DNA from: Methanoculleus methanifontis
GTDB taxonomy: Archaea; Halobacteriota; Methanomicrobia; Methanomicrobiales; Methanoculleaceae
Length of the DNA stretch: 64,000 nt
Direction: 5' to 3'
NCBI RefSeq assembly: GCF_030464365.1
Contig: NZ_VCYI01000002.1
Span: 164,593-228,592 of the forward strand
Part shown: one piece after another, positions 1 through 64,000 of the stretch
Numbering within the stretch: position 1 is the first letter of the stretch
Layout of the letters: the number at the start of each line of letters is the position of its first letter
Notes under the pieces: generated by a model
Databases searched by the model: none
What the model was told of the DNA's origin: nothing
Seen by the model: the letters and a program-made list of their open reading frames with translations, nothing else
Translations under genes and position numbers: made by a program

Positions 1-87
1 CTTGCCGCCGGCGACGGCAAGGCGACGGCATGGGGATGCGACCTCACCGAGAAATACGTAGAGATCAACGGGAAGTATACGACATGA
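1..87 (+). CDS. argJ: ArgJ C-terminus (glutamate N-acetyltransferase / ornithine acetyltransferase), partial
   Basis: Only the last 28 codons are in the window, open from base 1 to a TGA at 85-87. The peptide contains [10 protein letters not shown] and ends NGKYTT, the characteristic end of ArgJ, the bifunctional acetyl-recycling enzyme of arginine synthesis. Its stop codon overlaps the argB start as ATGA, so the two are translationally coupled in an arginine operon entering from the left edge. The rest of the gene lies outside the window. Confidence 0.8.
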
Positions 88-953
88 AACGAGAAGACGT
101 GCTGATGGAAGCACTCCCCTACATCCAGAAGTTTTACGGCAAGACGATTGTGATCAAACTCGGCGGCCACGCGATGGTCGACCAGAGCATCCTCGAGACG
201 GTGATCCGGGACGCTGTCCTTCTCCGCTACGTCGGGATGAAGGTCGTCCTGGTCCACGGTGGGGGCCCGGAGATCACCGCGAAGATGGAGGCGATGGGGA
301 AAGAGCCCAAATTCGTTGGGGGGCTGCGGATCACGGACGCCGAGACGCTCGAGATCGCCCAGATGGTGCTTGTGGGTAAGATCAACGACGGCATCGTCTC
401 CCTCATCGCGAACTGCGGCACCCGCGCGGTCGGGATCTCCGGCAACGACGGTAACCTCCTCATCGCCCGGAAGATGGAGCCGCAGCGGGTGAAGGTCGGG
501 GAGGTCGAGCAGGAGGTGGACCTCGGCCAGGTCGGCGAGATCGAGGAGGTCGATCCCGAGGTGCTCCACTGCCTCCTCGCCCAGAACTACATCCCGGTGG
601 TGGCCCCGATCGCCATCGACCGGCAGGGCCGGAGCCTGAACATCAACGCCGACACGGCGGCCGCCGAGATCGCGATTGCTCTGGGCGCGTTCAAACTGGT
701 CAACCTCACCGACGTCGACGGGGTGATGGACGCCGACCGGACGACGGTCTACCACCGCCTCGCGCTCACCGAAGCGGAGGCGATGATCGGTGCGGGGGTC
801 ATCGCCGGCGGGATGATCCCGAAACTCGAAGGATGCATGAAAGCGGTCAGGAACGGTGTCGCGAGCGCCCACGTCGTGAACGGCAACCGGGAGCACAACC
901 TGCTCCTCGAGCTCTTCACCGACCAGGGCGTCGGGACGATGCTCACCCTGTAA
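84..953 (+). CDS. argB: Acetylglutamate kinase
   Basis: A 289-residue protein that phosphorylates N-acetyl-L-glutamate with ATP, the second step of the acetylated ornithine pathway. Visible motifs are KLGG at residues 25-28 (phosphate grip), HGGGP at 58-62 (substrate and nucleotide loop) and the LNINAD stretch near residue 195, all standard for the amino acid kinase fold; length is normal for the family. I chose the ATG at 84 rather than an upstream in-frame ATG at 30 because it overlaps the argJ stop (ATGA) and gives the normal family N-terminus ([14 protein letters not shown]). It is followed directly by an oligo-T run. Confidence 0.95.
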
Positions 954-967
954 CTCTTTTTTTCCTC
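954..967 (+). terminator. Oligo-T terminator after argB
   Basis: Seven consecutive T at 957-963 just after the argB stop and before the convergent chorismate mutase gene. Archaeal RNA polymerase typically terminates on T-rich stretches without needing a hairpin. Confidence 0.5.
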
Positions 968-1252
968 TCACGGCAGGTTGCCGTCCCCGCTGCACTCCCG
1001 CTGCCGCTCCTCGTTCATCTCGACCAGGATCTCAAAGATCCGACGTACTGCGACCGGGTCGATCCGGCTCTCGACGGCGTAGGTGAAGACCCGGTCGAGG
1101 ACTGTCTTCCGTTGCGCCGGATCATGGATGGAAAGACCCGTCTCCTGCTTGATCCTCGCGACCTGCGTTGCGAGTTTCTGCCGTTCCGCAACCAGATCGA
1201 TGATTCTCTCGTCGATCTCGCGGATCTCGTTCCTGACGGCATCTAGAGTCAT
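968..1252 (-). CDS. aroQ: Chorismate mutase, AroQ type (monofunctional)
   Basis: A 94-residue all-helical protein that should convert chorismate to prephenate on the way to phenylalanine and tyrosine. It has the AroQ pattern: MTLDAVRNEIREIDERI at the start, then Arg24, Lys35 (in RIKQETG) and Arg48 in the places expected for substrate binding, and a third helix ending EEMNEERQ-like. No prephenate dehydratase or dehydrogenase domain is attached. The start at 1252 was chosen over an upstream in-frame ATG at 1333 because the family begins at this point and the upstream extension is proline/glycine-rich and unconserved. Convergent with argB. Confidence 0.85.
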   Translation of the reverse strand: MTLDAVRNEIREIDERIIDLVAERQKLATQVARIKQETGLSIHDPAQRKTVLDRVFTYAVESRIDPVAVRRIFEILVEMNEERQRECSGDGNLP

Positions 1253-1347
1253 ACTACATGATTGACCGCGACCGGGGAATAAACCTGACGGGTCGTGCCC
1301 GGCGAGGCGAAGGATATTATCGTGCCGGGACAAACCTGGTACTGAAT

Positions 1348-1938
1348 ATGCTCGAACGAATACCGCTGCGCGAACGCCGGGATCTCCTGATCGCGTGGCT
1401 TGCCATCTCGGTCGCCTTCACCCTGATCTTCGTCAGGGGCATGGTCTCCCTTGACGTTCTCGTCTTCTACTTCGCGATGTCGCTCGTCACGGTGGGCGTC
1501 GCCTTCGTCCTGCACGAGCTGGCGCATAAGTTCGCCGCGATGCGCTACGGTTACTGGGCCGAGTTCCAGAAGGACAACCAGATGCTCCTCGTCGCCGTGG
1601 TGATGGCGGCGCTCGTCGGGGTCGTCTTTGCGGCGCCGGGAGCGACCTACGTCTACGGAAACGCGACACGGACGGAGAACGGACGGATATCGGCGGCGGG
1701 CCCGATCACGAACCTCCTCCTCTGCATACCGTTTGCGGCGCTGATGCTCTTCGGTGGCGGCGGGCTCCTCGCTCTCGTGGGCCTCGTCGGGCTCCGGATC
1801 AACGCGATGATCGCGACCTTCAACATGCTCCCGATCAGCGTGCTCGACGGACGCAAGATTCTCGCCTGGAACCCGGCTGTCTTTGCCGTGCTCATGGCCG
1901 CCTCCGCCGGGCTCCTCTTCTGGTCGCTCCTCCTCTGA
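1348..1938 (+). CDS. Site-2 protease-like membrane metalloprotease (M50)
   Basis: A 196-residue integral membrane protein with the zinc-binding HELAH motif at residues 56-60 inside a membrane segment and the second M50 signature NMLPISVLDG at 159-168, where the Asp supplies the third ligand. The AAGP motif at 116-119 is also typical. It belongs to the short archaeal M50 proteins with no PDZ domain; substrates are unknown. I prefer the ATG at 1348 because the longer reading from 1258 adds a charged, unconserved leader. It is transcribed away from the chorismate mutase gene and ends in an oligo-T run. Confidence 0.85.
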   Translation: MLERIPLRERRDLLIAWLAISVAFTLIFVRGMVSLDVLVFYFAMSLVTVGVAFVLHELAHKFAAMRYGYWAEFQKDNQMLLVAVVMAALVGVVFAAPGATYVYGNATRTENGRISAAGPITNLLLCIPFAALMLFGGGGLLALVGLVGLRINAMIATFNMLPISVLDGRKILAWNPAVFAVLMAASAGLLFWSLLL

Positions 1939-1948
1939 GGAACAGCCC

Positions 1949-1955
1949 TTTTTTT
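1949..1955 (+). terminator. Oligo-T terminator after the M50 gene
   Basis: Seven T directly after the M50 stop, at the junction with the convergent histidine kinase gene. Confidence 0.45.
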
Positions 1956-4900
1956 CAGGCTTTCTTCAGGGTGAACCGGAACGCCGCGCCGCACTCCGGA
2001 CGGCCCGGTACCCGGTCATCGACCCGGATACGGCCGCCGTAACGCGTAACAAGCATCCGGGTGATGTAGAGCCCGAGGCCCTGGCCGCTTTTGCGCTGTC
2101 TGCTCTGCCCGAACCGCATGAATATGGCTTCTTTCATCACGTCGGGGACCCCTGGCCCCGTGTCCTCGACCGAGACCCGGACTTCGCCGTCGCACTCTTC
2201 AACCCCGATGGTGATCTCGACCTCCGGCCCCCCGAACTTGATGCTGTTACCGATGAGGTTTGTGAAGACTTCGGGAAGGAGCGCGTCGGCCATGACTGCG
2301 AGGTTTGTGCCCTCGTAGCGGATCCGGCTCCCGGAGAAGATCGCGATCTCGTCCCGGATCACCCGATCAAGGTCTACCGGAACGAGCACGGTCGATTCCT
2401 TGTGGATCCGGCGGATGGTCGAGACGTTCCGCAGGATCTCGATGCTTTTGCGGATACTGCTCTGGAGTTTCTGTGCGTAGCCTCTTCCCTCCCCCTCGAG
2501 CATATCGACGAGGAGGTCGGTGTAGAGGCCCGAGACGTTCTCGGCGTTCCTGATGTCGTGGCTGAGGATGTCCAGGTAGAGGTTCGCCTCCCGTTCGGCC
2601 ATCTCCAGCTGCTGGATCAGTATGGTGCGCTCGACGGAATTACCGATCTCCCTCCCGATGGCCGTAAGAAGAGACCGGTCGGCGTCGGTGAACTGGTTGC
2701 CGCTCTTTGCAACCACGTTCAGGGCCCCGATTATCCTGCCGTGCGCTATAATCGGGATGCTGGCGTAGGGGTGCGGTATATCGCCGCCTTCCCTCTGGTA
2801 GCGGAGATCCGGAGACTCGTCGAAGAAGAGCGGCTCTCCCACTACCAGTGCCGTTGCGTAGGGCTCCGCGGCGATATCCGGGATGCACGGGTATGCGGGG
2901 AACCCCTCCGGGAGGCCCTGTACGCAGACGAGCCGTGCGCTCTGCCCCCCCGGCTCGATCAGGTAGATGCCGCCGCCGGCGAGATCGAGGAGGGCGAGGA
3001 CTGCCGCGAGCACCCTCTCCAGCGCCTCCTCGATGTCCGTTGCGGACGCCGATACGCCGATGATCCGGTTTAAGACCGAGAGCTCGCGATTATGGGCCTG
3101 GATCTCGGCTTCGGCCTCTTTCTGGCTGGTGATGTCGGTGAACGAAGCCGTGATACAGAGGGGAACCCCATCGCCGTCCCGGACCAGAATCCCGGAGAAC
3201 ATGGCGTAAAACACCGTGCCGTCCCGCCTTCTGCCGATCCGCTCGCCGGTATACCTGCCGGTGCGGGCAACTTTCTCAAACGTGTTCCGGGCCTCCTCCT
3301 CGTTCTGCCAGAGTTCCGTGACCGGCTTCCCGATCGCCTCGGCGGGGGAGCCGTAGCCCCACATGGTGAGAAACGCCTGGTTGACGTAGGTCAGGCGGCC
3401 GTCGAGGTCGGCGACGGTGAACGCGCTCGGCGACGACGCTATCGCCATATCCCTGATCCGGAGTTCCTGCTCGGCCAGCTTGCGTTCGGTGATGTCGATC
3501 CCCGAACCCATGGTGCAGATCCGCCTGCCCGCTTCATCGGTGACGACGGAGAGGACGAGTTGCATGGGGAAGGTCGAGCCGTCTTTTCGTCGCGATTTCA
3601 CCTCGCCCGACCAGGCGCCGTTCCGGACGAGTTCCTCTCGGATCTGGCCCATCTCCCCCGGGTCCCCCCAGAGCACCGAGACGTTCTGCCCGACGATCTC
3701 CTCCTCCTCCCACCCGTGTATGGCGAGAGAGGCGCGGTTGGCGTAGATGATCTTCCCGTCGTGGTCGGAAAGCGAGATGCCTTCGAGCGCCGAGGCTATC
3801 GCCATATCCTTGATCCAGAGTTCGAGTTCGGCCTGCCGCTGCCGGGTCACGTCGCGGAGGAAGTAGAGCGTTCCGGTAACCCGTCCGGAATCGTCGTGTA
3901 AGGTGCTGAGCGTCTCGTCGACGGATATGACCTCGCCGCTCCTCTTGTAGTGGCTGACGACGCCGCGCCAGGTTCCTGACGATCCGAGAGCGTTTTTCGC
4001 CGCCTCTTCGTCTTCCGGACGGAGCCACTCGACGGTGAAGAGTTCCGAGGCGTGCCGGCCGAGCGCCTCACCGAGAGGGAGACCGTAAAGGCGCTCTGCT
4101 GCCGGGTTCATGTAGGTGATCCGTCCATCCGTGTCGGCCGCTATCACGGCGTCCTCCACCTGCGAGAGCACCTGGGACTGGAACCGGAGTTGCTCTTCCG
4201 CCCGTTTCCGTTCGGTGACATCGCGGCTGATCCCGAGCAGGTTCCGGACGGTGCCGTCGCTTCCCGGCATCGGGATGAGGCGCGTCTCGAGCCAGAAACC
4301 GCCGTCGTCTCCGCCGGGTATCAGGGTCTCCTCGGTGAAGATCTCCCCGGGCGATTCCGTTGCAGCCCGGATCATCGTAGTCCATCGATCCGCAACGGGA
4401 GGTGGAAACAGTTCCCCGATGTTCTTTCCCTGCAGGCTCTCCGGGTCTGCGCCGACCAGGCGGCCCCCGGCACTGTTCACGTAGAGGACGTTCCCTTCTA
4501 TGCTGATGAGGAAGATGACGTCCGGCGCCAGTTCCGCCAGCGTCCGGTGGCGCTCCTCGCTCTCCCGGAGCGCCCGGGCCATGCGTGTCTCCTCGCTGAT
4601 ATCGACGGCGGTGGCCATGATGCAGATCGGGGTTCCGGAATCATCCTTGAGGAGCGTCGCGGTCACGTGGGCAACAAACTCCGTTCCGTCGGCCTTCTTG
4701 CCGGTCAGTTCTCCGGTAGCCCTCCCCCGTTCCGCGAACGTCGCAAGCACCCGCTCGACCTTGGCCGGTTCCACCCAGAATTCCGTGAGATGCCGGCCGA
4801 TAACCTCCCCCGGGTCGGTCAGCCCGCCCAGTGCGAGCAGTGATGGGTTGACGTGCGTGATGTAGCCGTCGAGGTCCGCGATGGCGATCGCGGCAAACGA

Positions 4901-6052
4901 CGACTCAAGCGAGATCTTCCCGATCAGGAGTTCTCGCTCCGTGCGTTTCCGTTCCGTGATATCGGTATGCGTCCCCGCGATCCGGAGCGGCATCCCGTGG
5001 TTGTCGCGTTCGACCACCTGGAGCCGGTCGAGCACGTAGACCCACTCTCCCGATGCGGACTTCATCCGGAACTCCATCTCGCAGCGGTCGCGAACTCCTG
5101 CGGCCATCCCGGTGAGGGTCGCCTCGACGCGATCGCGGTCCTCCGGGTGGACGAGCGCGAGGATGGCGGGGAGCGTGGGCGCGAACGCCCCGGGTTCATA
5201 GCCGAGCATCGTGAAGGTCCGCGGGCTGTAGTAGATCGTGCCGGCGCCGACGTCCCAGTCGACCAGTCCGTCCTCTGCCGCCGAGAGCGCCAGGTTCAGC
5301 CGTTTTTCGCTCTCCTGCAGCGCTCGCTCCGCGCGGTTCCGCTCGGTCACGTCGAGGAGCGACATCACCGAGCGGGCCGTCCCCGGGATCAGGCCGATGG
5401 TGGCCTCGACGGCGTGAAGGGTGCCGGAACGGTCGATGAACGTGAAGGAGTAGTTCTTCGGCGCGGCTGCAGGATCCCTCCGGCGGAGGTTGTGGTACTC
5501 CATGATCTGCCGGCATTCTTCCCCCGGGGCGATGAAATCGGCCAAACGCTTTACTCCGGTGACATCCTGCCGCGGATACCCGGAGAGCCGCTCGAACTCG
5601 GTGTTCGCCACTGAGATAGTGCCGTCGCCTTCGATGAGGATCGTCGCCGTCCCGGTGTACTCGACGATTGCCTCGTAATCCCCGGTGTCAGGGGCTTCCC
5701 GGAGCCGGAGCACCCAGTTCTTCCCGGACGGCGTTCTCCACCCCGAGCAGCGGTATCCCCGTTCTCCACCGTCCGGGCCCCTGAACCGGCACTCGAACTC
5801 CAGCGTCCCGTTTCCGGGTGCTGCAAGAATTTTATCGGCAAGATCGCTCACCGCCCCCGCCTGCCCGGGTTCGGTCTCATGCACGCCGAGCATCCGGCGG
5901 GAGGCCGTATTCACCCAGATTATGCGGGCATCCTCATCAAGCACCAGGACCGCGTCTTCCATACCTTCGAGTACCCGGTAGTCCGGCTGCGCGCCGTGCA
6001 GACGCTCCGGAGGGTCGACGGGGGCCACGCTCGGTTTCTCCTGCTGCCCCAA
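1955..6052 (-). CDS. Very large multi-PAS/GAF sensor histidine kinase
   Basis: A 1,365-residue protein with no convincing membrane segment, so probably a soluble sensor. Eight PAS repeats can be counted by their recurrent N-terminal pattern (for example EDAVLVLDEDARIIWVN, AIAIADLDGYITHVN, EDAVIAADTDGRITYMN), several followed by PAC-type tails ending DITERKR. A GAF domain follows from about residue 990, then a phospho-acceptor helix with SHDIRN near residue 1165, and a HATPase with NLIGNSIKF (N box, near 1267) and EDTGPGVPD (G1 box). Methanomicrobial genomes are rich in such kinases. No response regulator is adjacent. The start at 6052 is a TTG; the first in-frame ATG is at 5962, inside the first PAS, so the exact start is uncertain. 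Confidence 0.88.
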   Translation of the reverse strand: MGQQEKPSVAPVDPPERLHGAQPDYRVLEGMEDAVLVLDEDARIIWVNTASRRMLGVHETEPGQAGAVSDLADKILAAPGNGTLEFECRFRGPDGGERGYRCSGWRTPSGKNWVLRLREAPDTGDYEAIVEYTGTATILIEGDGTISVANTEFERLSGYPRQDVTGVKRLADFIAPGEECRQIMEYHNLRRRDPAAAPKNYSFTFIDRSGTLHAVEATIGLIPGTARSVMSLLDVTERNRAERALQESEKRLNLALSAAEDGLVDWDVGAGTIYYSPRTFTMLGYEPGAFAPTLPAILALVHPEDRDRVEATLTGMAAGVRDRCEMEFRMKSASGEWVYVLDRLQVVERDNHGMPLRIAGTHTDITERKRTERELLIGKISLESSFAAIAIADLDGYITHVNPSLLALGGLTDPGEVIGRHLTEFWVEPAKVERVLATFAERGRATGELTGKKADGTEFVAHVTATLLKDDSGTPICIMATAVDISEETRMARALRESEERHRTLAELAPDVIFLISIEGNVLYVNSAGGRLVGADPESLQGKNIGELFPPPVADRWTTMIRAATESPGEIFTEETLIPGGDDGGFWLETRLIPMPGSDGTVRNLLGISRDVTERKRAEEQLRFQSQVLSQVEDAVIAADTDGRITYMNPAAERLYGLPLGEALGRHASELFTVEWLRPEDEEAAKNALGSSGTWRGVVSHYKRSGEVISVDETLSTLHDDSGRVTGTLYFLRDVTRQRQAELELWIKDMAIASALEGISLSDHDGKIIYANRASLAIHGWEEEEIVGQNVSVLWGDPGEMGQIREELVRNGAWSGEVKSRRKDGSTFPMQLVLSVVTDEAGRRICTMGSGIDITERKLAEQELRIRDMAIASSPSAFTVADLDGRLTYVNQAFLTMWGYGSPAEAIGKPVTELWQNEEEARNTFEKVARTGRYTGERIGRRRDGTVFYAMFSGILVRDGDGVPLCITASFTDITSQKEAEAEIQAHNRELSVLNRIIGVSASATDIEEALERVLAAVLALLDLAGGGIYLIEPGGQSARLVCVQGLPEGFPAYPCIPDIAAEPYATALVVGEPLFFDESPDLRYQREGGDIPHPYASIPIIAHGRIIGALNVVAKSGNQFTDADRSLLTAIGREIGNSVERTILIQQLEMAEREANLYLDILSHDIRNAENVSGLYTDLLVDMLEGEGRGYAQKLQSSIRKSIEILRNVSTIRRIHKESTVLVPVDLDRVIRDEIAIFSGSRIRYEGTNLAVMADALLPEVFTNLIGNSIKFGGPEVEITIGVEECDGEVRVSVEDTGPGVPDVMKEAIFMRFGQSRQRKSGQGLGLYITRMLVTRYGGRIRVDDRVPGRPECGAAFRFTLKKA

Positions 6053-6231
6053 GATGCATCTTGCGGGCTGGTATTGAATATGAAGATTGTCAAAACGTAT
6101 TAATCTGTTCCGGTTGCTGGATAGGGGGAAAAAATATTAATCCGTGCGGCCGTGGCGGAGCGGGGTATCGTGCCCGGGGCCGGTGCAATGGAAACATTCT
6201 TTGCCCGGCCGCCGCACGAGGAAAACAGGAG

Positions 6232-6852
6232 TCAGGTTTTCACATCTTCCGGATCCTGCAGGCCGGAAAGGCGGGCGACTACGTCACGCCCTTTCTCCCG
6301 CGCCTCCGTGAGCGCTGTAGGGTGCCCCGCGATCCCGCCGTAGCGGTCGAGATCGTTTGCGATGACGTTGTCCCAGTACTCGAACCCGGTGGTGTTGAAG
6401 AAGGCGGTGATTGCCGGGAACGCCGCGTCGAAGACGTTTTCCCACCCGAGCCCCGCGGTCGAGACGAATATCCCCTTGTGGCGGCGGATATGCTCGGCCG
6501 TGTAGTAGAGGTTCTTTTTGATGAACTTGCGCGCCCAGAGGTACTGGGCGCGGTCGATCAGTCCCTTCGCCTCCGCCGTGATCCCCATCGAATAGATGGG
6601 GGAAGCAAGGACAATGACGTCGGCATCGCCGATCTTCTCAAAGACCTCCGTGAGATCGTCTTTGAGGACGCAGACCCCCGTTTTATGGCAGGCGTTGCAC
6701 CCCTGGCACGAGGCGTATTCGAGCGGCCGCAGAACGATCTTCTCGACATCCGCCCCCGCCTCGCGGGCGCCCTCAAGCACGGCGTCGAGCAGCGTCTCGG
6801 TGTTCCCGTGCCGCCGTGGGCTGCCGGAGATGCCGAGGACGTTTACGGTCAT
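6232..6852 (-). CDS. Iron-sulfur flavoprotein (Isf type, NADPH-dependent FMN reductase fold)
   Basis: A 206-residue flavodoxin-like protein. The FMN phosphate loop GSPRRHGNT lies at residues 10-18, and the compact Cys cluster CX2CX2CX5C at Cys49, 52, 55 and 61 matches the 4Fe-4S site of methanogen iron-sulfur flavoproteins, which pass electrons from ferredoxin to O2 or peroxide. LASPIYSMG is the usual flavin-side loop. Its ATG at 6852 overlaps the stop of the upstream paralogue (ATGA), so the two are one operon. The open frame continues upstream to 7281, but that part is antisense to the paralogue. Confidence 0.88.
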   Translation of the reverse strand: MTVNVLGISGSPRRHGNTETLLDAVLEGAREAGADVEKIVLRPLEYASCQGCNACHKTGVCVLKDDLTEVFEKIGDADVIVLASPIYSMGITAEAKGLIDRAQYLWARKFIKKNLYYTAEHIRRHKGIFVSTAGLGWENVFDAAFPAITAFFNTTGFEYWDNVIANDLDRYGGIAGHPTALTEAREKGRDVVARLSGLQDPEDVKT

Positions 6853-7460
6853 GCCGCCCCGACCTCCCGCAGGTGCGCAACAACCTCCCGTGCCAGGCTC
6901 TCCGCGTCGTCCTTCGCCGTGGGGTGACGGGCGATCGCGCCCTTCTCGTCGACCCCGTTCACCATCAGGTACCGGAGATCTTTGTTTCCGATGTCTACGA
7001 CGTGGAAGAAGCATTTCACCGACGGGATCGCCGCATCGAAGACGTAATCCCAGTTCTGCCCGGCGGTCGAGAGGAAGATGCCCATCCTTTTTCCTTTCCG
7101 CTCCGGCGGGACGACCGGGAGGTGGAGGACGTACTTCCGGGAGCGGAAGACCTGCGCCCGGTCGACCAGCACCTTCGCCTGCGCGGCAAGCCCCATGCAG
7201 TAGATAGGGGACGCGAGGACAATGCAGTCGGCCGCGATGATCCGGTCGTGGACGTAGTCCATGTAGTCCCGCTGGACGCACCGGTTGAGCGTCTCACAGA
7301 TGTTGCACCCGCGGCAGGGCCTGATGTCGGCCTCGGCGACGACGATCTTCTCGACCGCGGCCCCTTCGGCCTCCATCGCCGCGAGCACCCAGTCGAGGAG
7401 GGTCTCGGAGTTGCCGTGGCGGCGGGGCGAAGCCGCAAACGCGAGGACGTCTATGGTCAT
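6849..7460 (-). CDS. Iron-sulfur flavoprotein (Isf type), paralogue of its neighbour
   Basis: A 203-residue protein with the same layout as the downstream gene: ASPRRHGNS at residues 10-18 for FMN and Cys49, 52, 55, 61 for the 4Fe-4S cluster. The two align along their length (LASPIYCMG, STAGQNW versus STAGLGW), so they arose by tandem duplication and may form a heteromer. Translational coupling by a 4-base ATGA overlap supports this. The role is probably oxygen or peroxide detoxification, as shown for the Methanosarcina family member; this is inference here. Confidence 0.88.
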   Translation of the reverse strand: MTIDVLAFAASPRRHGNSETLLDWVLAAMEAEGAAVEKIVVAEADIRPCRGCNICETLNRCVQRDYMDYVHDRIIAADCIVLASPIYCMGLAAQAKVLVDRAQVFRSRKYVLHLPVVPPERKGKRMGIFLSTAGQNWDYVFDAAIPSVKCFFHVVDIGNKDLRYLMVNGVDEKGAIARHPTAKDDAESLAREVVAHLREVGAA

Positions 7461-7506
7461 ATATGATGTGTTGTCCCGGCGAAGGCAAAAAACGTGCCGG
7501 GATTTT

Positions 7507-9000
7507 TCACTGCATCTTCTCCTGCGACAGCCCGATCGCGAGCGTGTAGCAGAGGCCGATCATCACGAGCATGAACGGGAACGCCGCGGTGATCGCCATC
7601 ACCTGGAGAGCGTCAAGCCCCCCGGTGAGGAGGAGGACGATCGCGACGGCGGAGAGGGAGAGGCCCCAGACGACCTTCTTGTAGTTCGGGACGACCAGGC
7701 CCCCGCCCGATGTGAGCGAGCCGAGGACGACCGTCGCGGAGTCCGCCGATGTGACGAAAAAGACGATCAGGAGAAGTATCGCGGCGAGCGAGAGGAGTCC
7801 TGTGAGGGGGTAATGTTCGAGGAACGCGAAGAGGGCGAGCGAGACGTCCTCTCCCGCGACGGCGGCGATGCCCGCTCCCTCTTCGAGTTCGAGGTGCAGC
7901 GCCGATCCCCCGAAGATCGTGAACCAGACAAAGGTAAAGAGGGTAGGAACCGTGAGGACGGTCAGGACGAACTCCCGGATCGTCCGGCCCCGTGATATCC
8001 GGGCGATGAAGAGCCCCACGAACGGCGACCACGAGATCCACCATGCCCAGTAAAAGACCGTCCAGTCCCTGCTCCACTCGAACCCCGCGAACGGGTAGGA
8101 CTGGAGGCTCAGGTCGATGATGTTGTTGATGTAGCCGCCGAGGGTGGAGGCGAAGACGTTGAGGACGTAAGGCGGCGATCCGAGGGCGAGGACGAGGAAG
8201 AGAAGCACCGTCGCCAGGACGATGTTGAATTTCGAGAGGACCTGGACGCCTTTCTCCACCCCGAGGATCGCGGATGCCATGAAGAGCGCCGTCGCGATGA
8301 GGATGATCCCGATGGTGACGGATATCGCGGACGAGAGCCCGTAGAGATGGGTGAGCCCGCTGTGGATCTGGAGGGCGCCGAACCCGAGCGACGTCGCGGT
8401 CCCGAAGACCGTCGCGAAGACCGCGAGCACATCCACCATCTTCCCGGCGGCCCCGTATATCCGCTCGCCGAGAACCGGGTAGAAACAGGAGCTGATCAGG
8501 GCGGGCATCCCGCGCCGGAACGAGAAATACGCAATAGAAAGGCTGACGATGGTGTAGATCGCCCACGGGTGAATCCCCCAGTGGAAGAACGCGTAGCGCA
8601 TGGCGAACGCGGCGGCGTCGGGGGATGCGGCGTCGATGAAGGGGGGCGGCTGGAGGAAGTGGACGAGCGGTTCGGAGACTCCCCAGAAGAGGAGCCCGAT
8701 CCCCATCCCGGCGGCAAAGAGCATCGCGATCCAGCCGAAGAATCCGTATTGCGGCCGTTCTGCGTCATAGCCGAGTTTGATCGTCCCGTAGCGCGAGAGC
8801 GCGAGTGCGAGCGCGAAGACGAGGAAGAAGAAGACCGAGATGAGGTAGAGCCAGCTGAAGTTGTCGAGGATCGCGGCGTGGACCGCGGACGAGCCCGAAT
8901 CAAGGAGGTCGGGCCTCGTGACCCCGAACCCGATGAAGAAGAGGATGATCCCGGCGGAGAGGAGGAAGACCCCCTCCCTCCGGAGATACTCACGAAGCAT
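7507..9000 (-). CDS. BCCT-family transporter (glycine betaine/carnitine/choline type)
   Basis: A 497-residue protein with about 12 membrane segments. The BCCT signature is clear around residues 315-335 (WAWWISWSPFVGLF followed by ARISRGRTIREF), as are the FFHWGIHPWAIY stretch and TSADSATVV near the end. Such carriers take up osmoprotectants with Na+ or H+. The ATG at 9000 overlaps the end of the UspA-type gene by 11 bases, so they are co-transcribed. The short N- and C-terminal tails argue against a long osmosensing C-terminal domain as in BetP. The exact substrate cannot be told from sequence. Confidence 0.9.
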   Translation of the reverse strand: MLREYLRREGVFLLSAGIILFFIGFGVTRPDLLDSGSSAVHAAILDNFSWLYLISVFFFLVFALALALSRYGTIKLGYDAERPQYGFFGWIAMLFAAGMGIGLLFWGVSEPLVHFLQPPPFIDAASPDAAAFAMRYAFFHWGIHPWAIYTIVSLSIAYFSFRRGMPALISSCFYPVLGERIYGAAGKMVDVLAVFATVFGTATSLGFGALQIHSGLTHLYGLSSAISVTIGIILIATALFMASAILGVEKGVQVLSKFNIVLATVLLFLVLALGSPPYVLNVFASTLGGYINNIIDLSLQSYPFAGFEWSRDWTVFYWAWWISWSPFVGLFIARISRGRTIREFVLTVLTVPTLFTFVWFTIFGGSALHLELEEGAGIAAVAGEDVSLALFAFLEHYPLTGLLSLAAILLLIVFFVTSADSATVVLGSLTSGGGLVVPNYKKVVWGLSLSAVAIVLLLTGGLDALQVMAITAAFPFMLVMIGLCYTLAIGLSQEKMQ

Positions 9001-9820
9001 TGCGTCTCCCCGGTTGTGGCACGAGGAATATCGAAGCCCTCGACCCGGTCACGATCCGCTCCGCCGTGTACCCCATCGGGGCGGAGAGAAACGCCGCGCT
9101 CTTCCTCCCGAGGACGACGACGTCGGCCTCGATCTGGTCGGAGACATACAGCACCTGCGCGGCGGGGTCTCCGATCTGCTGCTCGACGGTGACGCGCCCG
9201 AAGTACGGGCGGAGTTCTTCCGCCACCGTGCCGAGTTCTCTCTCGACGGCCTCCCGCCGAACCCGCTCCGCCAGCGGATCGGCCATCCTCCCCCTGACGT
9301 GGAGGACGTGGCACCAGGCTCCCGCGAACTCCATCACGTAGGGGAGCGTGCGAACGGACGCCTCGCCGAGGTCGGTCGCGTAGAGGACGTTGAGGTCACT
9401 ATGGCCGGGGTCCGCCCCGTCGTCGGGCAGGCGGGGCCGGACTTTGTGGACGAATACGGGAACGTCGGCAAGCCGGAGGAGATCCCGCGAGACGCTCCCG
9501 AGAAGCATCGTCTCGATGTGCCACCGCCGTTTCGCCTTCATGTAGATGCCGTCGGCACCCTCGAGGAGGGCCGTCTCCGCGATTGCCGAGGCAATATGGC
9601 CCTCTCCGGTCTTTACCTCCACGACGAGCCCCGTCTCTTCGAGCGCCTCCGATAGAAGCGTGAGCCACGAGAGGTCGGCTCCCCGGAAGAACGAACCGGG
9701 CTCGTTCACGTGGTAGAGGCAGACCGAGTTCGCCCCGAGGGTTTTGAGGATCTTTCCGGCCTTCCTCACCTCTTCGGGCCTCTCTCCGTAGGCGACCGGA
9801 ATCAGCGTTTTCTCAAACAT
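8990..9820 (-). CDS. Tandem universal stress protein (two UspA domains)
   Basis: A 276-residue protein with two Usp halves (about 1-140 and 145-276). The first starts FEKTLIPVAYG, the second LNVLYATDLGEASV, and the second ends with a degenerate nucleotide-binding loop (VLGRKSAAFLSAPMGYTAERI). It is coupled to the BCCT transporter by an 11-base overlap. Usp domains fused to or encoded beside transporters often modulate them in response to energy status; here that is inference from the operon. Confidence 0.85.
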   Translation of the reverse strand: MFEKTLIPVAYGERPEEVRKAGKILKTLGANSVCLYHVNEPGSFFRGADLSWLTLLSEALEETGLVVEVKTGEGHIASAIAETALLEGADGIYMKAKRRWHIETMLLGSVSRDLLRLADVPVFVHKVRPRLPDDGADPGHSDLNVLYATDLGEASVRTLPYVMEFAGAWCHVLHVRGRMADPLAERVRREAVERELGTVAEELRPYFGRVTVEQQIGDPAAQVLYVSDQIEADVVVLGRKSAAFLSAPMGYTAERIVTGSRASIFLVPQPGRRNAS

Positions 9821-10014
9821 CCCCTGGACACCTCAAGAACACCGGATCGTCGCCCGGCAAATCCTGAATACCGGTAATATCGGGGTTTCGGCATCATTAA
9901 TGCACCGAAGTCGATCCCGGGCCTCTCCGATGGCGGTGGCTCCCGGCTCTCTTGTGTCTCGCCGCACCGGCGGATCTGCTGTGATTGTTGGCCGGTCAGG
10001 AAAAAAGGGGGTTT

Positions 10015-10659
10015 TCAGAGTTCCTTGAAGCAGAGGTACCAGTCTTTGCACTCGTAGCCTTCCTTCATCCGCTTCTCGATCTCTTCGGGGGTCTTCGGCG
10101 CCGGGACGATCACCTTCGCGCCGGGCTCCCAGTTCGCCGGCGTCGCGACACCGTGCTTATCGGAGGTCTGGAGGGCTTTCGTGAGCCGGAGGATCTCGGG
10201 CATGGAGCGGCCGTTGGACATCGGGTAGTAGAGCATGGCCCGCATGACCCCTTTGTCGTCGATGAAGAAGACCGTCCTGATCGTGGAGGTGGTGCTCTGC
10301 CCGGGGTGGAGCATCCCGTAGCGTTTGGCGACCTTCATGTCGAGGTCGGCGATGATGGGGAACGGGATCTCGACGCCCATCTTCTCTTTGATGTTCCTGA
10401 CCCAGGCAAGGTGCGAGTGGACGCTGTCGATCGAGAGGCCCACGAGCTGGACGTCCAGTTCCTTGAGTTCGTCGGCGATGCCGGCGAAGGCCATGAACTC
10501 CGTGGTGCAGACCGGCGTGAAGTCGGCCGGGTGGGAGAAGAGGATGACCCACTTTCCTTTCAGATCGGAGAGTTTCAGCGGCCCGTGGGTGGTCACCGCG
10601 TCGAATTCCGGTGCTTTCTCGCCGATAACCGGCATCTGCAGCACTTCTTCAGGTTCCAT
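10015..10659 (-). CDS. Peroxiredoxin, archaeal 1-Cys/Prx6-like class
   Basis: A 214-residue thiol peroxidase. The peroxidatic Cys51 is in PADFTPVCTTEF, with the usual Thr48 and a C-terminal arm carrying Cys204 and Cys210 (YECKDWYLC), the paired cysteines seen in archaeal Prx6-like enzymes such as that of Aeropyrum. It reduces H2O2 and organic peroxides. It heads away from an AhpD-like gene and desulforedoxin in what looks like a four-gene oxidative-stress operon running leftward from 11398, with only a few bases between genes. Confidence 0.93.
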   Translation of the reverse strand: MEPEEVLQMPVIGEKAPEFDAVTTHGPLKLSDLKGKWVILFSHPADFTPVCTTEFMAFAGIADELKELDVQLVGLSIDSVHSHLAWVRNIKEKMGVEIPFPIIADLDMKVAKRYGMLHPGQSTTSTIRTVFFIDDKGVMRAMLYYPMSNGRSMPEILRLTKALQTSDKHGVATPANWEPGAKVIVPAPKTPEEIEKRMKEGYECKDWYLCFKEL

Positions 10660-10662
10660 GAT

Positions 10663-11013
10663 TCACTTCCTCGGGCGGTCGCCCAGGTACTCCTCGAGGG
10701 CGGTCTTGCCGTGGACGTAGGCCGGCATCCCCGCGAGCAGGAACGCGACCCGGAGCCCTTCCTCGATCTCTTCCTTCGATACACCGATGCTCCCGGCACC
10801 GGCCATCTGCGCCCGAACGGCGTGCCCGTCCCGGAGAGCAGCCGCAATCGCTATCGCGATGACTTTCTTCGTCTGCTTCGAGAGGGCGCCGTCGGCCCAG
10901 ATCATCTGGTCGAGCCCCATTACTTTCCCGTAGAGGTCGGGGTCGGTCTCTTTGAGTTCCTTGAAGATCACGGGAATCTTCCCGATCTTCTCTTCGAGTT
11001 TCTTCTCTTCCAT
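10663..11013 (-). CDS. Carboxymuconolactone decarboxylase/AhpD-like protein lacking the CXXC
   Basis: A 116-residue all-helical protein with the AhpD/CMD core (LSKQTKKVIAIAIAAALRDGHAV, then EEIEEGLRVAFLLAG). The redox CXXC of true AhpD is absent: the position reads RDGHAVRAQ, so it is unlikely to be an alkylhydroperoxidase itself. The start was set at ATG 11013 because a GAGGAG ribosome site lies 7 bases upstream; an in-frame GTG at 11022 would sit on top of that site. It lies 5 bases after desulforedoxin and just before the peroxiredoxin gene, so a role in the same stress operon is likely. Confidence 0.82.
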   Translation of the reverse strand: MEEKKLEEKIGKIPVIFKELKETDPDLYGKVMGLDQMIWADGALSKQTKKVIAIAIAAALRDGHAVRAQMAGAGSIGVSKEEIEEGLRVAFLLAGMPAYVHGKTALEEYLGDRPRK

Positions 11014-11018
11014 TCGGA

Positions 11019-11144
11019 TCACTCCTCAAGCACCATCGGTTCGCCGCAGCAGACCAGTTCGCCGCCGCCGGCTTCCAGCACCTGGACAACGTTTCCGCAG
11101 ATCTCGCAGTGGTAGACCTGCCCTTTTGCCGATACGTTCACCAT
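11019..11144 (-). CDS. Desulforedoxin-type small rubredoxin
   Basis: A 41-residue protein with four cysteines: Cys13 and Cys16 (CX2C), then adjacent Cys32-Cys33, the diagnostic Fe(SCys)4 pattern of desulforedoxin and of the N-terminal domain of desulfoferrodoxin. No superoxide reductase domain follows, so this is a stand-alone electron carrier. The ATG at 11144 is preceded by a purine-rich GAGGTGAGAGA site; longer in-frame readings are antisense to the neighbouring zinc-ribbon gene. Position between that gene and the AhpD-like and peroxiredoxin genes suggests it feeds electrons to peroxide reduction (inference). Confidence 0.85.
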
Positions 11145-11161
11145 CTCTCTCACCTCTGCGA

Positions 11162-11398
11162 CTATTCGGTTTTCTTTCTCTTGGGCGGATTCAGGACGTC
11201 TTCGGGCGTCTTGATGTCCGGCCTGATATGCGTCATCGGGAGGCAGTTGTACATCTCGCAGGCGCAGGTCGGGCATTTGACGAGATCCTCGTCGGTGCTG
11301 TCAATCCGGACCTCCCGTCCACAGTCGATGCAGATGAACCGGCCGGGGCCCGGCTTCTCTCCAGCTTTCGCCGTCTTGTTGGTCTCTGGTTCGGCCAT
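11162..11398 (-). CDS. Small zinc-ribbon/rubredoxin-like protein
   Basis: A 78-residue protein with Cys23 and Cys26 (CIDC) and Cys42 and Cys45 (CPTC), a knuckle pair like that of rubredoxins or zinc ribbons, plus extra cysteines at 47 and 52. The first 20 residues are charged and probably disordered. It is the first gene of the leftward desulforedoxin/AhpD-like/peroxiredoxin operon, 17 bases ahead of the desulforedoxin start. Whether it binds iron or zinc cannot be told from sequence. Confidence 0.75.
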
Positions 11399-11470
11399 AG
11401 AAATTCACCAGAGCGGTAATTGCCCCACAAGATATTTAGCAGTTCCCCTCTCGTCCCCGGGTATCCGCAT

Positions 11471-11481
11471 CCTTTTAATAG
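11471..11481 (+). promoter_or_regulatory. TATA box of the flavoprotein gene at 11503
   Basis: CCTTTTAATAG centred about 27 bases before the ATG at 11503, implying a near-leaderless transcript. The same spacing recurs at several genes in this window. Confidence 0.5.
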
Positions 11482-11502
11482 GGTCGTGCGCAACCCAGCA
11501 CC

Positions 11503-12093
11503 ATGCAAAAGAAGGTTGTTGCGCTGCTCGGGAGCCCCGTTCTCGACGGGAACACCGCCCGTCTCCTCGACGAGGCCATCAGGGGTGCAGAGGAGGCCGG
11601 GTGCGAGGTCGAGAAGTTCGAGGTCGCGCACATGGACGTTCTGCCCTGCATGGAGTTCTTCCAGTGCATGGAAAGCGAGACCTGTCTTATCCAGGACGAG
11701 ATGGAGGGGATCTTTCAGAAGTTCCGGGAGCTGGACGGCCTGATCATCGCCACCCCGGTGATGACGATGGGCGTTCCCGGAAGGCTCAAATCCTTCATCG
11801 ATCGGTTCCAGGTCTTTTATATGGCGAAATACCACCGGGGGCGGTCGTTCATCTCTCCCGAGCGGCGGGAGAAACGAAAGATGCTCTTCATATCGATCGC
11901 GGGGATGAACATCCCGAACGTCTTTCTCGGCGTGAAGATGACCGCCCGGGCGTTCGGCGAGATCATCGACTGCCCCTACTGGGACGAGGTGCTCCGAAAC
12001 GACATGGACACCGTCCGGGACATCCGGACACGGCCCGAGGTGATGGAGGCGGCCTACCGGAAGGGCTACGAACTCGGGCAGCTTCTAGGCTGA
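11503..12093 (+). CDS. Isf-like flavoprotein (NADPH-dependent FMN reductase family) with an incomplete cluster site
   Basis: A 196-residue flavodoxin-fold protein (GSPVLDGNT at residues 10-18 for FMN phosphate). Three of the four Isf cysteines are in register, Cys49, 55 and 61, but the second ligand position (52) is Phe, so a normal 4Fe-4S cluster is doubtful. Substrate and partner are unknown. It runs opposite to the peroxide operon and overlaps the end of the convergent cation-efflux gene by 9 bases. Confidence 0.85.
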   Translation: MQKKVVALLGSPVLDGNTARLLDEAIRGAEEAGCEVEKFEVAHMDVLPCMEFFQCMESETCLIQDEMEGIFQKFRELDGLIIATPVMTMGVPGRLKSFIDRFQVFYMAKYHRGRSFISPERREKRKMLFISIAGMNIPNVFLGVKMTARAFGEIIDCPYWDEVLRNDMDTVRDIRTRPEVMEAAYRKGYELGQLLG

Positions 12094-12951
12094 GTCGTCG
12101 GGCTCGATATGGACGACGACCTCGGCGAGCCCCGGCACCGTCTCTTTGAGCCGGCGTTCCACCTCGTCGGAGATCTCGTGCGCCCGGGAGACCGGGAGGG
12201 CCGGGTCGACGGTGATGTGGATGTCGGCGAGGATCTCGTCCGGTTTTCCCCGGCACCGGAAGTCGTGGTAGCCGGCCACTCCCGGAGTATCCATCACCAC
12301 CGCTTCGATGAGCGCCGGGTCACAGGGGAGGTCCATCGTGTCGGCGAGCACCCGGGCGGCGTCGTAGAGAACCCCGATCCCCATCCTCGCGATGAGAAGG
12401 CCGATGGCGAACGCGATGACCGGGTCGGCCTGCGGGAACCCGAGCCCGACGGCGAGAAACCCGGCGAGGACAGCTAACGAGACAAAGACGTCGCTCTTCG
12501 TGTGCTGGGAGTCGGCGACCAGGATCTGGCTCCGGTATTCCTCGCCCTTCCGGCGCTCGTAGGTTGAAACGGCGAGGTTGATGATGACCGTCCCGACCAT
12601 GACCGCGACGGTGACCGCGGTGATCTCGGGGGCGACGGCTTCGACGAGCCGCTGGTAGCCCTCGTAGAGGATCCCGCCGGCGGTCAGGAGGAGCATCGCC
12701 CCGATCACCAGGGTGCCGAGCGTCTCAATCTTGCCGTGGCCGTAGGGGTGTTCGGGATCGGGAGGTTTCGCGGCGAAGTAAAGGGCGACTATCCCGATGA
12801 CGTTTGAGAGAGAGTCAAACCCCGAATGGAACGCGTCCGCTACCATACTCACCGATCCGGCGAGAAAGCCGAAGACCGCTTTTGCAAGTGCGACGACGAG
12901 GTTCAGGGCGAGGACGATGAGGAAGATCCGCCGCACCCGTTTGCCCTGCAT
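12085..12951 (-). CDS. Cation diffusion facilitator (CDF) metal exporter
   Basis: A 288-residue membrane transporter with six predicted membrane helices and a cytosolic C-terminal domain. Metal site residues are visible in helix 2 (ADAFHSGFD, His42 and Asp46) and helix 5 (DSQHTKSDV, His150 and Asp154). This HxxxD/HxxxD set is common in Zn, Fe and Mn exporters, so specificity is open. The C-terminal half carries the ferredoxin-like domain with a short His-containing motif (DIHITVDPAL). The start at ATG 12951 is preferred to 13038, which would add residues antisense to the rubrerythrin promoter. Confidence 0.9.
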   Translation of the reverse strand: MQGKRVRRIFLIVLALNLVVALAKAVFGFLAGSVSMVADAFHSGFDSLSNVIGIVALYFAAKPPDPEHPYGHGKIETLGTLVIGAMLLLTAGGILYEGYQRLVEAVAPEITAVTVAVMVGTVIINLAVSTYERRKGEEYRSQILVADSQHTKSDVFVSLAVLAGFLAVGLGFPQADPVIAFAIGLLIARMGIGVLYDAARVLADTMDLPCDPALIEAVVMDTPGVAGYHDFRCRGKPDEILADIHITVDPALPVSRAHEISDEVERRLKETVPGLAEVVVHIEPDDSA

Positions 12952-13002
12952 CCGCCGGGGGTAGGTGCTCCGGCGGCATAGGGTTTCCGGAGACAAGGTG
13001 AA

Positions 13003-13013
13003 AAGTTTAATAC
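13003..13013 (+). promoter_or_regulatory. TATA box of the rubrerythrin gene
   Basis: AAGTTTAATAC about 29 bases before the ATG at 13037; divergent from the CDF gene. Confidence 0.45.
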
Positions 13014-13036
13014 GAGCGTCCTGCAATGATCCATCC

Positions 13037-13537
13037 ATGCCGACAGATGAGAACGCTCAGAATGCGTACGCCGGGGAGTCCCAGGCGAACAGAAAGTACT
13101 CGGTCTTTGCAGAGAAGGCAGCCGCCGAGGGGTATCCCGCGGTGGCAAAACTCTTCCGTGCGGCAAGCGAAGCGGAAGCCGTCCACGCGAAACGTCTCCT
13201 CTTCATCCTGAACGCCGTCGGGGGCACCGAGGAGAACCTGAAAAACGCGATGGAGGGCGAGAACTACGAGTTCATGGAGATGTATCCCCCGTTCGTCGCC
13301 GAGGCGAAAGAGGAGCGCAAAAACGAGGCTGCGATCGTCTTCACCCACGCGATGAAGGCGGAAGAGGTGCACGCAAACCTCTACCTTCAGGCGCTCGAGG
13401 CCGTCCGGGAAGGAAAAGATCTCGACGCGGAGAAGGTCTTCCTCTGCCCGGTCTGCGGCAACGTTGAACTTGGGGAGCCGCCGGAGAAGTGCCCGATATG
13501 CGGGGTTCCGGCAAGAATGTTCCGCGAAATTCAATAA
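13037..13537 (+). CDS. rbr: Rubrerythrin
   Basis: A 166-residue diiron/rubredoxin protein that reduces hydrogen peroxide in anaerobes. The ferritin-like domain contains GESQANRKY, EAEAVHAKR (Glu45/47, His50) and KAEEVHANLY (Glu110, His112) for the diiron centre. The C-terminal rubredoxin domain has CPVC at 137-140 and CPIC at 152-155. The start at 13037 gives the standard N-terminus; the longer reading from 12965 crosses the promoter. An oligo-T run follows the stop. Confidence 0.93.
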   Translation: MPTDENAQNAYAGESQANRKYSVFAEKAAAEGYPAVAKLFRAASEAEAVHAKRLLFILNAVGGTEENLKNAMEGENYEFMEMYPPFVAEAKEERKNEAAIVFTHAMKAEEVHANLYLQALEAVREGKDLDAEKVFLCPVCGNVELGEPPEKCPICGVPARMFREIQ

Positions 13538-13540
13538 TCT

Positions 13541-13551
13541 CTTTTTTTCAG
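13541..13551 (+). terminator. Oligo-T terminator after rubrerythrin
   Basis: A run of seven T a few bases after the stop at 13537. Confidence 0.45.
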
Positions 13552-13625
13552 TCTTGCGCCGCCGTGGCCGGTATCTTTCACCGCACCCCGCTATGTTAAA
13601 TACTCTTCCCGAGATATTCCCCTTC

Positions 13626-14801
13626 ATGGCAGGCGTTAAGGTCTACACGACGGAGAACTGCCCCTATTGCCGGATGGTCCAGGCGTTCCTCCGGAAGCAC
13701 GATGTCGAATTCGAGCTGGTCGACGTCGGGAAGGACCGCGAGGCGGCCCGGGAGATGATCGAGATCTCGGGGCAGCGGGGTGTGCCGGTTACGGTCGTTG
13801 GCGGCGATGTTGTCGTCGGGTTCGATGCAAAGAGGCTCCGTGAGCTCTTCGGGACGCCGCCGGAGGAGGTCGTCTACGACGCGGTCATTGTGGGCGCCGG
13901 TCCGGCAGGGCTGACGGCAGCGGTCTATTGCGCCCGCAAACTCATGAAGACCGTCATCTTAGCGGAGAACATCGGCGGCCAGGCGGCCTGGAGCTGGGCT
14001 ATCGAGAACTACATGGGGTTCTCGACGATCTCGGGCGAAGAACTGGTCCGGAAGTTCGAGGAGCAGGTCCGGGGGTTCGATGTCCGTCTTGAACTCGAGA
14101 GTGTCGGGGAGGTTCGCAAAGAGGGCGAGACGCTCCTCGTCCGGACGGTCTCGGGAACCATCTACCGTACCCGGACACTTATCCTCGCCCCGGGCAAGGA
14201 ACCCCGGAGACTTGGGCTTCCGGGTGAGGAGCAGCTGATGGGGAAGGGCGTCTCGATCTGCGCCATCTGCGACGCTCCGCTCTACCGCGACAAACCGGTA
14301 GCCGTCGTCGGCGGCGGAAATGCGGCCCTCCAGACCGCGATCGAGATGACAGAGTTCGCGAGTTCGGTGACCCTGATCGCCCGGAGGGATCTCCGGTGCG
14401 ACGAGGTCTACGTCGACCGGGCAAAGGAGGCGGGGGTGCAGACCTTCTCCCACCACGAGGTGACGGCGCTCCACGGGGACGCGGGCCTGACCGGGATCAC
14501 GGTCCGCGACCGCGAGACCGGGGAGGAGACAGATCTCGACGTGGAAGGGCTCTTCCTCGCGATAGGGCTTGCGCCGAACACCGGGTTCCTCAAGGGTCTC
14601 GTGGCGCTGAACGAGGAGGACGAGATCCTCATCGACGAGAACGGGCATACGAGCGTTCCCGGGGTCTTCGCGGCCGGGGACGCGACCTGCGTCAAGGCCA
14701 AGCAGATCATCGTTGCCGCCGGTGACGGGGCGAAGGCGGCGCTTGAGGCGCACGAGTATTTCGAAGGCGAGCCGGAAGAAGAGCAGATCGTCTGCACGTG
14801 A
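13626..14801 (+). CDS. Glutaredoxin-thioredoxin reductase fusion
   Basis: A 391-residue fusion. Residues 1-78 are a glutaredoxin/NrdH-like domain with the redox pair CPYC at 12-15 and the cis-Pro loop GVPVTVV. The rest is a thioredoxin reductase: GAGPAG at 90-95 (FAD), the active-site pair CAIC at 212-215, GGGNAA for NADPH, and the C-terminal FAD motif (VFAAGDAT). The natural reading is an NADPH-FAD-dithiol-glutaredoxin relay in one chain, supplying the peroxide-defence genes nearby. In methanogens F420H2-linked reductases are also known, so the electron donor should not be assumed. The start at ATG 13626 is the family start. Confidence 0.9.
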   Translation: MAGVKVYTTENCPYCRMVQAFLRKHDVEFELVDVGKDREAAREMIEISGQRGVPVTVVGGDVVVGFDAKRLRELFGTPPEEVVYDAVIVGAGPAGLTAAVYCARKLMKTVILAENIGGQAAWSWAIENYMGFSTISGEELVRKFEEQVRGFDVRLELESVGEVRKEGETLLVRTVSGTIYRTRTLILAPGKEPRRLGLPGEEQLMGKGVSICAICDAPLYRDKPVAVVGGGNAALQTAIEMTEFASSVTLIARRDLRCDEVYVDRAKEAGVQTFSHHEVTALHGDAGLTGITVRDRETGEETDLDVEGLFLAIGLAPNTGFLKGLVALNEEDEILIDENGHTSVPGVFAAGDATCVKAKQIIVAAGDGAKAALEAHEYFEGEPEEEQIVCT

Positions 14802-14805
14802 AGGG

Positions 14806-15093
14806 CTACACCCGGGTGCCTTCGGCCAGTGCCTGGAGGACGAACGGGTTCTCCTCCCGGATCAGGTCGGCGAACTCCTCGTCGGTGTAGCAGAGCGGTT
14901 CGACCGGGAGGTCGGTGAGGCCGATGATGAAGGCCGCACGTTTGTGGGGACGCTCGGGGAAGTCGCCGACGACGATCAGGTCGACGTCGCTCTCCTCGTG
15001 GAAGTCCCCGCGTGAGAACGACCCGTAGAGGATGATGGCGCTGACACGCCGGCGCGCCCGGATTTCGCGGGCGAGAACCCGGACCTGCTCCAT
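14806..15093 (-). CDS. MNT nucleotidyltransferase antitoxin (MntA-like)
   Basis: A 95-residue minimal nucleotidyltransferase: GSFSRGDFHEESDVDL gives the GS-x10-DxD catalytic pattern of Pol-beta-fold enzymes. In MNT/HEPN toxin-antitoxin pairs this protein AMPylates and neutralises the HEPN RNase. It overlaps the upstream HEPN gene by 4 bases (ATGA). The start at 15093 is set by that overlap; the longer frame is antisense-like. Confidence 0.83.
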   Translation of the reverse strand: MEQVRVLAREIRARRRVSAIILYGSFSRGDFHEESDVDLIVVGDFPERPHKRAAFIIGLTDLPVEPLCYTDEEFADLIREENPFVLQALAEGTRV

Positions 15094-15500
15094 CACCCGG
15101 CGAGCGCTTCTCTCGCGGCACTGCAGATCGAATCCGCATGCTCGATGCATTCTTCGGCATCCTCCTGGTCGTAGTACTCCGATGGTGTCAGGTTCCCCAC
15201 GATGCTGTCCGGATATCGGGTCGTTATATAAGCGGCGTCAAGTGCCTTGGCCTCACTCTTCAGCGCCAGGAACGAGGGCTCGTACTCGCCGATCTCCCTG
15301 ATCAGTTCGTAGACAGAATGCGTCAGGATCCTCCGGTATCCCCGGGCATAGAGCAGGGCCTTCAGGGTTTTCTCTGCACTCTGCTGTGCCTGGAAGCATG
15401 CCCATTCAAAATCGCCGGACCGGCAGCTGTTCCTCGCGCTGACGAGATCCCTCTCCCCCTGGCGCAGCCACCGCCCTGCTTCACGCATGTTTGCATCCAT
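15093..15500 (-). CDS. HEPN-domain protein, putative RNase toxin
   Basis: A 135-residue helical protein of the HEPN superfamily: an N-terminal helix (RWLRQGERDLVSARN) and FEWACFQAQQSAEKTLKALL are hallmarks of the classic HEPN fold. A possible Rx4H is seen in RRILTHS, though it lacks the HxY extension of HepT, so it belongs to a different HEPN branch from the other three in this window. It forms an operon with the MNT gene directly downstream. The start is ATG 15500; upstream sequence in frame is antisense to the next MNT gene. Confidence 0.82.
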   Translation of the reverse strand: MDANMREAGRWLRQGERDLVSARNSCRSGDFEWACFQAQQSAEKTLKALLYARGYRRILTHSVYELIREIGEYEPSFLALKSEAKALDAAYITTRYPDSIVGNLTPSEYYDQEDAEECIEHADSICSAAREALAG

Positions 15501-15609
15501 GGTCTCGGCCTGATGATCATCAAACTCTTGTCGCTCCCGGGATATAAGTGCGCCGCGGTGTTCCCCCGGCGGCACAAGGTCTTTATCCGTCGCCGCCGAT
15601 CTCTCTCCG

Positions 15610-16035
15610 ACGAGACCCCGGAACCTCTCCCCGGAAGAGAAACAGGGCCTCCGTGCCCTCCTCGCCGCTCGACTGGGGGAGAGGAAGGAGATCCTCTTCG
15701 CGTACGTGTATGGCTCCTTTGTGCAGGGTCCCTTCCGCGACATCGATATCGCTGTTTTCCTCGCGGACGACAGCACCGGATCATCCGATCCGCTCCGGTA
15801 CGAACTGGCGCTTGAACAGGAACTGGAGGAGGTTACCGGGGTGCCTATCGATGTACGGGTGCTCACCGCGGCGCCGCTTTCGTTCGCGTTCACGGTCCTC
15901 CGTACCGGGGAGATCCTGGTGTCCCGCGATGAGGAGGCGCGCTGCGAGTTTGTCTGCAGGATTCTCGTCGAGTATCATGATTTCTCCTATCACCGGGAGC
16001 GCTACAGGAGGGAAGCCCTTGGTCTCCTACGATGA
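15610..16035 (+). CDS. MNT nucleotidyltransferase, second pair; no ordinary start codon
   Basis: The MNT domain is clear (FAYVYGSFVQGPFRDIDIAVF, with a shortened GS-x7-DxD loop), followed by a tail of normal type. The only standard start in frame is GTG 15706, but it lies inside the first conserved strand. Frame and composition support coding well upstream (LSPEEKQGLRALLAARL precedes the domain). An ACG at 15610 sits where a start would be expected, about 27 bases after a CTTTATCC promoter-like motif at 15581-15588. The gene may use ACG, or the start may have mutated from ATG. It runs into the HepT gene below. Confidence 0.55.
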   Translation, partial: TRPRNLSPEEKQGLRALLAARLGERKEILFAYVYGSFVQGPFRDIDIAVFLADDSTGSSDPLRYELALEQELEEVTGVPIDVRVLTAAPLSFAFTVLRTGEILVSRDEEARCEFVCRILVEYHDFSYHRERYRREALGLLR

Positions 16036-16447
16036 GGAGAAGGTTACTGCGCTGTCATCGGGGCTGATGCAGGCCTGTGAGAGGCTCCGGGAACTGGGTC
16101 GACTCCCGAGGGAGGCGTTTACGGGGGACCCTCACCTTGTTGCAAGCGCGAAGTATCACCTCATCGTCGGCATCGAGGCGGCTATTGATCTCGCCAACCA
16201 TGCGATCACGAAGAATCGATGGGAAATACCTGAAAATTATGCCGATACATTTCGTATTATGCAGGAGCACGGGTTCTTCGACGAGGACCTTTGAGAACGT
16301 CTGCAGATGATGGCCTGGTTCAGGAATCGGTTGATCCACATCTATTGGGATATCGACAACGGCAGGATTTACGACCTGCTCCGGGAGGATGTCGGCGACA
16401 TTGAGCAGTTCCTCGCCGAGTATATCCGTGCCCTGCAGAGGGAGTAA
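16019..16447 (+). pseudogene. HepT-like HEPN RNase gene broken by an in-frame TGA
   Basis: Translation from TTG 16019, which has a GGAGG site 7 bases upstream, gives a DUF86/HepT protein up to FDEDL, then TGA at 16292-16294. The same frame then continues ERLQMMAWFRNRLIHIYWDID to a TAA at 16445-16447. The catalytic motif Rx4HxY (RNRLIHIY) lies after the stop, so the truncated product would lack RNase activity. The restored protein would be 142 residues, normal for HepT. It overlaps the end of the upstream MNT gene. Loss of the toxin fits with the damaged start of its partner. Confidence 0.75.
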
Positions 16448-16568
16448 AGGCGCCGGCACTCCGTGTCAGCAATTCGACACTGTATAATGGCAATTCCTTC
16501 GAAAATCTGCGTGAGAATGCTCTACATCAGGTGGATCTTCGATCGCTGGACACTTTCGGGACGACTTC

Positions 16569-16605
16569 AATGATTATTCCCACAATAATTATAGATATAA
16601 TCATT
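16569..16605. repeat. AT-rich inverted repeat upstream of the phosphatidyltransferase gene
   Basis: A perfect 9-base inverted repeat, AATGATTAT at 569-577 and ATAATCATT at 597-605, separated by 19 very AT-rich bases within otherwise GC-rich DNA. It could be an operator or simply the remnant of an AT-rich promoter region. It lies about 22 bases before the likely TATA box. Confidence 0.4.
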
Positions 16606-16626
16606 ATGGTGCCGCCGGGAGAGACA

Positions 16627-16635
16627 CCCTTATCT
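16627..16635 (+). promoter_or_regulatory. TATA-like box for the leader ORF/phosphatidyltransferase transcript
   Basis: CCCTTATCT about 28 bases before the ATG at 16659, matching the spacing used elsewhere in this window. Confidence 0.4.
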
Positions 16636-16658
16636 CCCGGGAGCGACGATCCCCTGCC

Positions 16659-16712
16659 ATGGTAAGAGCGTTGGGGGTCGTGGGTACTCTCTCCGGGGTG
16701 ACGGGCCGGTGA
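16659..16712 (+). other. Possible 17-codon leader ORF overlapping the phosphatidyltransferase start
   Basis: ATG 16659 opens a 17-residue frame whose TGA (16710-16712) overlaps the GTG start of the next gene as GTGA. It begins where transcription from the TATA box at 16627 should start. It may be a leader peptide for translational coupling, or chance. Confidence 0.3.
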
Positions 16713-17311
16713 TCGAGGAGCACCTCCGGGCGGGGACGAGCGGGGCGCTCACGCGAATCACAGCCCTCATCGCCCGCACGGGGGCGACCCCGAACACCCT
16801 CACCCTGCTCGGGTTCCTCGGGATGGCGGCTGCGGGGATCCTCTGCGCTTCAGGATCGTTCTTCTTCGCCGGGCTCGTGGTCGCCGCATCCTGCGTCTTC
16901 GACGCCCTCGACGGGGCACTCGCCCGGGTGACCGGCGCTGCTTCTCCTTTTGGCGCGTTCTTCGACTCGTTCCTGGATCGCTACGCCGAGGCTGCGGTCT
17001 ACGGGGGGCTCGTCGTCTACTACGCGGGGGCGGGGACGCCCTGGGGCGTCGAGGCCGCGTTCTTCGCCGCTATCGGCTCGCTGATGGTCAGCTACGCCCG
17101 GGCCCGGGCCGAGGGGCTCGGGATCGAGTGCCGGACCGGGCTCTTCGCCCGGCCGGAGCGGATCGCGGTCATCATCATCGGTCTGGTCACCGGGTTCGTT
17201 CTCCCGGCGCTTGCCATCCTCGCGGTCGCGACGAACGCCACCGCACTCCGGCGGCTTCTCTGCGTCAGGGGAGCTGCGCTCCCCCCGTCACGGCCTCCTC
17301 GGTCACCGTGA
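16709..17311 (+). CDS. CDP-alcohol phosphatidyltransferase (archaetidyl-inositol-phosphate synthase type)
   Basis: A 200-residue membrane enzyme with the full family signature D-x2-DG-x2-AR-x8-G-x3-D-x3-D: Asp65, Asp68, Gly69, Arg73, Gly82, Asp86 and Asp90. These enzymes transfer an archaeol phosphate from CDP-archaeol to a polar alcohol, often L-myo-inositol-1-phosphate in archaea; the acceptor here is inferred. Five or six membrane helices are expected. The start is GTG 16709, with GGTGA 8-12 bases upstream. The last 15 residues (PPSRPPRSP) are read over the end of the convergent aglB gene. Confidence 0.85.
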   Translation: MIEEHLRAGTSGALTRITALIARTGATPNTLTLLGFLGMAAAGILCASGSFFFAGLVVAASCVFDALDGALARVTGAASPFGAFFDSFLDRYAEAAVYGGLVVYYAGAGTPWGVEAAFFAAIGSLMVSYARARAEGLGIECRTGLFARPERIAVIIIGLVTGFVLPALAILAVATNATALRRLLCVRGAALPPSRPPRSP

Positions 17312-19706
17312 TCTCCTCGTTCCCGATCCGGTAGCCTCCGACCGTCTTCACGTCGTAGGGGTTGCCGGTCGTGGAGTAGGGGACGACGAACGTCCCGTTC
17401 TCGCTCGCCTGCCGGTAGACGAACTCCCGGCCGGTGTTGGTGGCGACCGTGACCTCGATGACGCCCTCGCCCGGGATTGCGGCGCCCTCGACGTGCTCGA
17501 AGATCTTGACGCTCGTCGCGGGGTCCGGCGAGGACTCGTAGACGAGCCGGTAGTGCCTGAGCGCCGGGACGGTCCCGGCCGGGCTCGCGGTATCAATCCC
17601 GAAGACCGCGGCCTTCCCCGATCCTTTGTAGGCGTCGGCCGCCGCCTGCGCCTCGGCCGGGCTCATCTCTTTGCTCCCGGTGAGGAGCGGATACCCGGTC
17701 TCCGGGACCGACCTGGTGTCGTACTCGATGTAGAGGGCCTTCTCCGGCTCCACGAGCGTCCCGTCGAGGGCCTGCAGCCGCACCGCCATGGTCTTGTAGA
17801 AGTCCTCCCGGTAGAACGGCTCGATGCGGTAGGTGTCTCCTCCCACCGCGACAAGAAGGGGCGTTGCGTAGGGGGTGGTTCCCGTCGCCGCGTCGTGCCA
17901 GTAGGCGATGGCCGGGAAGCCTTCATCGGCCATTTTGCTGTCGATGACGACGTAGCGGGACCCGGCCGCGTCGGCTTTCTCTTCGCTCGTCGCGAGGAAG
18001 AACCCGCTGGCGCTACGGACGTTGTCCTGGAAGGGGTTGGTGACCGGGATCCGCTGGGCGATGAAGGTGATCCAGTGGCCGTAGTCCCACCAGGACATGA
18101 CACCGTAGGCCTCTTCGGGCTGGGTGAAGGTGTTCTTCTCGTAGATCGCGTAGTAGTCCACGCCGGGGCCGGGGGTGTTGTCGCCCATCCACTCGAGGGC
18201 GTCACGCCAGTCGTCGGCGAGCATGGTGCGGGGAACGCCGTTCTGCGCGTAGCCGATGTTTTCCGAGGCCGATGCGCCGACGAGGGCCACGGCGAGGAGG
18301 ACGGCGATCCCGACGGCGGCGACTTCTGCGGCGGGGAGGGTTTTCTTCTTCTTTTTGCTCTCGGGCTCACGGAAGAACGCAATGGTCTTAGGAAGCCCGT
18401 AGTCAAGCGCCCACGCGACGACGACCGCCGCAAGGAGGGCGAGGTTCACGGCGAGGTAGTACTCGAACCGGAGGTGCTGGATGGTCGCGAAGAGGATGAT
18501 GACCGACCAGACGATTGTAAAGAGGACCTCCGGCCGGTTCTCGCGCCGGAGCCTGAGGGCGAGCACGGCGAGCCCGGCGGGGATGAGGAGGAGGCCGACG
18601 TTGAAACTCTGCCACGCGAGTCCGGGGTCCCACGGGGCCATCTCCCGGATGGCGGTGGCCGTCATGCCCCGGCCGAAGAACGCTGTAAGGCCGCTCATCA
18701 TCACCTTCCCGATATCGGTGAGCGTGAGGAAGGCGACGCCGGCGACGGCGAGCGCGGCAAGGGCGCCGAGGTACTCGTTTTGCTTTCCTTTGAGCGCCAG
18801 CGATATCCCGGCGAAGAGGGCGGTCGCGGCGATCAGGAGGAGGTAGGCGTAGACGTGGGCGACGGAGTAGAGCGAGAGCGACATCCCCTCGACCATGAAC
18901 CCGGATATGGGCAGGAAGATTGTGGGAAGAGCGAAGGTGACGGCGTTGACGAGGAGGAGCCCCTCCGGCCCGGTGCCGTCGAGGTGGTTCCGGACGGCCT
19001 GGATGACCGTGAAGACCCCGGCGATGAGGGCGAAGAGGATGATCGTCGGCATGACGAGGAGGCCGAGGAGGTAGGCAACCCCGGCGCCGAGGGCGAGGAG
19101 GGCGACGGGGAGGATGGTCTTTGTGTCGCGGAATGAGACCGGGTGCCGGGCGGCGTACGCGAGCGCGGCGATGTAGGCGAGGCAGAAGAGGGTGGAGAAG
19201 AGGGTCTCCGCAACGTGGTGGTCGACGAACCCGAAGATCGACCGCGCGAAGAACGAGGCCGAGACGATCGTGATGAGTCCGGCGGCGACGAGCCCGGTTT
19301 TTCTCCCTGCAATGGTCTTTCCGGTGAGGTAGACGACCGGGACGACGGCGGCCGCGAGGAGCGGGGGGACCCATGCGGCGACGTAAACGATCTCGGGCCG
19401 GGCGGCCGCCCCGGCGATGATGCAGAGGGTGGCGGTGATGAGCGGGAAGAGCGGTCCCCACGCGACTTCTTTACCCGTCGGGTAGGCAGTCATGGGGTCG
19501 AACCAGGCGTAGCCGGGGTAGTTCGCCGCAATCACCTCGACCTGGCGGAGGTTGTACCAGGCGTCGGCGCCGATGAGGCTGGTGAACGAGCCGTCGACGA
19601 GCGCGGCGTGGGGGATTGCGCGGAGGAGCACCGCCACGATCATGAAGACGAGCAGGGCGGCGGCGGTGAGGGCCGTTTTATGATCTTTTCGTGCAGCGGG
19701 AGCCAT
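17265..19706 (-). CDS. aglB: Oligosaccharyltransferase AglB (STT3 family)
   Basis: An 813-residue enzyme that transfers a lipid-linked glycan to Asn in secreted proteins. A membrane domain with about 13 helices is followed by a soluble domain. Motifs: the first acidic motif in GADAWYNLR near residue 46, FDPMTAYPTGKEVAWGP in the first loop, and the invariant WWDYG at 539-543 for sequon recognition, followed by HWITFIAQRIPVTNPFQ. The length is typical of euryarchaeal AglB. It overlaps the 3' end of the phosphatidyltransferase gene by 47 bases. It is the likely final user of sugars built by the locus 8 kb downstream. Confidence 0.95.
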   Translation of the reverse strand: MAPAARKDHKTALTAAALLVFMIVAVLLRAIPHAALVDGSFTSLIGADAWYNLRQVEVIAANYPGYAWFDPMTAYPTGKEVAWGPLFPLITATLCIIAGAAARPEIVYVAAWVPPLLAAAVVPVVYLTGKTIAGRKTGLVAAGLITIVSASFFARSIFGFVDHHVAETLFSTLFCLAYIAALAYAARHPVSFRDTKTILPVALLALGAGVAYLLGLLVMPTIILFALIAGVFTVIQAVRNHLDGTGPEGLLLVNAVTFALPTIFLPISGFMVEGMSLSLYSVAHVYAYLLLIAATALFAGISLALKGKQNEYLGALAALAVAGVAFLTLTDIGKVMMSGLTAFFGRGMTATAIREMAPWDPGLAWQSFNVGLLLIPAGLAVLALRLRRENRPEVLFTIVWSVIILFATIQHLRFEYYLAVNLALLAAVVVAWALDYGLPKTIAFFREPESKKKKKTLPAAEVAAVGIAVLLAVALVGASASENIGYAQNGVPRTMLADDWRDALEWMGDNTPGPGVDYYAIYEKNTFTQPEEAYGVMSWWDYGHWITFIAQRIPVTNPFQDNVRSASGFFLATSEEKADAAGSRYVVIDSKMADEGFPAIAYWHDAATGTTPYATPLLVAVGGDTYRIEPFYREDFYKTMAVRLQALDGTLVEPEKALYIEYDTRSVPETGYPLLTGSKEMSPAEAQAAADAYKGSGKAAVFGIDTASPAGTVPALRHYRLVYESSPDPATSVKIFEHVEGAAIPGEGVIEVTVATNTGREFVYRQASENGTFVVPYSTTGNPYDVKTVGGYRIGNEEITVTEEAVTGGAQLP

Positions 19707-19847
19707 AGGTCGTAGGTTGATCTTGGGGGCGGCCGGTAATTAATGGGTACGACTTGGGGCGGGATTCGTGCTCCGTGCTCCCACATGATCCCCCTGCAGT
19801 GTGGGTGGGGATGCGGCCAGCACCCCGCCTCTCCCCCGGCCGGGACC

Positions 19848-20129
19848 TCACCGGCGTGAATACTCCTTGTGTGCCCTCTCGATCGTCACGATCTTCTCGA
19901 TCTTGACGATGCTCTCCTGATGCTCGATGATATAAAAAACAGTGAAGGATCTGCTGATATGGAGGCGGTAGACTGCAGGGGGATGAGGATACTCAAGTTT
20001 CTCCTTGTTCCCTCCCGGAAACGGGTCCTCCGCGAGTTCCTGGATCTTTTCGACGACAATGCGCCGGGTTTTTGGGGGGAGACGCTTTAAGAGCTCCCGT
20101 GCCTTCCTCTCGATCAGAACGGTGAACAC
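19848..20129 (-). CDS. RelE-family mRNA interferase toxin
   Basis: A 93-residue RelE/ParE-fold protein: KARELLKRLPPKTRRIVVEKI, the DPFPGGNKEKLE loop, then VYRLHISRSFTVFYII and a C-terminal IERAHKEYSRR that holds the usual catalytic Arg/Tyr. The start is GTG 20129. The antitoxin gene lies 21 bases upstream. It aligns with the toxins at 21404 and 44457, so three paralogous modules occur in this window. Confidence 0.82.
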   Translation of the reverse strand: MFTVLIERKARELLKRLPPKTRRIVVEKIQELAEDPFPGGNKEKLEYPHPPAVYRLHISRSFTVFYIIEHQESIVKIEKIVTIERAHKEYSRR

Positions 20130-20150
20130 GCTCTCCTGCTCCCGGGTGCC

Positions 20151-20381
20151 TCAGTCGTCCTGCAGGAGGTCGTCCGGGTCGAAGGCTACGAACTCGCCGG
20201 TCTCCTCGATCTCGACGATCATCTTCCAGTCGCGATAGTCTCGCTCGCGCCGGATCATCCGGCCAAGCAGCTCATCATAGCTCTCTCCGGCTTCTTTGAG
20301 GTCGTGCAAGTCCCTCCAGGTGAGTTCTTTCACGGGAATGCGCTTGATCTGATTGCCGGCATCGCTTGTGGCGGAAGACAT
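20151..20381 (-). CDS. Antitoxin partner of the RelE toxin (DUF7557/VapB-like)
   Basis: A 76-residue acidic protein: an N-terminal DNA-binding-like segment (KRIPVKELTWRDLHDLKEAGESYDELLGRMI) and an acidic toxin-binding tail (EETGEFVAFDPDDLLQDD). The same pattern of a short 'DxL' repeat and a tail ending in FV-x-D or LVEI occurs in the other two antitoxins. The start at ATG 20381 was chosen because upstream in-frame sequence is the palindrome array translated. Confidence 0.72.
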   Translation of the reverse strand: MSSATSDAGNQIKRIPVKELTWRDLHDLKEAGESYDELLGRMIRRERDYRDWKMIVEIEETGEFVAFDPDDLLQDD

Positions 20382-20483
20382 GCATCTCCGTGGATCGTTA
20401 TGATACTTATTGGTGTGCACATTTGCCACAGTGAATAAATGTGCCATAATGGGCACCCCGACAGGGCCGGTGCCGGGGTGCCC

Positions 20484-20730
20484 GCTCCGTTCCTGTCGGA
20501 ACATCCGTATTTCGAAACCCTTTGGGTTTCTCAAACTCCGTTCCTGTCGGAACATCGTATTTCGAAACCCTTTGGGTTTCTCAAACTCCGTTCCTGTCGG
20601 AACATCGTATTTCGAAACCCTTTGGGTTTCTCAAACTCCGTTCCTGTCGGAACATCGTATTTCGAAACCCTTTGGGTTTCTCATGCTCGCTACACCCGCA
20701 CTTCGTACCTGACGGTGCTCAAGCTCCGTT
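20484..20730. repeat. Tandem palindrome array 1 (50-51 bp units)
   Basis: Four near-identical direct repeats begin at 20489, 20540, 20590 and 20640. Each unit has a short hairpin GTTCC-TGTC-GGAAC, a spacer ATCGTATTTC, a hairpin with stem GAAACCC, loop TTT, and a linker TCAAACTCC. A further GTACC-TGAC-GGTGC hairpin and a TCAAGCTCC linker follow at about 20706-20728. There are no unique spacers, so it is not CRISPR. Every open frame across it is the repeat itself. The array fills the gap between the relBE operon and a DUF1016 remnant. Confidence 0.85.
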
Positions 20731-20771
20731 TCACCGCCAGAGCAGTAATCATTATAGCCGCATATTCACAA

Positions 20772-21053
20772 CTATCCAGGCCCGTACTCTGCTATCAATT
20801 CTTTCGACAGCGTCGAAAGAATTCTCTTACCGTATGGTGCTCGTTCTTCTTTGAGAATATCTCTGCCGATTCGATTGCCGATATGCCAGTACAGCAGGAC
20901 CAGTTCGACGTTCACCGCAGTCGCAGCGCGGCCTTTTGCCGTCCGGATCAGGTCACGAAGATCTGAAAGGAGGAAGGAAATATCCTGTTCTAAAGGGTGG
21001 GTGTCACTAATCGGTTGCAACGCTGTATCATGCTGTCTGGCCTTCCGTGTCAT
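20772..21053 (-). pseudogene. N-terminal remnant of a DUF1016/YhcG-type nuclease
   Basis: A 93-codon frame containing LLSDLRDLIRTAKGRAATAVNVELVLLYWHIGNRI and YGKRILSTLSKELIAEYG, the conserved N-terminal domain of YhcG/PDDEXK nucleases of about 350 residues. It stops with TAG right after AEYG, where intact proteins continue into the nuclease half. Nothing recognisable follows before array 1, so the gene was truncated at the array side. Confidence 0.65.
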
Positions 21054-21221
21054 CTGCGATCGCCCTCCCGGATATTCTCCCTGCTGATGTGTATGTTCGG
21101 GCAGAGGGAGTATTCTGGTCGTGTTCCGGGCCGCAGGTGGTTCCGGTCCGTGGCGGAGCCATCACGGATGGACATTCTATCGACAATCTTTTCTGTCTGT
21201 GACATCTATACCATAGATGCC

Positions 21222-21407
21222 ATGAATGCCACAAAGCGCATTATTGTCAGGGAAGAGGTCTGGGCTGCCCTCTCCAGTATGCGCAAGCCGGGGATGACCT
21301 TCTCCGAACTGATAGAGGAGATGATCGAGCACGAAAAGAAGCGGCGGCTCGTTGAAGATATCAGGCGGATCCAGGAGACGGAAGAGCTCGTGGAGATCCC
21401 GTTGTGA
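21222..21407 (+). CDS. RelB-like antitoxin
   Basis: A 61-residue protein: KRIIVREEVWAALSSMRKPGMTFSELIEEMIEHEKKRRL and an acidic tail ending EELVEIPL. It resembles the antitoxins at 44744 and 20151. Its TGA overlaps the toxin GTG start (GTGA). The short protein suggests a ribbon-helix-helix-like DNA-binding N-terminus (inference). Confidence 0.75.
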   Translation: MNATKRIIVREEVWAALSSMRKPGMTFSELIEEMIEHEKKRRLVEDIRRIQETEELVEIPL

Positions 21408-21691
21408 CGTTCGCCGTTCTGTTCCGGCAGTCTGCAGCGGACTTCCTGCACAGCCTCCCGGAGAAGTCGCAGCACATCATCACGGCGAAACTTGCTATTC
21501 TGCGGATCGATCCTTATCCGGGTAGCGGAGGAGACAAAGAGCGCCTGAATACGGGTGATACGGAGGTGTTCCGCCTTCATATAGGACGGACATTTACCGC
21601 GATCTATCTCATCCATACCGACAGGAACCGGGTCGAGATCACTCACCTGATGACCATTGAGCAGGCGCATAAACACTACGGCAGGCTTTAA
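21404..21691 (+). CDS. RelE-family toxin
   Basis: A 95-residue RelE-fold protein with the same landmarks as the copy at 19848: FLHSLPEKSQHIITAKL, DPYPGSGGDKERL, VFRLHIGRTFTAIYLI and IEQAHKHYGRL. It starts at GTG 21404 inside the antitoxin stop. It appears to have been inserted beside the remnant of another gene, whose last recognisable codons lie just after this stop on the opposite strand. Confidence 0.83.
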   Translation: MTFAVLFRQSAADFLHSLPEKSQHIITAKLAILRIDPYPGSGGDKERLNTGDTEVFRLHIGRTFTAIYLIHTDRNRVEITHLMTIEQAHKHYGRL

Positions 21692-21816
21692 GTAACTGGC
21701 TGATACCCATTTCTTGCTTCTCCCAACCAGTTGAGCAATCTCCCCGGCAGAGGAGGGGCGCACGCTGCAAATCTGAACGATAACTCGCATGACTTCCTGT
21801 GGCGAACTCCTTTTAC
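21692..21816 (-). pseudogene. C-terminal piece of an AlbA_2/RecG-like HTH regulator, separated by the TnpB element
   Basis: On the minus strand the frame reads KRSSPQEVMRVIVQICSVRPSSAGEIAQLVGRS and ends near SASYL, a C-terminal winged-helix segment of the ATP-binding 'divergent AAA_4' regulators. It joins in frame to the piece at 23042-23400 if the element at 21817-23041 is removed. Homology ends where the RelE gene begins, so its own 3' end is also lost. Confidence 0.6.
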
Positions 21817-21908
21817 GAAGAAAACAGGCAGAAGGCCCCCCACTTTAGTGGGGGGATGAATGCCGTCCATCGATAATCATATTACGCACCGTGGCGTATA
21901 AAACTATA

Positions 21909-23000
21909 ATGCGTAAGGCATGTCGGTATCGACTCTATCCCTCAAAGTCTCAGACGACTCTGCTTGAGCAGACGCTTGAGATCTGTCGGTGGGTCTATAA
22001 CGATACGCTCGCATTGCGAAAGAACGCCTGGGAGCAGGAGCAGCATACTATCTCTCTCTACGAAACCAACAAGATCCTGACACAGTGGAAGAAGCAACGA
22101 TCCGATCTGAATCGGGTTCATTCTCAGGTCCTCCAGAACGTTCAGGTTCGAGTGGATCTTGCCTTCAAATCGTTTTTCAGGCGCGTAAAAGCAGGGGAGA
22201 ACCCCGGATATCCTCGGTTCAAGGGGAAGGGACGATACGATAGTATCACGTACAAACAGTCCGGGTTCAAACTTGACGGGGATCGCCTCCACCTCTCGAA
22301 GATCGGAGACGTGAGGGTCGTCCTCCACCGTCCGGTTGAAGGGACGATCAAGACCCTCACGATCCGGCGGTCTTCGACTGGAAAGTGGTATGCCTGTTTC
22401 TCGGTTGAGTACGATCCCCCTCCCCTCCCACAGAAAGAGTCGGTCGTCGGGATCGATGTGGGTCTGGAGTCCTTCGCCACCTTCTCCAACGGGGAGAAGA
22501 TCGAGAATCCCCGGTTCTTCCGTACCGACGAGAAAGATCTCGCCAGGGCGCAGAGGAAACTCTCGAAGGCAGAGAAGGGCACTCCTGAACGGAAGAAGGC
22601 CCGGAAGATCGTCGCACACGTCTATGAACGGATCGCCAATAGACGGCTCAATTTTGCTCACCAAACCTCCCGGAAGGTGGTGAATCGGTTTGGTACAATT
22701 GTGTTCGAGGATCTGAATATCACAAACATGCAGAAGAACCACCATCTGGCAAAAAGCATTGCAGATGTCGCCTGGAATATGTTCATCACGATCACAGAGA
22801 GCAAAGCGGAGGATGCTGGCTCACGCGTGATCCTGGTCAACCCCAGAAACACATCTCAGATATGCTCCAGATGTGGGATGATCGTCGCCAAGACGCTCTC
22901 TGATCGAGTCCATTCCTGCCCGCATTGTGGGCTGGTGATGGATCGCGACCAGAACGCGGCGATCAATATTATGAGATTGGGGCTGCAATCTCAGGGGTGA
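21909..23000 (+). CDS. tnpB: TnpB RNA-guided nuclease (OrfB)
   Basis: A 363-residue protein that looks intact. The RuvC-like triad is visible: Asp183 in GIDVG, Glu267 in FEDLNI and Asp347 in DRDQNAAINI. Between the last two lies the zinc knuckle CSRCG...CPHCG. The N-terminal wedge/REC-like region (YRLYPSKSQ, RRVKAGENPGYPRFK) is complete. Family members are omega-RNA-guided DNA endonucleases, ancestors of Cas12. The start is ATG 21909; an in-frame GTG at 21891 adds only six residues. Confidence 0.92.
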   Translation: MRKACRYRLYPSKSQTTLLEQTLEICRWVYNDTLALRKNAWEQEQHTISLYETNKILTQWKKQRSDLNRVHSQVLQNVQVRVDLAFKSFFRRVKAGENPGYPRFKGKGRYDSITYKQSGFKLDGDRLHLSKIGDVRVVLHRPVEGTIKTLTIRRSSTGKWYACFSVEYDPPPLPQKESVVGIDVGLESFATFSNGEKIENPRFFRTDEKDLARAQRKLSKAEKGTPERKKARKIVAHVYERIANRRLNFAHQTSRKVVNRFGTIVFEDLNITNMQKNHHLAKSIADVAWNMFITITESKAEDAGSRVILVNPRNTSQICSRCGMIVAKTLSDRVHSCPHCGLVMDRDQNAAINIMRLGLQSQG

Positions 23001-23041
23001 TATCCCAAGATGCCCCCGACTTCAGTCGGGGGAGCAGTCAC
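22890..23041 (+). ncRNA. Predicted omega-RNA (reRNA) scaffold at the right end
   Basis: In this family the guide RNA overlaps the 3' end of tnpB and ends at the right border, with the guide read from flanking DNA. Here the scaffold would end with the 8-bp hairpin at 23013-23032 and AGCAGTCAC; the current guide would begin CCAGCATTCTTATTG at 23042. The 5' limit is a guess. The position is from family knowledge, not from any direct signal of transcription. Confidence 0.4.
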
Positions 23042-23400
23042 CCAGCATTCTTATTGATTCGGCAATATCCGGTAGGATTGCTTCAGAATCCACACTCAGA
23101 GTCTCCCCCACATCCAACGAAACCTCCACCTGCTGGTGAGTTGTGCACACAGGGGCAACCCCGAGCTGCCCGGTGGGAGTGTAAAAGGTCATCGCGCCAT
23201 GAGGGTGCTGGATAAGGAAGCCCGGATCCCGGAGTTTCCCGAGCAATTTGCTTGCCCCGATCACATCAAGTCCGGTCAGATCGCGGCACTGCTCATTCGA
23301 GATAGACCCGTTCCGCCTGACAAAGACGAGAGCCATCGCCTCTTCATCGGATAGGTCAGCAACGCTGAAGCCACGGAGCCATTCGAGTTCTTCCTCATTC
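23042..23400 (-). pseudogene. Middle piece of an AlbA_2/RecG-like HTH regulator, N-terminus lost
   Basis: The minus-strand frame reads EEELEWLRGFSVADLSDEEAMALVFVRRNGSISNEQCRDLTGLDVIGASKLLGKLRDPGFL and continues to SIRMLG at the TnpB border. This is the winged-helix tail of ATP-binding transcriptional regulators. Its upstream part ends exactly where a palindrome array starts (23401), so the gene has lost its N-terminal AlbA_2 domain there, and it is interrupted by TnpB at the other end. Confidence 0.65.
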
Positions 23401-23545
23401 GCACCTTCGGTGCTCCTGCTCCGTTCCTTACGGAACATCGCACCCTATGGCCCGTCGCACCCTACCCCCTGGGGGGGCAGTCATGGCGATAAGCGATGGT
23501 TCGAAGAACCTGAGCTAGAGCACCGTCAGGTGCGATACCTGGTGG
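23401..23545. repeat. Palindrome cluster at the truncated end of the HTH regulator
   Basis: Hairpin GCACC-TTC-GGTGC, linker TCCTGCTCC, hairpin GTTCC-TTAC-GGAAC, ATCGCACC, then a C-rich/G-rich hairpin near 23462-23477. In opposite orientation follow GGTTC-GAA-GAACC, TGAGCTAGA and GCACC-GTCA-GGTGC near 23506-23535. The same modules as in arrays 1 and 5 appear in both orientations. The stretch 23546-23670 holds nothing I recognise. Confidence 0.7.
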
Positions 23546-23670
23546 AAAGCCGTGCCCCTGAGTACCCCCTGATTGTGGCCATCTGGAGCAAACAGGTGGG
23601 ATTTCAACAAAGCCCATTTTCCTGCATTGAGGGTAGGGAGACCTCAACCGGGATAGGCTTCCCCAACCTT

Positions 23671-24084
23671 TTAGTGGAGAGGTTCTTCCGGTTCAACCTC
23701 TGCTGGTGTCAATCTACCGCCGGGTGTCCTCTCAAAATCGCTGTCAAACGACACAAGCGCAAGGCTGTGCTCAAACGCTGCGGTATATTGGTATGCATCA
23801 TCAAAATCGAGGCGGTACAGTTCCATGGCCCGCGCGAGGCGTCTCATCTGGGCGGGATCGAGAGCGACCACCGTCACCGAACCGTCGATGAAGAGATCTT
23901 CGATGAAACTGCAGAAGGCCGATATACACCCGAGACGGCCGAGGATTACACCAATGGAATGGAGTGAAAAATCCGTGATGAACAACCGTTCGGAAGGAAC
24001 AGAGGAGAGGAATTTCTCGACTTCTCCCGAACGGCCCTGATCGAGAAGGCGCTCCAACCAGATATTTGTGTCCAGAAGGTACAT
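23671..24084 (-). CDS. vapC: PIN-domain toxin (VapC)
   Basis: A 137-residue PIN nuclease starting MYLLDTNIWLERLL with the first catalytic Asp5; later acidic residues are in RLDFDDAYQY and SFDSDFER. PIN toxins cut tRNA or rRNA. It starts 3 bases after the DUF2281 antitoxin stop. The C-terminus ends EVEPEEPLH. A decayed copy of the start of this gene and the end of its antitoxin is found at 47.7 kb. Confidence 0.85.
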   Translation of the reverse strand: MYLLDTNIWLERLLDQGRSGEVEKFLSSVPSERLFITDFSLHSIGVILGRLGCISAFCSFIEDLFIDGSVTVVALDPAQMRRLARAMELYRLDFDDAYQYTAAFEHSLALVSFDSDFERTPGGRLTPAEVEPEEPLH

Positions 24085-24087
24085 TTT

Positions 24088-24294
24088 TCACTCTGTGCGC
24101 CACGACAGCGATTCTTTCTGCAGTTCAAGAGCGGTGTAAGTACCCCGATACCGACGAAGCGCCCCTGCCCAGGTTTGCCGGAGTGGTTTAGCCTGTTTGC
24201 GCTTCTGTTTCTGGAGGAGGTAGGCGACAAAGTCCAGTGCCTCTCTCTGGTGTTCGGGGGAGAGTTCCTTCACGAGATCTTCGATACCTGCCAT
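24088..24294 (-). CDS. DUF2281-type antitoxin (VapB-like)
   Basis: A 68-residue protein: ELSPEHQREALDFVAYLLQKQKRKQ followed by PLRQTWAGALRRYRGTYTALELQKESLSWR. DUF2281 proteins pair with PIN toxins; the tail with TALELQ and W binds the toxin. The start at ATG 24294 has GGAG about 11 bases upstream; ATG 24303 is too close to that site. Confidence 0.78.
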   Translation of the reverse strand: MAGIEDLVKELSPEHQREALDFVAYLLQKQKRKQAKPLRQTWAGALRRYRGTYTALELQKESLSWRTE

Positions 24295-24532
24295 GACATC
24301 CATCTCTCCGCAAGGATCTACGGACCCGGGTGCGTTCTCACCTGGAAGCGTTTCGGGCCAGATCCGGATGAACATCTATTGAGCGAGGCCGGACAAGAAT
24401 GTTTTCCTCCCCGGTCTTTCTTTCTGTCTTATATCGCATCGGGTGGTAAACAGCATGCATATGCGGATAACGGAAATATCTGATACAATATGAGGTGATC
24501 CTAAAGTTATACTGATTATGGAATTCTAAATC
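24295..24532. other. Intergenic region between vapB and the transposase remnant
   Basis: I see no convincing gene. The section 24450-24530 is AT-rich and may hold the promoter of the former transposase gene (TACAATATGAGG region). No palindromes of the array type occur here. Confidence 0.4.
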
Positions 24533-24718
24533 ATGGCGTTTCGTGAAATTGACGATGATCTCCGGGAGTTCGTCCAGAACCACCTCCCCCAACGAAGCCG
24601 CATATCGGGCGACCCCGGTGTGACCCGCGCAGGCCACGAAAAATCGAAGATTTTTCTAACAGGAGAACGCTGAGGCGTTCTCCATGTGTTCAACGGCATC
24701 CTGTACGTCCTGACGACC
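24533..24718 (+). pseudogene. N-terminal remnant of an IS5-type transposase, split by a two-hairpin element
   Basis: From ATG 24533 the frame reads MAFREIDDDLREFVQNHLPQ, typical of small IS5/ISL2-type transposases (usually M-x-F-x-EI-x-DE-L-W). After a 48-base insertion it continues VFNGILYVLTT, the next conserved block of the same family. The inserted element brings an in-frame TGA, and after 24718 the homology ends in unrelated palindrome DNA. A C-terminal transposase remnant of the same family lies at 38.9 kb in the opposite orientation. Confidence 0.7.
24638..24685. repeat. Solitary two-hairpin element A inside a transposase gene
   Basis: Hairpin 1 is GAAAAATC-GAA-GATTTTTC (638-656), spacer TAACA, hairpin 2 is GGAGAACGC-TGAG-GCGTTCTCC (662-683), then AT. 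The 48 bases separate two adjacent conserved transposase blocks (RAGH and VFNGIL), so they are an insertion. The architecture matches elements B and C, although the stem sequences differ. Confidence 0.75.
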
Positions 24719-24791
24719 AGATTCCCTTCTCCGACTCCCGGGGGGAACCGGTCAACCCCTTCCTGGAGAAGGGGCCTATCCCGGCCCCCCT

Positions 24792-25210
24792 CACACCTCC
24801 CGGTGCTCGAACGTCGTTTCTTCGTACCTTCGGTGCTCACGCTCACTACGTTCGTTCCTCGAAGACCTTCGGTCTTCTCGAACTCCTGTCCCGCAACTCG
24901 CACCTTCGGTGCTCGAACTCCTGCCCCGAAAACGCTTCGCGTTTTCTCATGCTCCTGCTCGAAGCCTAACGGCTTCTCAAGCTCCGGACATTGTCCGTCG
25001 CACCGTTCCGGCAGTCGCACCCTACGGCAGTCGTTCCTCGAAGACCTTCGGCCTTCTCGAACTCCTTCCCCTTCGGGGAAGTCGTTCCTCGCACCTCGCA
25101 CCTGCGGTACTCGAACTTCGTTCAATAGGAACGTCGTTCCTAGCGGTACTCGAACTCCTGCCCCGAAGACCGAAGGTCTTCTCGAACTCCTGCCCTTCGG
25201 CCAGTCGTTC
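24792..25210. repeat. Palindrome array 2, about 420 bp with some 15 mini-hairpins
   Basis: A dense series of short perfect stems with TTC or similar loops: GAAGACC-TTC-GGTCTTC, GCACC-TTC-GGTGC, GAAAACGC-TTC-GCGTTTTC, GAAGCC-TAAC-GGCTTC, TTCCCC-TTC-GGGGAA, GAAGACC-GAA-GGTCTTC. They are joined by TCGAACTCCT, TCATGCTCCT or TCAAGCTCC linkers. Stem sequences vary by compensatory change, while linkers stay. It occupies the whole space before the first glycosyltransferase; the open frame through it is a by-product. Confidence 0.85.
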
Positions 25211-25218
25211 CCAAAACG

Positions 25219-25230
25219 AATACCCTTATC
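25219..25230 (+). promoter_or_regulatory. Promoter-like motif before the glycan locus
   Basis: AATACCCTTATC about 38 bases before the first glycosyltransferase start, directly after array 2; similar to CCCTTATC boxes elsewhere in the window. Confidence 0.35.
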
Positions 25231-25261
25231 CACCTCCCCCCACAACCTATCCACTGGAGGG

Positions 25262-26392
25262 TTGCTCCTGAAGATCGCCTACGTCTACGATGCCGTCTAC
25301 CCCTGGGTGAAGGGCGGGGTCGAGAAGCGCATCCGCGAGGTCTCGGTCCGGCTCGCGGACCGGGGGCACGAGGTCCACGTCTACGGGATGCGCTGCTGGG
25401 ACGGCCCGGCCGTGATCGAGCGCGACGGGGTGACCCTTCACGGCGTCTGTCCGGGTGAAGGGCTCTATATTGATGGCCGGCGGACGGTCCCGCAGGCGCT
25501 CCGGTTCGGGAAGGCGGTGCTCCGGCCGCTCCTCTCCTCCGGCGCCGACGTCGTCGACTGCCAGAACTTCCCCTACTTCTCCTGTTTTGCGACGAAGGCG
25601 GCGTCGGTGCGGCGGGGGTTCCCGCTCGTCGTCACCTGGCACGAGGTCTGGGGCGACTACTGGTACGACTACCTCGGCCGCCGGGGGGCGTTCGGGAAGG
25701 CCGTCGAGCAGCTGGCCGCCGGGCTCACCGATCACCACATCGCCGTCTCGCCCTCGACGGCCCGGGCGCTCGCGGGCCTCGGGGTCTCGGGGCCGGTCCC
25801 GGTCGTCCCGAACGGGATTGATCTCGCGCGGATTGCGGCCGTCCCCCCGGCGGCGGAGGAGTGGGACGTCATCTTCACCGGCCGGCTGATCCGGGAAAAG
25901 AACGTCGACGTCCTCCTCCGGGCGCTCGTGCGGGTTCGGGAGGAGGTTCCCGACCTTCGCGCCCTGATCGTCGGCGACGGCCCGGAGCGGCCGGCGCTCG
26001 AGCGGCTCGCGCGCGATCTCGGGCTTGACGGGGCAGTGACATTTACCGGTTTTCTCCCCGATTACGACTCGGTCGTCGCCGCGATGAAGGCATCACGGGT
26101 CTTCGTCCTCCCCTCGACCCGCGAGGGCTTCGGGATCGCGGCGCTGGAGGCGATGGCCTGCGGGATTCCGGTGGTGACGACGGATCACCCCGGGAACGCG
26201 GCGGGGGACCTGGTTGTCCCGGGGGTGAACGGGTACCGCCCGGGGCTCTCGGCGGGGGAGATCGGGGAGGGGATTGTAAAAATTCTTTGTAATTCGAATA
26301 TTGATGACCGTAAATGTGTGACACTGGCAGAGACTTACGACTGGAATCGAATTGTTGAAGCGCTTGAACAGCGGTACTCCGCTATTGTATAG
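25262..26392 (+). CDS. GT4-family glycosyltransferase, first gene of the glycan locus
   Basis: A GT-B-fold enzyme of about 376 residues. It begins KIAYVYDAVYPWVKGGVEKRI (glycine-rich acceptor loop) and has the donor-site signature PSTREGFGIAALEAMACGIPVV near the C-terminus, with NGIDL and FTGRLIREKNVD typical of retaining GT4 enzymes. The start is unsure: TTG 25262 abuts the GGAGGG site, while CTG 25268 has ideal 6-base spacing and gives MKIAYV. The last 110 bases (from about 26275) are abruptly AT-rich, unlike the rest of the gene, suggesting a recombination join. Donor and acceptor sugars are unknown. Confidence 0.88.
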   Translation: MLLKIAYVYDAVYPWVKGGVEKRIREVSVRLADRGHEVHVYGMRCWDGPAVIERDGVTLHGVCPGEGLYIDGRRTVPQALRFGKAVLRPLLSSGADVVDCQNFPYFSCFATKAASVRRGFPLVVTWHEVWGDYWYDYLGRRGAFGKAVEQLAAGLTDHHIAVSPSTARALAGLGVSGPVPVVPNGIDLARIAAVPPAAEEWDVIFTGRLIREKNVDVLLRALVRVREEVPDLRALIVGDGPERPALERLARDLGLDGAVTFTGFLPDYDSVVAAMKASRVFVLPSTREGFGIAALEAMACGIPVVTTDHPGNAAGDLVVPGVNGYRPGLSAGEIGEGIVKILCNSNIDDRKCVTLAETYDWNRIVEALEQRYSAIV

Positions 26393-26467
26393 TAGTCTTC
26401 GACGTGAGGAATGCAGGCACTTTAAGATGAAGGCGACTGTTTTTGGGCTCCCGATCTTTTGGATGGC

Positions 26468-27625
26468 ATGCCCGGAGTGGCGAATCCCCAAGATTTTCGG
26501 TGGGGTGTTATCATAAGGATACTTCACGTCACCAAAAAATATCCAGACGCGATTGGTGGAGACGCCCGGGTTGTGTTTAATCTGGAGCGAGAACAGCGGC
26601 GCAGGGGTCACGAAGTATTCATTCTGACATCCAACTGCACGGAGATTATGCAGAAGGAGAACGTATTCAGGTTTGGGCTTACTGACAGGGTGGCCAATCT
26701 TGATGTGGTTACATTTAGAAGGATTCTTTCACTCATAATACTCTCTATCACCGGTCTTTTCCTTCTGCACCGCCTAAAACCTGACATTATCCACTCTCAC
26801 TCCCCCGATATCGGGTTCATCATCTCTCTTCAGGCAACGCTTTTTCATATCCCGGTAGTGAACACATGTCACGGTGTCACGTTTTCCGGCGAACAATTCT
26901 CCCCAATAAAAGGTCTTATTGAATCTTTTCTTCTAAAATATGGTCGATTCAAAGAGATTGTGACGGTCGATAGAGGCAGCCTGCCCTCCTTTGCCGAACA
27001 TGCCATAAATGTCGTCCGATATATCCCCAACGGTGTTGATATCGAGTATTTTGCACGGAGAGGGTTTGAAAAGCCAGAATCTCCGAAGATTCGCTACCTG
27101 TTTGTGGGGCGACTGGAAGAGCAGAAGGGATTGAAGTATCTGATTCAGGCCTCGAAACAACTTTCGCTGGATCTTCAGGACTATGAACTCATTATCATCG
27201 GGGAAGGTTCTCAACGCGATGAATTGAGTCAAATGGTTTCAGAAATGAGTTTACATACCCATGTCAGGATCCTTGGCGAGGTTGACCTGGAGGAGTTAAA
27301 ACGATGGTATCACTCGTGCGATGTCTTTATCCTGCCGTCTATCTGGGAGGGAATGCCGCTGACCCTCCTGGAGGCGTGGGCGGCGGGTCTTCCTGCAATT
27401 GTGACAGCCGTTGGAGATGTTCCGCATCTCTGCAACGACAGGGAGAACGCCATGATCGTTCATCCCGGAGATCCCGGGGCACTCTGTAACGCAATGCTCC
27501 TCCTTGCCAATGATACACAACTGCGGGACAAATTGGGTAGATGCGGTGCAAAAATGGTGAATGATAGTTATTCCTGGTCGAACGTGGCGGATAGTTATCT
27601 GGATCTGTACAAGTCCGTGTCCTGA
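26468..27625 (+). CDS. GT4-family glycosyltransferase
   Basis: A GT-B enzyme of about 385 residues: RILHVTKKYPDAIGGDARVV at the start, IPNGVDIEYF, FVGRLEEQKGL, and the donor site PSIWEGMPLTLLEAWAAGLPAIVT. Homologues usually begin MRILHVT; here that position reads ATA AGG, so the practical start may be ATG 26468 (TTG 26459 and GTG 26477 are alternatives), adding about 16 odd residues. It lies about 75 bases after the previous gene and has moderate GC, clearly lower than the core genes. Confidence 0.87.
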   Translation: MPGVANPQDFRWGVIIRILHVTKKYPDAIGGDARVVFNLEREQRRRGHEVFILTSNCTEIMQKENVFRFGLTDRVANLDVVTFRRILSLIILSITGLFLLHRLKPDIIHSHSPDIGFIISLQATLFHIPVVNTCHGVTFSGEQFSPIKGLIESFLLKYGRFKEIVTVDRGSLPSFAEHAINVVRYIPNGVDIEYFARRGFEKPESPKIRYLFVGRLEEQKGLKYLIQASKQLSLDLQDYELIIIGEGSQRDELSQMVSEMSLHTHVRILGEVDLEELKRWYHSCDVFILPSIWEGMPLTLLEAWAAGLPAIVTAVGDVPHLCNDRENAMIVHPGDPGALCNAMLLLANDTQLRDKLGRCGAKMVNDSYSWSNVADSYLDLYKSVS

Positions 27626-27811
27626 ACTGCGCCGTTCCATGCGAATGATAGATAACTGACGGAGTGGATGTTTGAACGTCGTCTGGTTTGATGGACAGGC
27701 TCCGGCAAAATAAGAAACACCTCAATAATTTTCTCCGGAGGGCGGCGACACATTACCGAACCAAATAGGAGTTTTCATGTGTAAGGTAGACAGATAAATT
27801 ATAACTGCAGC

Positions 27812-28885
27812 ATGAAAATTGCAATTTTCCATGATTATTTTGGGGCAATAGGCGGCGCGGAGAAGGTTACAGTGTGCATGGCGGAAGCACTTGGTGCCGA
27901 CATTATAACGACCGACACCAGAGCGCTGGGTGCGCTGACGCTGCCCGGGAAATGCATTTCCCTGGGCGAAACGGTGAAACTTCCCCCGCTCAAGCAGATC
28001 TCGGCCACCATGAAGTTTTCATCCGCTGATTTTTCCGACGCGTACGACTTCTTCATCTTCAGCGGCAACTGGGCGCAATATGCCGGGAAGAAGCACCACC
28101 CAAACCTCTGGTACTGTCACTCGCCGACGAGGGCGTTTTATGACCTCTATGATGTGTATCTCTCCAGGCAGAGTTTTGTTCGGCGCCAACTCTTTCGTGC
28201 ATGGGCAAACAGCCACAGGGTGTTGGATCAGCGTTCGGTGCGTTATGTTGACCGGATTGTGACCAATTCGGAGAACGTCCGGAATCGGATAAATACCTTT
28301 TATAATCGGGATGTGTCGGTCATCTACCCTCCTATCGATACCTCGGAATTTACCTGCAAGGGCTACGGCGACTTCTGGCTCTCCGTCAACCGTCTCTACC
28401 CAGAGAAACGGATTGAGTTGCAGGTCGAAGCTTTCAGGTCGATGCCGGACGAGCGCCTGGTCATCGTCGGTGGGTATTCGGAAGGAGATCACGCAGGCCC
28501 GTACGTGGACCGCGTCCGGCGCAGCCTTCCCCGGAACGTCGAGCTGCGCGGCGAGGTCTCTGAGGAGGAACTCGTAGATCTCTATGCCCGATGTAAGGGG
28601 TTCATCACCACGGCCCGGGACGAGGACTTCGGGATGACTCCGGTGGAAGCTATGGCCGCCGGGAAACCGGTCGTTGCTGTGCGGGAAGGGGGATATTGCG
28701 AGAGTGTTATTGACGGCGTCACCGGATTCCTGGTTCCGGCTGGTGTCAGTGCGATTATCCGGGCGGTGGTGGAGGTTTCCCGGGATCCTGCTAGATATGG
28801 TGAGGCCTGCCTAGCACGTGCGAGACTATTTGATCAATCTGTCTTCGAGGATCAGATCTGGAGTGTGGTGAATGATGTTTCTTGA
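27812..28885 (+). CDS. GT4-family glycosyltransferase
   Basis: A 357-residue GT-B enzyme starting MKIAIFHDYFGAIGGAEKV, with the CHSPTRAFYDLY motif often seen in enzymes acting on undecaprenyl- or dolichyl-linked glycans (mannosyltransferase-like). The donor site is ARDEDFGMTPVEAMAAGKPVVAV. The last 14 bases overlap the start of the ABC permease gene, so it is in the exporter operon. A 186-base gap precedes it; no gene is seen there. Confidence 0.9.
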   Translation: MKIAIFHDYFGAIGGAEKVTVCMAEALGADIITTDTRALGALTLPGKCISLGETVKLPPLKQISATMKFSSADFSDAYDFFIFSGNWAQYAGKKHHPNLWYCHSPTRAFYDLYDVYLSRQSFVRRQLFRAWANSHRVLDQRSVRYVDRIVTNSENVRNRINTFYNRDVSVIYPPIDTSEFTCKGYGDFWLSVNRLYPEKRIELQVEAFRSMPDERLVIVGGYSEGDHAGPYVDRVRRSLPRNVELRGEVSEEELVDLYARCKGFITTARDEDFGMTPVEAMAAGKPVVAVREGGYCESVIDGVTGFLVPAGVSAIIRAVVEVSRDPARYGEACLARARLFDQSVFEDQIWSVVNDVS

Positions 28886-29654
28886 TCGTATGAAGACCCT
28901 CTACGGTTACCGGAACCTCATCTGGACCCTGGCCTGGGGGGAGTTCAAGCAGCGCTACAAAAATTCAGTCCTGGGCTACTTCTGGTCCCTCCTTGAGCCG
29001 CTCCTGATGCTCGTGGTTCTCTACGTGGTCTTCTCGAACCTGATGCGGATCCAGGTGGAGTACTACCAGCTCTTCCTGCTGCTCGGCATCATCCTCTGGA
29101 ACTTCCTTTCCCGGGCAACGTCCATGGGGCTGAATGCAATCCTCGGGAAACCGGGTATGGTCCAGAAGATCTACTTCCCCCGGGAGATCCTTGTGATCTC
29201 GTCCTGCATCACGGCGCTCCTGATGAGCATCTTCGAGTCTCTGGTCTTTATTGCCTTCATGGCGGTCTTCCAGGTGCCCCTCTCGGCAAACCTCGTCTAC
29301 GTGCCGCTGATCCTGGTGCTCCTCTTCCTGGTGTCGCTCGGGCTATCTCTCGCTCTCGCCGCACTGAATGTGTTCTACCGCGATGTCCAGTTCATCTGGG
29401 CGGTGATTCTCCAGGCCGGGTTCTTTGCGACCCCGATCCTCTACCCGGTCACCATCTTCCCGGAGAGTCTCCGGGATATTTTTCTCCTCAACCCCATGGC
29501 CCACATCATCATCTCTGCACGGGATACGATCATCTACTCCACCCCTGCTGCGGCCGGTTCGCTCCTCTACGCGGGAATCGTGTCTGCGATTACACTCATA
29601 ATCGGGTACATTATCTTTGCCCACTACGAACCTCGTTTTGCGGAGGAGATGTGA
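28872..29654 (+). CDS. ABC-2 type polysaccharide exporter permease (Wzm-like)
   Basis: A 260-residue membrane protein with six predicted helices. The N-terminal amphipathic segment (LAWGEFKQRYKNSVLGYFWSLLEPL) is the signature of O-antigen/teichoic acid exporter permeases, and FYRDVQFIWAVILQAGFFATPILYP matches the conserved second half. It works with the ATPase encoded directly downstream (stop and start are adjacent, TGA then ATG). It should export a lipid-linked glycan across the membrane. Confidence 0.93.
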   Translation: MMFLDRMKTLYGYRNLIWTLAWGEFKQRYKNSVLGYFWSLLEPLLMLVVLYVVFSNLMRIQVEYYQLFLLLGIILWNFLSRATSMGLNAILGKPGMVQKIYFPREILVISSCITALLMSIFESLVFIAFMAVFQVPLSANLVYVPLILVLLFLVSLGLSLALAALNVFYRDVQFIWAVILQAGFFATPILYPVTIFPESLRDIFLLNPMAHIIISARDTIIYSTPAAAGSLLYAGIVSAITLIIGYIIFAHYEPRFAEEM

Positions 29655-30857
29655 ATGAGCGTCATCGATGTCGAACATGTAGAGAAGGTCTTCCGGATTC
29701 CGCACGAGAAGCGGACGACCATCTTTGAAGCCCTGACCGGTCTTCTCAGGCCGACGGATTACGAGACCTTCCCTGCTCTGCGGGACGTGACGTTCTCGGT
29801 GGAGGAGGGGGAGATGCTCGGGATCATCGGGGAGAACGGGAGCGGGAAGAGCACGCTCTTAAAGATCCTCGCCGGGATCATGCGGCCGACGTCGGGGAAG
29901 GTCTCCGTCAACCGCCGGATGACGCCGTTCCTCGAGCTCGGTGTCGGGTTCAACCCGGACTTCACGGCGATCGAGAACATCCGGACCTACGCCACGATCA
30001 TGGGCCTCTCGAAGCGGGAGATCAACGGTAAGGTCGACGAGATCCTGGCGTTTGCCGGGCTCGAGACGTTCCGGGACGCGAAACTGAAGAACTTCTCCTC
30101 CGGCATGCAGGTGCGGCTCGCCTTCTCGACCGCGATTCAGACCAACCCCGAGATCCTGTTGATGGACGAGGTGCTCGCCGTCGGCGACATGGAGTTCCAG
30201 CAGAAGTGCATGGACGTGCTGAACCGCTACCGCAACGAAGGCGTCACGATCGTCTTTGTCTCCCACGACCTCGGCTCGGTCCGGCGGTTCTGCGACCGGA
30301 CACTCCTCTTGAATCACGGAGAGCAGGTGGCCCTCGGCGAGACGGACGAGGTGATCGACCGGTATATCTACGGGAGGATAGCGGAGGAGCCGGTGGAGAT
30401 CGGCGACCCGGTCGAAGAAGCCCCTCCCGCCGAAGAGGCATCTTCGGGGAACGGGAGAGTGAAGATCACGGGCGTAACATTCCTCAACAAGTTCGGCGCG
30501 GAGAGCAGCCGGTTCAACGCCTTCGACCCGATGACCATCCGGATATTCTACTCGGCCCGGGAGCGGGTCGTTGACCCGGTCTTCGGGATCGCTCTCTATT
30601 CCGAGCGTGGGGAGCACCTCTACGGGACGAATACCGAGTTAAAAGACGTTTCGATCGAGTATATTACCGGCGAAGGGCATATAGATCTTCAGATAGACCG
30701 GATCCCGATGCTCGCCGGGCGGTTCCTGGTGACGGTCGCGGCCCACACCCACAGTGGGGAGCGCTATGACTGGCAGGATAAGGCGTATTCGTTCGATGTC
30801 ATCCCGACAGGGAGGGATGCCGGGCTCTTTGATATTCCCTGTTTATGGCGGCGGTGA
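29655..30857 (+). CDS. ABC exporter ATPase with C-terminal carbohydrate-binding domain (Wzt-like)
   Basis: A 400-residue protein. The N-terminal half is an ABC ATPase: Walker A GENGSGKST at 59-67, signature NFSSGMQVRL near 147, Walker B EILLMDEVLAVGD near 170, and a His switch in FVSHDLGS. After a Pro/Glu-rich linker (EEAPPAEEASS) a beta-sandwich resembling the Wzt C-terminal domain follows (VKITGVTFLNKFG, then FDPMTIRIFY). That domain in bacteria recognises the modified end of the finished polysaccharide, which fits the methyltransferase encoded next. Confidence 0.93.
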   Translation: MSVIDVEHVEKVFRIPHEKRTTIFEALTGLLRPTDYETFPALRDVTFSVEEGEMLGIIGENGSGKSTLLKILAGIMRPTSGKVSVNRRMTPFLELGVGFNPDFTAIENIRTYATIMGLSKREINGKVDEILAFAGLETFRDAKLKNFSSGMQVRLAFSTAIQTNPEILLMDEVLAVGDMEFQQKCMDVLNRYRNEGVTIVFVSHDLGSVRRFCDRTLLLNHGEQVALGETDEVIDRYIYGRIAEEPVEIGDPVEEAPPAEEASSGNGRVKITGVTFLNKFGAESSRFNAFDPMTIRIFYSARERVVDPVFGIALYSERGEHLYGTNTELKDVSIEYITGEGHIDLQIDRIPMLAGRFLVTVAAHTHSGERYDWQDKAYSFDVIPTGRDAGLFDIPCLWRR

Positions 30858-30869
30858 GGAAGGTAACAT

Positions 30870-32444
30870 ATGAGTGATACTCCGTTTGAGATCAAGGACG
30901 ACGAGATCAACGTCGAAGAGATCATGGAAAAGATCCGGGAGAACATCCGGCGGCGGAAGGAGGCGGGGGTCTATCCGCCGGATCCTGATTCCCTCGCGCC
31001 CCCGCAGACTCCGGCCGGGGCTAACCCCGAGATCGCCCGGGACCTTGCCTACCTCTCCGGCAACTGGAACATCCAGAACAACAGTTACTTCATCAGTTCC
31101 CACCGCCCCGTCGCCGGGAAAGTCCTGGTGAAAGGCCGGGAGCTCGTTCACGGTGAGGTGCGCCGCTACGTGGATCCGGTGATCTGGAAGCAGGCCGAGT
31201 TCAACCGTGCCACCGGCCGGGTGCTCGAGGAGGTGGCCCGGGAGGTCTCCGGGATCGAGCCCCTCCGGGAGCAGATCCGGGAGGACACCACCCGGCAGAT
31301 CCAGACGACCATTGGGGAGGTGCGCTCAAGGCTCAAGGAGCGGCTCCAGGAGCAGAAACACGAGATCCGGGGCGAAATATCGGAGACGGAGGAGCAGATC
31401 CGGGACGAGGTCACGGAGCTGGCCGCGCAGGTAAAAGCGGAGATCGCTGAAGAGGTCCGGGAGCAGATCCGGGCCGAGTTGACAGAGTTTGTCCCACAGC
31501 TGAAAGCCGAGATCGCGCGTGAGGTCGAGGAGCGACTCAGGGCCGAGGTTACGGCGGCGGTCACGCAGGCGAAGGCCGAAGTGATCACAGCGGCTGAGGA
31601 ACGGATCCCGGGCGAGGTCACGGAGCAGGTGCAGACTGCAATCCTCGCGATGGATACCGATATCGAGAACCGGGCGTGGCTCGCGAAGGTTCTCGAGGGC
31701 AGGGCTCTCGAGGGTGCATCCGGGGCGGTTGTACATCTGAATTCTCCTTCCAGCAACACCGGAGTGAACTACTTCGCCTTTGAGGACCACTTCCGGGGCT
31801 CCCGGGAGGAGATCAAGGAGCGGCAGAGGGTGTTCGTCCACTACTTCGAGGGTTGCAGCAACGTTCTCGACATCGGCTGCGGCCGGGGGGAGTTCCTCGA
31901 ACTGATGCACGATGAGGGCATCGGAGCCCGCGGCGTGGATCTCGACGAGACGATGGTGGAGTTCTGCCGCTCCCGGGGTCTTGAGGTTGAGCTGAACGAC
32001 GCGGTTTCGTACCTCGAACACCTTGATGACGAAAGCCTCGACGGGATCTTCATCGATCAGGTCGTCGAGCATCTTGAGCCCGCCTACCTTGTCCGGTTGC
32101 TTGAACTCTGCCATCGGAAGATGAAGTTCGGTTACTATCTCGTCGCCGAGACGGTGAACCCGCTCTCGTTTGTCTCGTTCGCGAACTTCTACATCGATAT
32201 GACCCATGTCAGGCCGGTTCACCCCGAGACGCTGAAATTCCTCTTCGGGGCTGCGGGGTTCAGGGAGATCGAGGTAGATTTCTTGTCTCCTGTATCGGAG
32301 GGAGCAAGGCTTCAAAAATTGCCTGTGGATAAAGAAATGACCGATCTGGACCGGCAACAGACTGAGATCTACAATCGAAATATCGAGATGCAGAACGAAA
32401 TCCTCTTCGGGGCTCAGGATTACGCAATAACCGGGAAAAAGTGA
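30870..32444 (+). CDS. Methyltransferase with long coiled coil (possible chain-terminating/length-control protein)
   Basis: A 524-residue protein. Residues about 1-60 are acidic; residues about 118-275 form a long coiled coil made of diverged repeats (for example EVREQIRAELTEFVPQLKAEI). A class I SAM methyltransferase follows, with VLDIGCGRGEF near residue 333, the GVDLDETMVEF loop and FIDQVVEHLEP. In bacterial O-antigen loci with Wzm/Wzt export, WbdD combines terminal methylation with a coiled coil that sets chain length. Here the coil is N-terminal and no kinase is fused, so the analogy is inference. It starts 12 bases after wzt. Confidence 0.85.
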   Translation: MSDTPFEIKDDEINVEEIMEKIRENIRRRKEAGVYPPDPDSLAPPQTPAGANPEIARDLAYLSGNWNIQNNSYFISSHRPVAGKVLVKGRELVHGEVRRYVDPVIWKQAEFNRATGRVLEEVAREVSGIEPLREQIREDTTRQIQTTIGEVRSRLKERLQEQKHEIRGEISETEEQIRDEVTELAAQVKAEIAEEVREQIRAELTEFVPQLKAEIAREVEERLRAEVTAAVTQAKAEVITAAEERIPGEVTEQVQTAILAMDTDIENRAWLAKVLEGRALEGASGAVVHLNSPSSNTGVNYFAFEDHFRGSREEIKERQRVFVHYFEGCSNVLDIGCGRGEFLELMHDEGIGARGVDLDETMVEFCRSRGLEVELNDAVSYLEHLDDESLDGIFIDQVVEHLEPAYLVRLLELCHRKMKFGYYLVAETVNPLSFVSFANFYIDMTHVRPVHPETLKFLFGAAGFREIEVDFLSPVSEGARLQKLPVDKEMTDLDRQQTEIYNRNIEMQNEILFGAQDYAITGKK

Positions 32445-32510
32445 ACCGGTGCAGTCGAAATTAATGATGCAGCTTCATGCTTATAATTTGATCATATTGG
32501 TGAAAAAAAG

Positions 32511-33557
32511 ATGAAAATTGCAGTTTGCGCAGTCCAGGTGCCTTTTGTGAAAGGGGGAGCAGAATATCATTTTGATAACCTTTATACTGAGTTACTAAAG
32601 AGGGATTACGATGTTGAGTATATTAAAATCCCTTTTAAATGGTATCCTCCAGAGGAAATAGTAAACCATGCTTTGATCTGGAGGTTGTTAGATCTTTCCG
32701 AAAGCAATGGCATGAAAATTGACGGGGTTATTGCACAAAAATTTCCTTCGTATCTTGTAAGACATCCTAATAAGGTCGTGTGGCTTCTCCACCAGCATAG
32801 GCCAGCATACGATTTAGCACATACCGAGATGGACGATTTATTGCCTTACAGGAGACTTGGGGAAATCGTCAGACAAAAAATTTATAAAATGGATAATGTT
32901 GCCCTCAGTGAAGCAAAGAAGATTTACACAAACTCTGAAAACGTAGCACGGAGGTTATGGAAATACAATAAAATTACAGGCGAGCCACTTTATCACCCTC
33001 CACCGCTCATGGGTCAATATCGGTGCGAAAGTTATAGCGATTATATTTTTTATCCCAGTAGGGTTGACGCGATAAAAAGACAGGATCTTGCGATTAAATG
33101 TCTGCAGCATTGCAATTCACATATTCGTCTCAAGATTGCAGGAACCGGTCCTCATCTCGACTATATAAGATCGCTGGCAAAGGAGTGCGGGGTTGACGAT
33201 CGCGTTGACTTCTTAGGTTTTGTCTCTGAAAAGGAACTGCTTGATCTTTACGCTAACGCAGCCGCTGTTGTTTATGTTCCTATAGATGAAGATATGGGGT
33301 ACGTAACGCTCGAAGCTTTTCTCTCAAAAAAGCCGGTGATAACCTGTACAGATTCGGGCGGTCCTCTGGAGTTTGTTGAAAACTCAGTGAATGGGTTTAT
33401 TGCTGCCCCCTCACCCGAAAGTATTGCCGAAAAAGTCCAACAATTATTTGAAAATGGACTTTGTGAAAAAATGGGACAGAATGGGTATAGAAAAGTTTCC
33501 TCCATGAATCTCTCTTGGGATAATGTAATCAAAAAACTCTTGGAGCCAATGCAATGA
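32511..33557 (+). CDS. GT4-family glycosyltransferase
   Basis: A 348-residue GT-B enzyme: MKIAVCAVQVPFVKGGAEYHF, WLLHQHRPAYDL, FYPSRVDAIKRQDLA, and the donor site VPIDEDMGYVTLEAFLSKKPVIT. It is AT-rich with many AAA/ATT codons, in contrast to the Wzm/Wzt genes just upstream, so it was probably acquired separately. Its stop overlaps the next glycosyltransferase start as ATGA. Confidence 0.9.
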   Translation: MKIAVCAVQVPFVKGGAEYHFDNLYTELLKRDYDVEYIKIPFKWYPPEEIVNHALIWRLLDLSESNGMKIDGVIAQKFPSYLVRHPNKVVWLLHQHRPAYDLAHTEMDDLLPYRRLGEIVRQKIYKMDNVALSEAKKIYTNSENVARRLWKYNKITGEPLYHPPPLMGQYRCESYSDYIFYPSRVDAIKRQDLAIKCLQHCNSHIRLKIAGTGPHLDYIRSLAKECGVDDRVDFLGFVSEKELLDLYANAAAVVYVPIDEDMGYVTLEAFLSKKPVITCTDSGGPLEFVENSVNGFIAAPSPESIAEKVQQLFENGLCEKMGQNGYRKVSSMNLSWDNVIKKLLEPMQ

Positions 33558-34852
33558 GAATTGCATATTTCTCACCCGTAAGTCCTCAAAAGACTGGAAT
33601 TGCTGATTATTCTGAGTGTGAGTTACCGCCGTACCTCTCCAGATACCTGGACATTGACATTTTTGTAGATTCGAATGTAAAGCCGAATAATAAATTTTTA
33701 CTTGAAAATTTTGATGTTTATCCCTACACCGCATATGAAAGGATGAAGGAATCCTATGACGTTCCACTCTATCACATGGGGAACAATCAGTTCCATGATT
33801 ATATCTATCGTTCTCTGATTAAAGATCCCGGAATAACCGTATTCCATGACATTTATTTACACGGCTTTTTATTGAGTACCTCTATTGGTCAAGGCAACAC
33901 TGACCGCTATAGGGAAGAGTTTAGATATTGCTATGGAGAAGAGGGTTTGAATATAGCTGATCGTGCGATTAGAACAGGTGCGTATCCGGAGTTTGACTAT
34001 CCCCTTGTTAGAAGAATCCTTGACCACAGTTTGGGAGTTATTTGCCACAATGATTTTAGCATACACGTTGCTCTTAAAGAGAAACCCGACGCGAGTATCA
34101 CGAAAATTCACCATCCTTTGACGATTCCCCAAGAGATAAAAGATCTAGAAAGTCAGAATGCCCGGAAGATTAAGGAAAACCTTTCAATAGAGGCGAAGAA
34201 ACTGATTATTGTAAGTTTTGGTTTCATATCGTCGCATAAGCGGTATCATGTCTTGCTGAGAGCGTTTAAGAAATTGTTAATCGATTTTCCTGATGCAGTT
34301 CTTCTCCTCGTTGGAAAAGATCTCATGGGAATTGATAATCTGATCACCAGTCTCGGCCTAGCAGGATCAGTTATTAAGACTGGTTTCGTTCCTTTCACAG
34401 ACATCGTCAAATTCCTTGCCATTGCAGATTTTTGTGTCAATCTCCGGCACCCAACGGCAGGTGAGACCAGTGGAAGTGTTCTGAGAATCATGGCAGCTAA
34501 GAAACCTGTCATTGTCTCTGACGTGGGCTGGTTCTCAGAGATACCAGACGATTGTTGTCTGAAGGTGCCTGTTGATTCTTATGAGGAAGATCTTCTCCTT
34601 GCATACATGCAGACTCTTGCTGCGAATGCTAGAATGCGTGAGACCATCGGAGAGAACGCACTGCGATGGGTAGAGCGTGAACATAACCCCGAGAGAATAG
34701 CAGAAGAGTTTTACCGGTATATCAAGTCGGTTGTTGACGGGGATGAGATCGTGATGACACGGGTGTCGGAGGCGTTGCTGCATCTGGGTGTTGATGAACA
34801 GGATGCTGATTTGCTGAGGCACGTATCAGCATCTGTCCGAGACGTGTTATAG
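33554..34852 (+). CDS. GT4-family glycosyltransferase
   Basis: A 432-residue GT-B enzyme starting MRIAYFSPVSPQKTGIADYSE, a start typical of large-locus mannosyl/rhamnosyltransferases (PPxxTGIADY). The donor site is atypical, with NLRHPTAGETSGSVLRIMAAKKPVIV (SGS followed by the usual GKPVI-like helix). The N-terminal half has FHDIYLHGF and CHNDFS in place of the usual acceptor motifs. Coupled by ATGA to the previous gene; AT-rich. Its end faces the convergent sulfatase-fold gene 30 bases away. Confidence 0.88.
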   Translation: MRIAYFSPVSPQKTGIADYSECELPPYLSRYLDIDIFVDSNVKPNNKFLLENFDVYPYTAYERMKESYDVPLYHMGNNQFHDYIYRSLIKDPGITVFHDIYLHGFLLSTSIGQGNTDRYREEFRYCYGEEGLNIADRAIRTGAYPEFDYPLVRRILDHSLGVICHNDFSIHVALKEKPDASITKIHHPLTIPQEIKDLESQNARKIKENLSIEAKKLIIVSFGFISSHKRYHVLLRAFKKLLIDFPDAVLLLVGKDLMGIDNLITSLGLAGSVIKTGFVPFTDIVKFLAIADFCVNLRHPTAGETSGSVLRIMAAKKPVIVSDVGWFSEIPDDCCLKVPVDSYEEDLLLAYMQTLAANARMRETIGENALRWVEREHNPERIAEEFYRYIKSVVDGDEIVMTRVSEALLHLGVDEQDADLLRHVSASVRDVL

Positions 34853-34881
34853 GGATATACTGGTTTTTAGATCCACCCTCA

Positions 34882-37074
34882 TCAACGACCTATTACCATC
34901 GAGCGAACCGCTAGTGCCAAGTCTCTTCCATCTTCCGATAGCCCCAAAGATTTGGGTGATACCGCGTCTGGCAACTCAAAGGCAATATGTTGCATTTCTT
35001 CCACCAGTACAGCATGGGGAATAACAATTGTTTTCTCCTGGGTTCCCGCTTGATCGAACGACCATTCACCTACCTGATGCTCGTTCACGTAAACGGTCAC
35101 CCGCTGCTGATCCAGTGTTCCTCCGCCGAGATATGGGGATGCTGTGATTTTCAGGGTGAGATCTGAATCTATGGTTTCTGGTTGAACTGCCAGTACAGCA
35201 TTGTGACCATCTGTCCAGGTAAATCCATCTTCTGGACCAGACCACCCGGCCATCTGATATTGGTATGCAGTTCCATTTTTTCCAAATGTGATAGCAGTGC
35301 CATCTTTACATGCTGGTGATGCTTGAATTACTTCTCCGGCTCTATACATCCGATACGTCGGTTTCCATGAGTTGAGCGACCAACTATGGCCATTAATAGA
35401 ATATTCGGTCATAGTAGGGAGGTATGCTTGATTCCAATTGTGATACTCTTTTGACCATATATAATGGAAAAATTTTCGTGTTCTTTTTTCCGATTCACCA
35501 ATTGTTATGACCGACGTTCCAGAGAACTCAGCTGGCAGTTGCAGCTCGGATGCTATTGTTTGAGGGATATCTCCGAGTACGACCGGTGCATCTGATATAA
35601 TTAGGTCTCCCCTCGAACTGAATGGTTTTACAAGCATAAGTGGCATCCCAGAGGCGACAACTTTTTCATCGATTGTGTAAAAAATATCTTTATTATTTTC
35701 AATATATGACTCTGTCTTTATACCGATTGTACCTGCAGAATTGCCATGGTCAGCAACAATGAATATCATAGATTTATCGTAAATATCATGTTTCTTCAAT
35801 TGTGCAATTAATTCATCTGCTATTTTTAATGCCGCTTTCGCTTGCTCTTTGTAACCTGTACGGTTTTGGGGTAGGTCTTCGTTTTGTAACTGTGCATTAA
35901 GCGTGTAGGGATTGTGGGCTCCACGGAGGTGATAATATTTGAACACTTTCTTCTCACTCGAAGAGGTTGTATTCGATACAAGGGAGTTATAAAAGACTAT
36001 GTTTTGATGAACATTCTTATTCTCACCTATTTCAACAAAAGGTATAATATAGAAATAACACTTTAGGAAGTGTGGGACATGCCGGAATAGGGTGAGTTGA
36101 TGCAATTCTATTGCTCCCTCTTGTTCGTCTATAACCTTCTCTACTTTATTGCGTTGTTGAGTGCCCACATTTGAGGCGACTTCATTGGAGGGATAGATCG
36201 TCTTCATAACTAAAGGATATAGATCAACACGATAGTCATTCTCTTTAAGCACTCGCGTGATGGAATCGTTTAAAAATGCGTTTTTAATGAAATTTTGTAT
36301 TGGAACAGAATTGTCATAATATTCGCCGGTTAGGATGAAGGTAACCGATGGATAAGTCCATGGATATCCTCCGACCGCATCCCTATAATAAATGAACCCG
36401 TCAAACGTCTTGCGATATTCATCATCCTCATCGATAATCTCCTGAAAAACATCCGATTGGAAAGCATCCAGCACTAAAATAATGACATTCTGCTCCTTTG
36501 AGAACTCAAACATCGTTTCGTCATCGTACCCGATAGTGTAACTTTTCCACTCCGGCTCATCGGGTGCCTGGTATATTTCGGCTGCCAACCCCCCACCCTG
36601 GACGACGAGCAAAAGAACGCTTGCAAGGGCGATGTGCTTATAGAGTGAAGGGGCCTTGAAGAGCGCAACCCCGAGAATGGCAATCCAGACTGCCGAATCG
36701 ATGATCCCATTGAGGAGATAATCGTTCCAGATGATCTCTCGTCCATCGAGTACCCCATAGTCCCAGACCAGTATGTGCCCCTGAATCCAGAATAACAGCC
36801 CGAGTGCAAATACGAGGGCTACCGCCCGCTGATGTACGCTTCCTTTCAGAAAAAGCAATAGTATCGATAGGATTGCACCTGCAACCAGGGAATGAATTAT
36901 AAAAACCCAGACCAGGTCTGTATACAGGTAGGGAATCTCCAGAATATTCGTGTAATACAGATACGATGGGCCAAAGAACAGCAAGGTGAGCGACAGGAGA
37001 AATGATGCAGCTACAGTGGTTCCTCGCTTTTCCGGGCCATGAAAAATCTGTCGAATTCTTTCTTTTATTGTCAT
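34882..37074 (-). CDS. Sulfatase/alkaline phosphatase-fold membrane protein (LtaS-like glycan modifier)
   Basis: A 730-residue protein with about five N-terminal membrane helices (residues 20-170) and an extracytoplasmic alkaline-phosphatase-fold domain. The first metal site is VIILVLDAFQSDVF near residue 195; PWTYPSVTFILTG holds the likely Thr/Ser nucleophile, and IFIVADHGNS the second metal site. The tail (residues about 600-730) looks like a beta-sandwich. Related enzymes transfer phosphoglycerol or phosphoethanolamine to surface glycans, or remove sulfate. The substrate is unknown. It is AT-rich and convergent with the glycosyltransferases. Confidence 0.8.
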   Translation of the reverse strand: MTIKERIRQIFHGPEKRGTTVAASFLLSLTLLFFGPSYLYYTNILEIPYLYTDLVWVFIIHSLVAGAILSILLLFLKGSVHQRAVALVFALGLLFWIQGHILVWDYGVLDGREIIWNDYLLNGIIDSAVWIAILGVALFKAPSLYKHIALASVLLLVVQGGGLAAEIYQAPDEPEWKSYTIGYDDETMFEFSKEQNVIILVLDAFQSDVFQEIIDEDDEYRKTFDGFIYYRDAVGGYPWTYPSVTFILTGEYYDNSVPIQNFIKNAFLNDSITRVLKENDYRVDLYPLVMKTIYPSNEVASNVGTQQRNKVEKVIDEQEGAIELHQLTLFRHVPHFLKCYFYIIPFVEIGENKNVHQNIVFYNSLVSNTTSSSEKKVFKYYHLRGAHNPYTLNAQLQNEDLPQNRTGYKEQAKAALKIADELIAQLKKHDIYDKSMIFIVADHGNSAGTIGIKTESYIENNKDIFYTIDEKVVASGMPLMLVKPFSSRGDLIISDAPVVLGDIPQTIASELQLPAEFSGTSVITIGESEKRTRKFFHYIWSKEYHNWNQAYLPTMTEYSINGHSWSLNSWKPTYRMYRAGEVIQASPACKDGTAITFGKNGTAYQYQMAGWSGPEDGFTWTDGHNAVLAVQPETIDSDLTLKITASPYLGGGTLDQQRVTVYVNEHQVGEWSFDQAGTQEKTIVIPHAVLVEEMQHIAFELPDAVSPKSLGLSEDGRDLALAVRSMVIGR

Positions 37075-37168
37075 GAAATCTCCTCGTAATGCACGTAATT
37101 TATTGCGAATCCCTGGCTTTAGGCATATATTCCAGTATATCGATTTACAAGAGGCATGCTGTTCACGA

Positions 37169-38554
37169 TCATCTGGCCTTCATGAGATAGAGAACCCGCG
37201 ATGAGTCCTGGATAGGCTCTTTCCTGATAATAGTAAACAGTTCCCCGAACCTCTCCTCGAACACGTCCTGCGAGTAATCCCCGAACACATCCTCGCGGTT
37301 CGCGAGCAGCTTCCGGACCTGCGAATCCTCCTTCGGCACGAACTCGATCACGAGGTAATCCGCGATCTCCGCGAAGAACCCGGCAATCCTCTCGAACGGG
37401 ACGTTGTTTGAGATGGCGAGGTGGTGGATAAGGGCAAGCGCAAAGACCATGTCCACGGGCCCCCGTCCGATCAACGAATCCCGTTCTGCATTCTGCCAGC
37501 CTATTCCCGGGCTCGGGTTCGTGAGATCGAGCATGAGGGGGAGGAGATTCTGCTCGTTGTTCTTCCGGATCTCGAGTGTGTTTAGCTCCACACAGGCGGG
37601 GTCGATGTCGAATGCCACGGTGGGGATGCCGCGTTCGCTTGCCTGGCGGGAGAAGACCCCGACGTTTGCTCCGAGGTCCCAGACGGAGCGGGGACGGGCA
37701 AGGTCCAGGAACTCGCCGACAAGTTTCTTCTTGTGCTCAAGCCCGGCCTTCGAGTAGTTTGTCTCGGTGTAGTAGTCGGCCCACTCGGTTCCGGCAGGCT
37801 GCCAGGAAAGACCCTTGACGGCGTTGGAGAGACTGTCGAGCAGACCCAGCAGGGCGTTTTTAGCCAGTTTCGGGCGCTCGATGGTCTCGTGGGTATCCGC
37901 GTGCTTTGCTTGGCTCTTCGCGTGCATGTGAATGTGCATGGCAAGGCCCGGCTTGAGCCGGGTCCGCCCCGGCAGGAGAGAACTCGCCAGATCGAGGGGG
38001 ACGCCGTCGATGTAGATCCTCAGCAACTGGCCGAGCCGGATGTCGCGGTGGGCCATGAGCGCGAGCGGTGCAAGGAAGTGCTGGCAGAACTGCCGGTATG
38101 CCACCCAGGGGTCCCCTTCCCGGTAGCGTTCGAACGAGAGGGTATCGATGAGGAGCGCTCTCCCCTTATGGAACTGGATATTGTAGGCGCTGGCGTCCTT
38201 GAGGGTCATCCCGTGCTCCAGCGCGATCCGCTCGATATCAAGGGTGACCTGTGCAGCTTCTTTGAGCTGGCTGAATGACCACTCGTAGGGATACGAGATA
38301 AAGGGAATCTCTTCCGGCTGGATGATGAGGTATGCGTTTTCGGTTTGTTCCGGAGGGATATCGACCTCTTTGTGGGGAATCAGGGCTTGTCTGGAGACGA
38401 GTTTCTCATACAGGCCGGACTGCATGAGGCAGTCATAGTCCTCGCGGCAGGCATCGTTGATCTGCCGGTAGAGTACACCGTCGCGCCGGAAGAGGAAGCC
38501 GCCCGGGTCTCTGAAGGAACTGGGAAGAATCCCGGGTTCACTCTTCATGGCCAT
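37169..38554 (-). CDS. Kinase-like domain fused to a SAM methyltransferase
   Basis: A 461-residue protein. The N-terminal half carries a degenerate kinase-like catalytic loop, HGMTLKDASAYNIQF (Asp120, Asn125), followed by LLIDTLSFE (Asp137) where a DFG-type metal Asp would be. The C-terminal half is a class I methyltransferase with VWDLGANVGVFS and FDIDPACVE. Bacterial homologues are annotated only as methyltransferases. With the coiled-coil methyltransferase 5 kb away, this pair contains the same three parts as bacterial WbdD. The start at 38554 overlaps the small membrane gene by 17 bases; an ATG two codons downstream is also possible. Confidence 0.78.
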   Translation of the reverse strand: MAMKSEPGILPSSFRDPGGFLFRRDGVLYRQINDACREDYDCLMQSGLYEKLVSRQALIPHKEVDIPPEQTENAYLIIQPEEIPFISYPYEWSFSQLKEAAQVTLDIERIALEHGMTLKDASAYNIQFHKGRALLIDTLSFERYREGDPWVAYRQFCQHFLAPLALMAHRDIRLGQLLRIYIDGVPLDLASSLLPGRTRLKPGLAMHIHMHAKSQAKHADTHETIERPKLAKNALLGLLDSLSNAVKGLSWQPAGTEWADYYTETNYSKAGLEHKKKLVGEFLDLARPRSVWDLGANVGVFSRQASERGIPTVAFDIDPACVELNTLEIRKNNEQNLLPLMLDLTNPSPGIGWQNAERDSLIGRGPVDMVFALALIHHLAISNNVPFERIAGFFAEIADYLVIEFVPKEDSQVRKLLANREDVFGDYSQDVFEERFGELFTIIRKEPIQDSSRVLYLMKAR

Positions 38555-38744
38555 CGGCGCTGGGTCTGAATCGGTCTTTGAGTTTCTGCCAGTACATTTT
38601 TAACGTAAATACCAAACCCAACCCGACCGCGACCAGCAACTGCCAGATCATGCTCCCCACACCGGGATCCAGGTATGCGGAAACCGATTGGGGAATGACG
38701 ATCAGGGCAATGAGAATCAATAAAATGTGCCGTAACTGCAACAT
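38538..38744 (-). CDS. Small membrane protein of glycan loci (YLDPGxGS type)
   Basis: A 68-residue protein with a signal-like first helix, the motif SAYLDPGVGSMIW and a second helix (LLVAVGLGLVFTLKMYW), then a basic tail. Such small proteins are found beside polysaccharide genes in archaea and bacteria; their role is unknown. The start is ATG 38744, with GGTG just upstream; an in-frame TTG at 38765 is possible. It is co-transcribed with the kinase-like/methyltransferase gene. Confidence 0.72.
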   Translation of the reverse strand: MLQLRHILLILIALIVIPQSVSAYLDPGVGSMIWQLLVAVGLGLVFTLKMYWQKLKDRFRPSADGHEE

Positions 38745-38853
38745 GATCACCTGATGATTAATCAATTAAAATGTTGATGTTCCGTGATATATACGGCTTA
38801 CGAATCGGGTGTCAATGGATTGTGTGTGGAGCTGGGCTCGACTGATTGCGAGA

Positions 38854-39068
38854 TCATCCCCATGTTCTCCCGAGCATGACTATGTATGCCAGGTAGATCA
38901 GTCTCAGGAATGGGTGTTCATAGCATTCGTATTGAGGAATAATTTCCTGAACGCCTCGATCCAGCTGAAGAAACGTTCGACGGCATTGCACTTCTTGTAG
39001 AGTTCCCGATAAAACCCGAACGGTCTCCCACGTTCCGGATGGTTTTTCTTGAGTACCCTAGAAGTCAT
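38854..39068 (-). pseudogene. C-terminal remnant of an IS5-type transposase with a frameshift
   Basis: From ATG 39068 the frame reads RGRPFGFYRELYKKCNAVERFFSWIEAFRK, the conserved last DDE-domain block of IS5-type transposases. A frameshift after FRK moves the reading to IPQYECYEHPFLRLIYLAYIVML, ending at 38854. N-terminal parts are gone. It marks the right edge of the glycan locus, as the N-terminal remnant at 24.5 kb marks the left. Confidence 0.7.
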
Positions 39069-39204
39069 CATTTCATGGCATTCCTTCGATCACCCTTGCC
39101 CACGATCGCCCCCTTCACCCCCCGCTGAGCACCCGCACAATCACCGCCACCACCCCGCCGACGATCCCGCCGGCCCCGGCGCTGATCGTGGAAACCCGTT
39201 TTTC

Positions 39205-39410
39205 TCGCACCTTGCGGTGCTCGAACTCCTGCTCCGCACCTTCGGTGCTCATGCTCCGGCCCTTCGGGCCATCGCACCCTGCGGCCAGTCGCTCTTCTCC
39301 AACCTTTTCCGCCCGCCACCCCTCCAGCGCCCGGAGCCGGGCCTCGAACTCCTCGTTCGAAGACCTTCGGTCTTCTCACGCTCCCGCCCTGCGGCCGGTC
39401 GCGTCCCACT
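39205..39410. repeat. Palindrome array 3
   Basis: Hairpins GCACC-TTGC-GGTGC, GCACC-TTC-GGTGC, GGCCC-TTC-GGGCC, ACCCTGCGGCCAG-type and GAAGACC-TTC-GGTCTTC with linkers TCGAACTCCTG and TCATGCTCC. This is the same module set as array 2. It lies between the transposase remnant and the gene at 39735. The rest of 38745-39734 holds only the remnant, this array and element C. Confidence 0.8.
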
Positions 39411-39668
39411 CCTCCATCCGTTGCAGCGCCCGACAGATCCATTTTACGTCCCGGTTCGTCTCGTAAGACCGAGCTCCCGGGTGGTCTTTTCGTTGGTCAT
39501 CCAGGCAATCCTCCCGCGGGACTATAGGAGGCCGGGGACAAAAAGGCTGACCGTAACGGCTATATTTCAGAATCTGAGCCAAATACGGGCCTTTTGATAA
39601 AGTCAGGCTAATCCCCTCTCGGGTCTACCCTATAGTTGTCTGTCATATTCCCGGGAGCATGCAGGCAC

Positions 39669-39719
39669 GGAAGACGCTTCGCGTCTTCCTATCAGGCACA
39701 CCCTCAAGAGTTGTGCCGT
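39669..39719. repeat. Solitary two-hairpin element C upstream of the gene at 39735
   Basis: Hairpin 1 is GGAAGACGC-TTC-GCGTCTTCC (669-689), spacer TATCA, then a second imperfect hairpin bounded by GGCACA and TTGTGCC (695-717), followed by GT. Same order and size as elements A and B. It ends 15 bases before the start codon, so it would be in the 5' UTR. Confidence 0.65.
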
Positions 39720-39734
39720 GAGGAGTTACCAACC

Positions 39735-40241
39735 ATGGCAGACTTCGTTCAGACAACCGTGAACAAAACGGCGGTTCGGGACCTCGCCGTCCCGATCGCC
39801 GACGTAACGTCGTTTAACAACCTCGTCCAGGCCGTCATCGACGACAACCCGTTCGGGTGCGTCGGGTATACGGGCGCCGACGGGCAGCCGGTCGCTCCGA
39901 TCGTCCGCAACCGCGAGCACTACACCGCGAAGGTGAACTTCCTCGACGGCGAGGGCAAGCGGGTCGGGAATGTCTCCCTGCAGTCCCCGACGATCGCCGC
40001 GTTCGAGGCGAACGCCGCCGAGGTTCTCGCAAACGCGGCCCTCGAGGCCGCGATGGGCGGCGAGGCCGTCCGGAACGGCCCCGGCGAGACCTACTACGCG
40101 CAGCTCAAGTGCCACGACCCCTCGGGTGACGACTACTACGTCACCTTCACCAGAAAGACCGTCCGGATCTCGTCCTACCAGGACGACGCCATCCGCACCG
40201 CGGTCGAGACCTGGGCCGACGCCGTCGCCTCGCTGGACTGA
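39735..40241 (+). CDS. Conserved hypothetical protein, multicopy partner of cdc6 in this region
   Basis: A 168-residue protein of no family I recognise. Features: ADFVQTTVNKTAVRDLAVPIADV at the start, a central YTAKVNFLDGEGKRVG hairpin, and a C-terminal DDYYVTFTRKTVRISSYQDDAIRTAVETWAD. No signal peptide, no cysteine cluster; GC-rich. A GAGGAG site precedes the ATG at 39735. A decayed copy of its C-terminus plus the start of a cdc6 gene lies at 48.0 kb, and a scrap of its last codons lies before the intact cdc6 at 41.2 kb. This suggests the original order was this gene followed by cdc6. Confidence 0.7.
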   Translation: MADFVQTTVNKTAVRDLAVPIADVTSFNNLVQAVIDDNPFGCVGYTGADGQPVAPIVRNREHYTAKVNFLDGEGKRVGNVSLQSPTIAAFEANAAEVLANAALEAAMGGEAVRNGPGETYYAQLKCHDPSGDDYYVTFTRKTVRISSYQDDAIRTAVETWADAVASLD

Positions 40242-40242
40242 A

Positions 40243-40274
40243 GAGGGGGACTCTTCCCCTCATCTACCATTTTT
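40243..40274 (+). terminator. Hairpin plus T-run after the gene at 39735
   Basis: GAGGGG and CCCCTC arms around 40244-40262 followed by a T-run near 40270. A similar hairpin follows the scraps at 41260 and 48098. Confidence 0.45.
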
Positions 40275-40332
40275 GACCCTGTTCGATATCGATAAAACCG
40301 GCTGACCACGATTGGCGATGAAAACCTCCGGT

Positions 40333-40880
40333 TTACTCATCCATCTCCACTTCAAGAACGCGCCGGTAGAGGGCATCCTGGATCCAGAAGTTCCCCTCTT
40401 CCCGCAGTCGATCCATCTCCTCCGCAAGGGAAGAGATCTCTCCTTCACGCTTCGCCTGAATCAGCAGCCCGATGATACCGGTGACTGGAAGGCCGTAGAG
40501 CCCCGCGACGCGACGCCCCTCGGCCTCGTCGAGGAGGAGCACATCGGGCCGGATCTCGAGAGCAAGGGTGATGCTCTCCGCTTCGCCTCACGGCAAATTG
40601 GAGATTTGCCTGACAGGGAACTGTTCACAGTTCCCGTGGCGTGAAGTTCCTGCTCAAGCAGGCGTACCAGAGCCTTATCGGAGGGGTCGACCACACGCAG
40701 CCACCCCGACTCGTGTGCATCCCTGATCTCGGCCGCCCCCGGCCGGTTGCCGCCCAGTTCCACGACCTCTCTCCAGACCGCAGGAGGAATACATACGGTC
40801 GAAAAACGGCGAAGGAGACCAATGCGGCCGACCATCGAGAGGTGAATCAGCGGCGATGAGTTACTGACCGCGAGCGGCAT
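40333..40880 (-). pseudogene. DUF3368 (PIN-like) toxin gene disrupted by a two-hairpin element
   Basis: The first part, from ATG 40880, reads AVSNSSPLIHLSMVGRIGLL through ALVRLLEQELH. The second part, in another frame, reads GEAESITLALEIRPDVLLLDEAEGRRVAG to the end at 40333. The two join cleanly as ELH-x-GEAES if about 50 bases (element B) are removed. DUF3368 proteins are PIN-like toxins paired with UPF0175 antitoxins, and the antitoxin gene overlaps upstream. The insertion shifts the frame, so the toxin is inactive. Confidence 0.78.
40588..40640. repeat. Solitary two-hairpin element B inside the DUF3368 gene
   Basis: Hairpin 1 is GGCAAATT-GGA-GATTTGCC (592-610, one G-T pair), spacer TGACA, hairpin 2 is GGGAACTG-TTCA-CAGTTCCC (616-635), then GT. 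It interrupts the codons between ELH and GEAES of the toxin. Spacer, loop sizes and ending match element A (TAACA, tetraloop, AT), while stems are different sequences. Confidence 0.75.
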
Positions 40881-41121
40881 AGGCAATGTCCTGGTCAAGG
40901 TCCTCCTCGGAGTAGTGCCGGGGAATCTTCCGCGACCCGAGCAGTTCCTCCCACTCCCACCGGTTCATCCCGGCAAGAGCGGCCGCCTTACCCGAAGAGA
41001 GGATACCCCGCTGGTAGAGCGCCACGGCAAGCTCTCGCTGCAGCTCGGTCTGAACGGCATCGGGAGGGAGTCGAAGCGCCTGAACGATATCCTGGGGAAC
41101 CCTGATGGTAACATCGGACAT
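40861..41121 (-). CDS. UPF0175-family antitoxin
   Basis: An 86-residue protein: VTIRVPQDIVQALRLPP, then ELQRELAVALYQRGILSSGKAAALAGMNRWEWEELLGSRKIP, the UPF0175 helix-turn-helix. These proteins are usually encoded directly before DUF3368 toxins, as here (20-base overlap). The start is ATG 41121; the upstream extension in frame is not conserved. It probably remains as a solitary antitoxin since the toxin is broken. Confidence 0.82.
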   Translation of the reverse strand: MSDVTIRVPQDIVQALRLPPDAVQTELQRELAVALYQRGILSSGKAAALAGMNRWEWEELLGSRKIPRHYSEEDLDQDIAYAARGQ

Positions 41122-41235
41122 AACCAGTTCACCTGATGAATAGAAGATAGAGAGGGAGAACTGATAAACGTGGTGGTGGTATGTCCGCTGTTCTTGACGA
41201 AGGATCACATCCCCAATCCGATTTTAGACCCTCCG

Positions 41236-41288
41236 ATTACCGTCACCGCACTGGACTAAAGCAGGGACTATCCCCCTGCTCTTTTTTA
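41236..41288 (+). terminator. Scrap of the 39735-type gene end with its hairpin terminator
   Basis: TACCGTCACCGCACTGGACT at 41239-41258 matches the last codons of the gene at 39735 (ending ...VASLD). A hairpin AGCAGGG/CCCTGCT (41261-41281) and six T follow. It places a remnant copy directly upstream of cdc6. Confidence 0.5.
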
Positions 41289-41451
41289 AGATGGATTCAC
41301 TCGTTGGATGACCGGCAGCTCATCCATCGGAAGTGTTGAGTCGGAACACTCCTTTCCGGCCGATACGACGGTGACCCGCCGCTGACCGAGACCGGGGAAA
41401 AGCGTTCACCCTGACAGGGAAACTGTGGCGATATGCACTCAATCCGTCATT

Positions 41452-41469
41452 GCGGACAATCCCGGACAG
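41452..41469 (+). repeat. Direct repeat 1 upstream of cdc6 (origin-like)
   Basis: GCGGACAATCCCGGACAG; one of two copies of an 18-base repeat in the region before the Orc1/Cdc6 gene. Archaeal origins usually lie next to orc1/cdc6 and contain repeated initiator-binding boxes; this assignment is inference. Confidence 0.4.
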
Positions 41470-41560
41470 AAACCTGACCGAGGGAGAAGGGTAAAACCTG
41501 TATCCTACGGGCAAAACTGCCAAAAATTAAAGGATCTGGCACTGAACCCGGTAACAGTAT

Positions 41561-41578
41561 CCGGACAATCGCGGACAG
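41561..41578 (+). repeat. Direct repeat 2 upstream of cdc6 (origin-like)
   Basis: CCGGACAATCGCGGACAG, 16 of 18 bases identical to the copy at 41452. The DNA between the copies includes an A-rich stretch (CCAAAAATTAAAGG near 41520). Confidence 0.4.
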
Positions 41579-41630
41579 CCGGCATATGGCGGTCGTACTC
41601 CCCTTTCACTTTCATCCCGCACACACCTCG

Positions 41631-41640
41631 CATTTAACAA
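41631..41640 (+). promoter_or_regulatory. TATA box of cdc6
   Basis: CATTTAACAA centred 28 bases before the ATG at 41664. The decayed cdc6 copy keeps a TATA (CCTTTATACC) at the same distance before its ATG at 48174. Confidence 0.5.
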
Positions 41641-41663
41641 TCCCCTCTTCTCCAGACTGACGT

Positions 41664-42794
41664 ATGACGCATTCCCCCCTCCTCCGCTCCGACGAGACTC
41701 TTTTTCGGGATCCCGAGGTTTTTGAGTTCACGTTTCTTCCCGAGCAGATTCATTATCGCGACGCCCAGGTCCGGGAACTCGCCTTCCTCCTCCAGCCGGC
41801 CCTCCGGGGCGGGAGCGCGGGGAGCGCCGTCATCCGCGGCCCGCCAGGAACCGGGAAGACCACCACCGTCCACCGGATCTTTGCCGAGGTTACCGAGACC
41901 ACGAAGAAGCTCGTCCCGGTCTACGTCAACTGCCGCCACGACCGCACAGCGCTTGCAGTCTTCGGGTGCATCTTCGAGCAGGCCTTCGGCTACGCACCGC
42001 CGTCGCGCCACCTCGACGGGATCAAGCGGGGGATCGCCGCCCGGCTCCGGGACGAGGATGCCGCACTCGTCGTCTGCCTCGACGACGCAAACGAGCTCAT
42101 CCCGGCCGGGACCTACAACACCCTCCTCTACCAGATCCTCCGGCTCTACGAGCGGTGGGATGTCCGGAAGCCCGGGGTCTTCGCGGTCGCAAGCGACCTC
42201 GGCCTCAACCTCTACGCGGAGGCCGACGAGAGTGTCCGGTCGGTCTTCCACCCGACCGAGGTCAACTTCCCGCCCTACACGAAAGCCGAGATCCGCGGGA
42301 TCCTCGCCGACCGCATCCGGCAGGGGCTCTACCCGGGAGTGGTCTCAAAGTCCCTCCTCGACCGCATTGCGGGAATCGCCGCCGGCGAACAGGACATCCG
42401 GGTCGGGATCGACCTCGTCCGGCTCACGGTCCTCAGGGCGGAGAAGGATGGGCGCAGAAGGGTCGCACCCGCCGACGTGACGGCAGCAGCGCAGGCGGTC
42501 AGGTCACCGGCGCTCCGGGCCCGGGTTGCAGGGCTCTCGGAGGGCGAGCGGGCGCTGCTCTACCGGATCGCGGAGCTGTCGGTTGTGGGCGCCGATATGA
42601 TAGGAGGAGCTGTCTTTGAGGAAGTGCAGGACTACCTCCCGGTCGGGAGGACGACCTACCACGAGCACCTCAACGGGCTCGCGAATGCCGGGATCGTCGA
42701 CCTGGTGCCCGGGGCGGGCCGGGGACGGGAGGTGCGGCTCCGGTACGATCCCGGAGAGGTGCTCGCCGTCTGCAAACCCCCGGACAGAAGGTGA
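41664..42794 (+). CDS. cdc6: Orc1/Cdc6-family replication initiator
   Basis: A 376-residue AAA+ protein with C-terminal winged helix. Walker A GPPGTGKTT is at 59-67; Walker B is VVCLDDAN (Asp140, Asp141, where most AAA+ have DE), sensor 1 is FAVASDL, and the ORC lid motif is in GEQDIRVGIDLVRL. The C-terminal wH domain starts near LSEGERALLYRI. The N-terminus LLRSDETLFRDPEVFEFTFLPEQIHYRDAQV is typical of euryarchaeal Orc1/Cdc6. It may be an accessory paralogue, given the setting among mobile debris. Confidence 0.88.
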   Translation: MTHSPLLRSDETLFRDPEVFEFTFLPEQIHYRDAQVRELAFLLQPALRGGSAGSAVIRGPPGTGKTTTVHRIFAEVTETTKKLVPVYVNCRHDRTALAVFGCIFEQAFGYAPPSRHLDGIKRGIAARLRDEDAALVVCLDDANELIPAGTYNTLLYQILRLYERWDVRKPGVFAVASDLGLNLYAEADESVRSVFHPTEVNFPPYTKAEIRGILADRIRQGLYPGVVSKSLLDRIAGIAAGEQDIRVGIDLVRLTVLRAEKDGRRRVAPADVTAAAQAVRSPALRARVAGLSEGERALLYRIAELSVVGADMIGGAVFEEVQDYLPVGRTTYHEHLNGLANAGIVDLVPGAGRGREVRLRYDPGEVLAVCKPPDRR

Positions 42795-42987
42795 GTTTTT
42801 ACATACCCGGATTCTCTCCGGGATCTGATATTCCTTCCCGATTCTTCGATTTTGTGATCGGCCCGTAAAGCAACGCTTATATGGGGCCGGCCGCTTTTTC
42901 CGGGATATTTGGCGCACCCTTTTAACCGGCGGCTCCCGACGATGGTGTATGCGCCGGGGCGAGTCCCGGTGCAGGGAGATGTCTTGA

Positions 42988-43245
42988 ATGCAAAACGAAA
43001 CCAGAAGAACCGAGTCGAAAACCAGCGGCGGCAGCCCGGACCTGAAGTGTGACCGCACCGTCGGCCAGGCCGCCACTGGTACATCTTCACCGGAAGAGAT
43101 AAGCGTCTCCCCGGTGCCGCTCTTCCTCGTCCCGCGAGCAGTCGCGGACGAGATCCGGCGGCACGGGAGAACTGTTCGCGAGATCAACGTTAGAAGAACC
43201 AGGAACCACCAGTACGTTATCAGTGTCGGGCGGGGGCGGGGATGA
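42988..43245 (+). CDS. Small hypothetical protein
   Basis: An 85-codon frame with high GC at third positions in its second half (VPLFLVPRAVADEIRRHGRTVREINVRR). No known domain. An alternative 37-codon frame from ATG 42942 overlaps it, beginning about 21 bases after a CCCTTTTAACC promoter-like box (42917-42927), so the real start or frame is uncertain. Confidence 0.4.
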   Translation: MQNETRRTESKTSGGSPDLKCDRTVGQAATGTSSPEEISVSPVPLFLVPRAVADEIRRHGRTVREINVRRTRNHQYVISVGRGRG

Positions 43246-43326
43246 CGGATATGCCGCCGTAGACCGGGGAGGCGGTGGCGATCACGTCGCAGCCCTTTGC
43301 CGGCCCGAGCACGTCAAGCGTGCCGG

Positions 43327-44142
43327 TCACGTTCGTGAACCCGGCCCCCTGGTGACCAGTCCGAATGTTTCGTCCCTCCCGGTGGTGATGGTATGATCGC
43401 TCTCCGCACACTCGTTCTCCCGCAAGTACCACTCATTCGCCCGCATCAGGTCCCGCGGCGTCCCGACGTCGATGTGGATGCCGTCGATGACGCGGTAGCG
43501 GACGTCCCGGCCTTCGCCGATCTCGAGCCGGATCGCGTCGGTGAGCTGGTACTCGCCCTTGTGGCCGGGCGGGGTGCGGGCGATGGCGTCGAAGATGGTT
43601 GTCTCGAAGACATAGGCCCCGAGGGCGCCGAGGTCACTCGGGGCGGCCGTCGGCTGCGGCTTCTCGACCATGTCGGCGACCCGGTCGCCGTCGGGGAGGA
43701 TGATCCCGTGGCGGGTGACGTCCTCCACCCGGGCGACGCCGACGGTGGTCTCTGGGCGGTGGGCGGCGTGGTAGTCGATGAGGTCGGCAAGGAACGTCTG
43801 GGGAGCGAAGAAGTTGTCGCCGAGGACGACGGCGAAGGTGCCGTCGATGACGTGCTCGCCGGCGGCGACGGCGTTCGCGAGGCCGAGCCGCTCGTCCTGG
43901 ACCACGTAGGTGAAGTCGACGCCGAAGCGCTTGCCCGAGCCCAGGTAGTCGGAGAGGCCGTGCTTGTGCGGGGAGACGACGATGACGATATCGGTGATCC
44001 CGGCAAGCGACATCGCCTCGACGACGTGCTCGATCACCGCCTTCTCGCCCACGGGGAGGAGTTCTTTCGGGATCGCGTTCGTGAACGGCCCGAGGCGCGA
44101 CCCCGAGCCCGCGGCGGGGATCAGCCCCTGCCTCACCGGCAT
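43327..44142 (-). CDS. Sugar-1-phosphate nucleotidyltransferase (RmlA/UTP-glucose-1-P type)
   Basis: A 271-residue GT-A-like enzyme: GLIPAAGSGSRLGPFTNAIPKELLPVGEKAVIEHVV at the N-terminus binds the nucleotide and sugar phosphate, LGDNFF is the metal-site loop (VVLGDNFF), and GEYQLTDAI and DVGTPRDL are typical. It makes UDP- or dTDP-glucose-type donors for the glycan locus. The start is ATG 44142; the longer frame to 44205 is unlikely. The last 20 residues (TGRDETFGLVTRGPGSRT) are unusual and may be a changed C-terminus. Confidence 0.85.
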   Translation of the reverse strand: MPVRQGLIPAAGSGSRLGPFTNAIPKELLPVGEKAVIEHVVEAMSLAGITDIVIVVSPHKHGLSDYLGSGKRFGVDFTYVVQDERLGLANAVAAGEHVIDGTFAVVLGDNFFAPQTFLADLIDYHAAHRPETTVGVARVEDVTRHGIILPDGDRVADMVEKPQPTAAPSDLGALGAYVFETTIFDAIARTPPGHKGEYQLTDAIRLEIGEGRDVRYRVIDGIHIDVGTPRDLMRANEWYLRENECAESDHTITTGRDETFGLVTRGPGSRT

Positions 44143-44456
44143 GGATCGCCCCCGGAGAGGGAGAGGATCCGGTCTGTGGACGGGGACGTGATCATGGTTA
44201 CTCACTAAGAATCTTGACTTCGGGCACTATTAACGGTTCTCTTTCGGTCGTGGGGATTATCAAACGGTTCCGGTGAAATGCCGATGAAAATAGCGATGGG
44301 TCACTGCCGCGCAGCCGGAGGGTGTCTTGGCTGACACTCCCGGAGCATCGGCCGGACCGGCGTGTCCACGGCAGCGTGGGGTCGAGTTCTCCAGACTGTG
44401 GAGGCATAATCCCTGCCGGACCGTGTTATCCCGTGTTCCAGTTACCGCCGGGCAGT
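44143..44456. other. Intergenic region with no recognised gene
   Basis: No convincing coding frame on either strand. The part 44205-44330 may contain the promoter of the nucleotidyltransferase gene (TTAACGG near 44230). Confidence 0.4.
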
Positions 44457-44747
44457 TCAAATGCGCCCATATCTTCGATGTGCTTTTTCGATGGGCATGA
44501 TATGGGTGATATAAATGAGTTTTTCGTCTGAATTAATATTGTAGATCACAGTGAACGTACGTGCGATGTGAAGTCGGTACGATTCACGCTTTTTATTGGT
44601 GTGGAGATTTTCTTTATCCCCATCCGAGCCAGGATAGGGATTTTCCCGTAAAAATTTCAGTTTGGCTTTGATAACCCGTTGAGCTTTGGCATCGAGAGAG
44701 TTTAAAAAATTGAGCGCACGCTTATCCACCATGAGGCGGAATGTCAC
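44457..44747 (-). CDS. RelE-family toxin
   Basis: A 96-residue RelE-fold toxin: LMVDKRALNFLNSLDAKAQRVIKAKL, ENPYPGSDGDKENL, YRLHIARTFTVIYNI and IEKAHRRYGRI. It is the third paralogue in the window and close to that at 21404. AT-rich codon use differs from the GC-rich surroundings, suggesting recent arrival. The start is GTG 44747, overlapping the antitoxin TGA. Confidence 0.83.
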   Translation of the reverse strand: MTFRLMVDKRALNFLNSLDAKAQRVIKAKLKFLRENPYPGSDGDKENLHTNKKRESYRLHIARTFTVIYNINSDEKLIYITHIMPIEKAHRRYGRI

Positions 44748-44929
44748 AGATCTAACTCCACGAACTCATTGCGAGCCATGACTTCTTCGATATCGTCCGT
44801 GAGTCTCTGCTTTTTTATTTTATCTACAAGTCTCGCGAGCGTGTCGTTGAGCGTCTCGTCCGGGCGCCTGAGATCCAGGATCTGATTATAGGTCTCTTCC
44901 GATACGGGTATGTTCTCCGTAACAGACAT
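44744..44929 (-). CDS. RelB-like antitoxin
   Basis: A 61-residue protein: ENIPVSEETYNQILDLRRPDETLNDTLARLVDKIKKQRL, acidic tail ending RNEFVELDL. It is paired by a GTGA overlap with the toxin. ATG 44929 was chosen by length match with the antitoxin at 21222; ATG 44953 adds eight residues. Confidence 0.75.
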   Translation of the reverse strand: MSVTENIPVSEETYNQILDLRRPDETLNDTLARLVDKIKKQRLTDDIEEVMARNEFVELDL

Positions 44930-45213
44930 TGAATCCTGATAGGCGCTGATCATACATAGACCTTTCATCACCGGAGGCACGGAGTCATCAGTCGGTTTCG
45001 TTCAGGTTACGATGGCTGGAGCGGTAAAGGGGACAAAAGCCCCCTCGTTCCAACGAGGTGACGGTGTCTACTCGGGTCCCGACCGTACCCCGGGTTGTCC
45101 TACGATGAAGGTGGCGGGGTGATCCTCGCCTGTCGGGTTGCGGAGCGCCTTCCCATTCGACCGGCCCCGGCGCCGCCCGTACGAATGGCACCCGTCGCTA
45201 TGGGTCCCGGAGT

Positions 45214-45579
45214 TCAATCCCCGGTCTCCTCCGCGGCAAGATCCCCGAGGAGGCACTGCACCGCAGATCTGAGCGGAGGGATATCGTCCCGGATCGTTCT
45301 CCAGATGATCGCTCTGTTGATCCCGAAATAGGCATGGATCAACTTGTCACGCATACCGGCCATTTCGCTCCAGGGAAGCGAGGGATATCTTTCCCTGACC
45401 TGATGCGGAATGCATTTCGTCGCCTCACCGATCACTTCCAGTGCTCGTGTGACCGCATAGATTGTCTTGTCGTCCCCGGAAAACTCCTCATAGGACATGC
45501 CCCGGGTGAAGATCTCGATCTTGCCTGCGGCGTCAAGAATATCGTCAAGGTAGTCAAGGGTACTTCGCGGGGTCTTCAC
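45214..45579 (-). CDS. HepT-family HEPN RNase toxin (DUF86)
   Basis: A 121-residue helical protein with the catalytic motif Rx4HxY in MRDKLIHAYFG; the Tyr is the residue AMPylated by MntA in the characterised Shewanella system. Other marks are YLDDILDAAGKIEIFTRGMSYEEF and ALEVIGEATKCIP. The start is GTG 45579, overlapping the MNT stop (GTGA). Confidence 0.87.
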   Translation of the reverse strand: MKTPRSTLDYLDDILDAAGKIEIFTRGMSYEEFSGDDKTIYAVTRALEVIGEATKCIPHQVRERYPSLPWSEMAGMRDKLIHAYFGINRAIIWRTIRDDIPPLRSAVQCLLGDLAAEETGD

Positions 45580-45893
45580 ACGTATACAACCTCATTCTGG
45601 ATGCGGCGGCCGATACGGGGTTTAAGCGCACTCTTTTCGACCAGGTCCACCTTTCGCCCGAGAAGTTCGGAGAGATATTGCTCAAGCCTGAGAAACCCGA
45701 AGATCCCCGGTACCTCGGAGAACTCGACTAGAATGTCCACGTCGCTTCCTTCGTGCTCCTCGCCACGCCGGCACGAGCCGAAGATGCCGATGGATCCAAC
45801 GTGATAGGTCTCTGCCAGGTACCTCTTTTTCTCGCGGAGAACACTGATAATCCTCGCGCATTCTCCGCCGGGCTGCAGGGTGACTCCGTCCAT
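45576..45893 (-). CDS. MNT nucleotidyltransferase antitoxin (MntA-like)
   Basis: A 105-residue protein with IGIFGSCRRGEEHEGSDVDILVEF, giving GS-x10-DxD, and LSELLGRKVDLVEKSALKPRI typical of MntA. It is coupled to the HepT toxin gene downstream. Confidence 0.87.
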   Translation of the reverse strand: MDGVTLQPGGECARIISVLREKKRYLAETYHVGSIGIFGSCRRGEEHEGSDVDILVEFSEVPGIFGFLRLEQYLSELLGRKVDLVEKSALKPRIGRRIQNEVVYV

Positions 45894-46048
45894 TCCTGAT
45901 CGGGATATGTGCCGTTCTCTCTAGTATAACTATCCCCGGGGCATGCCGGTTCGCGGGTCTGGGGCCCGTGATGGTTCTCCCGGTGTCGGGTGGAGGAGCA
46001 AGGTCGGTCGTGGCTGCTCTGGGAGACGATCCGTGAATGCAAAAGACT

Positions 46049-46147
46049 CAGTACTTCGCTAAATTGTTTGAGACAGCCCTCAGGAGATCACACCATTGAC
46101 TTCCCTTCGCAAACTTCCGCGACTCGCACCCTCGGTGCTCAAGCTCC
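46049..46147. repeat. Dispersed repeat copy R1
   Basis: From CAGTACTTCGCTAAA to GGTGCTCAAGCTC this stretch aligns base by base, without gaps over most of its length, to 63690-63788. Shared blocks include CATTGACTTCCCTT and GGTGCTCAAGCTC. It leads directly into palindromes on both occasions. No gene is recognised in it. Confidence 0.65.
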
Positions 46148-46180
46148 TATCCGAAACCCTTCGGGTTTCGGACGGGAGGT
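46125..46180. repeat. Short palindrome cluster 4
   Basis: GCACC-CTC-GGTGC, TCAAGCTCCTAT, then CCGAAACCC-TTC-GGGTTTCGG (46153-46173). This is the same hairpin/linker grammar as the larger arrays. The remainder of 45894-46268 holds only R1 and no gene. Confidence 0.7.
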
Positions 46181-46268
46181 GGGTATCCTCCTCCCGGTAA
46201 CGACGTTTTGGGACAGTTTCTGCATTACGGCAGGTGGCGCCGCCTCATAGTGTCTTTCCCGGCCCTGC

Positions 46269-47534
46269 TCACCAGCAGATCCCCTCTATCCCGTCGCAGG
46301 CGAGGATCCGGCGCCCCTCGATGACGACCCGGGACTTCATCAGGTCGAACTCCCCGTTGAGGGCGGAGAACTCCGGCCACTCCGTCATCACCAGGCAGGC
46401 GTCGGCCCCCCGGAGGGCGTCCGCGGCCGAGGCGGCGTAGCCGATGCCGGGGAAGACCCGCCGCATCGAAGGTACCGCAAGCGGGTCATAGGCGGCGACC
46501 GCCGCTCCCCGCCGGAGGAGTTCCGCGATGACCGGGATCGCCCGGGACTCCCGGATGTCGTCGGTGTTGTCCTTGAAGGCGAGGCCGAGGACGGCGACCC
46601 GTTTCCCCGCGAGGTCGCCGATCCTCTCCTCGAGCAGCCCCACCATCCGGAGCGGCTGGCGGTCGTTGACGTCGAGGACCGACCGGAGGAGTGCGGGCTC
46701 TTCACCGAGCCCTTCCGCGAGGCTGACAAGGGCCGCGACGTCTTTGGGGAAGCAGCTCCCCCCGAACCCGGCGCCGGCGGATAGAAAGTGCGGCGAGACC
46801 CGGTGATCCATCCCGACGCCCTCCATCACCTCGTAAACGTCGATCCCGAGGCTTTTACAGATGTTTCCCACCTCGTTTGAAAACGAGATCTTCGTCGCGA
46901 GGAGGGCGTTCGAGGCGTACTTGATCATCTCCGCGGCGGTGAGTCCGCACCGCACCACCGGGGCCGAAAGCCCCCGGTAGACCGCGGCGACGGCCTCGCC
47001 GGAATTCTCATCCCGGCTCCCGATCACGATCCGGTCCGGGTGCAGGAAGTCATCCACCGCGAGCCCTTCGCGGAGGAACTCCGGGTTCATCGCGAACCCG
47101 ATCTCGTCCCGGCCGGCGTGTTCGAGCACCGCGGGCACGACGAGGCCCGCCGTCGTCCCCGGCGGCACGGTGCTCTTCACCACGACGGTGTGCGAGCCCT
47201 TTCCATCGCGGAGCGCCTCCCCGATCGACCGGCTCGCCGCGGCGACCATCGAGAGGTCGGCGCTCCCGTCGGCCGCCGGCGGGGTCCCGACGCAGACAAA
47301 CGAGAGGTCCGCTTCCGCAACCGGGCCGTAGTCCGTCCCCGCACGGAGCCGCTTTCCGGCATGCTTCTCCAGAAGCGCATCGAGGCCCCGCTCGTGGATC
47401 GGGGCGCGCCCGGCGTTGATCGCCGCCGCCTTCTCCGCATCGATCTCGACGATATCGACCGTATGCCCGAGCCCGGCAAAGCAGGCACCCGTGACCAGGC
47501 CGACGTACCCCCCGCCGACGACAGTTATCCGCAT
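46269..47534 (-). CDS. UDP-glucose/GDP-mannose 6-dehydrogenase (AglM/Ugd type)
   Basis: A 421-residue NAD-dependent dehydrogenase that oxidises a nucleotide hexose to the uronate. GGGYVGLVTG near the N-terminus binds NAD; the catalytic Cys261 is in GFGGSCFPKD; KYASNALLATKISFSNE and FKDNTDDIRES are family hallmarks. It probably acts on UDP-glucose supplied by the nucleotidyltransferase 2 kb away. The start is ATG 47534. Confidence 0.93.
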   Translation of the reverse strand: MRITVVGGGYVGLVTGACFAGLGHTVDIVEIDAEKAAAINAGRAPIHERGLDALLEKHAGKRLRAGTDYGPVAEADLSFVCVGTPPAADGSADLSMVAAASRSIGEALRDGKGSHTVVVKSTVPPGTTAGLVVPAVLEHAGRDEIGFAMNPEFLREGLAVDDFLHPDRIVIGSRDENSGEAVAAVYRGLSAPVVRCGLTAAEMIKYASNALLATKISFSNEVGNICKSLGIDVYEVMEGVGMDHRVSPHFLSAGAGFGGSCFPKDVAALVSLAEGLGEEPALLRSVLDVNDRQPLRMVGLLEERIGDLAGKRVAVLGLAFKDNTDDIRESRAIPVIAELLRRGAAVAAYDPLAVPSMRRVFPGIGYAASAADALRGADACLVMTEWPEFSALNGEFDLMKSRVVIEGRRILACDGIEGICW

Positions 47535-47711
47535 CTTCCTGTAATCCTCCGGTTCGTTACGTCAGAATTGGGTTTTGGGATGTTAAAAGATATCTTATTG
47601 GAGAACGGGGCGCCGCCAGGTGGTGCATAATGGTGCAGGTGGGGTGCGCCTTTTTGGGCCATAAGGATGGGGTATGGCACCAGGTTCACCGTAGCGGCTC
47701 TCACAGTTCAG

Positions 47712-47875
47712 GTATTCGTATCCAGAGGATACATCCTTCATTCGGTGCGCCACGACAGCGGCTCTTTCTGCAGTTCTAGAGCGGTGTAAGTATTCCGGTA
47801 GCGGCGAAGCACCCCCGCTCAGGTTTGCCGGAGCGGTCTTGTCTGATTACGCATCTGTTTCTGGAGAAGACGGAT
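47712..47875 (-). pseudogene. Remnant of a second vapBC (DUF2281/PIN) locus
   Basis: The minus strand keeps the antitoxin tail LLQKQMRNQTRPLRQT, then a TGA in place of Trp, then AGVLRRYRNTYTALELQKEPLSWRTE, and the toxin start MYPLDTNT. It matches the intact vapBC at 24.1-24.3 kb closely. The toxin body and antitoxin N-terminus are missing. Confidence 0.75.
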
Positions 47876-47981
47876 GATATCTTGAAAGATCTGATAGTTG
47901 GCGAACTTGGAGAACTTGATGACGCCCTCCGGGTAGAGATCAATGCAAAATTTGCCGGACATCGCACCGCTCCATCTTCTG

Positions 47982-48096
47982 ACACCTCCTACTACGTCGC
48001 CTTCGCCCGCAAAACCGTCTGGACCTCGTCCTACTAGGACAACGCCACCCGGACCGCGGTCAATACCCTGGCCGGCGACGCCCCCACACTGGACCA
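47982..48096 (+). pseudogene. Remnant of a 39735-type gene (C-terminus only)
   Basis: The plus strand reads YYVAFARKTVWTSSY, stop (TAG), then DNATRTAVNTLAG, parallel to YYVTFTRKTVRISSYQDDAIRTAVETWAD of the gene at 39735. It ends with the same CTGGAC and is followed by a decayed cdc6, mirroring the gene order proposed for the 39.7-42.8 kb region. Confidence 0.75.
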
Positions 48097-48173
48097 AGGG
48101 ATCTCATCTCCCCTTCTCACTTTCACTCCGCTCACGGCCACCCTTTATACCGTTCCCTATCTCCAGATTAGAC

Positions 48174-48386
48174 ATGAGATGTTCTCTTCCCCTCCGCTCC
48201 GACCAGACCCTTTTTCGCGACCGTGAGGTCTTTGGGTTCACCCACCTGCCTGACAATCACCGCGATGGGGCGGACAGACAGGAGAGTAGGAGCCTGCCTG
48301 AGTATCTGGAGTTCATGCGGATATTGCAGGATGAGTTGATCGGGGAGAAGATCAGGCGAAGTGAACTGCAAGGGTGCTCCACATGA
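48174..48386 (+). pseudogene. N-terminal remnant of a second cdc6 gene fused to a foreign tail
   Basis: ATG 48174 opens MRCSLPLRSDQTLFRDREVFGFTHLPDNHRD, matching the first 32 residues of cdc6 at 41664. After DRQES the frame continues LPEYLEFMRILQDELIGEKIRRSELQ, which is unrelated to cdc6 and probably the end of another gene. All AAA+ motifs are missing. Confidence 0.72.
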
Positions 48387-48640
48387 ACCGGCGCGAGACG
48401 TACGAGTACCTGAAGCGCAACCCAAAGAACGTGCGGTTCAAAGACCTCTGCCGTGCGGTGGAAACCTTCGGGTTTCACCGGAAAGGCGGGAAGGGCAGCC
48501 ACACCGTGTACGTGCGAGATGGGATTCCTGATATCCTCAATATTCAGAACGTGAAGGGCAAAGCGAAACCATACCAGGTAAGACAACTTCTTAAGATGAT
48601 TGAGTACTATACTCTGTTGGAGGATGAAGATGCCACGTAA
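48383..48640 (+). CDS. hicA: HicA-like mRNA interferase toxin
   Basis: An 85-residue dsRBD-like protein. The catalytic His is in KGGKGSHTVYVRDG, preceded by FKDLCRAVETFGFHRKGG and followed by KPYQVRQLLKMIEYY, the typical HicA pattern. The start is ATG 48383, with AAGGGTG upstream. It overlaps the HicB gene by 11 bases. Confidence 0.85.
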   Translation: MNRRETYEYLKRNPKNVRFKDLCRAVETFGFHRKGGKGSHTVYVRDGIPDILNIQNVKGKAKPYQVRQLLKMIEYYTLLEDEDAT

Positions 48641-48890
48641 ATATGCAATCGAGATCTTCTACAGCGATGAGGACGAGGGGTTCATCGCCGTCGTCCCGGA
48701 ACTCCCGGGGTGTTCCGCGTTCGGCGAGACCGAAGAGGAGGCTCTCGCTGAAGTGAAAGTGGCTATCAGCCTCTGGCTCGATACCGCCCGGGAGGAGGGG
48801 CGGGAGATCCCGGAGCCGAGCGGCCGGGAGCGGCTGCGGGAGATCCTTACGGGAAAGAGCGTCGCGTGCGAACCACGGGAAATTGCGTAG
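48630..48890 (+). CDS. hicB: HicB-like antitoxin
   Basis: An 86-residue protein: YAIEIFYSDEDEGFIAVVPELPGCSAFGETEEEALAEVKVAISLWLD is the HicB partial RNase-H fold. It lacks a long C-terminal DNA-binding domain. The start was set at ATG 48630 because GGAGG lies 6 bases upstream; ATG 48624 would abut it. Confidence 0.87.
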   Translation: MPRKYAIEIFYSDEDEGFIAVVPELPGCSAFGETEEEALAEVKVAISLWLDTAREEGREIPEPSGRERLREILTGKSVACEPREIA

Positions 48891-48920
48891 ACTTTGTAGG
48901 GGGTTTCCCTCCTCGGTTTC

Positions 48921-48963
48921 TTGCACGCTTAGCGTGTAAAAAGAAGCGAGAACCTGCTTCTTT
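48921..48963. repeat. Possible two-hairpin element D after hicB
   Basis: An 8-bp stem TTGCACGC with triloop TTA (921-939, one G-T pair), followed directly by an 8-bp stem AAAGAAGC with an 8-base loop (940-963). It resembles elements A-C in size and order but lacks the spacer, so it may simply be a terminator of the hicAB transcript. Confidence 0.4.
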
Positions 48964-49017
48964 AATTGCATTCTCCGCGCCTGCTTCGTTGCCCATAACG
49001 GGATGCGTGTGAACCGG

Positions 49018-49410
49018 TCAGGAGTGCCCGATGCGCCTGAGAAGATCCCCGGCAGACGCCTTCTGCTGACGCCGCTTCATATCTGACCAGATCCGGCGTT
49101 GTTTATAGAGCCAGAAGTCAAGGTCGCCGGGGTCCTCTGCGTATACGATGCAGTGCCGCTCAAGTATCCCTCCCCGGAGATACCAGGGGATCTCGTCATA
49201 TACGACGATATCGTATCCCTCCGGGGCGAGGAGCATTCTCTCATACACCGCAGTCCTGTCCGCCCCATCGTTCAGGATCAGGCAGAGGTCGATATCGGAT
49301 TCAGGGGCCGCGTAGCCCATGGCACGCGAGCCGAAGAGCAGAATGGCCCTGATCGAGGGGAGGATCTCCCGGAAGTGGTCCAGGATCAGATCCTGTCTGC
49401 ATTCAGCCAT
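49018..49410 (-). CDS. MNT nucleotidyltransferase antitoxin (MntA-like)
   Basis: A 130-residue protein with AILLFGSRAMGYAAPESDIDLCLIL (GS-x10-DxD). Its C-terminal third (YKQRRIWSDMKRRQQKASAGDLLRR) is longer than in the other copies. It overlaps the upstream HepT gene by 25 bases; here the toxin gene comes first. Confidence 0.83.
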   Translation of the reverse strand: MAECRQDLILDHFREILPSIRAILLFGSRAMGYAAPESDIDLCLILNDGADRTAVYERMLLAPEGYDIVVYDEIPWYLRGGILERHCIVYAEDPGDLDFWLYKQRRIWSDMKRRQQKASAGDLLRRIGHS

Positions 49411-49817
49411 ATTAGCACCTCCTCCGAAAATCTGCGCAGGCGAGGCATAAGCCGCTGCATCGCGGCATACGCGATGTGGTCGTTGACACCGTCGTATTCG
49501 TGAACCAGACGGTTTCTTAGCCCGTTCGCAGATTTCATATCCCTCCCGGTCTCCGGATCGATGATCTCTTCTGTCACCAGATAGTCAAGATTGGTGTAAT
49601 CGTCCTGTGCAGAGGAGTGGAGCATCCGGCGGACGAGCGCAGATATATCCGTAACCGCCTCCACGCCCTCCTGAAACTCCTTGTAGAGTGCCTTGCGCAG
49701 GATGCGGTCGCTCACTACAGCATCAGACAGATGGCGCTCGATAAACTCGATCCGGTCGATGAGCACCTCCATCTTCTGCAATATCCGCTCCCTGATTCGA
49801 ATATCGTGAGCCTCCAT
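49386..49817 (-). CDS. HepT-family HEPN RNase toxin (DUF86)
   Basis: A 143-residue protein with Rx4HxY in LRNRLVHEYDGV and IDRIEFIERHLSDAVVSDRILRKALYKEFQEGVEAV in front. Of the HEPN genes in this window, this and the copy at 45214 appear intact at the catalytic motif. The ATG at 49817 is preceded by no gene for 70 bases. Confidence 0.84.
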   Translation of the reverse strand: MEAHDIRIRERILQKMEVLIDRIEFIERHLSDAVVSDRILRKALYKEFQEGVEAVTDISALVRRMLHSSAQDDYTNLDYLVTEEIIDPETGRDMKSANGLRNRLVHEYDGVNDHIAYAAMQRLMPRLRRFSEEVLIWLNADRI

Positions 49818-49887
49818 TGGGGATTATTCACCCGTCGCCTCGATAAAACTTCTTGTGAACTACGTCGCGCCTTCCGGGGGGCGTAGT

Positions 49888-51339
49888 TCACTGTGGTGTA
49901 TGCCCGTTCTTGTCGCCCCGGCCGATCCCGCGGTAGGCAAACCCCGCCGCGATCCATGCATCCGGATCCACGACGTTGCGCCCGTCGACGACCGCCGGGT
50001 GGGGAGACCCCGAGACCTCCTTCACCTGCTCCGGCACCAGTCCCCGGTACTCCTTGTGCCCGGCAAAGACCACCACCGCGTCCGCGCCGGCAAAAACATC
50101 CTCTAAATCCCGCGAGAGCCCCGGCGGCGCATCCGGCGACGTCGCCGGGTCCACCCAGGGGTCGTGGACGGCAACCTCCGCCCCGGCAGCGAGTGCCGCA
50201 TCCCGGAACGGTTCCGCCGGCGTATTCCTCGCGTCGTCGGAGTCGTTGATGAACGCCCAGCCGAGCAGAGCGATCTTAGATCCTGCGAGACACTTCCCCG
50301 CCTGCGCCAGCGCCGACTCCGTCAAATGCACCATGTGCTCGGGCATGAAGTCGTTGATCCCGCGGGCGAGGGTGTAGAGAGACTCCCGGCCGGCCGGGAA
50401 GTCCAGTTCCCCACCGAGCACCTGCACCCCCCGCTCCAGGTGGTAGGTGTCTTTGGTGAGGCAGTGACCGCCGACCCCGGCGCCCGGCCAGAGGATGGCG
50501 CGAGTGATCCCCTCGCCCTCGAGCGACGCCACCCCGGCCCGGACGTCGTAGACGTTGATCCCCATCGCCTCGCAGTAGAGGGCGAGCTGATTCACGGCCG
50601 CGATCTGGAGGTCGCGGAAGGTGTTCTCGGCGGTCTTCGTCACCTCGGCCGCGGTCGCGGTCATCGGGATGACCTCCCCGGTCGAGAGCACCGGGGCATA
50701 GAGCTCCACGGCACGTCTCGTGCTGACCTCATCGATCCCGCCCACGATCCGGTCGTGCTCGCGGATATTCCGGAGCAGCCGCCCGACCATCACCCGCTCG
50801 GGGGCGTGCGCAAGACAGAAGTCCTTCCCGGCGACGAGCCCGGACTCCGCCTCGAGGATCTCGCGGGCCATCCCGGCGGTCGTGCCGGGGGTGATCGTCG
50901 ACTCGAGGACGACGAGCGTCCCCGGCGTCAGGTGCCGCCCGACGTTCCGGAGCCCCTCGACGAGCGGCGTGAAGTCCGGCAGGAGGTCCTTCTTGTCGGC
51001 AAAAGGCGTCTGGATCGCGAGGGTCACCGCGTCGCACTCCGCGACCTTCGCAAAGTCCGATGTGCAGGAGAACTTCCCCGCACCGACGACCTTTCCGAGC
51101 AGTTCGGGAAGCCCGGGCTCCTCGCCCTTGAGCGGGGACTCGCCCCGGTTGAGCATGGCGATCTTGTAGCCGGAAGAGGCGGAATCCCGCTGGAACCCGT
51201 AGACGTGCTCGACTCCGGCCACATCCGCAAAGAGCGCCGCCGCCGGGATGCCGACGTAGCCCATCCCGATGACGCCGATCCGCCGGATCGGGCCGCGTTT
51301 CTGGATAAGTGTTGCGAGGTTCTCTGTCATTGTCTGCAT
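49888..51339 (-). CDS. wecC: UDP-N-acetyl-hexosamine dehydrogenase (WecC/WbpA type)
   Basis: A 483-residue NAD-dependent dehydrogenase oxidising UDP-GlcNAc or UDP-ManNAc to the uronate. GVIGMGYVGIPAAAL binds NAD; TPGTTAGMARE follows; the catalytic Cys293 is in GVGGHCLTKD; NDSDDARNTP is the C-terminal marker. It differs from the Ugd at 46269 in subfamily (KDLLPDFTPL insert). With the epimerase, oxidoreductase and aminotransferase at 52-55 kb it forms a pathway to an acidic amino sugar. The ATG at 51330 (fourth residue) is an alternative start. Confidence 0.9.
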   Translation of the reverse strand: MQTMTENLATLIQKRGPIRRIGVIGMGYVGIPAAALFADVAGVEHVYGFQRDSASSGYKIAMLNRGESPLKGEEPGLPELLGKVVGAGKFSCTSDFAKVAECDAVTLAIQTPFADKKDLLPDFTPLVEGLRNVGRHLTPGTLVVLESTITPGTTAGMAREILEAESGLVAGKDFCLAHAPERVMVGRLLRNIREHDRIVGGIDEVSTRRAVELYAPVLSTGEVIPMTATAAEVTKTAENTFRDLQIAAVNQLALYCEAMGINVYDVRAGVASLEGEGITRAILWPGAGVGGHCLTKDTYHLERGVQVLGGELDFPAGRESLYTLARGINDFMPEHMVHLTESALAQAGKCLAGSKIALLGWAFINDSDDARNTPAEPFRDAALAAGAEVAVHDPWVDPATSPDAPPGLSRDLEDVFAGADAVVVFAGHKEYRGLVPEQVKEVSGSPHPAVVDGRNVVDPDAWIAAGFAYRGIGRGDKNGHTPQ

Positions 51340-51441
51340 CTTAAGTTTGTCTTCATGGTTGATATTCTGTCTTCTGCCACCCCCTTTTGCGGTGCAGGCC
51401 AGGGTCCGGAGAGACCTTCGCCGGTCAAAGTGCAGATCCGG

Positions 51442-51455
51442 CGAAACTATTTATG
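51442..51455 (+). promoter_or_regulatory. TATA box of the acylphosphatase-like gene
   Basis: CGAAACTATTTATG centred about 30 bases before ATG 51479, one of the clearest BRE/TATA matches in the window; it implies a near-leaderless mRNA. Confidence 0.55.
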
Positions 51456-51478
51456 TCCACCGTACAGAGTGAAATTGA

Positions 51479-52039
51479 ATGAAACGATTTGTGGCCACTG
51501 CACGGGGGCGTGTCCAGCGGGTCAGCTATCGGGAGCACGTGTACAACGAGACGTTTGATCGCAATATCTCGGGGTACGTGAAGAATCTCGGTACTGGCGA
51601 GGTCGAGATCGTTGCAGAGGGGAGCGAGCAGGACCTCCGGGATCTCATCAATGCGATCAATATCATACGAAGACCCATTGCAGTCAAATCGTTCACCGTC
51701 AGATGGGAAGAAGCCACAGGTGAGTATGCCGATTTTGAGATCATCCGGGGAGAGATCCAGGAGGAGACATTCGAGCGGATGGATTACGCCGGGAACGTAC
51801 TGCACAGCATGGATATGAAATTAGATCAGGGCCTCCAGTTACAGCACACGATGCTGGACAGGCAGGACCAGACCCTCCAGATCGGCAAAGAAACCCTTCA
51901 GGTCGCCAGAGAGACAAAAGAAGAGATTGTCGGGCTTCGGAGTGATACCAGGAAGCATCTTGACGACGAATTTGCAGAGATGAGAAAGGAACTCGTCTCC
52001 ATCAAAGATGCGCTTGCCCGGGCAGGCATCCAGGTCTGA
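51479..52039 (+). CDS. Acylphosphatase domain with a C-terminal coiled coil
   Basis: A 186-residue protein. Residues 1-90 are an acylphosphatase: GRVQRVSYR at 10-18 with the phosphate-binding Arg18, and YVKNLGTGEVEIVAEG with the catalytic Asn36. The usual Gly of VQGV is Arg. Residues 100-186 form a helical coiled coil (TLQIGKETLQVARETKEEIVGLRSDTRKHLDDEF). Ordinary acylphosphatases are about 90 residues, so the tail is an addition, probably for oligomerisation or partner binding. Codon use is less GC-rich than its neighbours. Confidence 0.85.
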   Translation: MKRFVATARGRVQRVSYREHVYNETFDRNISGYVKNLGTGEVEIVAEGSEQDLRDLINAINIIRRPIAVKSFTVRWEEATGEYADFEIIRGEIQEETFERMDYAGNVLHSMDMKLDQGLQLQHTMLDRQDQTLQIGKETLQVARETKEEIVGLRSDTRKHLDDEFAEMRKELVSIKDALARAGIQV

Positions 52040-52120
52040 GTAACTCCCCCATCCCACGTCAGGGCTGTGCGTGCGGTCGTGCCGGGGTTGAGGTTGCGCC
52101 GACTTCCTGTACCTCGCTCA

Positions 52121-52318
52121 TCGATAAAAGGTGTCCGGATGGCGAGGGGCACCACGCCACACCTGGCGACTTTTCTCAGCAACTCTTCAAGCCCGGGCCC
52201 CTCGCCCCTGAGTGGGGACTCCCCGGGTTGAACATCGTGATCTTGTACCCCTACGAGGGCGGTTCCGCTGGAAGCCGTAGACGTGCTTCCCGGCACATCT
52301 ATTGTCTGCATCTCTTTT
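52121..52318 (-). pseudogene. Decayed N-terminal copy of wecC
   Basis: The minus strand shows GESPLRGEGPGLEELLRKVA and LAIRTPFIDE, matching GESPLKGEEPGLPELLGKVV and LAIQTPFADK of wecC, and its far end repeats the wecC start region (TTGTCTGCATCT, then GGTTGATATTCTG as at 51330-51373). About 140 bases are missing inside compared with wecC, and the frame is broken. So wecC, or its first third, was duplicated and lies between the acylphosphatase gene and wecB. Confidence 0.75.
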
Positions 52319-52324
52319 TCGTAT

Positions 52325-53377
52325 TCAGGGTTGATATTCTGCGATGATCGCGGCGATCCGCTCCGCAGCATGCCCGTCGCCAAACCGGGCGGAGTGCCGC
52401 CGGGGCGATCCTGCAACCTTTTCCGCCTCGGCAACGATTCGGTTGGTATCCGCGCCGACGAGGACGTTCCAGCCGTCCTCCAGGGTCTCGACCCACTCGG
52501 TGTTCTCCCGCAGGGTCACGCAGGGCACCTCGAGGATGTAGGCCTCCTTCTGGACGCCGCCGGAGTCGGTCAGGACCGCACGGGCACCGGAGAGAAGGGC
52601 GAGCATATCGAAGTAGGGGAGCGGTTCCGTGACCCGGACGTTTGCCGCGGGCGCGATCCCGTATTCGGCGAGCTTCTTCTGCGTCCGGGGATGGGCCGGG
52701 AAGACCACCGGCAGATCGAGGCGGGCAAACGCCCCCATGATCGCCCGGAGCGCGGCGGGATCGTCGGTGTTGCTCGCCCGGTGGACCGTGGCGAGGTAGT
52801 AGCCCTTCGGGGGGAGGTCCACGGTGGAGCGCTCCTTCGCAAGAGGAAGGTTCTCCCGGAGCGCGTCGACCATCACGTCGCCGGTGAGGTGGACGCCCGC
52901 GGTGACCCCCTCGGCCGCGAGGTTTCTGACGGCCGTCGCCGTCGGGCAGAAGAGCAAGTCCGAACAGTGATCCGTCAGGACCCGGTTCACCTCTTCGGGC
53001 ATCCGGCGGTCGAAACTCCGGAGCCCCGCCTCGACGTGCGCCACCGGCACGTGCACCTTCGCCGCCGCGAGCGCTCCCGCGAGCGTCGAGTTCGTGTCCC
53101 CGTAGACCAGAACCAGATCCGGCTCCTCCTTCCCGATCACCTCCTCGATCGCGGCGAGCATCCGGCCGGTCTGGACCCCGTGGCTCCCCGACCCGACCTC
53201 GAGGTGGTGGTCGGGCGCCGGGATCCCGAGGTCGTTAAAGAAGACCTCCGAGAGGAGGTAGTCGTAGTGCTGGCCGGTGTGGACGAGGACCTCCTCGTGC
53301 ACCTCCCGGACCTCCCGCGAGACCGGAGCGCACTTGACGAACTGGGGCCGGGCCCCGACGACCGAGAGGACCTTCAT
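52325..53377 (-). CDS. wecB: UDP-N-acetylglucosamine 2-epimerase (non-hydrolysing)
   Basis: A 350-residue GT-B-like enzyme converting UDP-GlcNAc (or its 3-acetamido uronate) to the manno form. Typical stretches: GARPQFVKCAPV, VHTGQHYDYLLSEVFF, VYGDTNSTLAGALAA, HVEAGLRSFDRRMPEE, and LTDSGGVQKEA. It overlaps the Gfo/Idh gene stop by 4 bases, so it is in one operon with the two genes upstream. Confidence 0.93.
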   Translation of the reverse strand: MKVLSVVGARPQFVKCAPVSREVREVHEEVLVHTGQHYDYLLSEVFFNDLGIPAPDHHLEVGSGSHGVQTGRMLAAIEEVIGKEEPDLVLVYGDTNSTLAGALAAAKVHVPVAHVEAGLRSFDRRMPEEVNRVLTDHCSDLLFCPTATAVRNLAAEGVTAGVHLTGDVMVDALRENLPLAKERSTVDLPPKGYYLATVHRASNTDDPAALRAIMGAFARLDLPVVFPAHPRTQKKLAEYGIAPAANVRVTEPLPYFDMLALLSGARAVLTDSGGVQKEAYILEVPCVTLRENTEWVETLEDGWNVLVGADTNRIVAEAEKVAGSPRRHSARFGDGHAAERIAAIIAEYQP

Positions 53378-54288
53378 GCCGCAAGGCCCCGGGAGATCGC
53401 CTCGCAGACCCGGACGTTTGAGAGCCCCTGCGCCGGCGTGACCGTGAAAGGCTTGCCGTCGCGGGCGGCCCGGATGAACGTCGAGAGTTCGATCTTTAAG
53501 GGCTCGACCTTGTTCACCAGGAGCTTCTCGATGATGTTCTCCTGGCGGTAGAGCCCGTTCTCCTGCCCGTAGATCTCAGGCTTTTTGTAGACGTAGACCT
53601 CCTGGGTCATGAAGTCGCCCTCGATCGTCCGGTCCTCCTCCTCGATGTAGAGCGACCGGACCTTCTTTGAGGACTTCCGTGAGGCCGAGAGGTAGACCGG
53701 CGTCCGCCCGAAGGACGCGAGGGCCGCAGCGACGTCTCCGGTGCCGCTCGCGTGGACGGTATACTCCCGCCCGGGGAAGAGGACGTTGAACGCGACGTCG
53801 ATGTCGTGGATCATCAGGTCCTCGACGACGGAACTCCCGCTCACCCGGGCCGAGGCCGGGTTGTGCCGGTTGAAGGAGACGTAGAGGGGGTCCTGCACGA
53901 CCCGCGCAACCTCGGTGACGACCGGGTTGAACCGCTCGATGTGGCCGACGCCGACCGTCAATCCCTCCGGAATCCGGCCGATCAACTGCTCGCACTCACG
54001 GACCGTGATGCAGAGGGGCTTCTCGATCAGGGCGTGCACCCCGGCGGCGATGACCTCTCCCGCCGTCCGGAGGTGGTAGGGGGTCGGCACGCAGACCGAG
54101 ACGCACTCGGCTTTCGCGAGGAGTTCCTCCATCGAGCGGCAGACCTCCGCTCCGGTGGCGGCGGCGACCTCCTCTGCGGCCTTCGTGTTCAGGTCGTAGA
54201 CGTAGGTCGTCCCGACCTCCTTGAGTTCGGTGTAGACCCGGACATGGTTCCTGCCCATCGTCCCGGTGCCGATGACGCCTGCATCCAT
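53374..54288 (-). CDS. Gfo/Idh/MocA-family sugar oxidoreductase (WlbA/WbpB-like)
   Basis: A 304-residue NAD(P)-binding protein: GVIGTGTMGRNHVRVY at the N-terminus, EKPL at 89-92 and HIERFNPVV, then the (beta)6 domain (VVEDLMIHDIDVAFN). In Pseudomonas and Bordetella, WbpB/WlbA oxidises the 3-OH of UDP-GlcNAcA before transamination. The neighbouring aminotransferase and dehydrogenase make that role likely here. It follows the aminotransferase gene without a gap. Confidence 0.85.
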   Translation of the reverse strand: MDAGVIGTGTMGRNHVRVYTELKEVGTTYVYDLNTKAAEEVAAATGAEVCRSMEELLAKAECVSVCVPTPYHLRTAGEVIAAGVHALIEKPLCITVRECEQLIGRIPEGLTVGVGHIERFNPVVTEVARVVQDPLYVSFNRHNPASARVSGSSVVEDLMIHDIDVAFNVLFPGREYTVHASGTGDVAAALASFGRTPVYLSASRKSSKKVRSLYIEEEDRTIEGDFMTQEVYVYKKPEIYGQENGLYRQENIIEKLLVNKVEPLKIELSTFIRAARDGKPFTVTPAQGLSNVRVCEAISRGLAA

Positions 54289-55371
54289 TTAGATCACCCC
54301 GTTGATCGTCTCGCAGACGTAGGCCCGGCCGGAGTCGGTGACGTTCGGGTGGACCGGGATCGAGAGGGCCGAGGCCGCGAGTGATTCCGCGACCGGGCAG
54401 ACCGCGGCCCCGGCGTAGTAGGGCTGCCGGGAGAGGGCGACGGGATAGTGGACGGCGCAGCCGATCCCGCGCTCGCGGAGGTACTCCATGAACTCCTCCC
54501 GCGAGAGGGGGAACGCGTCGGTGAGCCGCAGGGAGTACTGGTGCCAGACGTGGGTCCGGCCGGGCGCGACCGACGGCAGCACCAGCCCGGGCGCCGTGAT
54601 ATGGGTGCCGTAGTAAGCGGCGTTCTCCTGGCGGCGGCGGTTGAAGCCCCCGAGTTTTGCGAGCTGCACCCTCCCGATCGCGGCGGCGATATCGGTCATG
54701 CGGTAGTTGTAACCGAGTTCGGCATGGAGGTACTTCTCGCTCTGGCCGTGGTTGATGATCCGGCGGAGGTGCGCATCATACTCGTCCGATGCCGTCGTCA
54801 CCATCCCCCCTTCCCCGGCCGCCAGGTTCTTCGTCGCGTAGAAGGAGAAGCAGGCGAGGTCGCCGAGCGCCCCGGCCCGTTTCCCCCGGTAGGTGGCTCC
54901 GTGGGCCTGGGCCGCGTCTTCGATGAAGACGAGACCCTTCTCGTCGCAGATCTCCCGGATCGCCCCGGCATCGCAGGGCTGCCCGTAGAGGTGGACGCCG
55001 ATCACGGCCTTCGTCTCCGGGGTAACCTTCGCGAGAACGTCGGGTGGGTCGAGCGTGGCGGTCGCCGGCTCGACGTCGGCAAAGACGGGGCGGGCGCCGC
55101 ACATCGAGACCGAGGAGGCGGTCGCAAAGAACGTGAAGGCCGGGACGATCACTTCGTCGCCCGGCCCGACCCCGGCGGCGAGCAGCGCCGCGTGGAGAGC
55201 GGCGGTCCCGTTCGTGACGGCGACGGCGTGGGGGACACCGCAGTATGCGGCGAATTCGTCCTCAAACGCGGCGGTGACCGGGCCCTGGGCGATCATGCCG
55301 GAGGCGAGGACGGCGAGAACAGCGTCGTTCTCCTCTCTTCCGAGGGAGGGTTGGGCGATGGGTATATGCAT
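54289..55371 (-). CDS. DegT/DnrJ/EryC1 sugar aminotransferase (WbpE/WlbC-like)
   Basis: A 360-residue PLP enzyme with Lys181 in FYATKNLAAGEGG, AVTNGTAALHAAL, VIVPAFTFFATASSV and IEDAAQAHGA. It would add the 3-amino group from glutamate. It is the first gene of a three-gene operon (aminotransferase, oxidoreductase, 2-epimerase). The acetyltransferase (WbpD/WlbB) expected for a diacetamido sugar is not in the window. Confidence 0.9.
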   Translation of the reverse strand: MHIPIAQPSLGREENDAVLAVLASGMIAQGPVTAAFEDEFAAYCGVPHAVAVTNGTAALHAALLAAGVGPGDEVIVPAFTFFATASSVSMCGARPVFADVEPATATLDPPDVLAKVTPETKAVIGVHLYGQPCDAGAIREICDEKGLVFIEDAAQAHGATYRGKRAGALGDLACFSFYATKNLAAGEGGMVTTASDEYDAHLRRIINHGQSEKYLHAELGYNYRMTDIAAAIGRVQLAKLGGFNRRRQENAAYYGTHITAPGLVLPSVAPGRTHVWHQYSLRLTDAFPLSREEFMEYLRERGIGCAVHYPVALSRQPYYAGAAVCPVAESLAASALSIPVHPNVTDSGRAYVCETINGVI

Positions 55372-55644
55372 GGATCTCTGTCTCCGAAAGCAGATGTGAA
55401 TTTTCTTTCGCGTGGGCTCATATACGGGTTTTCTTTTTGGTGGGATAGGGTTAAGTGAGTGTCATTAATGTTTCCGGTGGAAAACAGTATGAGCGGCTGT
55501 TCCGCGGGGTCCTGGTTGCCAGGACGTTGCTCGATACTCGCCTCCCGGCGAGCACTGCCACCACCACTCACCGTCCGGCATCTCCCGGAACAGGAGACCG
55601 GCTGGATTGCTGCCCCGCTCCCATCAGGGCCCCGAACCGCCCCC
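55372..55644. other. Intergenic region, no recognised gene
   Basis: Only short unconserved frames are seen. 55440-55470 is AT-richer (TTAAGTGAGTGTCATTAATG) and may hold the promoter of the leftward aminotransferase operon. Confidence 0.35.
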
Positions 55645-56685
55645 TCACCCGTAGGAAAGCACCGGCGTGGCGGGCTCGTACCGCCTGACGACGACGTTGT
55701 CGGCGTAGAAGTGGTGCGGATCGCCGGAGTACCACGCCGAAGACCCGATCAGCGCGAAGTCGTCAAAGATCACATCCTCCGGCACCGGTGATCCGTCGGA
55801 AAACCGCATGGGTGCGCTACCCAGGTACTCGCCGTCCATCCAGGCATGTTCGGTGGCGTTTGGTGTATCCAGAACGACCCTGACGTGGTACCAGGTATCT
55901 GTTCCGGCAGGAGCGTCGGCGGAGAAGTTCCGGTGGACGCCGTCGTAGTGCTGCACGGAGCCGTTCCGGAGGTGGAGGGCATACAGGTGGTCGGTCCCGT
56001 TCCAGGCCTGGATGTAGCCCGAACCGCACCACTTCCCGAACTCGCTGACCCGGAAGTCGCCCTCGATGACCAGCGGGCCCGCCGAGATGTTTGCAAGGCA
56101 GATCCGGTTGTTGGCGAGGTGGCGCAGGTCCGGCTCGGAGACGTTGATGTCCCCGGCATATGCACCGTCGCGGACGATGTCGGACTGAACGAGCGCGTTC
56201 GAACCGCAGAACGACCACCGCGAGAGGTTGCCGCGCTCGTAGTCCTCGAAGAAGAGGAAGACCGCGTCGGGGTCGCCGGCGTCCCGGGCCTCGGGATTGC
56301 CGTAGAGCATCGTGACCGCCGTCGCGTTCGCCGGCAGGGCGAGCCAGACGCGGGCGTGGGACCCGGCGGTCACGTTCTCGATCCAGTAGGGGACGGGCGT
56401 CCCGTCAGCACCCGTAAACCGGATATCGGCGAAGTCCGGCCGCATCCCCGGGAGGTATGTGGCGTTGAAGGAGACCGCAAGCCCGTCGACGTCGGAGGGG
56501 TTCTCGACCGAGATCGTCTGGCGGTGGGCGAAGACCCCGGCGGTATCGTCGGCCGACCAGTACCGCGGGGTCACGTCGGGCGCAACGGGGACGGCGGGGT
56601 GCGGAAGATCTGCAGCCGCCCCGGTACCGGCCGCGAGGAGCAGTGCGGCGCCCCCTCCGATAAGAACGATCCAGATGGCACCCAT
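55645..56685 (-). CDS. Secreted DUF2341-domain surface protein
   Basis: A 346-residue protein with an N-terminal signal or anchor helix (IWIVLIGGGAALLLAAG). A DUF2341 domain follows (PDFADIRFTGADGTPVPYWIE, then VTMLYGNPEA), and a concanavalin-like domain (FEDYERGNLSRWSF, TWYHVRVVLD). Many Asn-x-Ser/Thr sequons (NATY, NVTA, NLSR, NISA, NGTD, NFSA) make it a likely AglB substrate. The start is ATG 56685; an in-frame ATG at 56724 is possible. Confidence 0.83.
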   Translation of the reverse strand: MGAIWIVLIGGGAALLLAAGTGAAADLPHPAVPVAPDVTPRYWSADDTAGVFAHRQTISVENPSDVDGLAVSFNATYLPGMRPDFADIRFTGADGTPVPYWIENVTAGSHARVWLALPANATAVTMLYGNPEARDAGDPDAVFLFFEDYERGNLSRWSFCGSNALVQSDIVRDGAYAGDINVSEPDLRHLANNRICLANISAGPLVIEGDFRVSEFGKWCGSGYIQAWNGTDHLYALHLRNGSVQHYDGVHRNFSADAPAGTDTWYHVRVVLDTPNATEHAWMDGEYLGSAPMRFSDGSPVPEDVIFDDFALIGSSAWYSGDPHHFYADNVVVRRYEPATPVLSYG

Positions 56686-56712
56686 GGTAATCCGCCCCCC
56701 GTGGGAACCCGC

Positions 56713-56721
56713 TCCTATATC
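56713..56721 (+). promoter_or_regulatory. TATA-like box of the HI0933-type flavoprotein gene
   Basis: CCTATATCC about 34 bases before the ATG at 56751, in the divergent promoter region. Confidence 0.35.
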
Positions 56722-56750
56722 CATCTAGCGGCCGCCGCACCCCAATACTG

Positions 56751-58013
56751 ATGCTCCCCGGGAGAGCACCGATCAGTACCGTGAACGAGACCATCGCGAT
56801 CATCGGGGGAGGCCCCGCCGGGCTCTTCTGCGCCCTGCAGGCGGCAGGAGCCGGGGGGGACGTCGTCCTCTTCGAGAAAAAGCCCGCGCCGGGCAAAAAG
56901 CTCCTCATTGCCGGGTCGGGGCGGTGCAACATCACCCACGCGGGCGATATCGCCGACTTCCTCTCCCGTTACGGCGACCACGGGGCGTTCCTCCGGCCCG
57001 CGCTCATGAACTTCACGAACCGGGATCTCATCGCGTTCTTCACCGACCGGGGTCTTCGCATGGAGACCGAGCCCGGGGGGAAGGTCTTCCCGGAGACCCG
57101 GAAGTCCGCCGACGTCCTCGCCGTCCTCCTCGCGGAGTGCGCCGCTCGCGGGGTGGAAGTCCGGTCTAGCGACCCCGTCCTGGCCGTCGAGCGCGACGGT
57201 GACGGGTTCCTGGTCACGACGAAGACGGGCGCCGTCCGGGCCGCCACCCTCGTCATCGCCACCGGCGGGGCCTCCTACCCCGCCACCGGCTCGACCGGTG
57301 ACGGCTACGCCTTCGCCCGGGCCCTGGGGCAGCCGACGACAGAGGTTGCCCCGGCGCTGACCCCGGTCTACGTCGAAGACTACCCGTTCGCCGACCTTGC
57401 CGGGATCTCGTTTCAGAACCTCACTCTCTCCGTTTACCGCGACGGAAAACGCGCCCGCCAACGTACCGGCGACCTCCTCTTCACGCACACCGGGCTCTCG
57501 GGCCCGGGGATCCTCGACCTCTCCCGTGCCGTACGGCCGGGCGACGAACTCCGGGTCACGTTCCTCTCCGGGATGACCGCAGAAGAGGTGCGAAAGCGCC
57601 TCACCGACGCGGTCGCGGCGGGCGGGGGCCGGCAGGTGAAGACCGTCCTCTGCGGTCTTGCCCTCCCCGAGCGGTTCGTCCGGCGGCTGCTCGACCTCGC
57701 CGGGGTTCCGGCGGATGAGACCTGCGCTCAGCTCGGAAAGAAGGCCCGGAACGCGCTTGCCGCATCGCTCGCGGAGTTCCCGTTCCGGGTGGCGAGGCTC
57801 GGCGGGTTCAACGAAGCGATGGTGACGCGGGGCGGGGTTGCCATCAAGGGGATCAACCCCAAAACGATGGCGTCAAAGACCGTCGAAAACCTCTACTGCA
57901 TCGGCGAGGCGCTCGATATCGACGGCGACACCGGCGGCTACAACCTCCAGGCCGCGTTCTCCACCGCAGCGCTCGCCGCACGGCGTATCACCGGTATTTA
58001 CGCCTCCCGGTGA
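56751..58013 (+). CDS. FAD-dependent oxidoreductase, HI0933/YhiN family
   Basis: A 420-residue flavoprotein: IIGGGPAGLFCALQAA (FAD), GKKLLIAGSGRCNITH (family hallmark), LVIATGGASYPATGSTGDGY, and C-terminal NLYCIGEALDIDGDTGGYNLQ. The reaction is not known; the family is widespread in bacteria and methanogens. The start is ATG 56751; GTG 56781 is a shorter alternative that trims ten residues ahead of the Rossmann strand. Confidence 0.88.
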   Translation: MLPGRAPISTVNETIAIIGGGPAGLFCALQAAGAGGDVVLFEKKPAPGKKLLIAGSGRCNITHAGDIADFLSRYGDHGAFLRPALMNFTNRDLIAFFTDRGLRMETEPGGKVFPETRKSADVLAVLLAECAARGVEVRSSDPVLAVERDGDGFLVTTKTGAVRAATLVIATGGASYPATGSTGDGYAFARALGQPTTEVAPALTPVYVEDYPFADLAGISFQNLTLSVYRDGKRARQRTGDLLFTHTGLSGPGILDLSRAVRPGDELRVTFLSGMTAEEVRKRLTDAVAAGGGRQVKTVLCGLALPERFVRRLLDLAGVPADETCAQLGKKARNALAASLAEFPFRVARLGGFNEAMVTRGGVAIKGINPKTMASKTVENLYCIGEALDIDGDTGGYNLQAAFSTAALAARRITGIYASR

Positions 58014-58194
58014 CCTCAACCCTCCTGGTTCTCCCGATCCTGCACCCCGAGACCCATCTCTCGCGTGATGCGCGCTCTAACCTCTTTTCTCGATCGTACC
58101 CCGGCAAATCGCATATCTGTCATATATATCCCCTCGACTAAAATAGAAGTCCTGATATATCGGGGACTTCATTAAAATATATTGGGAAAATAAC

Positions 58195-58743
58195 GTGGTT
58201 TGGGACATTCTTAACGCGATTTTCCTCCTCTCCCTTCTCATCCCTCAGGGATACCTGATCTATGACGGCGGAGGAGGAGGCAGCGGGTTTGGCACCGTCG
58301 GCGAAGCAGGGGAGGATGGGATCGCCCTCCTCTCAGAACCCCTTGCGGGAGGTACCGGGGATACCTTCATCGACCAGGTGAGCCGGACGACGTTCGCCCA
58401 CGTCGACGGTGCCCCCCGCCTCTTCCCGGTCGGCCTCAACGCGACCCTTGCCTCCGGGGTGGGCGACTGCACCGATCTCGCGCTCCTCAGGACAGAGGTG
58501 CTCCGCCGGAACGGCGTTGCCGCCCGGCCGGTTCACGGTATCATGATCTGGGATACGGAGGCGTTCCGGACAAACGCCCTCCACGTCGAGATCCTCGGGA
58601 AGGGCGTCGCCATCCATGACTGGGTCGAACTCGGGGACGGCCGGACGATGGGCGCTTACGAAGGAGATCCTGCGGTGCGGTGCGTAAAGATCGGCGAAGG
58701 AGTCTGTTTTCAGCCCGTCTTCGAGTCGCTGGGCTACCTTTGA
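58195..58743 (+). CDS. Membrane-anchored transglutaminase-like cysteine protease
   Basis: A 182-residue protein with one N-terminal membrane helix (ILNAIFLLSLLIPQGYLIY). The transglutaminase-like triad is Cys92 (GVGDCTDLALL), His130 (NALHVEIL) and Asp142 (IHDWVEL). It likely cleaves or crosslinks at the cell surface; the substrate is unknown. The start is GTG 58195, after an AT-rich promoter stretch (58150-58190). Confidence 0.78.
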   Translation: MVWDILNAIFLLSLLIPQGYLIYDGGGGGSGFGTVGEAGEDGIALLSEPLAGGTGDTFIDQVSRTTFAHVDGAPRLFPVGLNATLASGVGDCTDLALLRTEVLRRNGVAARPVHGIMIWDTEAFRTNALHVEILGKGVAIHDWVELGDGRTMGAYEGDPAVRCVKIGEGVCFQPVFESLGYL

Positions 58744-58790
58744 CGGCCGTTGCCCCCCCGCGCAGGAACGTTCAATACTACGTGCGTCAT

Positions 58791-59075
58791 ATGAACGGTA
58801 TGAGCTTACTCACGGGACTCCTGGCTCTGATCCTGGTGATCGTCCTTGCATTCATCCTCTATAAGGTCGTGAAAAGCGTCACCACCCTCATCATAAACGC
58901 CGTCGTGGGCGTGATCCTGCTCTGGCTCATCAACCTCCTTGATCTGATGCAACTCTTCGGCCGGCCCGACATCCCGATCAACATCATCACCGTCCTGATA
59001 TGCGCAATCGGCGGGATATTCGGCGTCATCATCACGGCGGTGCTGCACCTCCTCGGGATACCGCTGACGTTCTGA
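58791..59075 (+). CDS. BofA-like small membrane protein (pro-sigmaK inhibitor family)
   Basis: A 94-residue protein of three hydrophobic segments: LLTGLLALILVIVLAFILYKVVKSV, NAVVGVILLWLINLL and the end GGIFGVIITAVLHLLGIPLTF. The last block is the typical BofA signature (G-x-x-G-x-x-x-x-x-L-x-x-x-G). In archaea its role is unknown, but in bacteria it controls a site-2 protease; an M50 protease is encoded at 1348, too far to claim a link. The start is ATG 58791. Confidence 0.78.
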   Translation: MNGMSLLTGLLALILVIVLAFILYKVVKSVTTLIINAVVGVILLWLINLLDLMQLFGRPDIPINIITVLICAIGGIFGVIITAVLHLLGIPLTF

Positions 59076-59078
59076 GGA

Positions 59079-59338
59079 CTACGCGGCCGGAGCGGCAACC
59101 CCCGCGATCGTCGGGCCGAACCGCCCCGGAACCAGGAAGGGCTTTCCCGCGGCGTTCGTGGCCTGCGCGTTGATGCAGGAGGGAACCCCGCGACCAGGAA
59201 CGTCGCCGTCGGCATCCTGAATATCGCCGCTTCCGAGACCGGCTCTCTCCTCGCAAGCCGGCTCCCGACCTCTTCTGCGAGCGCCGTTGCCACCTTCTCC
59301 GTATGCCCCTCGCCGGAGTAGTATACGGTGAGGATCAT
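59079..59338 (-). pseudogene. Frameshifted flavodoxin-like gene
   Basis: From ATG 59338 the frame reads MILTVYYSGEGHTEKVATALAEEVG, a flavodoxin FMN-binding start (S-G-x-G-H-T in place of S-x-T-G-N-T). After ATFLVAG the reading must shift to VPSCINAQATNAAGKPFLVPG, which ends at 59079. The middle of a normal flavodoxin is missing. It could also be two unrelated pieces. Confidence 0.45.
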
Positions 59339-59398
59339 CACTGCGGGGTGGCGCACGGACGCGGAACCATCATAACCCTCTGCCGATAAGACTTGAGC

Positions 59399-59578
59399 AT
59401 GCAGGAATACGGCCCCGGCATCGTCGGCGAAGTCCGGTTTTCCCGCCAGGACGGCGGCTACTACGTAGAGCTCTACGACCGGGAAGGGACCCCCGTCGGA
59501 AAGACCGGGTTCTGGACGACGGAAGCAAAAGCAAAAGAGGCGGCGCGGCGGCTCGCTGCGAAGGTGGGCGGGGAGTGA
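59399..59578 (+). CDS. Small conserved hypothetical protein
   Basis: A 59-residue basic/acidic protein: GIVGEVRFSRQDGGYYVELYDREGTPVGKTGFWTTEAKAKEAARRLAAKV. It looks like a single beta-sheet plus helix (DUF1508-like shape), without cysteines. The start is ATG 59399. No function assigned. Confidence 0.55.
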   Translation: MQEYGPGIVGEVRFSRQDGGYYVELYDREGTPVGKTGFWTTEAKAKEAARRLAAKVGGE

Positions 59579-59582
59579 TGCG

Positions 59583-60527
59583 TCACCGCCAGTCCGGGTG
59601 CGCCTCAGCGCAGCGGACGAGGGCGGCGATGCACCGGTTCTGCGGTGTCGGGATGCCGTGGCGCTCCCCGAGGCGTGCCACGTAGCCGTTGAGGAGATCG
59701 ATCTCCGTCCGGCGGCCCAGCCGGAGGTCGTGGTACATCGAGGGGTAGACCGCAGCGAAGTCGGGCACCTGCACGCGGAAGAGGTGTGCGAGGTAGTCGT
59801 CGACGGTCGCCCAGGGGAGCCGCACCCCTTCGGCACCGGCGACAGCGAAGGTCTCGCGGACGAGGCCGTCGACGATCCCGCGGATCTCCTCGTCGGCAGC
59901 CACCCCGACCGGGGCGCGGAGAAGAGCGCAGATCGGGTTCACCGCGATGTTGAGGAGGGCTTTCCCCCACTTGCCGGCGCGGATATCGGGTTCGGCCTCG
60001 ACCGGGATCCCGGCGGAGCGGACGATCCCGGTCAACTCCCCAAGAGCCTCGCCGGCATCGCCCGACCAGACCCCGAGCCGCATCGGGGCGCTCTCGCTCA
60101 AGACCCGGACGTGCCCCGGGCCCAGGACCGAGAAGTTCGTCGTCACGGTTCCGCCGATGACGGTATCGGTGTACCCCGCGATGACCTCTTCGTTGCCGAT
60201 CCCGTTCTGGAGGCTTACCGTCGGCCGGCCCCGGATCACTCCGGCGTACTCCTCACAGATCGCCCGGGTATCGGTGCCCTTCGCGGTGACGATGACGAAG
60301 TCAATCGCCGGCGGAACGTCGGCCGGCCCCGTGACCGGTATAACCTCCCTGACGGTCCCGTCTCCCCAGACGCCTTCCATCACGAGCCCCCGTTCCCGGA
60401 TTGCGCCGGCATGCACCGGCCGGCAGGCCGCGTAGACTGTTGCGACGCTCCCCAGTTTCCCCGCGAGCGCGAGGCCGACCGCCCCCGCGCCGAGGATCAG
60501 GACGGTCGGGCGTTTTAGTGACCCCAT
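59583..60527 (-). CDS. panE: 2-dehydropantoate 2-reductase (ketopantoate reductase)
   Basis: A 314-residue enzyme reducing ketopantoate to pantoate for coenzyme A. GAGAVG at 13-18 binds NAD(P)H; VTAKGTDTRA, SLQNGIGNEEVI and GKWGKALLNIAVNPICALL (catalytic Lys of WxK) are conserved family blocks, with EIDLLNGYVARLGERHGIPTP near the end. The start is ATG 60527; the open frame extends to 60896 but that part is antisense to the next gene's start. Confidence 0.9.
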   Translation of the reverse strand: MGSLKRPTVLILGAGAVGLALAGKLGSVATVYAACRPVHAGAIRERGLVMEGVWGDGTVREVIPVTGPADVPPAIDFVIVTAKGTDTRAICEEYAGVIRGRPTVSLQNGIGNEEVIAGYTDTVIGGTVTTNFSVLGPGHVRVLSESAPMRLGVWSGDAGEALGELTGIVRSAGIPVEAEPDIRAGKWGKALLNIAVNPICALLRAPVGVAADEEIRGIVDGLVRETFAVAGAEGVRLPWATVDDYLAHLFRVQVPDFAAVYPSMYHDLRLGRRTEIDLLNGYVARLGERHGIPTPQNRCIAALVRCAEAHPDWR

Positions 60528-60645
60528 GTTTCCCGTAGTTGCTGTTGGATCCCGGGGGTGATAACGGTGCGGTATCACGGGCCCGGAGGCCCCGGAAACC
60601 GGATAGCGAACGCTTTTCGTCCCGGGTGCTGAGGTATCATACCTG

Positions 60646-61476
60646 ATGAAGCACGTCACGAAGGTCGACGGCCGCCGCCAGCCGTTCGACCGGGGGAGGG
60701 TGCAGCGGACGCTCCGGAACATGGGCGTCGGCGCGGAGGAGGCCGAACGGATCGCCCACGAGATCGAGGAGTCGGTGCCGGACGGCGTGAAGACCAGAAC
60801 CGTCCTCCGGATGATCCGGGCCCGGGCAAAGGCCGTCCGCCCCGCCGTCAGCCACCGGACGAACCTCCGGAGAGCACTTGGCCTTCTGCGCTCCAAACCG
60901 GATTTTGAGGAGTTCGTGCGGGTCCTGCTCCGTGAGCACGGCTACCGGGTGGAGACCGGGTGCATCCTCGCTGGACTCTGCGGGGAGCACGAGGTGGACG
61001 CCATCGCAGAGAAAGACGGCACCACCCTCTTTGTCGAGGTGAAGCACCACGCAAGCCACCACCGGGTGACCGGCCTCGACGAAGGCCGGATCGCCCGGGC
61101 GATCGTCGAGGACCTCCAGGAGGGGTTCCGGTCGGGACGGTGCACCGTCTCGATCGACGGTGCCCTGATCGTCTGCAACACCAAACTTTCCGCACACGCG
61201 AAGCGCTACGCCACCTGCCGGGGGATCGGGCATATCGGGTGGGACTACCCGGAGGAGCAGAACCTCCGGGCGATGATCGAGGAGACGCAGTCCTACCCGG
61301 TAACGATCGTTACCGGGGTGGGCCGGTCGGTCTCCGCCAGGCTGGGCGCCGCCGGGTTCGTCACGGCAAAACAGATCGCCTACGGCGACGCCGCGGCCAT
61401 CGCCCGCGACGCGGGCATCCCTCTCAAGGAGGTGCTGTTGATCGCCGGCCGGGCGCGTGCCATCCTCGAACCATGA
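60646..61476 (+). CDS. ATP-cone plus Mrr-like PD-(D/E)xK nuclease plus helix-hairpin-helix protein
   Basis: A 276-residue three-part protein. Residues 3-85 are an ATP-cone (VTKVDGRRQPFDRGRVQRTL), known from ribonucleotide reductases as a nucleotide sensor. Residues 85-200 form an Mrr-type nuclease core with HEVDAIAEKD (Asp118) and LFVEVKHH (Glu131, Lys133). Residues 215-276 contain a helix-hairpin-helix repeat (VGRSVSARLGAAGFVTAKQIAYGDAAAIA). This suggests a nuclease controlled by nucleotide level. It is divergent from panE. Confidence 0.85.
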   Translation: MKHVTKVDGRRQPFDRGRVQRTLRNMGVGAEEAERIAHEIEESVPDGVKTRTVLRMIRARAKAVRPAVSHRTNLRRALGLLRSKPDFEEFVRVLLREHGYRVETGCILAGLCGEHEVDAIAEKDGTTLFVEVKHHASHHRVTGLDEGRIARAIVEDLQEGFRSGRCTVSIDGALIVCNTKLSAHAKRYATCRGIGHIGWDYPEEQNLRAMIEETQSYPVTIVTGVGRSVSARLGAAGFVTAKQIAYGDAAAIARDAGIPLKEVLLIAGRARAILEP

Positions 61477-61478
61477 GA

Positions 61479-62393
61479 TCAGGCGATCGCCCGGAGCTGT
61501 TCCTCGGTCGGGTTGATGAGGACGATCTCGGGCTGGCAGTTGAACCGGAGCTCCACTCCCGCAACACTCGAGGTGCAGACCCCGCGGGAGATGTAGGTGG
61601 GCGTCTTCCCGTCCCCGTCAAAGAGGCCGGCAAGTTCGAGGACGCCGAAGTCGTTGAGCTGGTTGACGACCGGGAAGAGGAACTGGCCGCCGTGGGTGTG
61701 GCCGGCGAGGATGAGGTCGGCGTCCCAGTCTGCCCGGCACGAGGGTTCGTGGATGAGGTAGAGGGTGAACGCGTCCGTTGCCGGAACCTCGGGCGGGTCC
61801 GCCATCCCGGCCCATCCGTCGTCGACCCCGACGATGACGATCTCTTCATCCCCGACGGGAACCCGGGCGTAATCGTTCCTGAGGACATGGACTCCGTTCT
61901 CTTCCAGCGCCGCGGTGAGATCGTCGGCAAACGCGATATCGGCGGAACCGTCGTTTAAGGCGGAGACGTCGTAGCCGTCGACGGCGGTCACGGCCGATGC
62001 CCAGGTGGCGACCGTCCTCTCGATGCCCGTCGGGCCGTCGATCCCCACCCGGTAGTCGTGGTTCCCGAGCACGGCGTAGACCGGGGCGTCGAGCGACCTC
62101 CAGACCTCCTGGGAGGCGAAGTCTTCCTCTTCACCGGTGACGAAGTCGCCGCCGATCAGGACGAGCGAGGGGTTCAGGCGGTTGACCTCGCGGATCACCT
62201 CCCGGACATGGTCGATGTTGGACGCCCTGACGTGGGGGTCGGTGATATAGACGATGCCTTTGGGTGCGCCGTCGATCGAGAGGACGGTCACCTCGACGGC
62301 CCGTGCTTCCCAGGCCATGTAGCCAGTCATGGAAGGAAGCACGATGAGCATGAATATCGCCATATGTCGCGCGTTGGGGGCTTTCAGATTCAC
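61479..62393 (-). CDS. Calcineurin-like metallophosphoesterase, membrane-anchored
   Basis: A 304-residue enzyme with an N-terminal hydrophobic segment (MAIFMLIVLPSMTGYMAW) and the metallophosphoesterase motifs: DPH (Asp52, His54), GGDF (near 81-84), GNHDY (near 113), and GHTHGGQ (near 237). The order is typical of YkuE-type outer-face phosphoesterases. The start is GTG 62393 or ATG 62363. Confidence 0.88.
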   Translation of the reverse strand: MNLKAPNARHMAIFMLIVLPSMTGYMAWEARAVEVTVLSIDGAPKGIVYITDPHVRASNIDHVREVIREVNRLNPSLVLIGGDFVTGEEEDFASQEVWRSLDAPVYAVLGNHDYRVGIDGPTGIERTVATWASAVTAVDGYDVSALNDGSADIAFADDLTAALEENGVHVLRNDYARVPVGDEEIVIVGVDDGWAGMADPPEVPATDAFTLYLIHEPSCRADWDADLILAGHTHGGQFLFPVVNQLNDFGVLELAGLFDGDGKTPTYISRGVCTSSVAGVELRFNCQPEIVLINPTEEQLRAIA

Positions 62394-62451
62394 TGTATTT
62401 TATTCGACCTTCCGGATATAAATACGATCCGCAGGATCGGATCCGCCCGGT

Positions 62452-63153
62452 TCAGCGGCTGCGAGCCGGATCGATCGGATCGCCCACGATATCGGGGGGT
62501 TCCGCACCGGAAGACGGTTCGGCGAAGGACCGGATAAACCGGTGCTCTTCGCCCCTTGCGAGGACGATAGCGGCGAAGGCGGCGACGATCACGCCGCCGA
62601 CGAGATCGACGACGAGATCCCACATGGTATCGGTGTTGCCGAGCTGGAGGTTCGTGCCGAAGACCTGGTCGACCACAAACTCATAGATCTCCCAGACAGC
62701 CCCTGCCGCGAGCGTCGAGATCAGGATGAAGAGGGCGGTGGCTGGACCCGTCAGCCGGACATCTCCCTGGTGTTCGGCGAGGAGCGCGAGGAAGAAGGCG
62801 ATAAGCCCGACGGTGACCGAGGCGACGAGATGAGCCAGTTTGTCGTAGTAGGGCGCGAGGGTGACGTAGTATTCCCCGATGTGCCCCATGACATGGATAT
62901 AGAAGGAGACGGCGACGAGGAGGTTGATCTCCCAGGGGAGGCAGAGGCGCAGGTTTCTCGTCATGAAGGACGGTGTCATCGTCAGGAGGAACGCGAAGGT
63001 TGCCGAGAGCCCGAGGAAGTACTCTCCTGCCAGGATGCTCAAGGCCGCGGCGAGGAGTATGAGGCCCTGGATGGTGTAGGTGAGATAGATCCCGCGCAGG
63101 GGGTTCGAGCATGCCATGGGGACGTCGGGTGGATACTCCTGGCAGATATACAT
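62452..63153 (-). CDS. Multi-span membrane protein, YjdF/DUF2238-like
   Basis: A 233-residue protein with about six membrane helices: IQGLILLAAALSILAGEYFLGLSATFAFLLT, INLLVAVSFYIHVMGHIGEYY, DKLAHLVASVTVGLIAFFLALL and AGAVWEIYEFVVDQVFG. The sequence DTMWDLVVDLVGG is the YjdF family marker. Function unknown. The tail is acidic. The start is ATG 63153 or ATG 63117. Confidence 0.8.
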   Translation of the reverse strand: MYICQEYPPDVPMACSNPLRGIYLTYTIQGLILLAAALSILAGEYFLGLSATFAFLLTMTPSFMTRNLRLCLPWEINLLVAVSFYIHVMGHIGEYYVTLAPYYDKLAHLVASVTVGLIAFFLALLAEHQGDVRLTGPATALFILISTLAAGAVWEIYEFVVDQVFGTNLQLGNTDTMWDLVVDLVGGVIVAAFAAIVLARGEEHRFIRSFAEPSSGAEPPDIVGDPIDPARSR

Positions 63154-63263
63154 AACCGCCCCGGAGGCGATCTCCGGGGGTTCCGCCGGGGCGTCGTTGC
63201 AGTCAACCAGAGCGAGACCACCGCTCGTTGCGCTTACGGGAGAATATTTGATATCCTAGCAGT

Positions 63264-63273
63264 CGTATAAATT
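63264..63273 (+). promoter_or_regulatory. TATA box of the aIF1A gene
   Basis: CGTATAAATT; transcription would begin near 63295, upstream of the probable aIF1A coding start. Confidence 0.5.
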
Positions 63274-63317
63274 GGTCATACAAACGACCGGATACTCTGG
63301 AACATGGGGTTGATGAA

Positions 63318-63644
63318 CTGACAGATCCTACGAAGCGCAAACCCGGGTCCAACGGAGAAGGATCGGGGGATGAGGTTATCCGCGTGCGCCTGCCGAACAA
63401 GAAGAACCGGGAGATGTTCGCAAGCGCCGAACTGATGCTCGGGGCAAACCATATCAAGATCCGCTGTTTCGACGGGGTGACACGCGTCGGGCGGATCAAG
63501 GGCAAGATCAAGAAGAAGGTCTGGATCCGGGAAGGAGACGTTCTGGTGGTCGTCCCGTGGAGTTTCCAGGACGAGAAGTGCGATGTCGTCTACCGCTACA
63601 CGAGGCCCCAGGTGGAATGGCTCCGGAAGAACCGGTATCTCTGA
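63318..63644 (+). CDS. Translation initiation factor aIF1A
   Basis: An S1-like OB-fold protein: DEVIRVRLPNKKNREMF, AELMLGANHIKIRCFDG, RVGRIKGKIKKKVWIREGDVLVVVPW and VYRYTRPQVEWLRKNRYL are the universal eIF1A/aIF1A blocks. It promotes scanning and start-site selection on the small subunit. The start is uncertain: GTG 63384 would cut the first strand (VIRV). The natural N-terminal tail TDPTKRKPGSNGEGSGDE is in frame upstream with only CTG 63318 (or 63297) available. I give CTG 63318. Confidence 0.88.
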   Translation: MTDPTKRKPGSNGEGSGDEVIRVRLPNKKNREMFASAELMLGANHIKIRCFDGVTRVGRIKGKIKKKVWIREGDVLVVVPWSFQDEKCDVVYRYTRPQVEWLRKNRYL

Positions 63645-63689
63645 TATCCTTTTTTACTCCATACCCTCCACCCGCCGGGAGATCGGGCA

Positions 63690-63788
63690 CAGTACTTCGC
63701 TAAAATGGCTGAGGTAGTTTTCAAGAGGTCAACCCATTGACTTCCCTTTGCGTTCTTCGCGGCCCGCACCTGGCGGTGCTCAAGCTCG
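63690..63788. repeat. Dispersed repeat copy R2
   Basis: Counterpart of R1 at 46049-46147; both start CAGTACTTCGCTAAA, share CATTGACTTCCCTT and end GGTGCTCAAGCTC, and both lead into palindromes. R2 follows the aIF1A gene. Confidence 0.65.
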
Positions 63789-64000
63789 CTGCGCTCGCAC
63801 TTCGCGTGAGTTGATGGGCGAAGATACCAATACGGTCTCACGCGAAGAGCGCGAAGCCGCGAAGTGCGATGTTCCATCAGGAACAGAGCTCGAGCACCGC
63901 AAGGTGTGAAGTGCGATGTTCCATCAGGAACAGAGCTCGAGCACCGCAAGGTGTGAAGTGCGATGTTCCATCAGGAACCGAGCTCGAGCACCGCAAGGTG
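63765..64000. repeat. Palindrome array 5, 47-bp direct repeats running off the window
   Basis: Three direct repeats of 47 bases start at 63861, 63908 and 63955, the third cut by the window end. Each has GAAGTGCGAT, hairpin GTTCC-ATCA-GGAAC, linker AGAGCTCGA, and a GCACC/GGTGT hairpin. The reverse complement has the same module order as array 1. Before it, other hairpins (GCACC-TGGC-GGTGC, GCGAAG modules) lie at 63765-63860. Confidence 0.85.

Follow-up and report, generated by a model that had tools for sequence, protein, structure and literature searches.

Short mobile hairpins without a carrier have been described from mitochondria, where their mode of movement is debated (PMC2800124, PMC4478555). 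The double-hairpin elements of Allomyces mitochondria (Paquin et al. 2000, as related in PMC2800124) are short and non-coding, have two hairpins, vary in number between close relatives and have been proposed to be mobile, and flanking duplications are reported there to be lacking. The GC clusters of yeast mitochondria, such as the palindromic 42-nt GC42, proliferate rapidly, have a constrained structure and merge and shuffle their units, and the text of PMC4478555, in the parts consulted, names no transposase for them. The GTAG and CGTC REPs, for which the phyla named in PMC3733652 are bacterial, are palindromes of 20-40 bp that are mostly intergenic and high in copy number; the CGTC REPs have stems of 8-9 bp starting with AT, loops of 4-5 nt and a tail CCA, occur mostly as inverted dimers and are described as having no dedicated transposase (PMC3733652). 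Insertion sequences that target REPs insert at a fixed position of the palindrome and leave short direct repeats (PMC1525189). From Methanoculleus marisnigri, the satellite families Fam_48_45_4 and Fam_102_51_3 are listed as tandem repeats in table 2 of PMC6749651, in whose consulted text the word hairpin does not occur.

The window analysed here, by which we mean the whole stretch of 64,000 nt from Methanoculleus methanifontis, holds six arrays that are copies of an asymmetric element of about 45 bp built of two tiny hairpins. Like the mitochondrial double-hairpin elements and GC clusters it has two short hairpins, is mostly non-coding and dispersed, and shows insertion polymorphism between relatives, but the Allomyces elements are mitochondrial and fungal and are likened to it by description and not by sequence, and the GC clusters belong to a different domain of life. 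Flanking duplications, reported lacking in Allomyces, are mostly of just 1-2 bp in Methanoculleus, which is a further likeness. A GNA/GNNA loop rule, an outer stem of linker and tail and TC/TC junctions, here reported from an archaeal chromosome, set the element apart from the Allomyces elements as portrayed in PMC2800124. In GC clusters the changes concentrate in the loops (PMC4478555), whereas here the loop type is fixed and stem B varies with compensation. Like the REPs the element is mostly intergenic and high in copy number, and as with the CGTC REPs no dedicated transposase was found for it among the families profiled, but its stems are mostly 5-8 bp without the AT start, its loops are mostly 3-4 nt and its hairpins, unlike each other, always follow in the same direct order. 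Stem A is often preceded by the four nucleotides CTTC, CCTC or CTCC (the CGTC REP tag is CGTC, TGTC or CCTC), the GTAG tag is not in the element consensus, and the foot consists of TC before A and RTCG after B. REP-targeting insertion sequences, which the element resembles in inserting at a set place of a palindrome with short direct repeats, carry transposase genes (PMC1525189), whereas the inserted thing in Methanoculleus is the hairpin unit itself, and the terminal inverted repeats of a MITE are lacking, since TC-stem A and RTCGNN, as read from the units, are unlike when inverted. The M. marisnigri satellites agree with the tandem units in genus and in the 45-nt period, and by these two features only, tandem copies of the element may be among the listed 45-nt satellites (PMC6749651).

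The repeat unit and its arrays in the window

In outline the element is TC-[hairpin A]-TC-N-[outer stem, TC/TC, hairpin B], and on the strand with A first it reads, 5' to 3', TC-[stem A, loop TNC or TNNC]-TC-N-(N N C)-TC-(C [stem B, loop TNC] R)-TC-(G N N). The stems are mostly GCACC, GAAGACC, CCACC and GAAACCC and the loops mostly 3 nt. When units were picked by linker and hairpin B alone, the hairpin A stem was perfect and at least 5 bp long in 139 of 177. The distance from linker to RTCG, with no pairing demanded, was 13 nt in 103 distinct cases, 14 nt in 33 and 15 nt in 9, compared to 0, 1, 2, 2, 1 and 1 cases at 9, 10, 11, 12, 16 and 17 nt. A script found the hairpin with its linker 19 times in the window compared to 1.05 (maximum 5) in 100 dinucleotide shuffles, and the hairpin, linker, second hairpin and RTCG together 8 times compared to 0.02 (maximum 1) in as many shuffles. 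A 41-position covariance model, trained on 52 units from the genus, gave 22 matches in the window at E<=0.001, of which 21 fell inside the six places to within a few bases; part of the 52 are window units, which match by construction. The remaining match, at 25975-26005 (E 1.5e-4) inside a glycosyltransferase gene, is probably due to chance. The model and the shuffle controls thus bear out the claim of the earlier note that one grammar is common to all six arrays. Two of its details were right in part: GTTCC-NNNN-GGAAC, which it took for a module, is not general, since the left arm of the second hairpin comes in 34 distinct forms of which this is one, and the linker is indeed near-constant, except that its positions 4-5 change together with the two bases after RTCG.

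Array 1 (20485-20683, plus strand) consists of four tandem 50-bp units with hairpin A GAAACCC-TTT-GGGTTTC, linker TCAAACTCC, hairpin B GTTCC-TGTC-GGAAC and tail ATCGTA, and is closed by a degenerate or truncated unit at 20703-20736 on the plus strand (model E 1.2e-4). Array 2 has one unit on the plus strand (23399-23440; GCACC-TTC-GGTGC, TCCTGCTCC, GTTCC-TTAC-GGAAC, ATCGCA) and a second on the opposite, minus strand (23494-23535; GCACC-TGAC-GGTGC, TCTAGCTCA, GGTTC-TTC-GAACC, ATCGCT). Array 3 (24791-25207, plus), upstream of a GT4-type glycosyltransferase gene (25262-26392), is a mosaic in which units occur whole, in part or nested, at least seven in number and with seven model matches. Array 4a (39205-39274, plus) consists of half a unit and, after it, a complete one and is absent at the corresponding point of a related sequence in G002 (L048), and array 4b (39357-39401, plus) reads GAAGACC-TTC-GGTCTTC, TCACGCTCC, CGCCC-TGC-GGCCG, GTCGCG. 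Array 5 (46124-46170, plus), a single unit with hairpin A GCACC-CTC-GGTGC, lies just past the 3' end of a UDP-glucose/GDP-mannose dehydrogenase gene (46269-47534, minus). Array 6a (63764-63797, plus) is a variant unit of hairpin A and TCAAGCTC, and array 6b (63861-64000, minus) consists of three tandem 47-bp units running to the end of the window, which is the contig end.

The arrays had been said to fill whole intergenic spaces beside toxin-antitoxin and glycan genes. Neither part holds in general: the stretch 39205-39401 sits within a small minus-strand reading frame, and the link to those genes is not specific, since one array follows the eIF-1A gene and units are generally intergenic (57 of 65 lie outside called genes). 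Replichore or lagging-strand bias, which movement as a single strand might lead one to expect, was not seen when all matches of one search pattern were taken, 60 in G019 (permutation p 0.12 and 0.44) and 31 in G003 (0.34 and 0.59).

Covariation, loops and distribution among genomes

The Watson-Crick fraction of stem B was 0.852, compared to a shuffled mean of 0.514 (maximum 0.565) and to at most 0.416 when slid, and its covariation by the count of the tool was 0.419 against 0.114. The supposedly constant linker pairs with the tail and forms an outer stem, in which linker position 5 paired with tail position 5 in 162 of 189 units (shuffled mean 92.2, maximum 116) and linker position 4 with tail position 6 in 123 of 189 (shuffled mean 85.4, maximum 103). 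The compensating stem changes reported earlier thus exceed chance in stem B and in the outer stem. The outer stem is not universal; its two outer pairs were unpaired in 8 and 7 of 27 varied units, and linker AGC with tail GCA (44/189) allows pairing at one of the two positions only. We rejected a pairing between linker position 3 and the base preceding TC, as its count of 89/189 lies inside the shuffled range (mean 77, maximum 99). Hairpin A of equal-length units showed hardly any variation and no pair altered on both sides.

Read on the complementary strand, the loops of the family A hairpins are GNA or GNNA in 446 of 514, compared to 200 of 1475 other hairpins in a sample from the own genome with either strand counted. 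This class has been described as forming very stable single-stranded DNA mini-hairpins (PMC4686876), and in 177 of 184 units the complementary strand has the lower folding energy of the two, whether RNA or DNA parameters are used. On that strand nearly all unpaired positions would be G or A at fixed places, namely the GNA/GNNA loops and GA/GA junctions. The UUCG-like RNA loop proposed earlier has to be given up, because TTC is a triloop closed by C-G and the TTCG tetraloop was found in 0 of 514 A loops in the best register. The loop class is instead GNA/GNNA of the other strand, which fits single-stranded DNA rather than RNA.

In a search of 232 genomes of the order, 35 of them in the genus, the full grammar was present in 31 of the 35, with 103 matches in G019, the most of any, and 91 in G000, which is the own genome of the window. 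Outside the genus there were 7 matches in one sister-genus genome and 1-2 in five other genomes, and the reversed-pattern control gave 2 matches in all 232. The covariance model matched in 34 of the 35, and the hosts include the named species Methanoculleus sediminis, so the same repeat is found genus-wide. The earlier note knew no named family of this kind, and we likewise found no name in Rfam, which gave 0 matches in the window at curated thresholds, or in the literature searched; the consulted part of the RepRanger genome table holds no Methanoculleus (PMC12306157).

Insertion, nesting and tandem growth of the units

At the site downstream of eIF-1A, where host sequence was common to only 4 of 30 loci, there were 0 copies in G023 and G050, 1 in G044 and at least 3 in G000. 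These are the counts for array 6b, whereas array 6a is present at its orthologous site in G050 and absent from G044 and G023. The two insertions are distributed discordantly, the left unit being shared by G000 and G050 and the right unit by G000 and G044, which means that loss, recombination or repeated insertion must also occur. The window-wide synteny with G044, G003 and G019 breaks near 55.6 kb and therefore only the eIF-1A side could yield an orthologous site in that comparison.

When units were compared with empty sites, adjoining flanks were found for 178 of 218. The 63 strict empty sites showed a 2-bp duplication in 34, a 1-bp duplication in 16 and other lengths in 13, but many of them are paralogous, the 50 with a duplication of 1-2 bp representing 39 distinct targets, and not all are independent. 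A 4-bp target duplication was first suggested by the identity of left and right flanks (41/123, compared to a mean of 13.3 and a maximum of 23) and was ruled out on comparison with the empty site, from which the left copy differs much more frequently than the right one does; of 72 cases, the successive positions agreed in 64, 55, 47 and 62 on the left and in 68, 67, 67 and 69 on the right. It follows that the TC adjoining stem A belongs to the element. As for nesting, the right arm of an interrupted hairpin was found 20-260 nt further on in 38 of 299 units, compared to 1 with the arm reversed and 11 with the arm of another unit, and there were four distinct insertions into A loops. The earlier note had left the choice between selection on structure and copying, and copying is the better half, because units have been inserted, tandemly grown and nested.

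Explanations for the spread of the units

The best reading of these results, by analogy, is a non-autonomous mobile element that likely works in the manner of the mitochondrial double-hairpin elements and GC clusters. We give a probability of about 0.55 to the explanation, drawn from sequence, that a double-hairpin element of about 45 bp has been inserted at many sites and repeatedly into loops of its own copies, and that a putative enzyme likely moves it in trans while it is single-stranded, folded DNA; movement itself we infer from comparison. The complementary strand would fold into two unusually stable mini-hairpins, a possible moving form, and would insert into pyrimidine-rich YYYC sites. 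Loops of resident units would provide a YYYC-type site, which would explain the self-nesting arrays, and tandem copies would arise through slippage or unequal recombination. More tentatively, this may be an archaeal chromosomal mobile element with no gene and no need of a dedicated transposase, a single strand of about 45 nt with two GNA-capped mini-hairpins and tandem G-A junctions, recognised by shape and not by stem sequence; by inserting into the loops of other such elements it would build up arrays in the manner of nested brackets.

Six transposase and reverse transcriptase families (Y1, IS110, rve, DDE_Tnp_1, TnpB and RT) were profiled, and none was found in every unit-rich genome: IS110 was missing from 16 of 16, rve from 15, RT from 14, DDE_Tnp_1 from 4 and TnpB from 3. 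Nor did a gene-bearing long version between A and B ends, as expected of a related autonomous element, stand out in 2.1 Mb of sequence, where distant A-end/B-end pairs gave 21 arm matches beyond 250 nt compared to 24 in the control. That none of the six is universal would suit an enzyme-free origin by replication template switching or microhomology-mediated repair, in which a stable hairpin stalls synthesis, is copied and is pasted at YTC-like microhomology elsewhere. The short and variable target duplications, the common tandem growth and the nesting, which occurs where hairpin loops are similar to the ends of the element, agree with it too. We nevertheless consider it rather doubtful, as rare repair events would hardly yield around 100 dispersed copies with fixed ends and the element length relative to the hairpins is sharply peaked (+10 in 72 and +9 in 25 of 153).

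It is unlikely that an ordinary transposase, such as that of a hairpin-targeting insertion sequence, cross-mobilised the units as a miniature double-stranded element and has since disappeared from many genomes or falls outside the six families. Bacterial IS from five families do hit REP palindromes at set positions, and the cases described have no direct repeat or one of 2, 3 or 6 bp (PMC1525189), and DDE_Tnp_1 genes are present in 31 of the 35 genus genomes. The ends of the element, however, are not terminal inverted repeats, DDE_Tnp_1 had no match in the unit-rich G005, G007, G015 and G048 (G007 is 93% and G015 80% complete), G019 with 103 units by pattern had no match to any of the other five families, and the rank correlation with unit counts was negative for five of the six.

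A structured RNA, or a terminator or processing signal under selection in transcripts, would account for the covarying stems and for the excess in convergent intergenic regions (24 of 56 units compared to 23.1% of intergenic bases), but it is very improbable given that orientation relative to co-directional neighbour genes shows no preference (12 same, 11 opposite), that the loops fit DNA (GNRA in 14 of 123 GNNA loops), that presence varies at orthologous sites and that Rfam gave no match. Just as improbable is an archaeal REP system with a tyrosine transposase of the RAYT kind (REP-associated) as mover, which would share high copy number, mostly intergenic position, hairpins and tagged ends, since G000 has no Y1 (PF01797), nor have 15 of the 16 unit-rich genomes, and Y1 is most numerous in G020 (19), which has no pattern matches (G023 has 3 with one pattern match), and since the GTAG tag is lacking and two unlike hairpins stand in head-to-tail order and not as inverted pairs.

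The preferred reading, a mobile double-hairpin element, would place in the chromosomes of archaea a family of short mobile hairpins whose pattern matches reach about 100 in a genome. It has a peaked length and empty sites, its nesting records the order of insertion, and the G or A expected at fixed unpaired positions of one strand would be a physically testable rule and a handle on the protein that handles it. For annotators it means that these repeats can create spurious open reading frames and resemble satellites.

Architecture and covariation of the double-hairpin element

The earlier note had taken the repeat arrays of the window (20484-20730, 23401-23545, 24792-25210, 39205-39410, 46125-46180 and 63765-64000) for a single modular family, and copies of one asymmetric element were indeed found at all six places. 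On the strand on which hairpin A comes first the order is TC, hairpin A, the nine-base linker TCNNRCTCC, hairpin B and RTCGNN, which with 5-3-5 hairpins makes about 45 bp. The stems of hairpin A are chiefly GCACC, GAAGACC, CCACC, GAAACCC, GAAGCC or GAAAACGC, and the left arm of hairpin B (5 nt) has 34 distinct versions in one set of 103. A covariance model built from 52 genus units, some of them from the window, gave 22 matches in the window at E<=0.001, 21 of which were inside the six places. TC flanks hairpin A on both sides, following it by definition and preceding it in 146 of 189 units. In these 189 units, linker base 5 pairs with the base after RTCG in 162 (shuffled mean 92.2, maximum 116) and linker base 4 pairs with the second base after RTCG in 123 (shuffled mean 85.4, maximum 103), and therefore hairpin B is commonly built of an outer stem, a TC/TC internal loop and an inner stem. 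The linker thus does more than join the hairpins, since part of it pairs with the tail. The linker and tail combinations were AAC with GTT in 68 units, TGC with GCA in 28 and CGC with GCG in 2; 44 units have an AGC linker and a GCA tail that pair at one position only, and in a varied set of 27 the two pairs of the outer stem failed to form in 8 and 7 units.

In 449 kb of the window's own genome, G000 (the window plus 385 kb picked partly around matches), hairpin plus linker was found 100 times, whereas 20 dinucleotide shuffles averaged 7.8 (maximum 14) and the reversed sequence gave 12, and when hairpin B and RTCG were added the count was 34 compared to 0.05 (maximum 1) shuffled and none reversed. 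With no pairing demanded, RTCG followed the linker at a distance of 13, 14 and 15 nt in 103, 33 and 9 distinct cases, respectively, and at 9-12, 16 or 17 nt in 0-2 cases each (2.14 Mb of sequence, overlaps included). The compensating changes claimed earlier hold for stem B, where 0.852 of the cells in those 103 cases were paired compared to 0.514 (maximum 0.565) in shuffled and at most 0.416 in slid controls. The 52-unit alignment scored 0.419 for covariation, where shuffling gave 0.114 and sliding no more than 0.090; this alignment leans towards the structure because its units were picked with loose pairing thresholds. Hairpin A was nearly invariant in this alignment, with no pair altered on both sides, and its variants beyond the near-constant form are separate stem types; among 177 units selected by linker and hairpin B alone, 139 had a perfect A stem of 5 bp or longer.

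Distribution among genomes and genes

The pattern GGTGCTCNNRCTCC-B-RTCG, which is limited to one class of A stem, was found in 31 of the 35 Methanoculleus genomes, up to 103 times per genome, and outside the genus 7 times in one sister-genus genome and 1-2 times in each of five others; the reversed pattern gave 2 matches across all 232 genomes of the order. The covariance model was positive in 34 of the 35 genus genomes and in 27 of the 197 from outside it, where the sister-genus genome G092 had 28 matches and each remaining positive 1-6, and these counts are lower bounds since at most 28 candidates were scored per genome. The presence of the family in other genomes is thereby supported. The exact repeat is present at at least 80 loci; among the matches listed, some are in Methanoculleus records, M. 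sediminis S3Fa included, and the others are titled Euryarchaeota or Methanomicrobiales archaeon.

The window is the terminal part of contig C12 of the 2.61-Mb G000. In the own-genome sample 57 of 65 family units were outside script-called genes, and six of the eight inside were the array at 24869-25173, where the glycosyltransferase gene, with a likely start at 25262, had been called by the script from a point farther upstream. Intergenic regions between convergent genes held 24 of 56 units compared to 23.1% of intergenic bases. Orientation relative to co-directional neighbouring genes was even in this sample (12 versus 11), and no replichore strand bias was seen in G019 or G003. A toxin-antitoxin-like PIN-domain/DUF2281 pair (23671-24375) borders the second and third arrays and a weak ParE-like match below cut-off (19848-20129) borders the first, both on the minus strand.

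Insertion, empty sites and nesting

Comparison of related loci indicates that the double-hairpin element has moved. Host sequence downstream of an eIF-1A gene (Pfam match) was common to 4 of 30 loci examined, and the insertion point was empty in G023 and G050, held one 47-bp unit in G044 and, in G000, whose contig ends there, held three or more units in tandem. A neighbouring unit was present in G000 and G050 and absent from G044 and G023, and therefore gain, loss or exchange of units is frequent. The flanks of 178 of 218 complete units were found adjoining elsewhere (neighbours in tandem arrays counted). At 153 sites with tighter matches the insert was hairpins and linker plus 10 bases in 72 and plus 9 in 25. 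The left four bases often depart from the empty site at TC and the right four hardly ever do, from which it follows that TC is part of the element and that 1-2 bp are duplicated. A target duplication of 1-2 bp was implied at 50 of 63 strict sites and other values at 13; the 50 represent 39 distinct targets, and many of the sites belong to other repeat families and cannot be counted as independent. A small minus-strand reading frame at 39068-39480 (RDVKWIC...LRALEGWRAEKVGEE...RVSTISAGAGG) is broken up by unit insertions: at 39.2 kb G000 has 30 additional in-frame codons, units included, and the related G002 sequence (locus L048, 1340-1690) has none of them, and another inserted stretch contains a stop.

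Units also enter one another. In 38 of 299 units lacking an adjacent hairpin B, its right arm with RTCG was found 20-260 nt downstream, compared to 1 with a reversed arm and 11 with another unit's arm, and in the cases inspected the insert was one or more additional units. The TTC loop of hairpin A has received four distinct insertions. The target fell inside a hairpin with 5 bp or more at 17 of the 63 strict sites, compared to 6 at control positions, and hence hairpin loops are favoured but not obligatory targets. Tandem growth is frequent, as in G019, where nine model matches are spaced 45 bp apart. In M. marisnigri, satellite families of 45 and 51 nt are tabulated in the accessible part of PMC6749651, and these may be tandem copies of the element.

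Other repeats serve as hosts. A second repeat family (CAGTACTTCGCTAAA...ATTGACTTCCCTT...TTCGCGTGAG...CTCACGCGAAG) bears inserted units in the window at 46042-46115 (its start only) and 63690-63868, and is also present at the eIF-1A site of G023, a genome with one pattern match. A larger repeat (GGACCGTGG.GGATATCGCC ... GGGGCTGACGGGGAG ... CCCCTCCCCTGTCTC ... GGGGCAGTGCGTGGCGATATCC), of which only part is in the window (23450-23600), bears units at positions that recur across several genomes (for instance at L013, L041 and L056) and looks like a separate dispersed element.

Mobiliser search, known families and loop class

Six families, Y1, IS110 (PF02371), rve, DDE_Tnp_1, TnpB (PF07282) and RT, were sought in the 35 genus genomes. 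Among the 16 unit-rich genomes (at least 30 pattern matches), 15 had no Y1, 16 no IS110, 15 no rve, 14 no RT, 4 no DDE_Tnp_1 and 3 no TnpB; none of the families is in all of them and a named mobiliser is therefore missing. G019, a single contig with the most units, had two DDE_Tnp_1 matches and nothing else from the six families, and G048 had three TnpB and one RT with no Y1, IS110, rve or DDE_Tnp_1 matches. Unit number correlated negatively with family count for five of the six families across the 35 genomes. Ordinary transposases are numerous in the unit-poor G020 and G023 (Y1 19 and 3, TnpB 55 and 22, DDE_Tnp_1 7 and 15, respectively), and most unit-rich genomes show the reverse. The window carries an IS605-type TnpB gene (21891-23000; PF12323, PF01385, PF07282) with flanking perfect hairpins at 21836-21855 and 23013-23032, but as a general mobiliser it was rejected because TnpB is lacking in 3 of the 16 unit-rich genomes; a profile search of G000 found no Y1 transposase gene.

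The earlier note knew no named family of this kind, and an Rfam search of the window likewise gave zero matches. The element differs from GTAG REPs in tag and transposase, from CGTC REPs in stem and tail (as defined in the accessible text of PMC3733652) and from MITEs in having no terminal inverted repeats, and no description of it was found in the portion of the literature surveyed.

The UUCG-like loop that had been proposed was not borne out, as a TTCG tetraloop was present in 0 of 514 A hairpins in the best register. On the complementary strand TC becomes GA and TNC/TNNC loops become GNA/GNNA, and 446 of the 514 A-hairpin loops are of this class (323 GNA, 109 GNYA and 14 GNRA) compared to 200 of 1475 other hairpins of the own-genome sample with either strand scored. 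GNRA loops are the subset that RNA would favour, and they make up just 14 of the 123 GNNA loops. Computed energies came out lower for the complementary strand in 177 of 184 units, whether RNA or DNA parameters were applied. On G-C stems, GNA/GNNA loops form extraordinarily stable, nuclease-resistant DNA mini-hairpins, according to the accessible part of PMC4686876. The working form of the element would probably be a folded single strand, and, going by the available portions of PMC2800124 and PMC4478555, the element works like the mitochondrial double-hairpin elements and the mitochondrial GC clusters, respectively.
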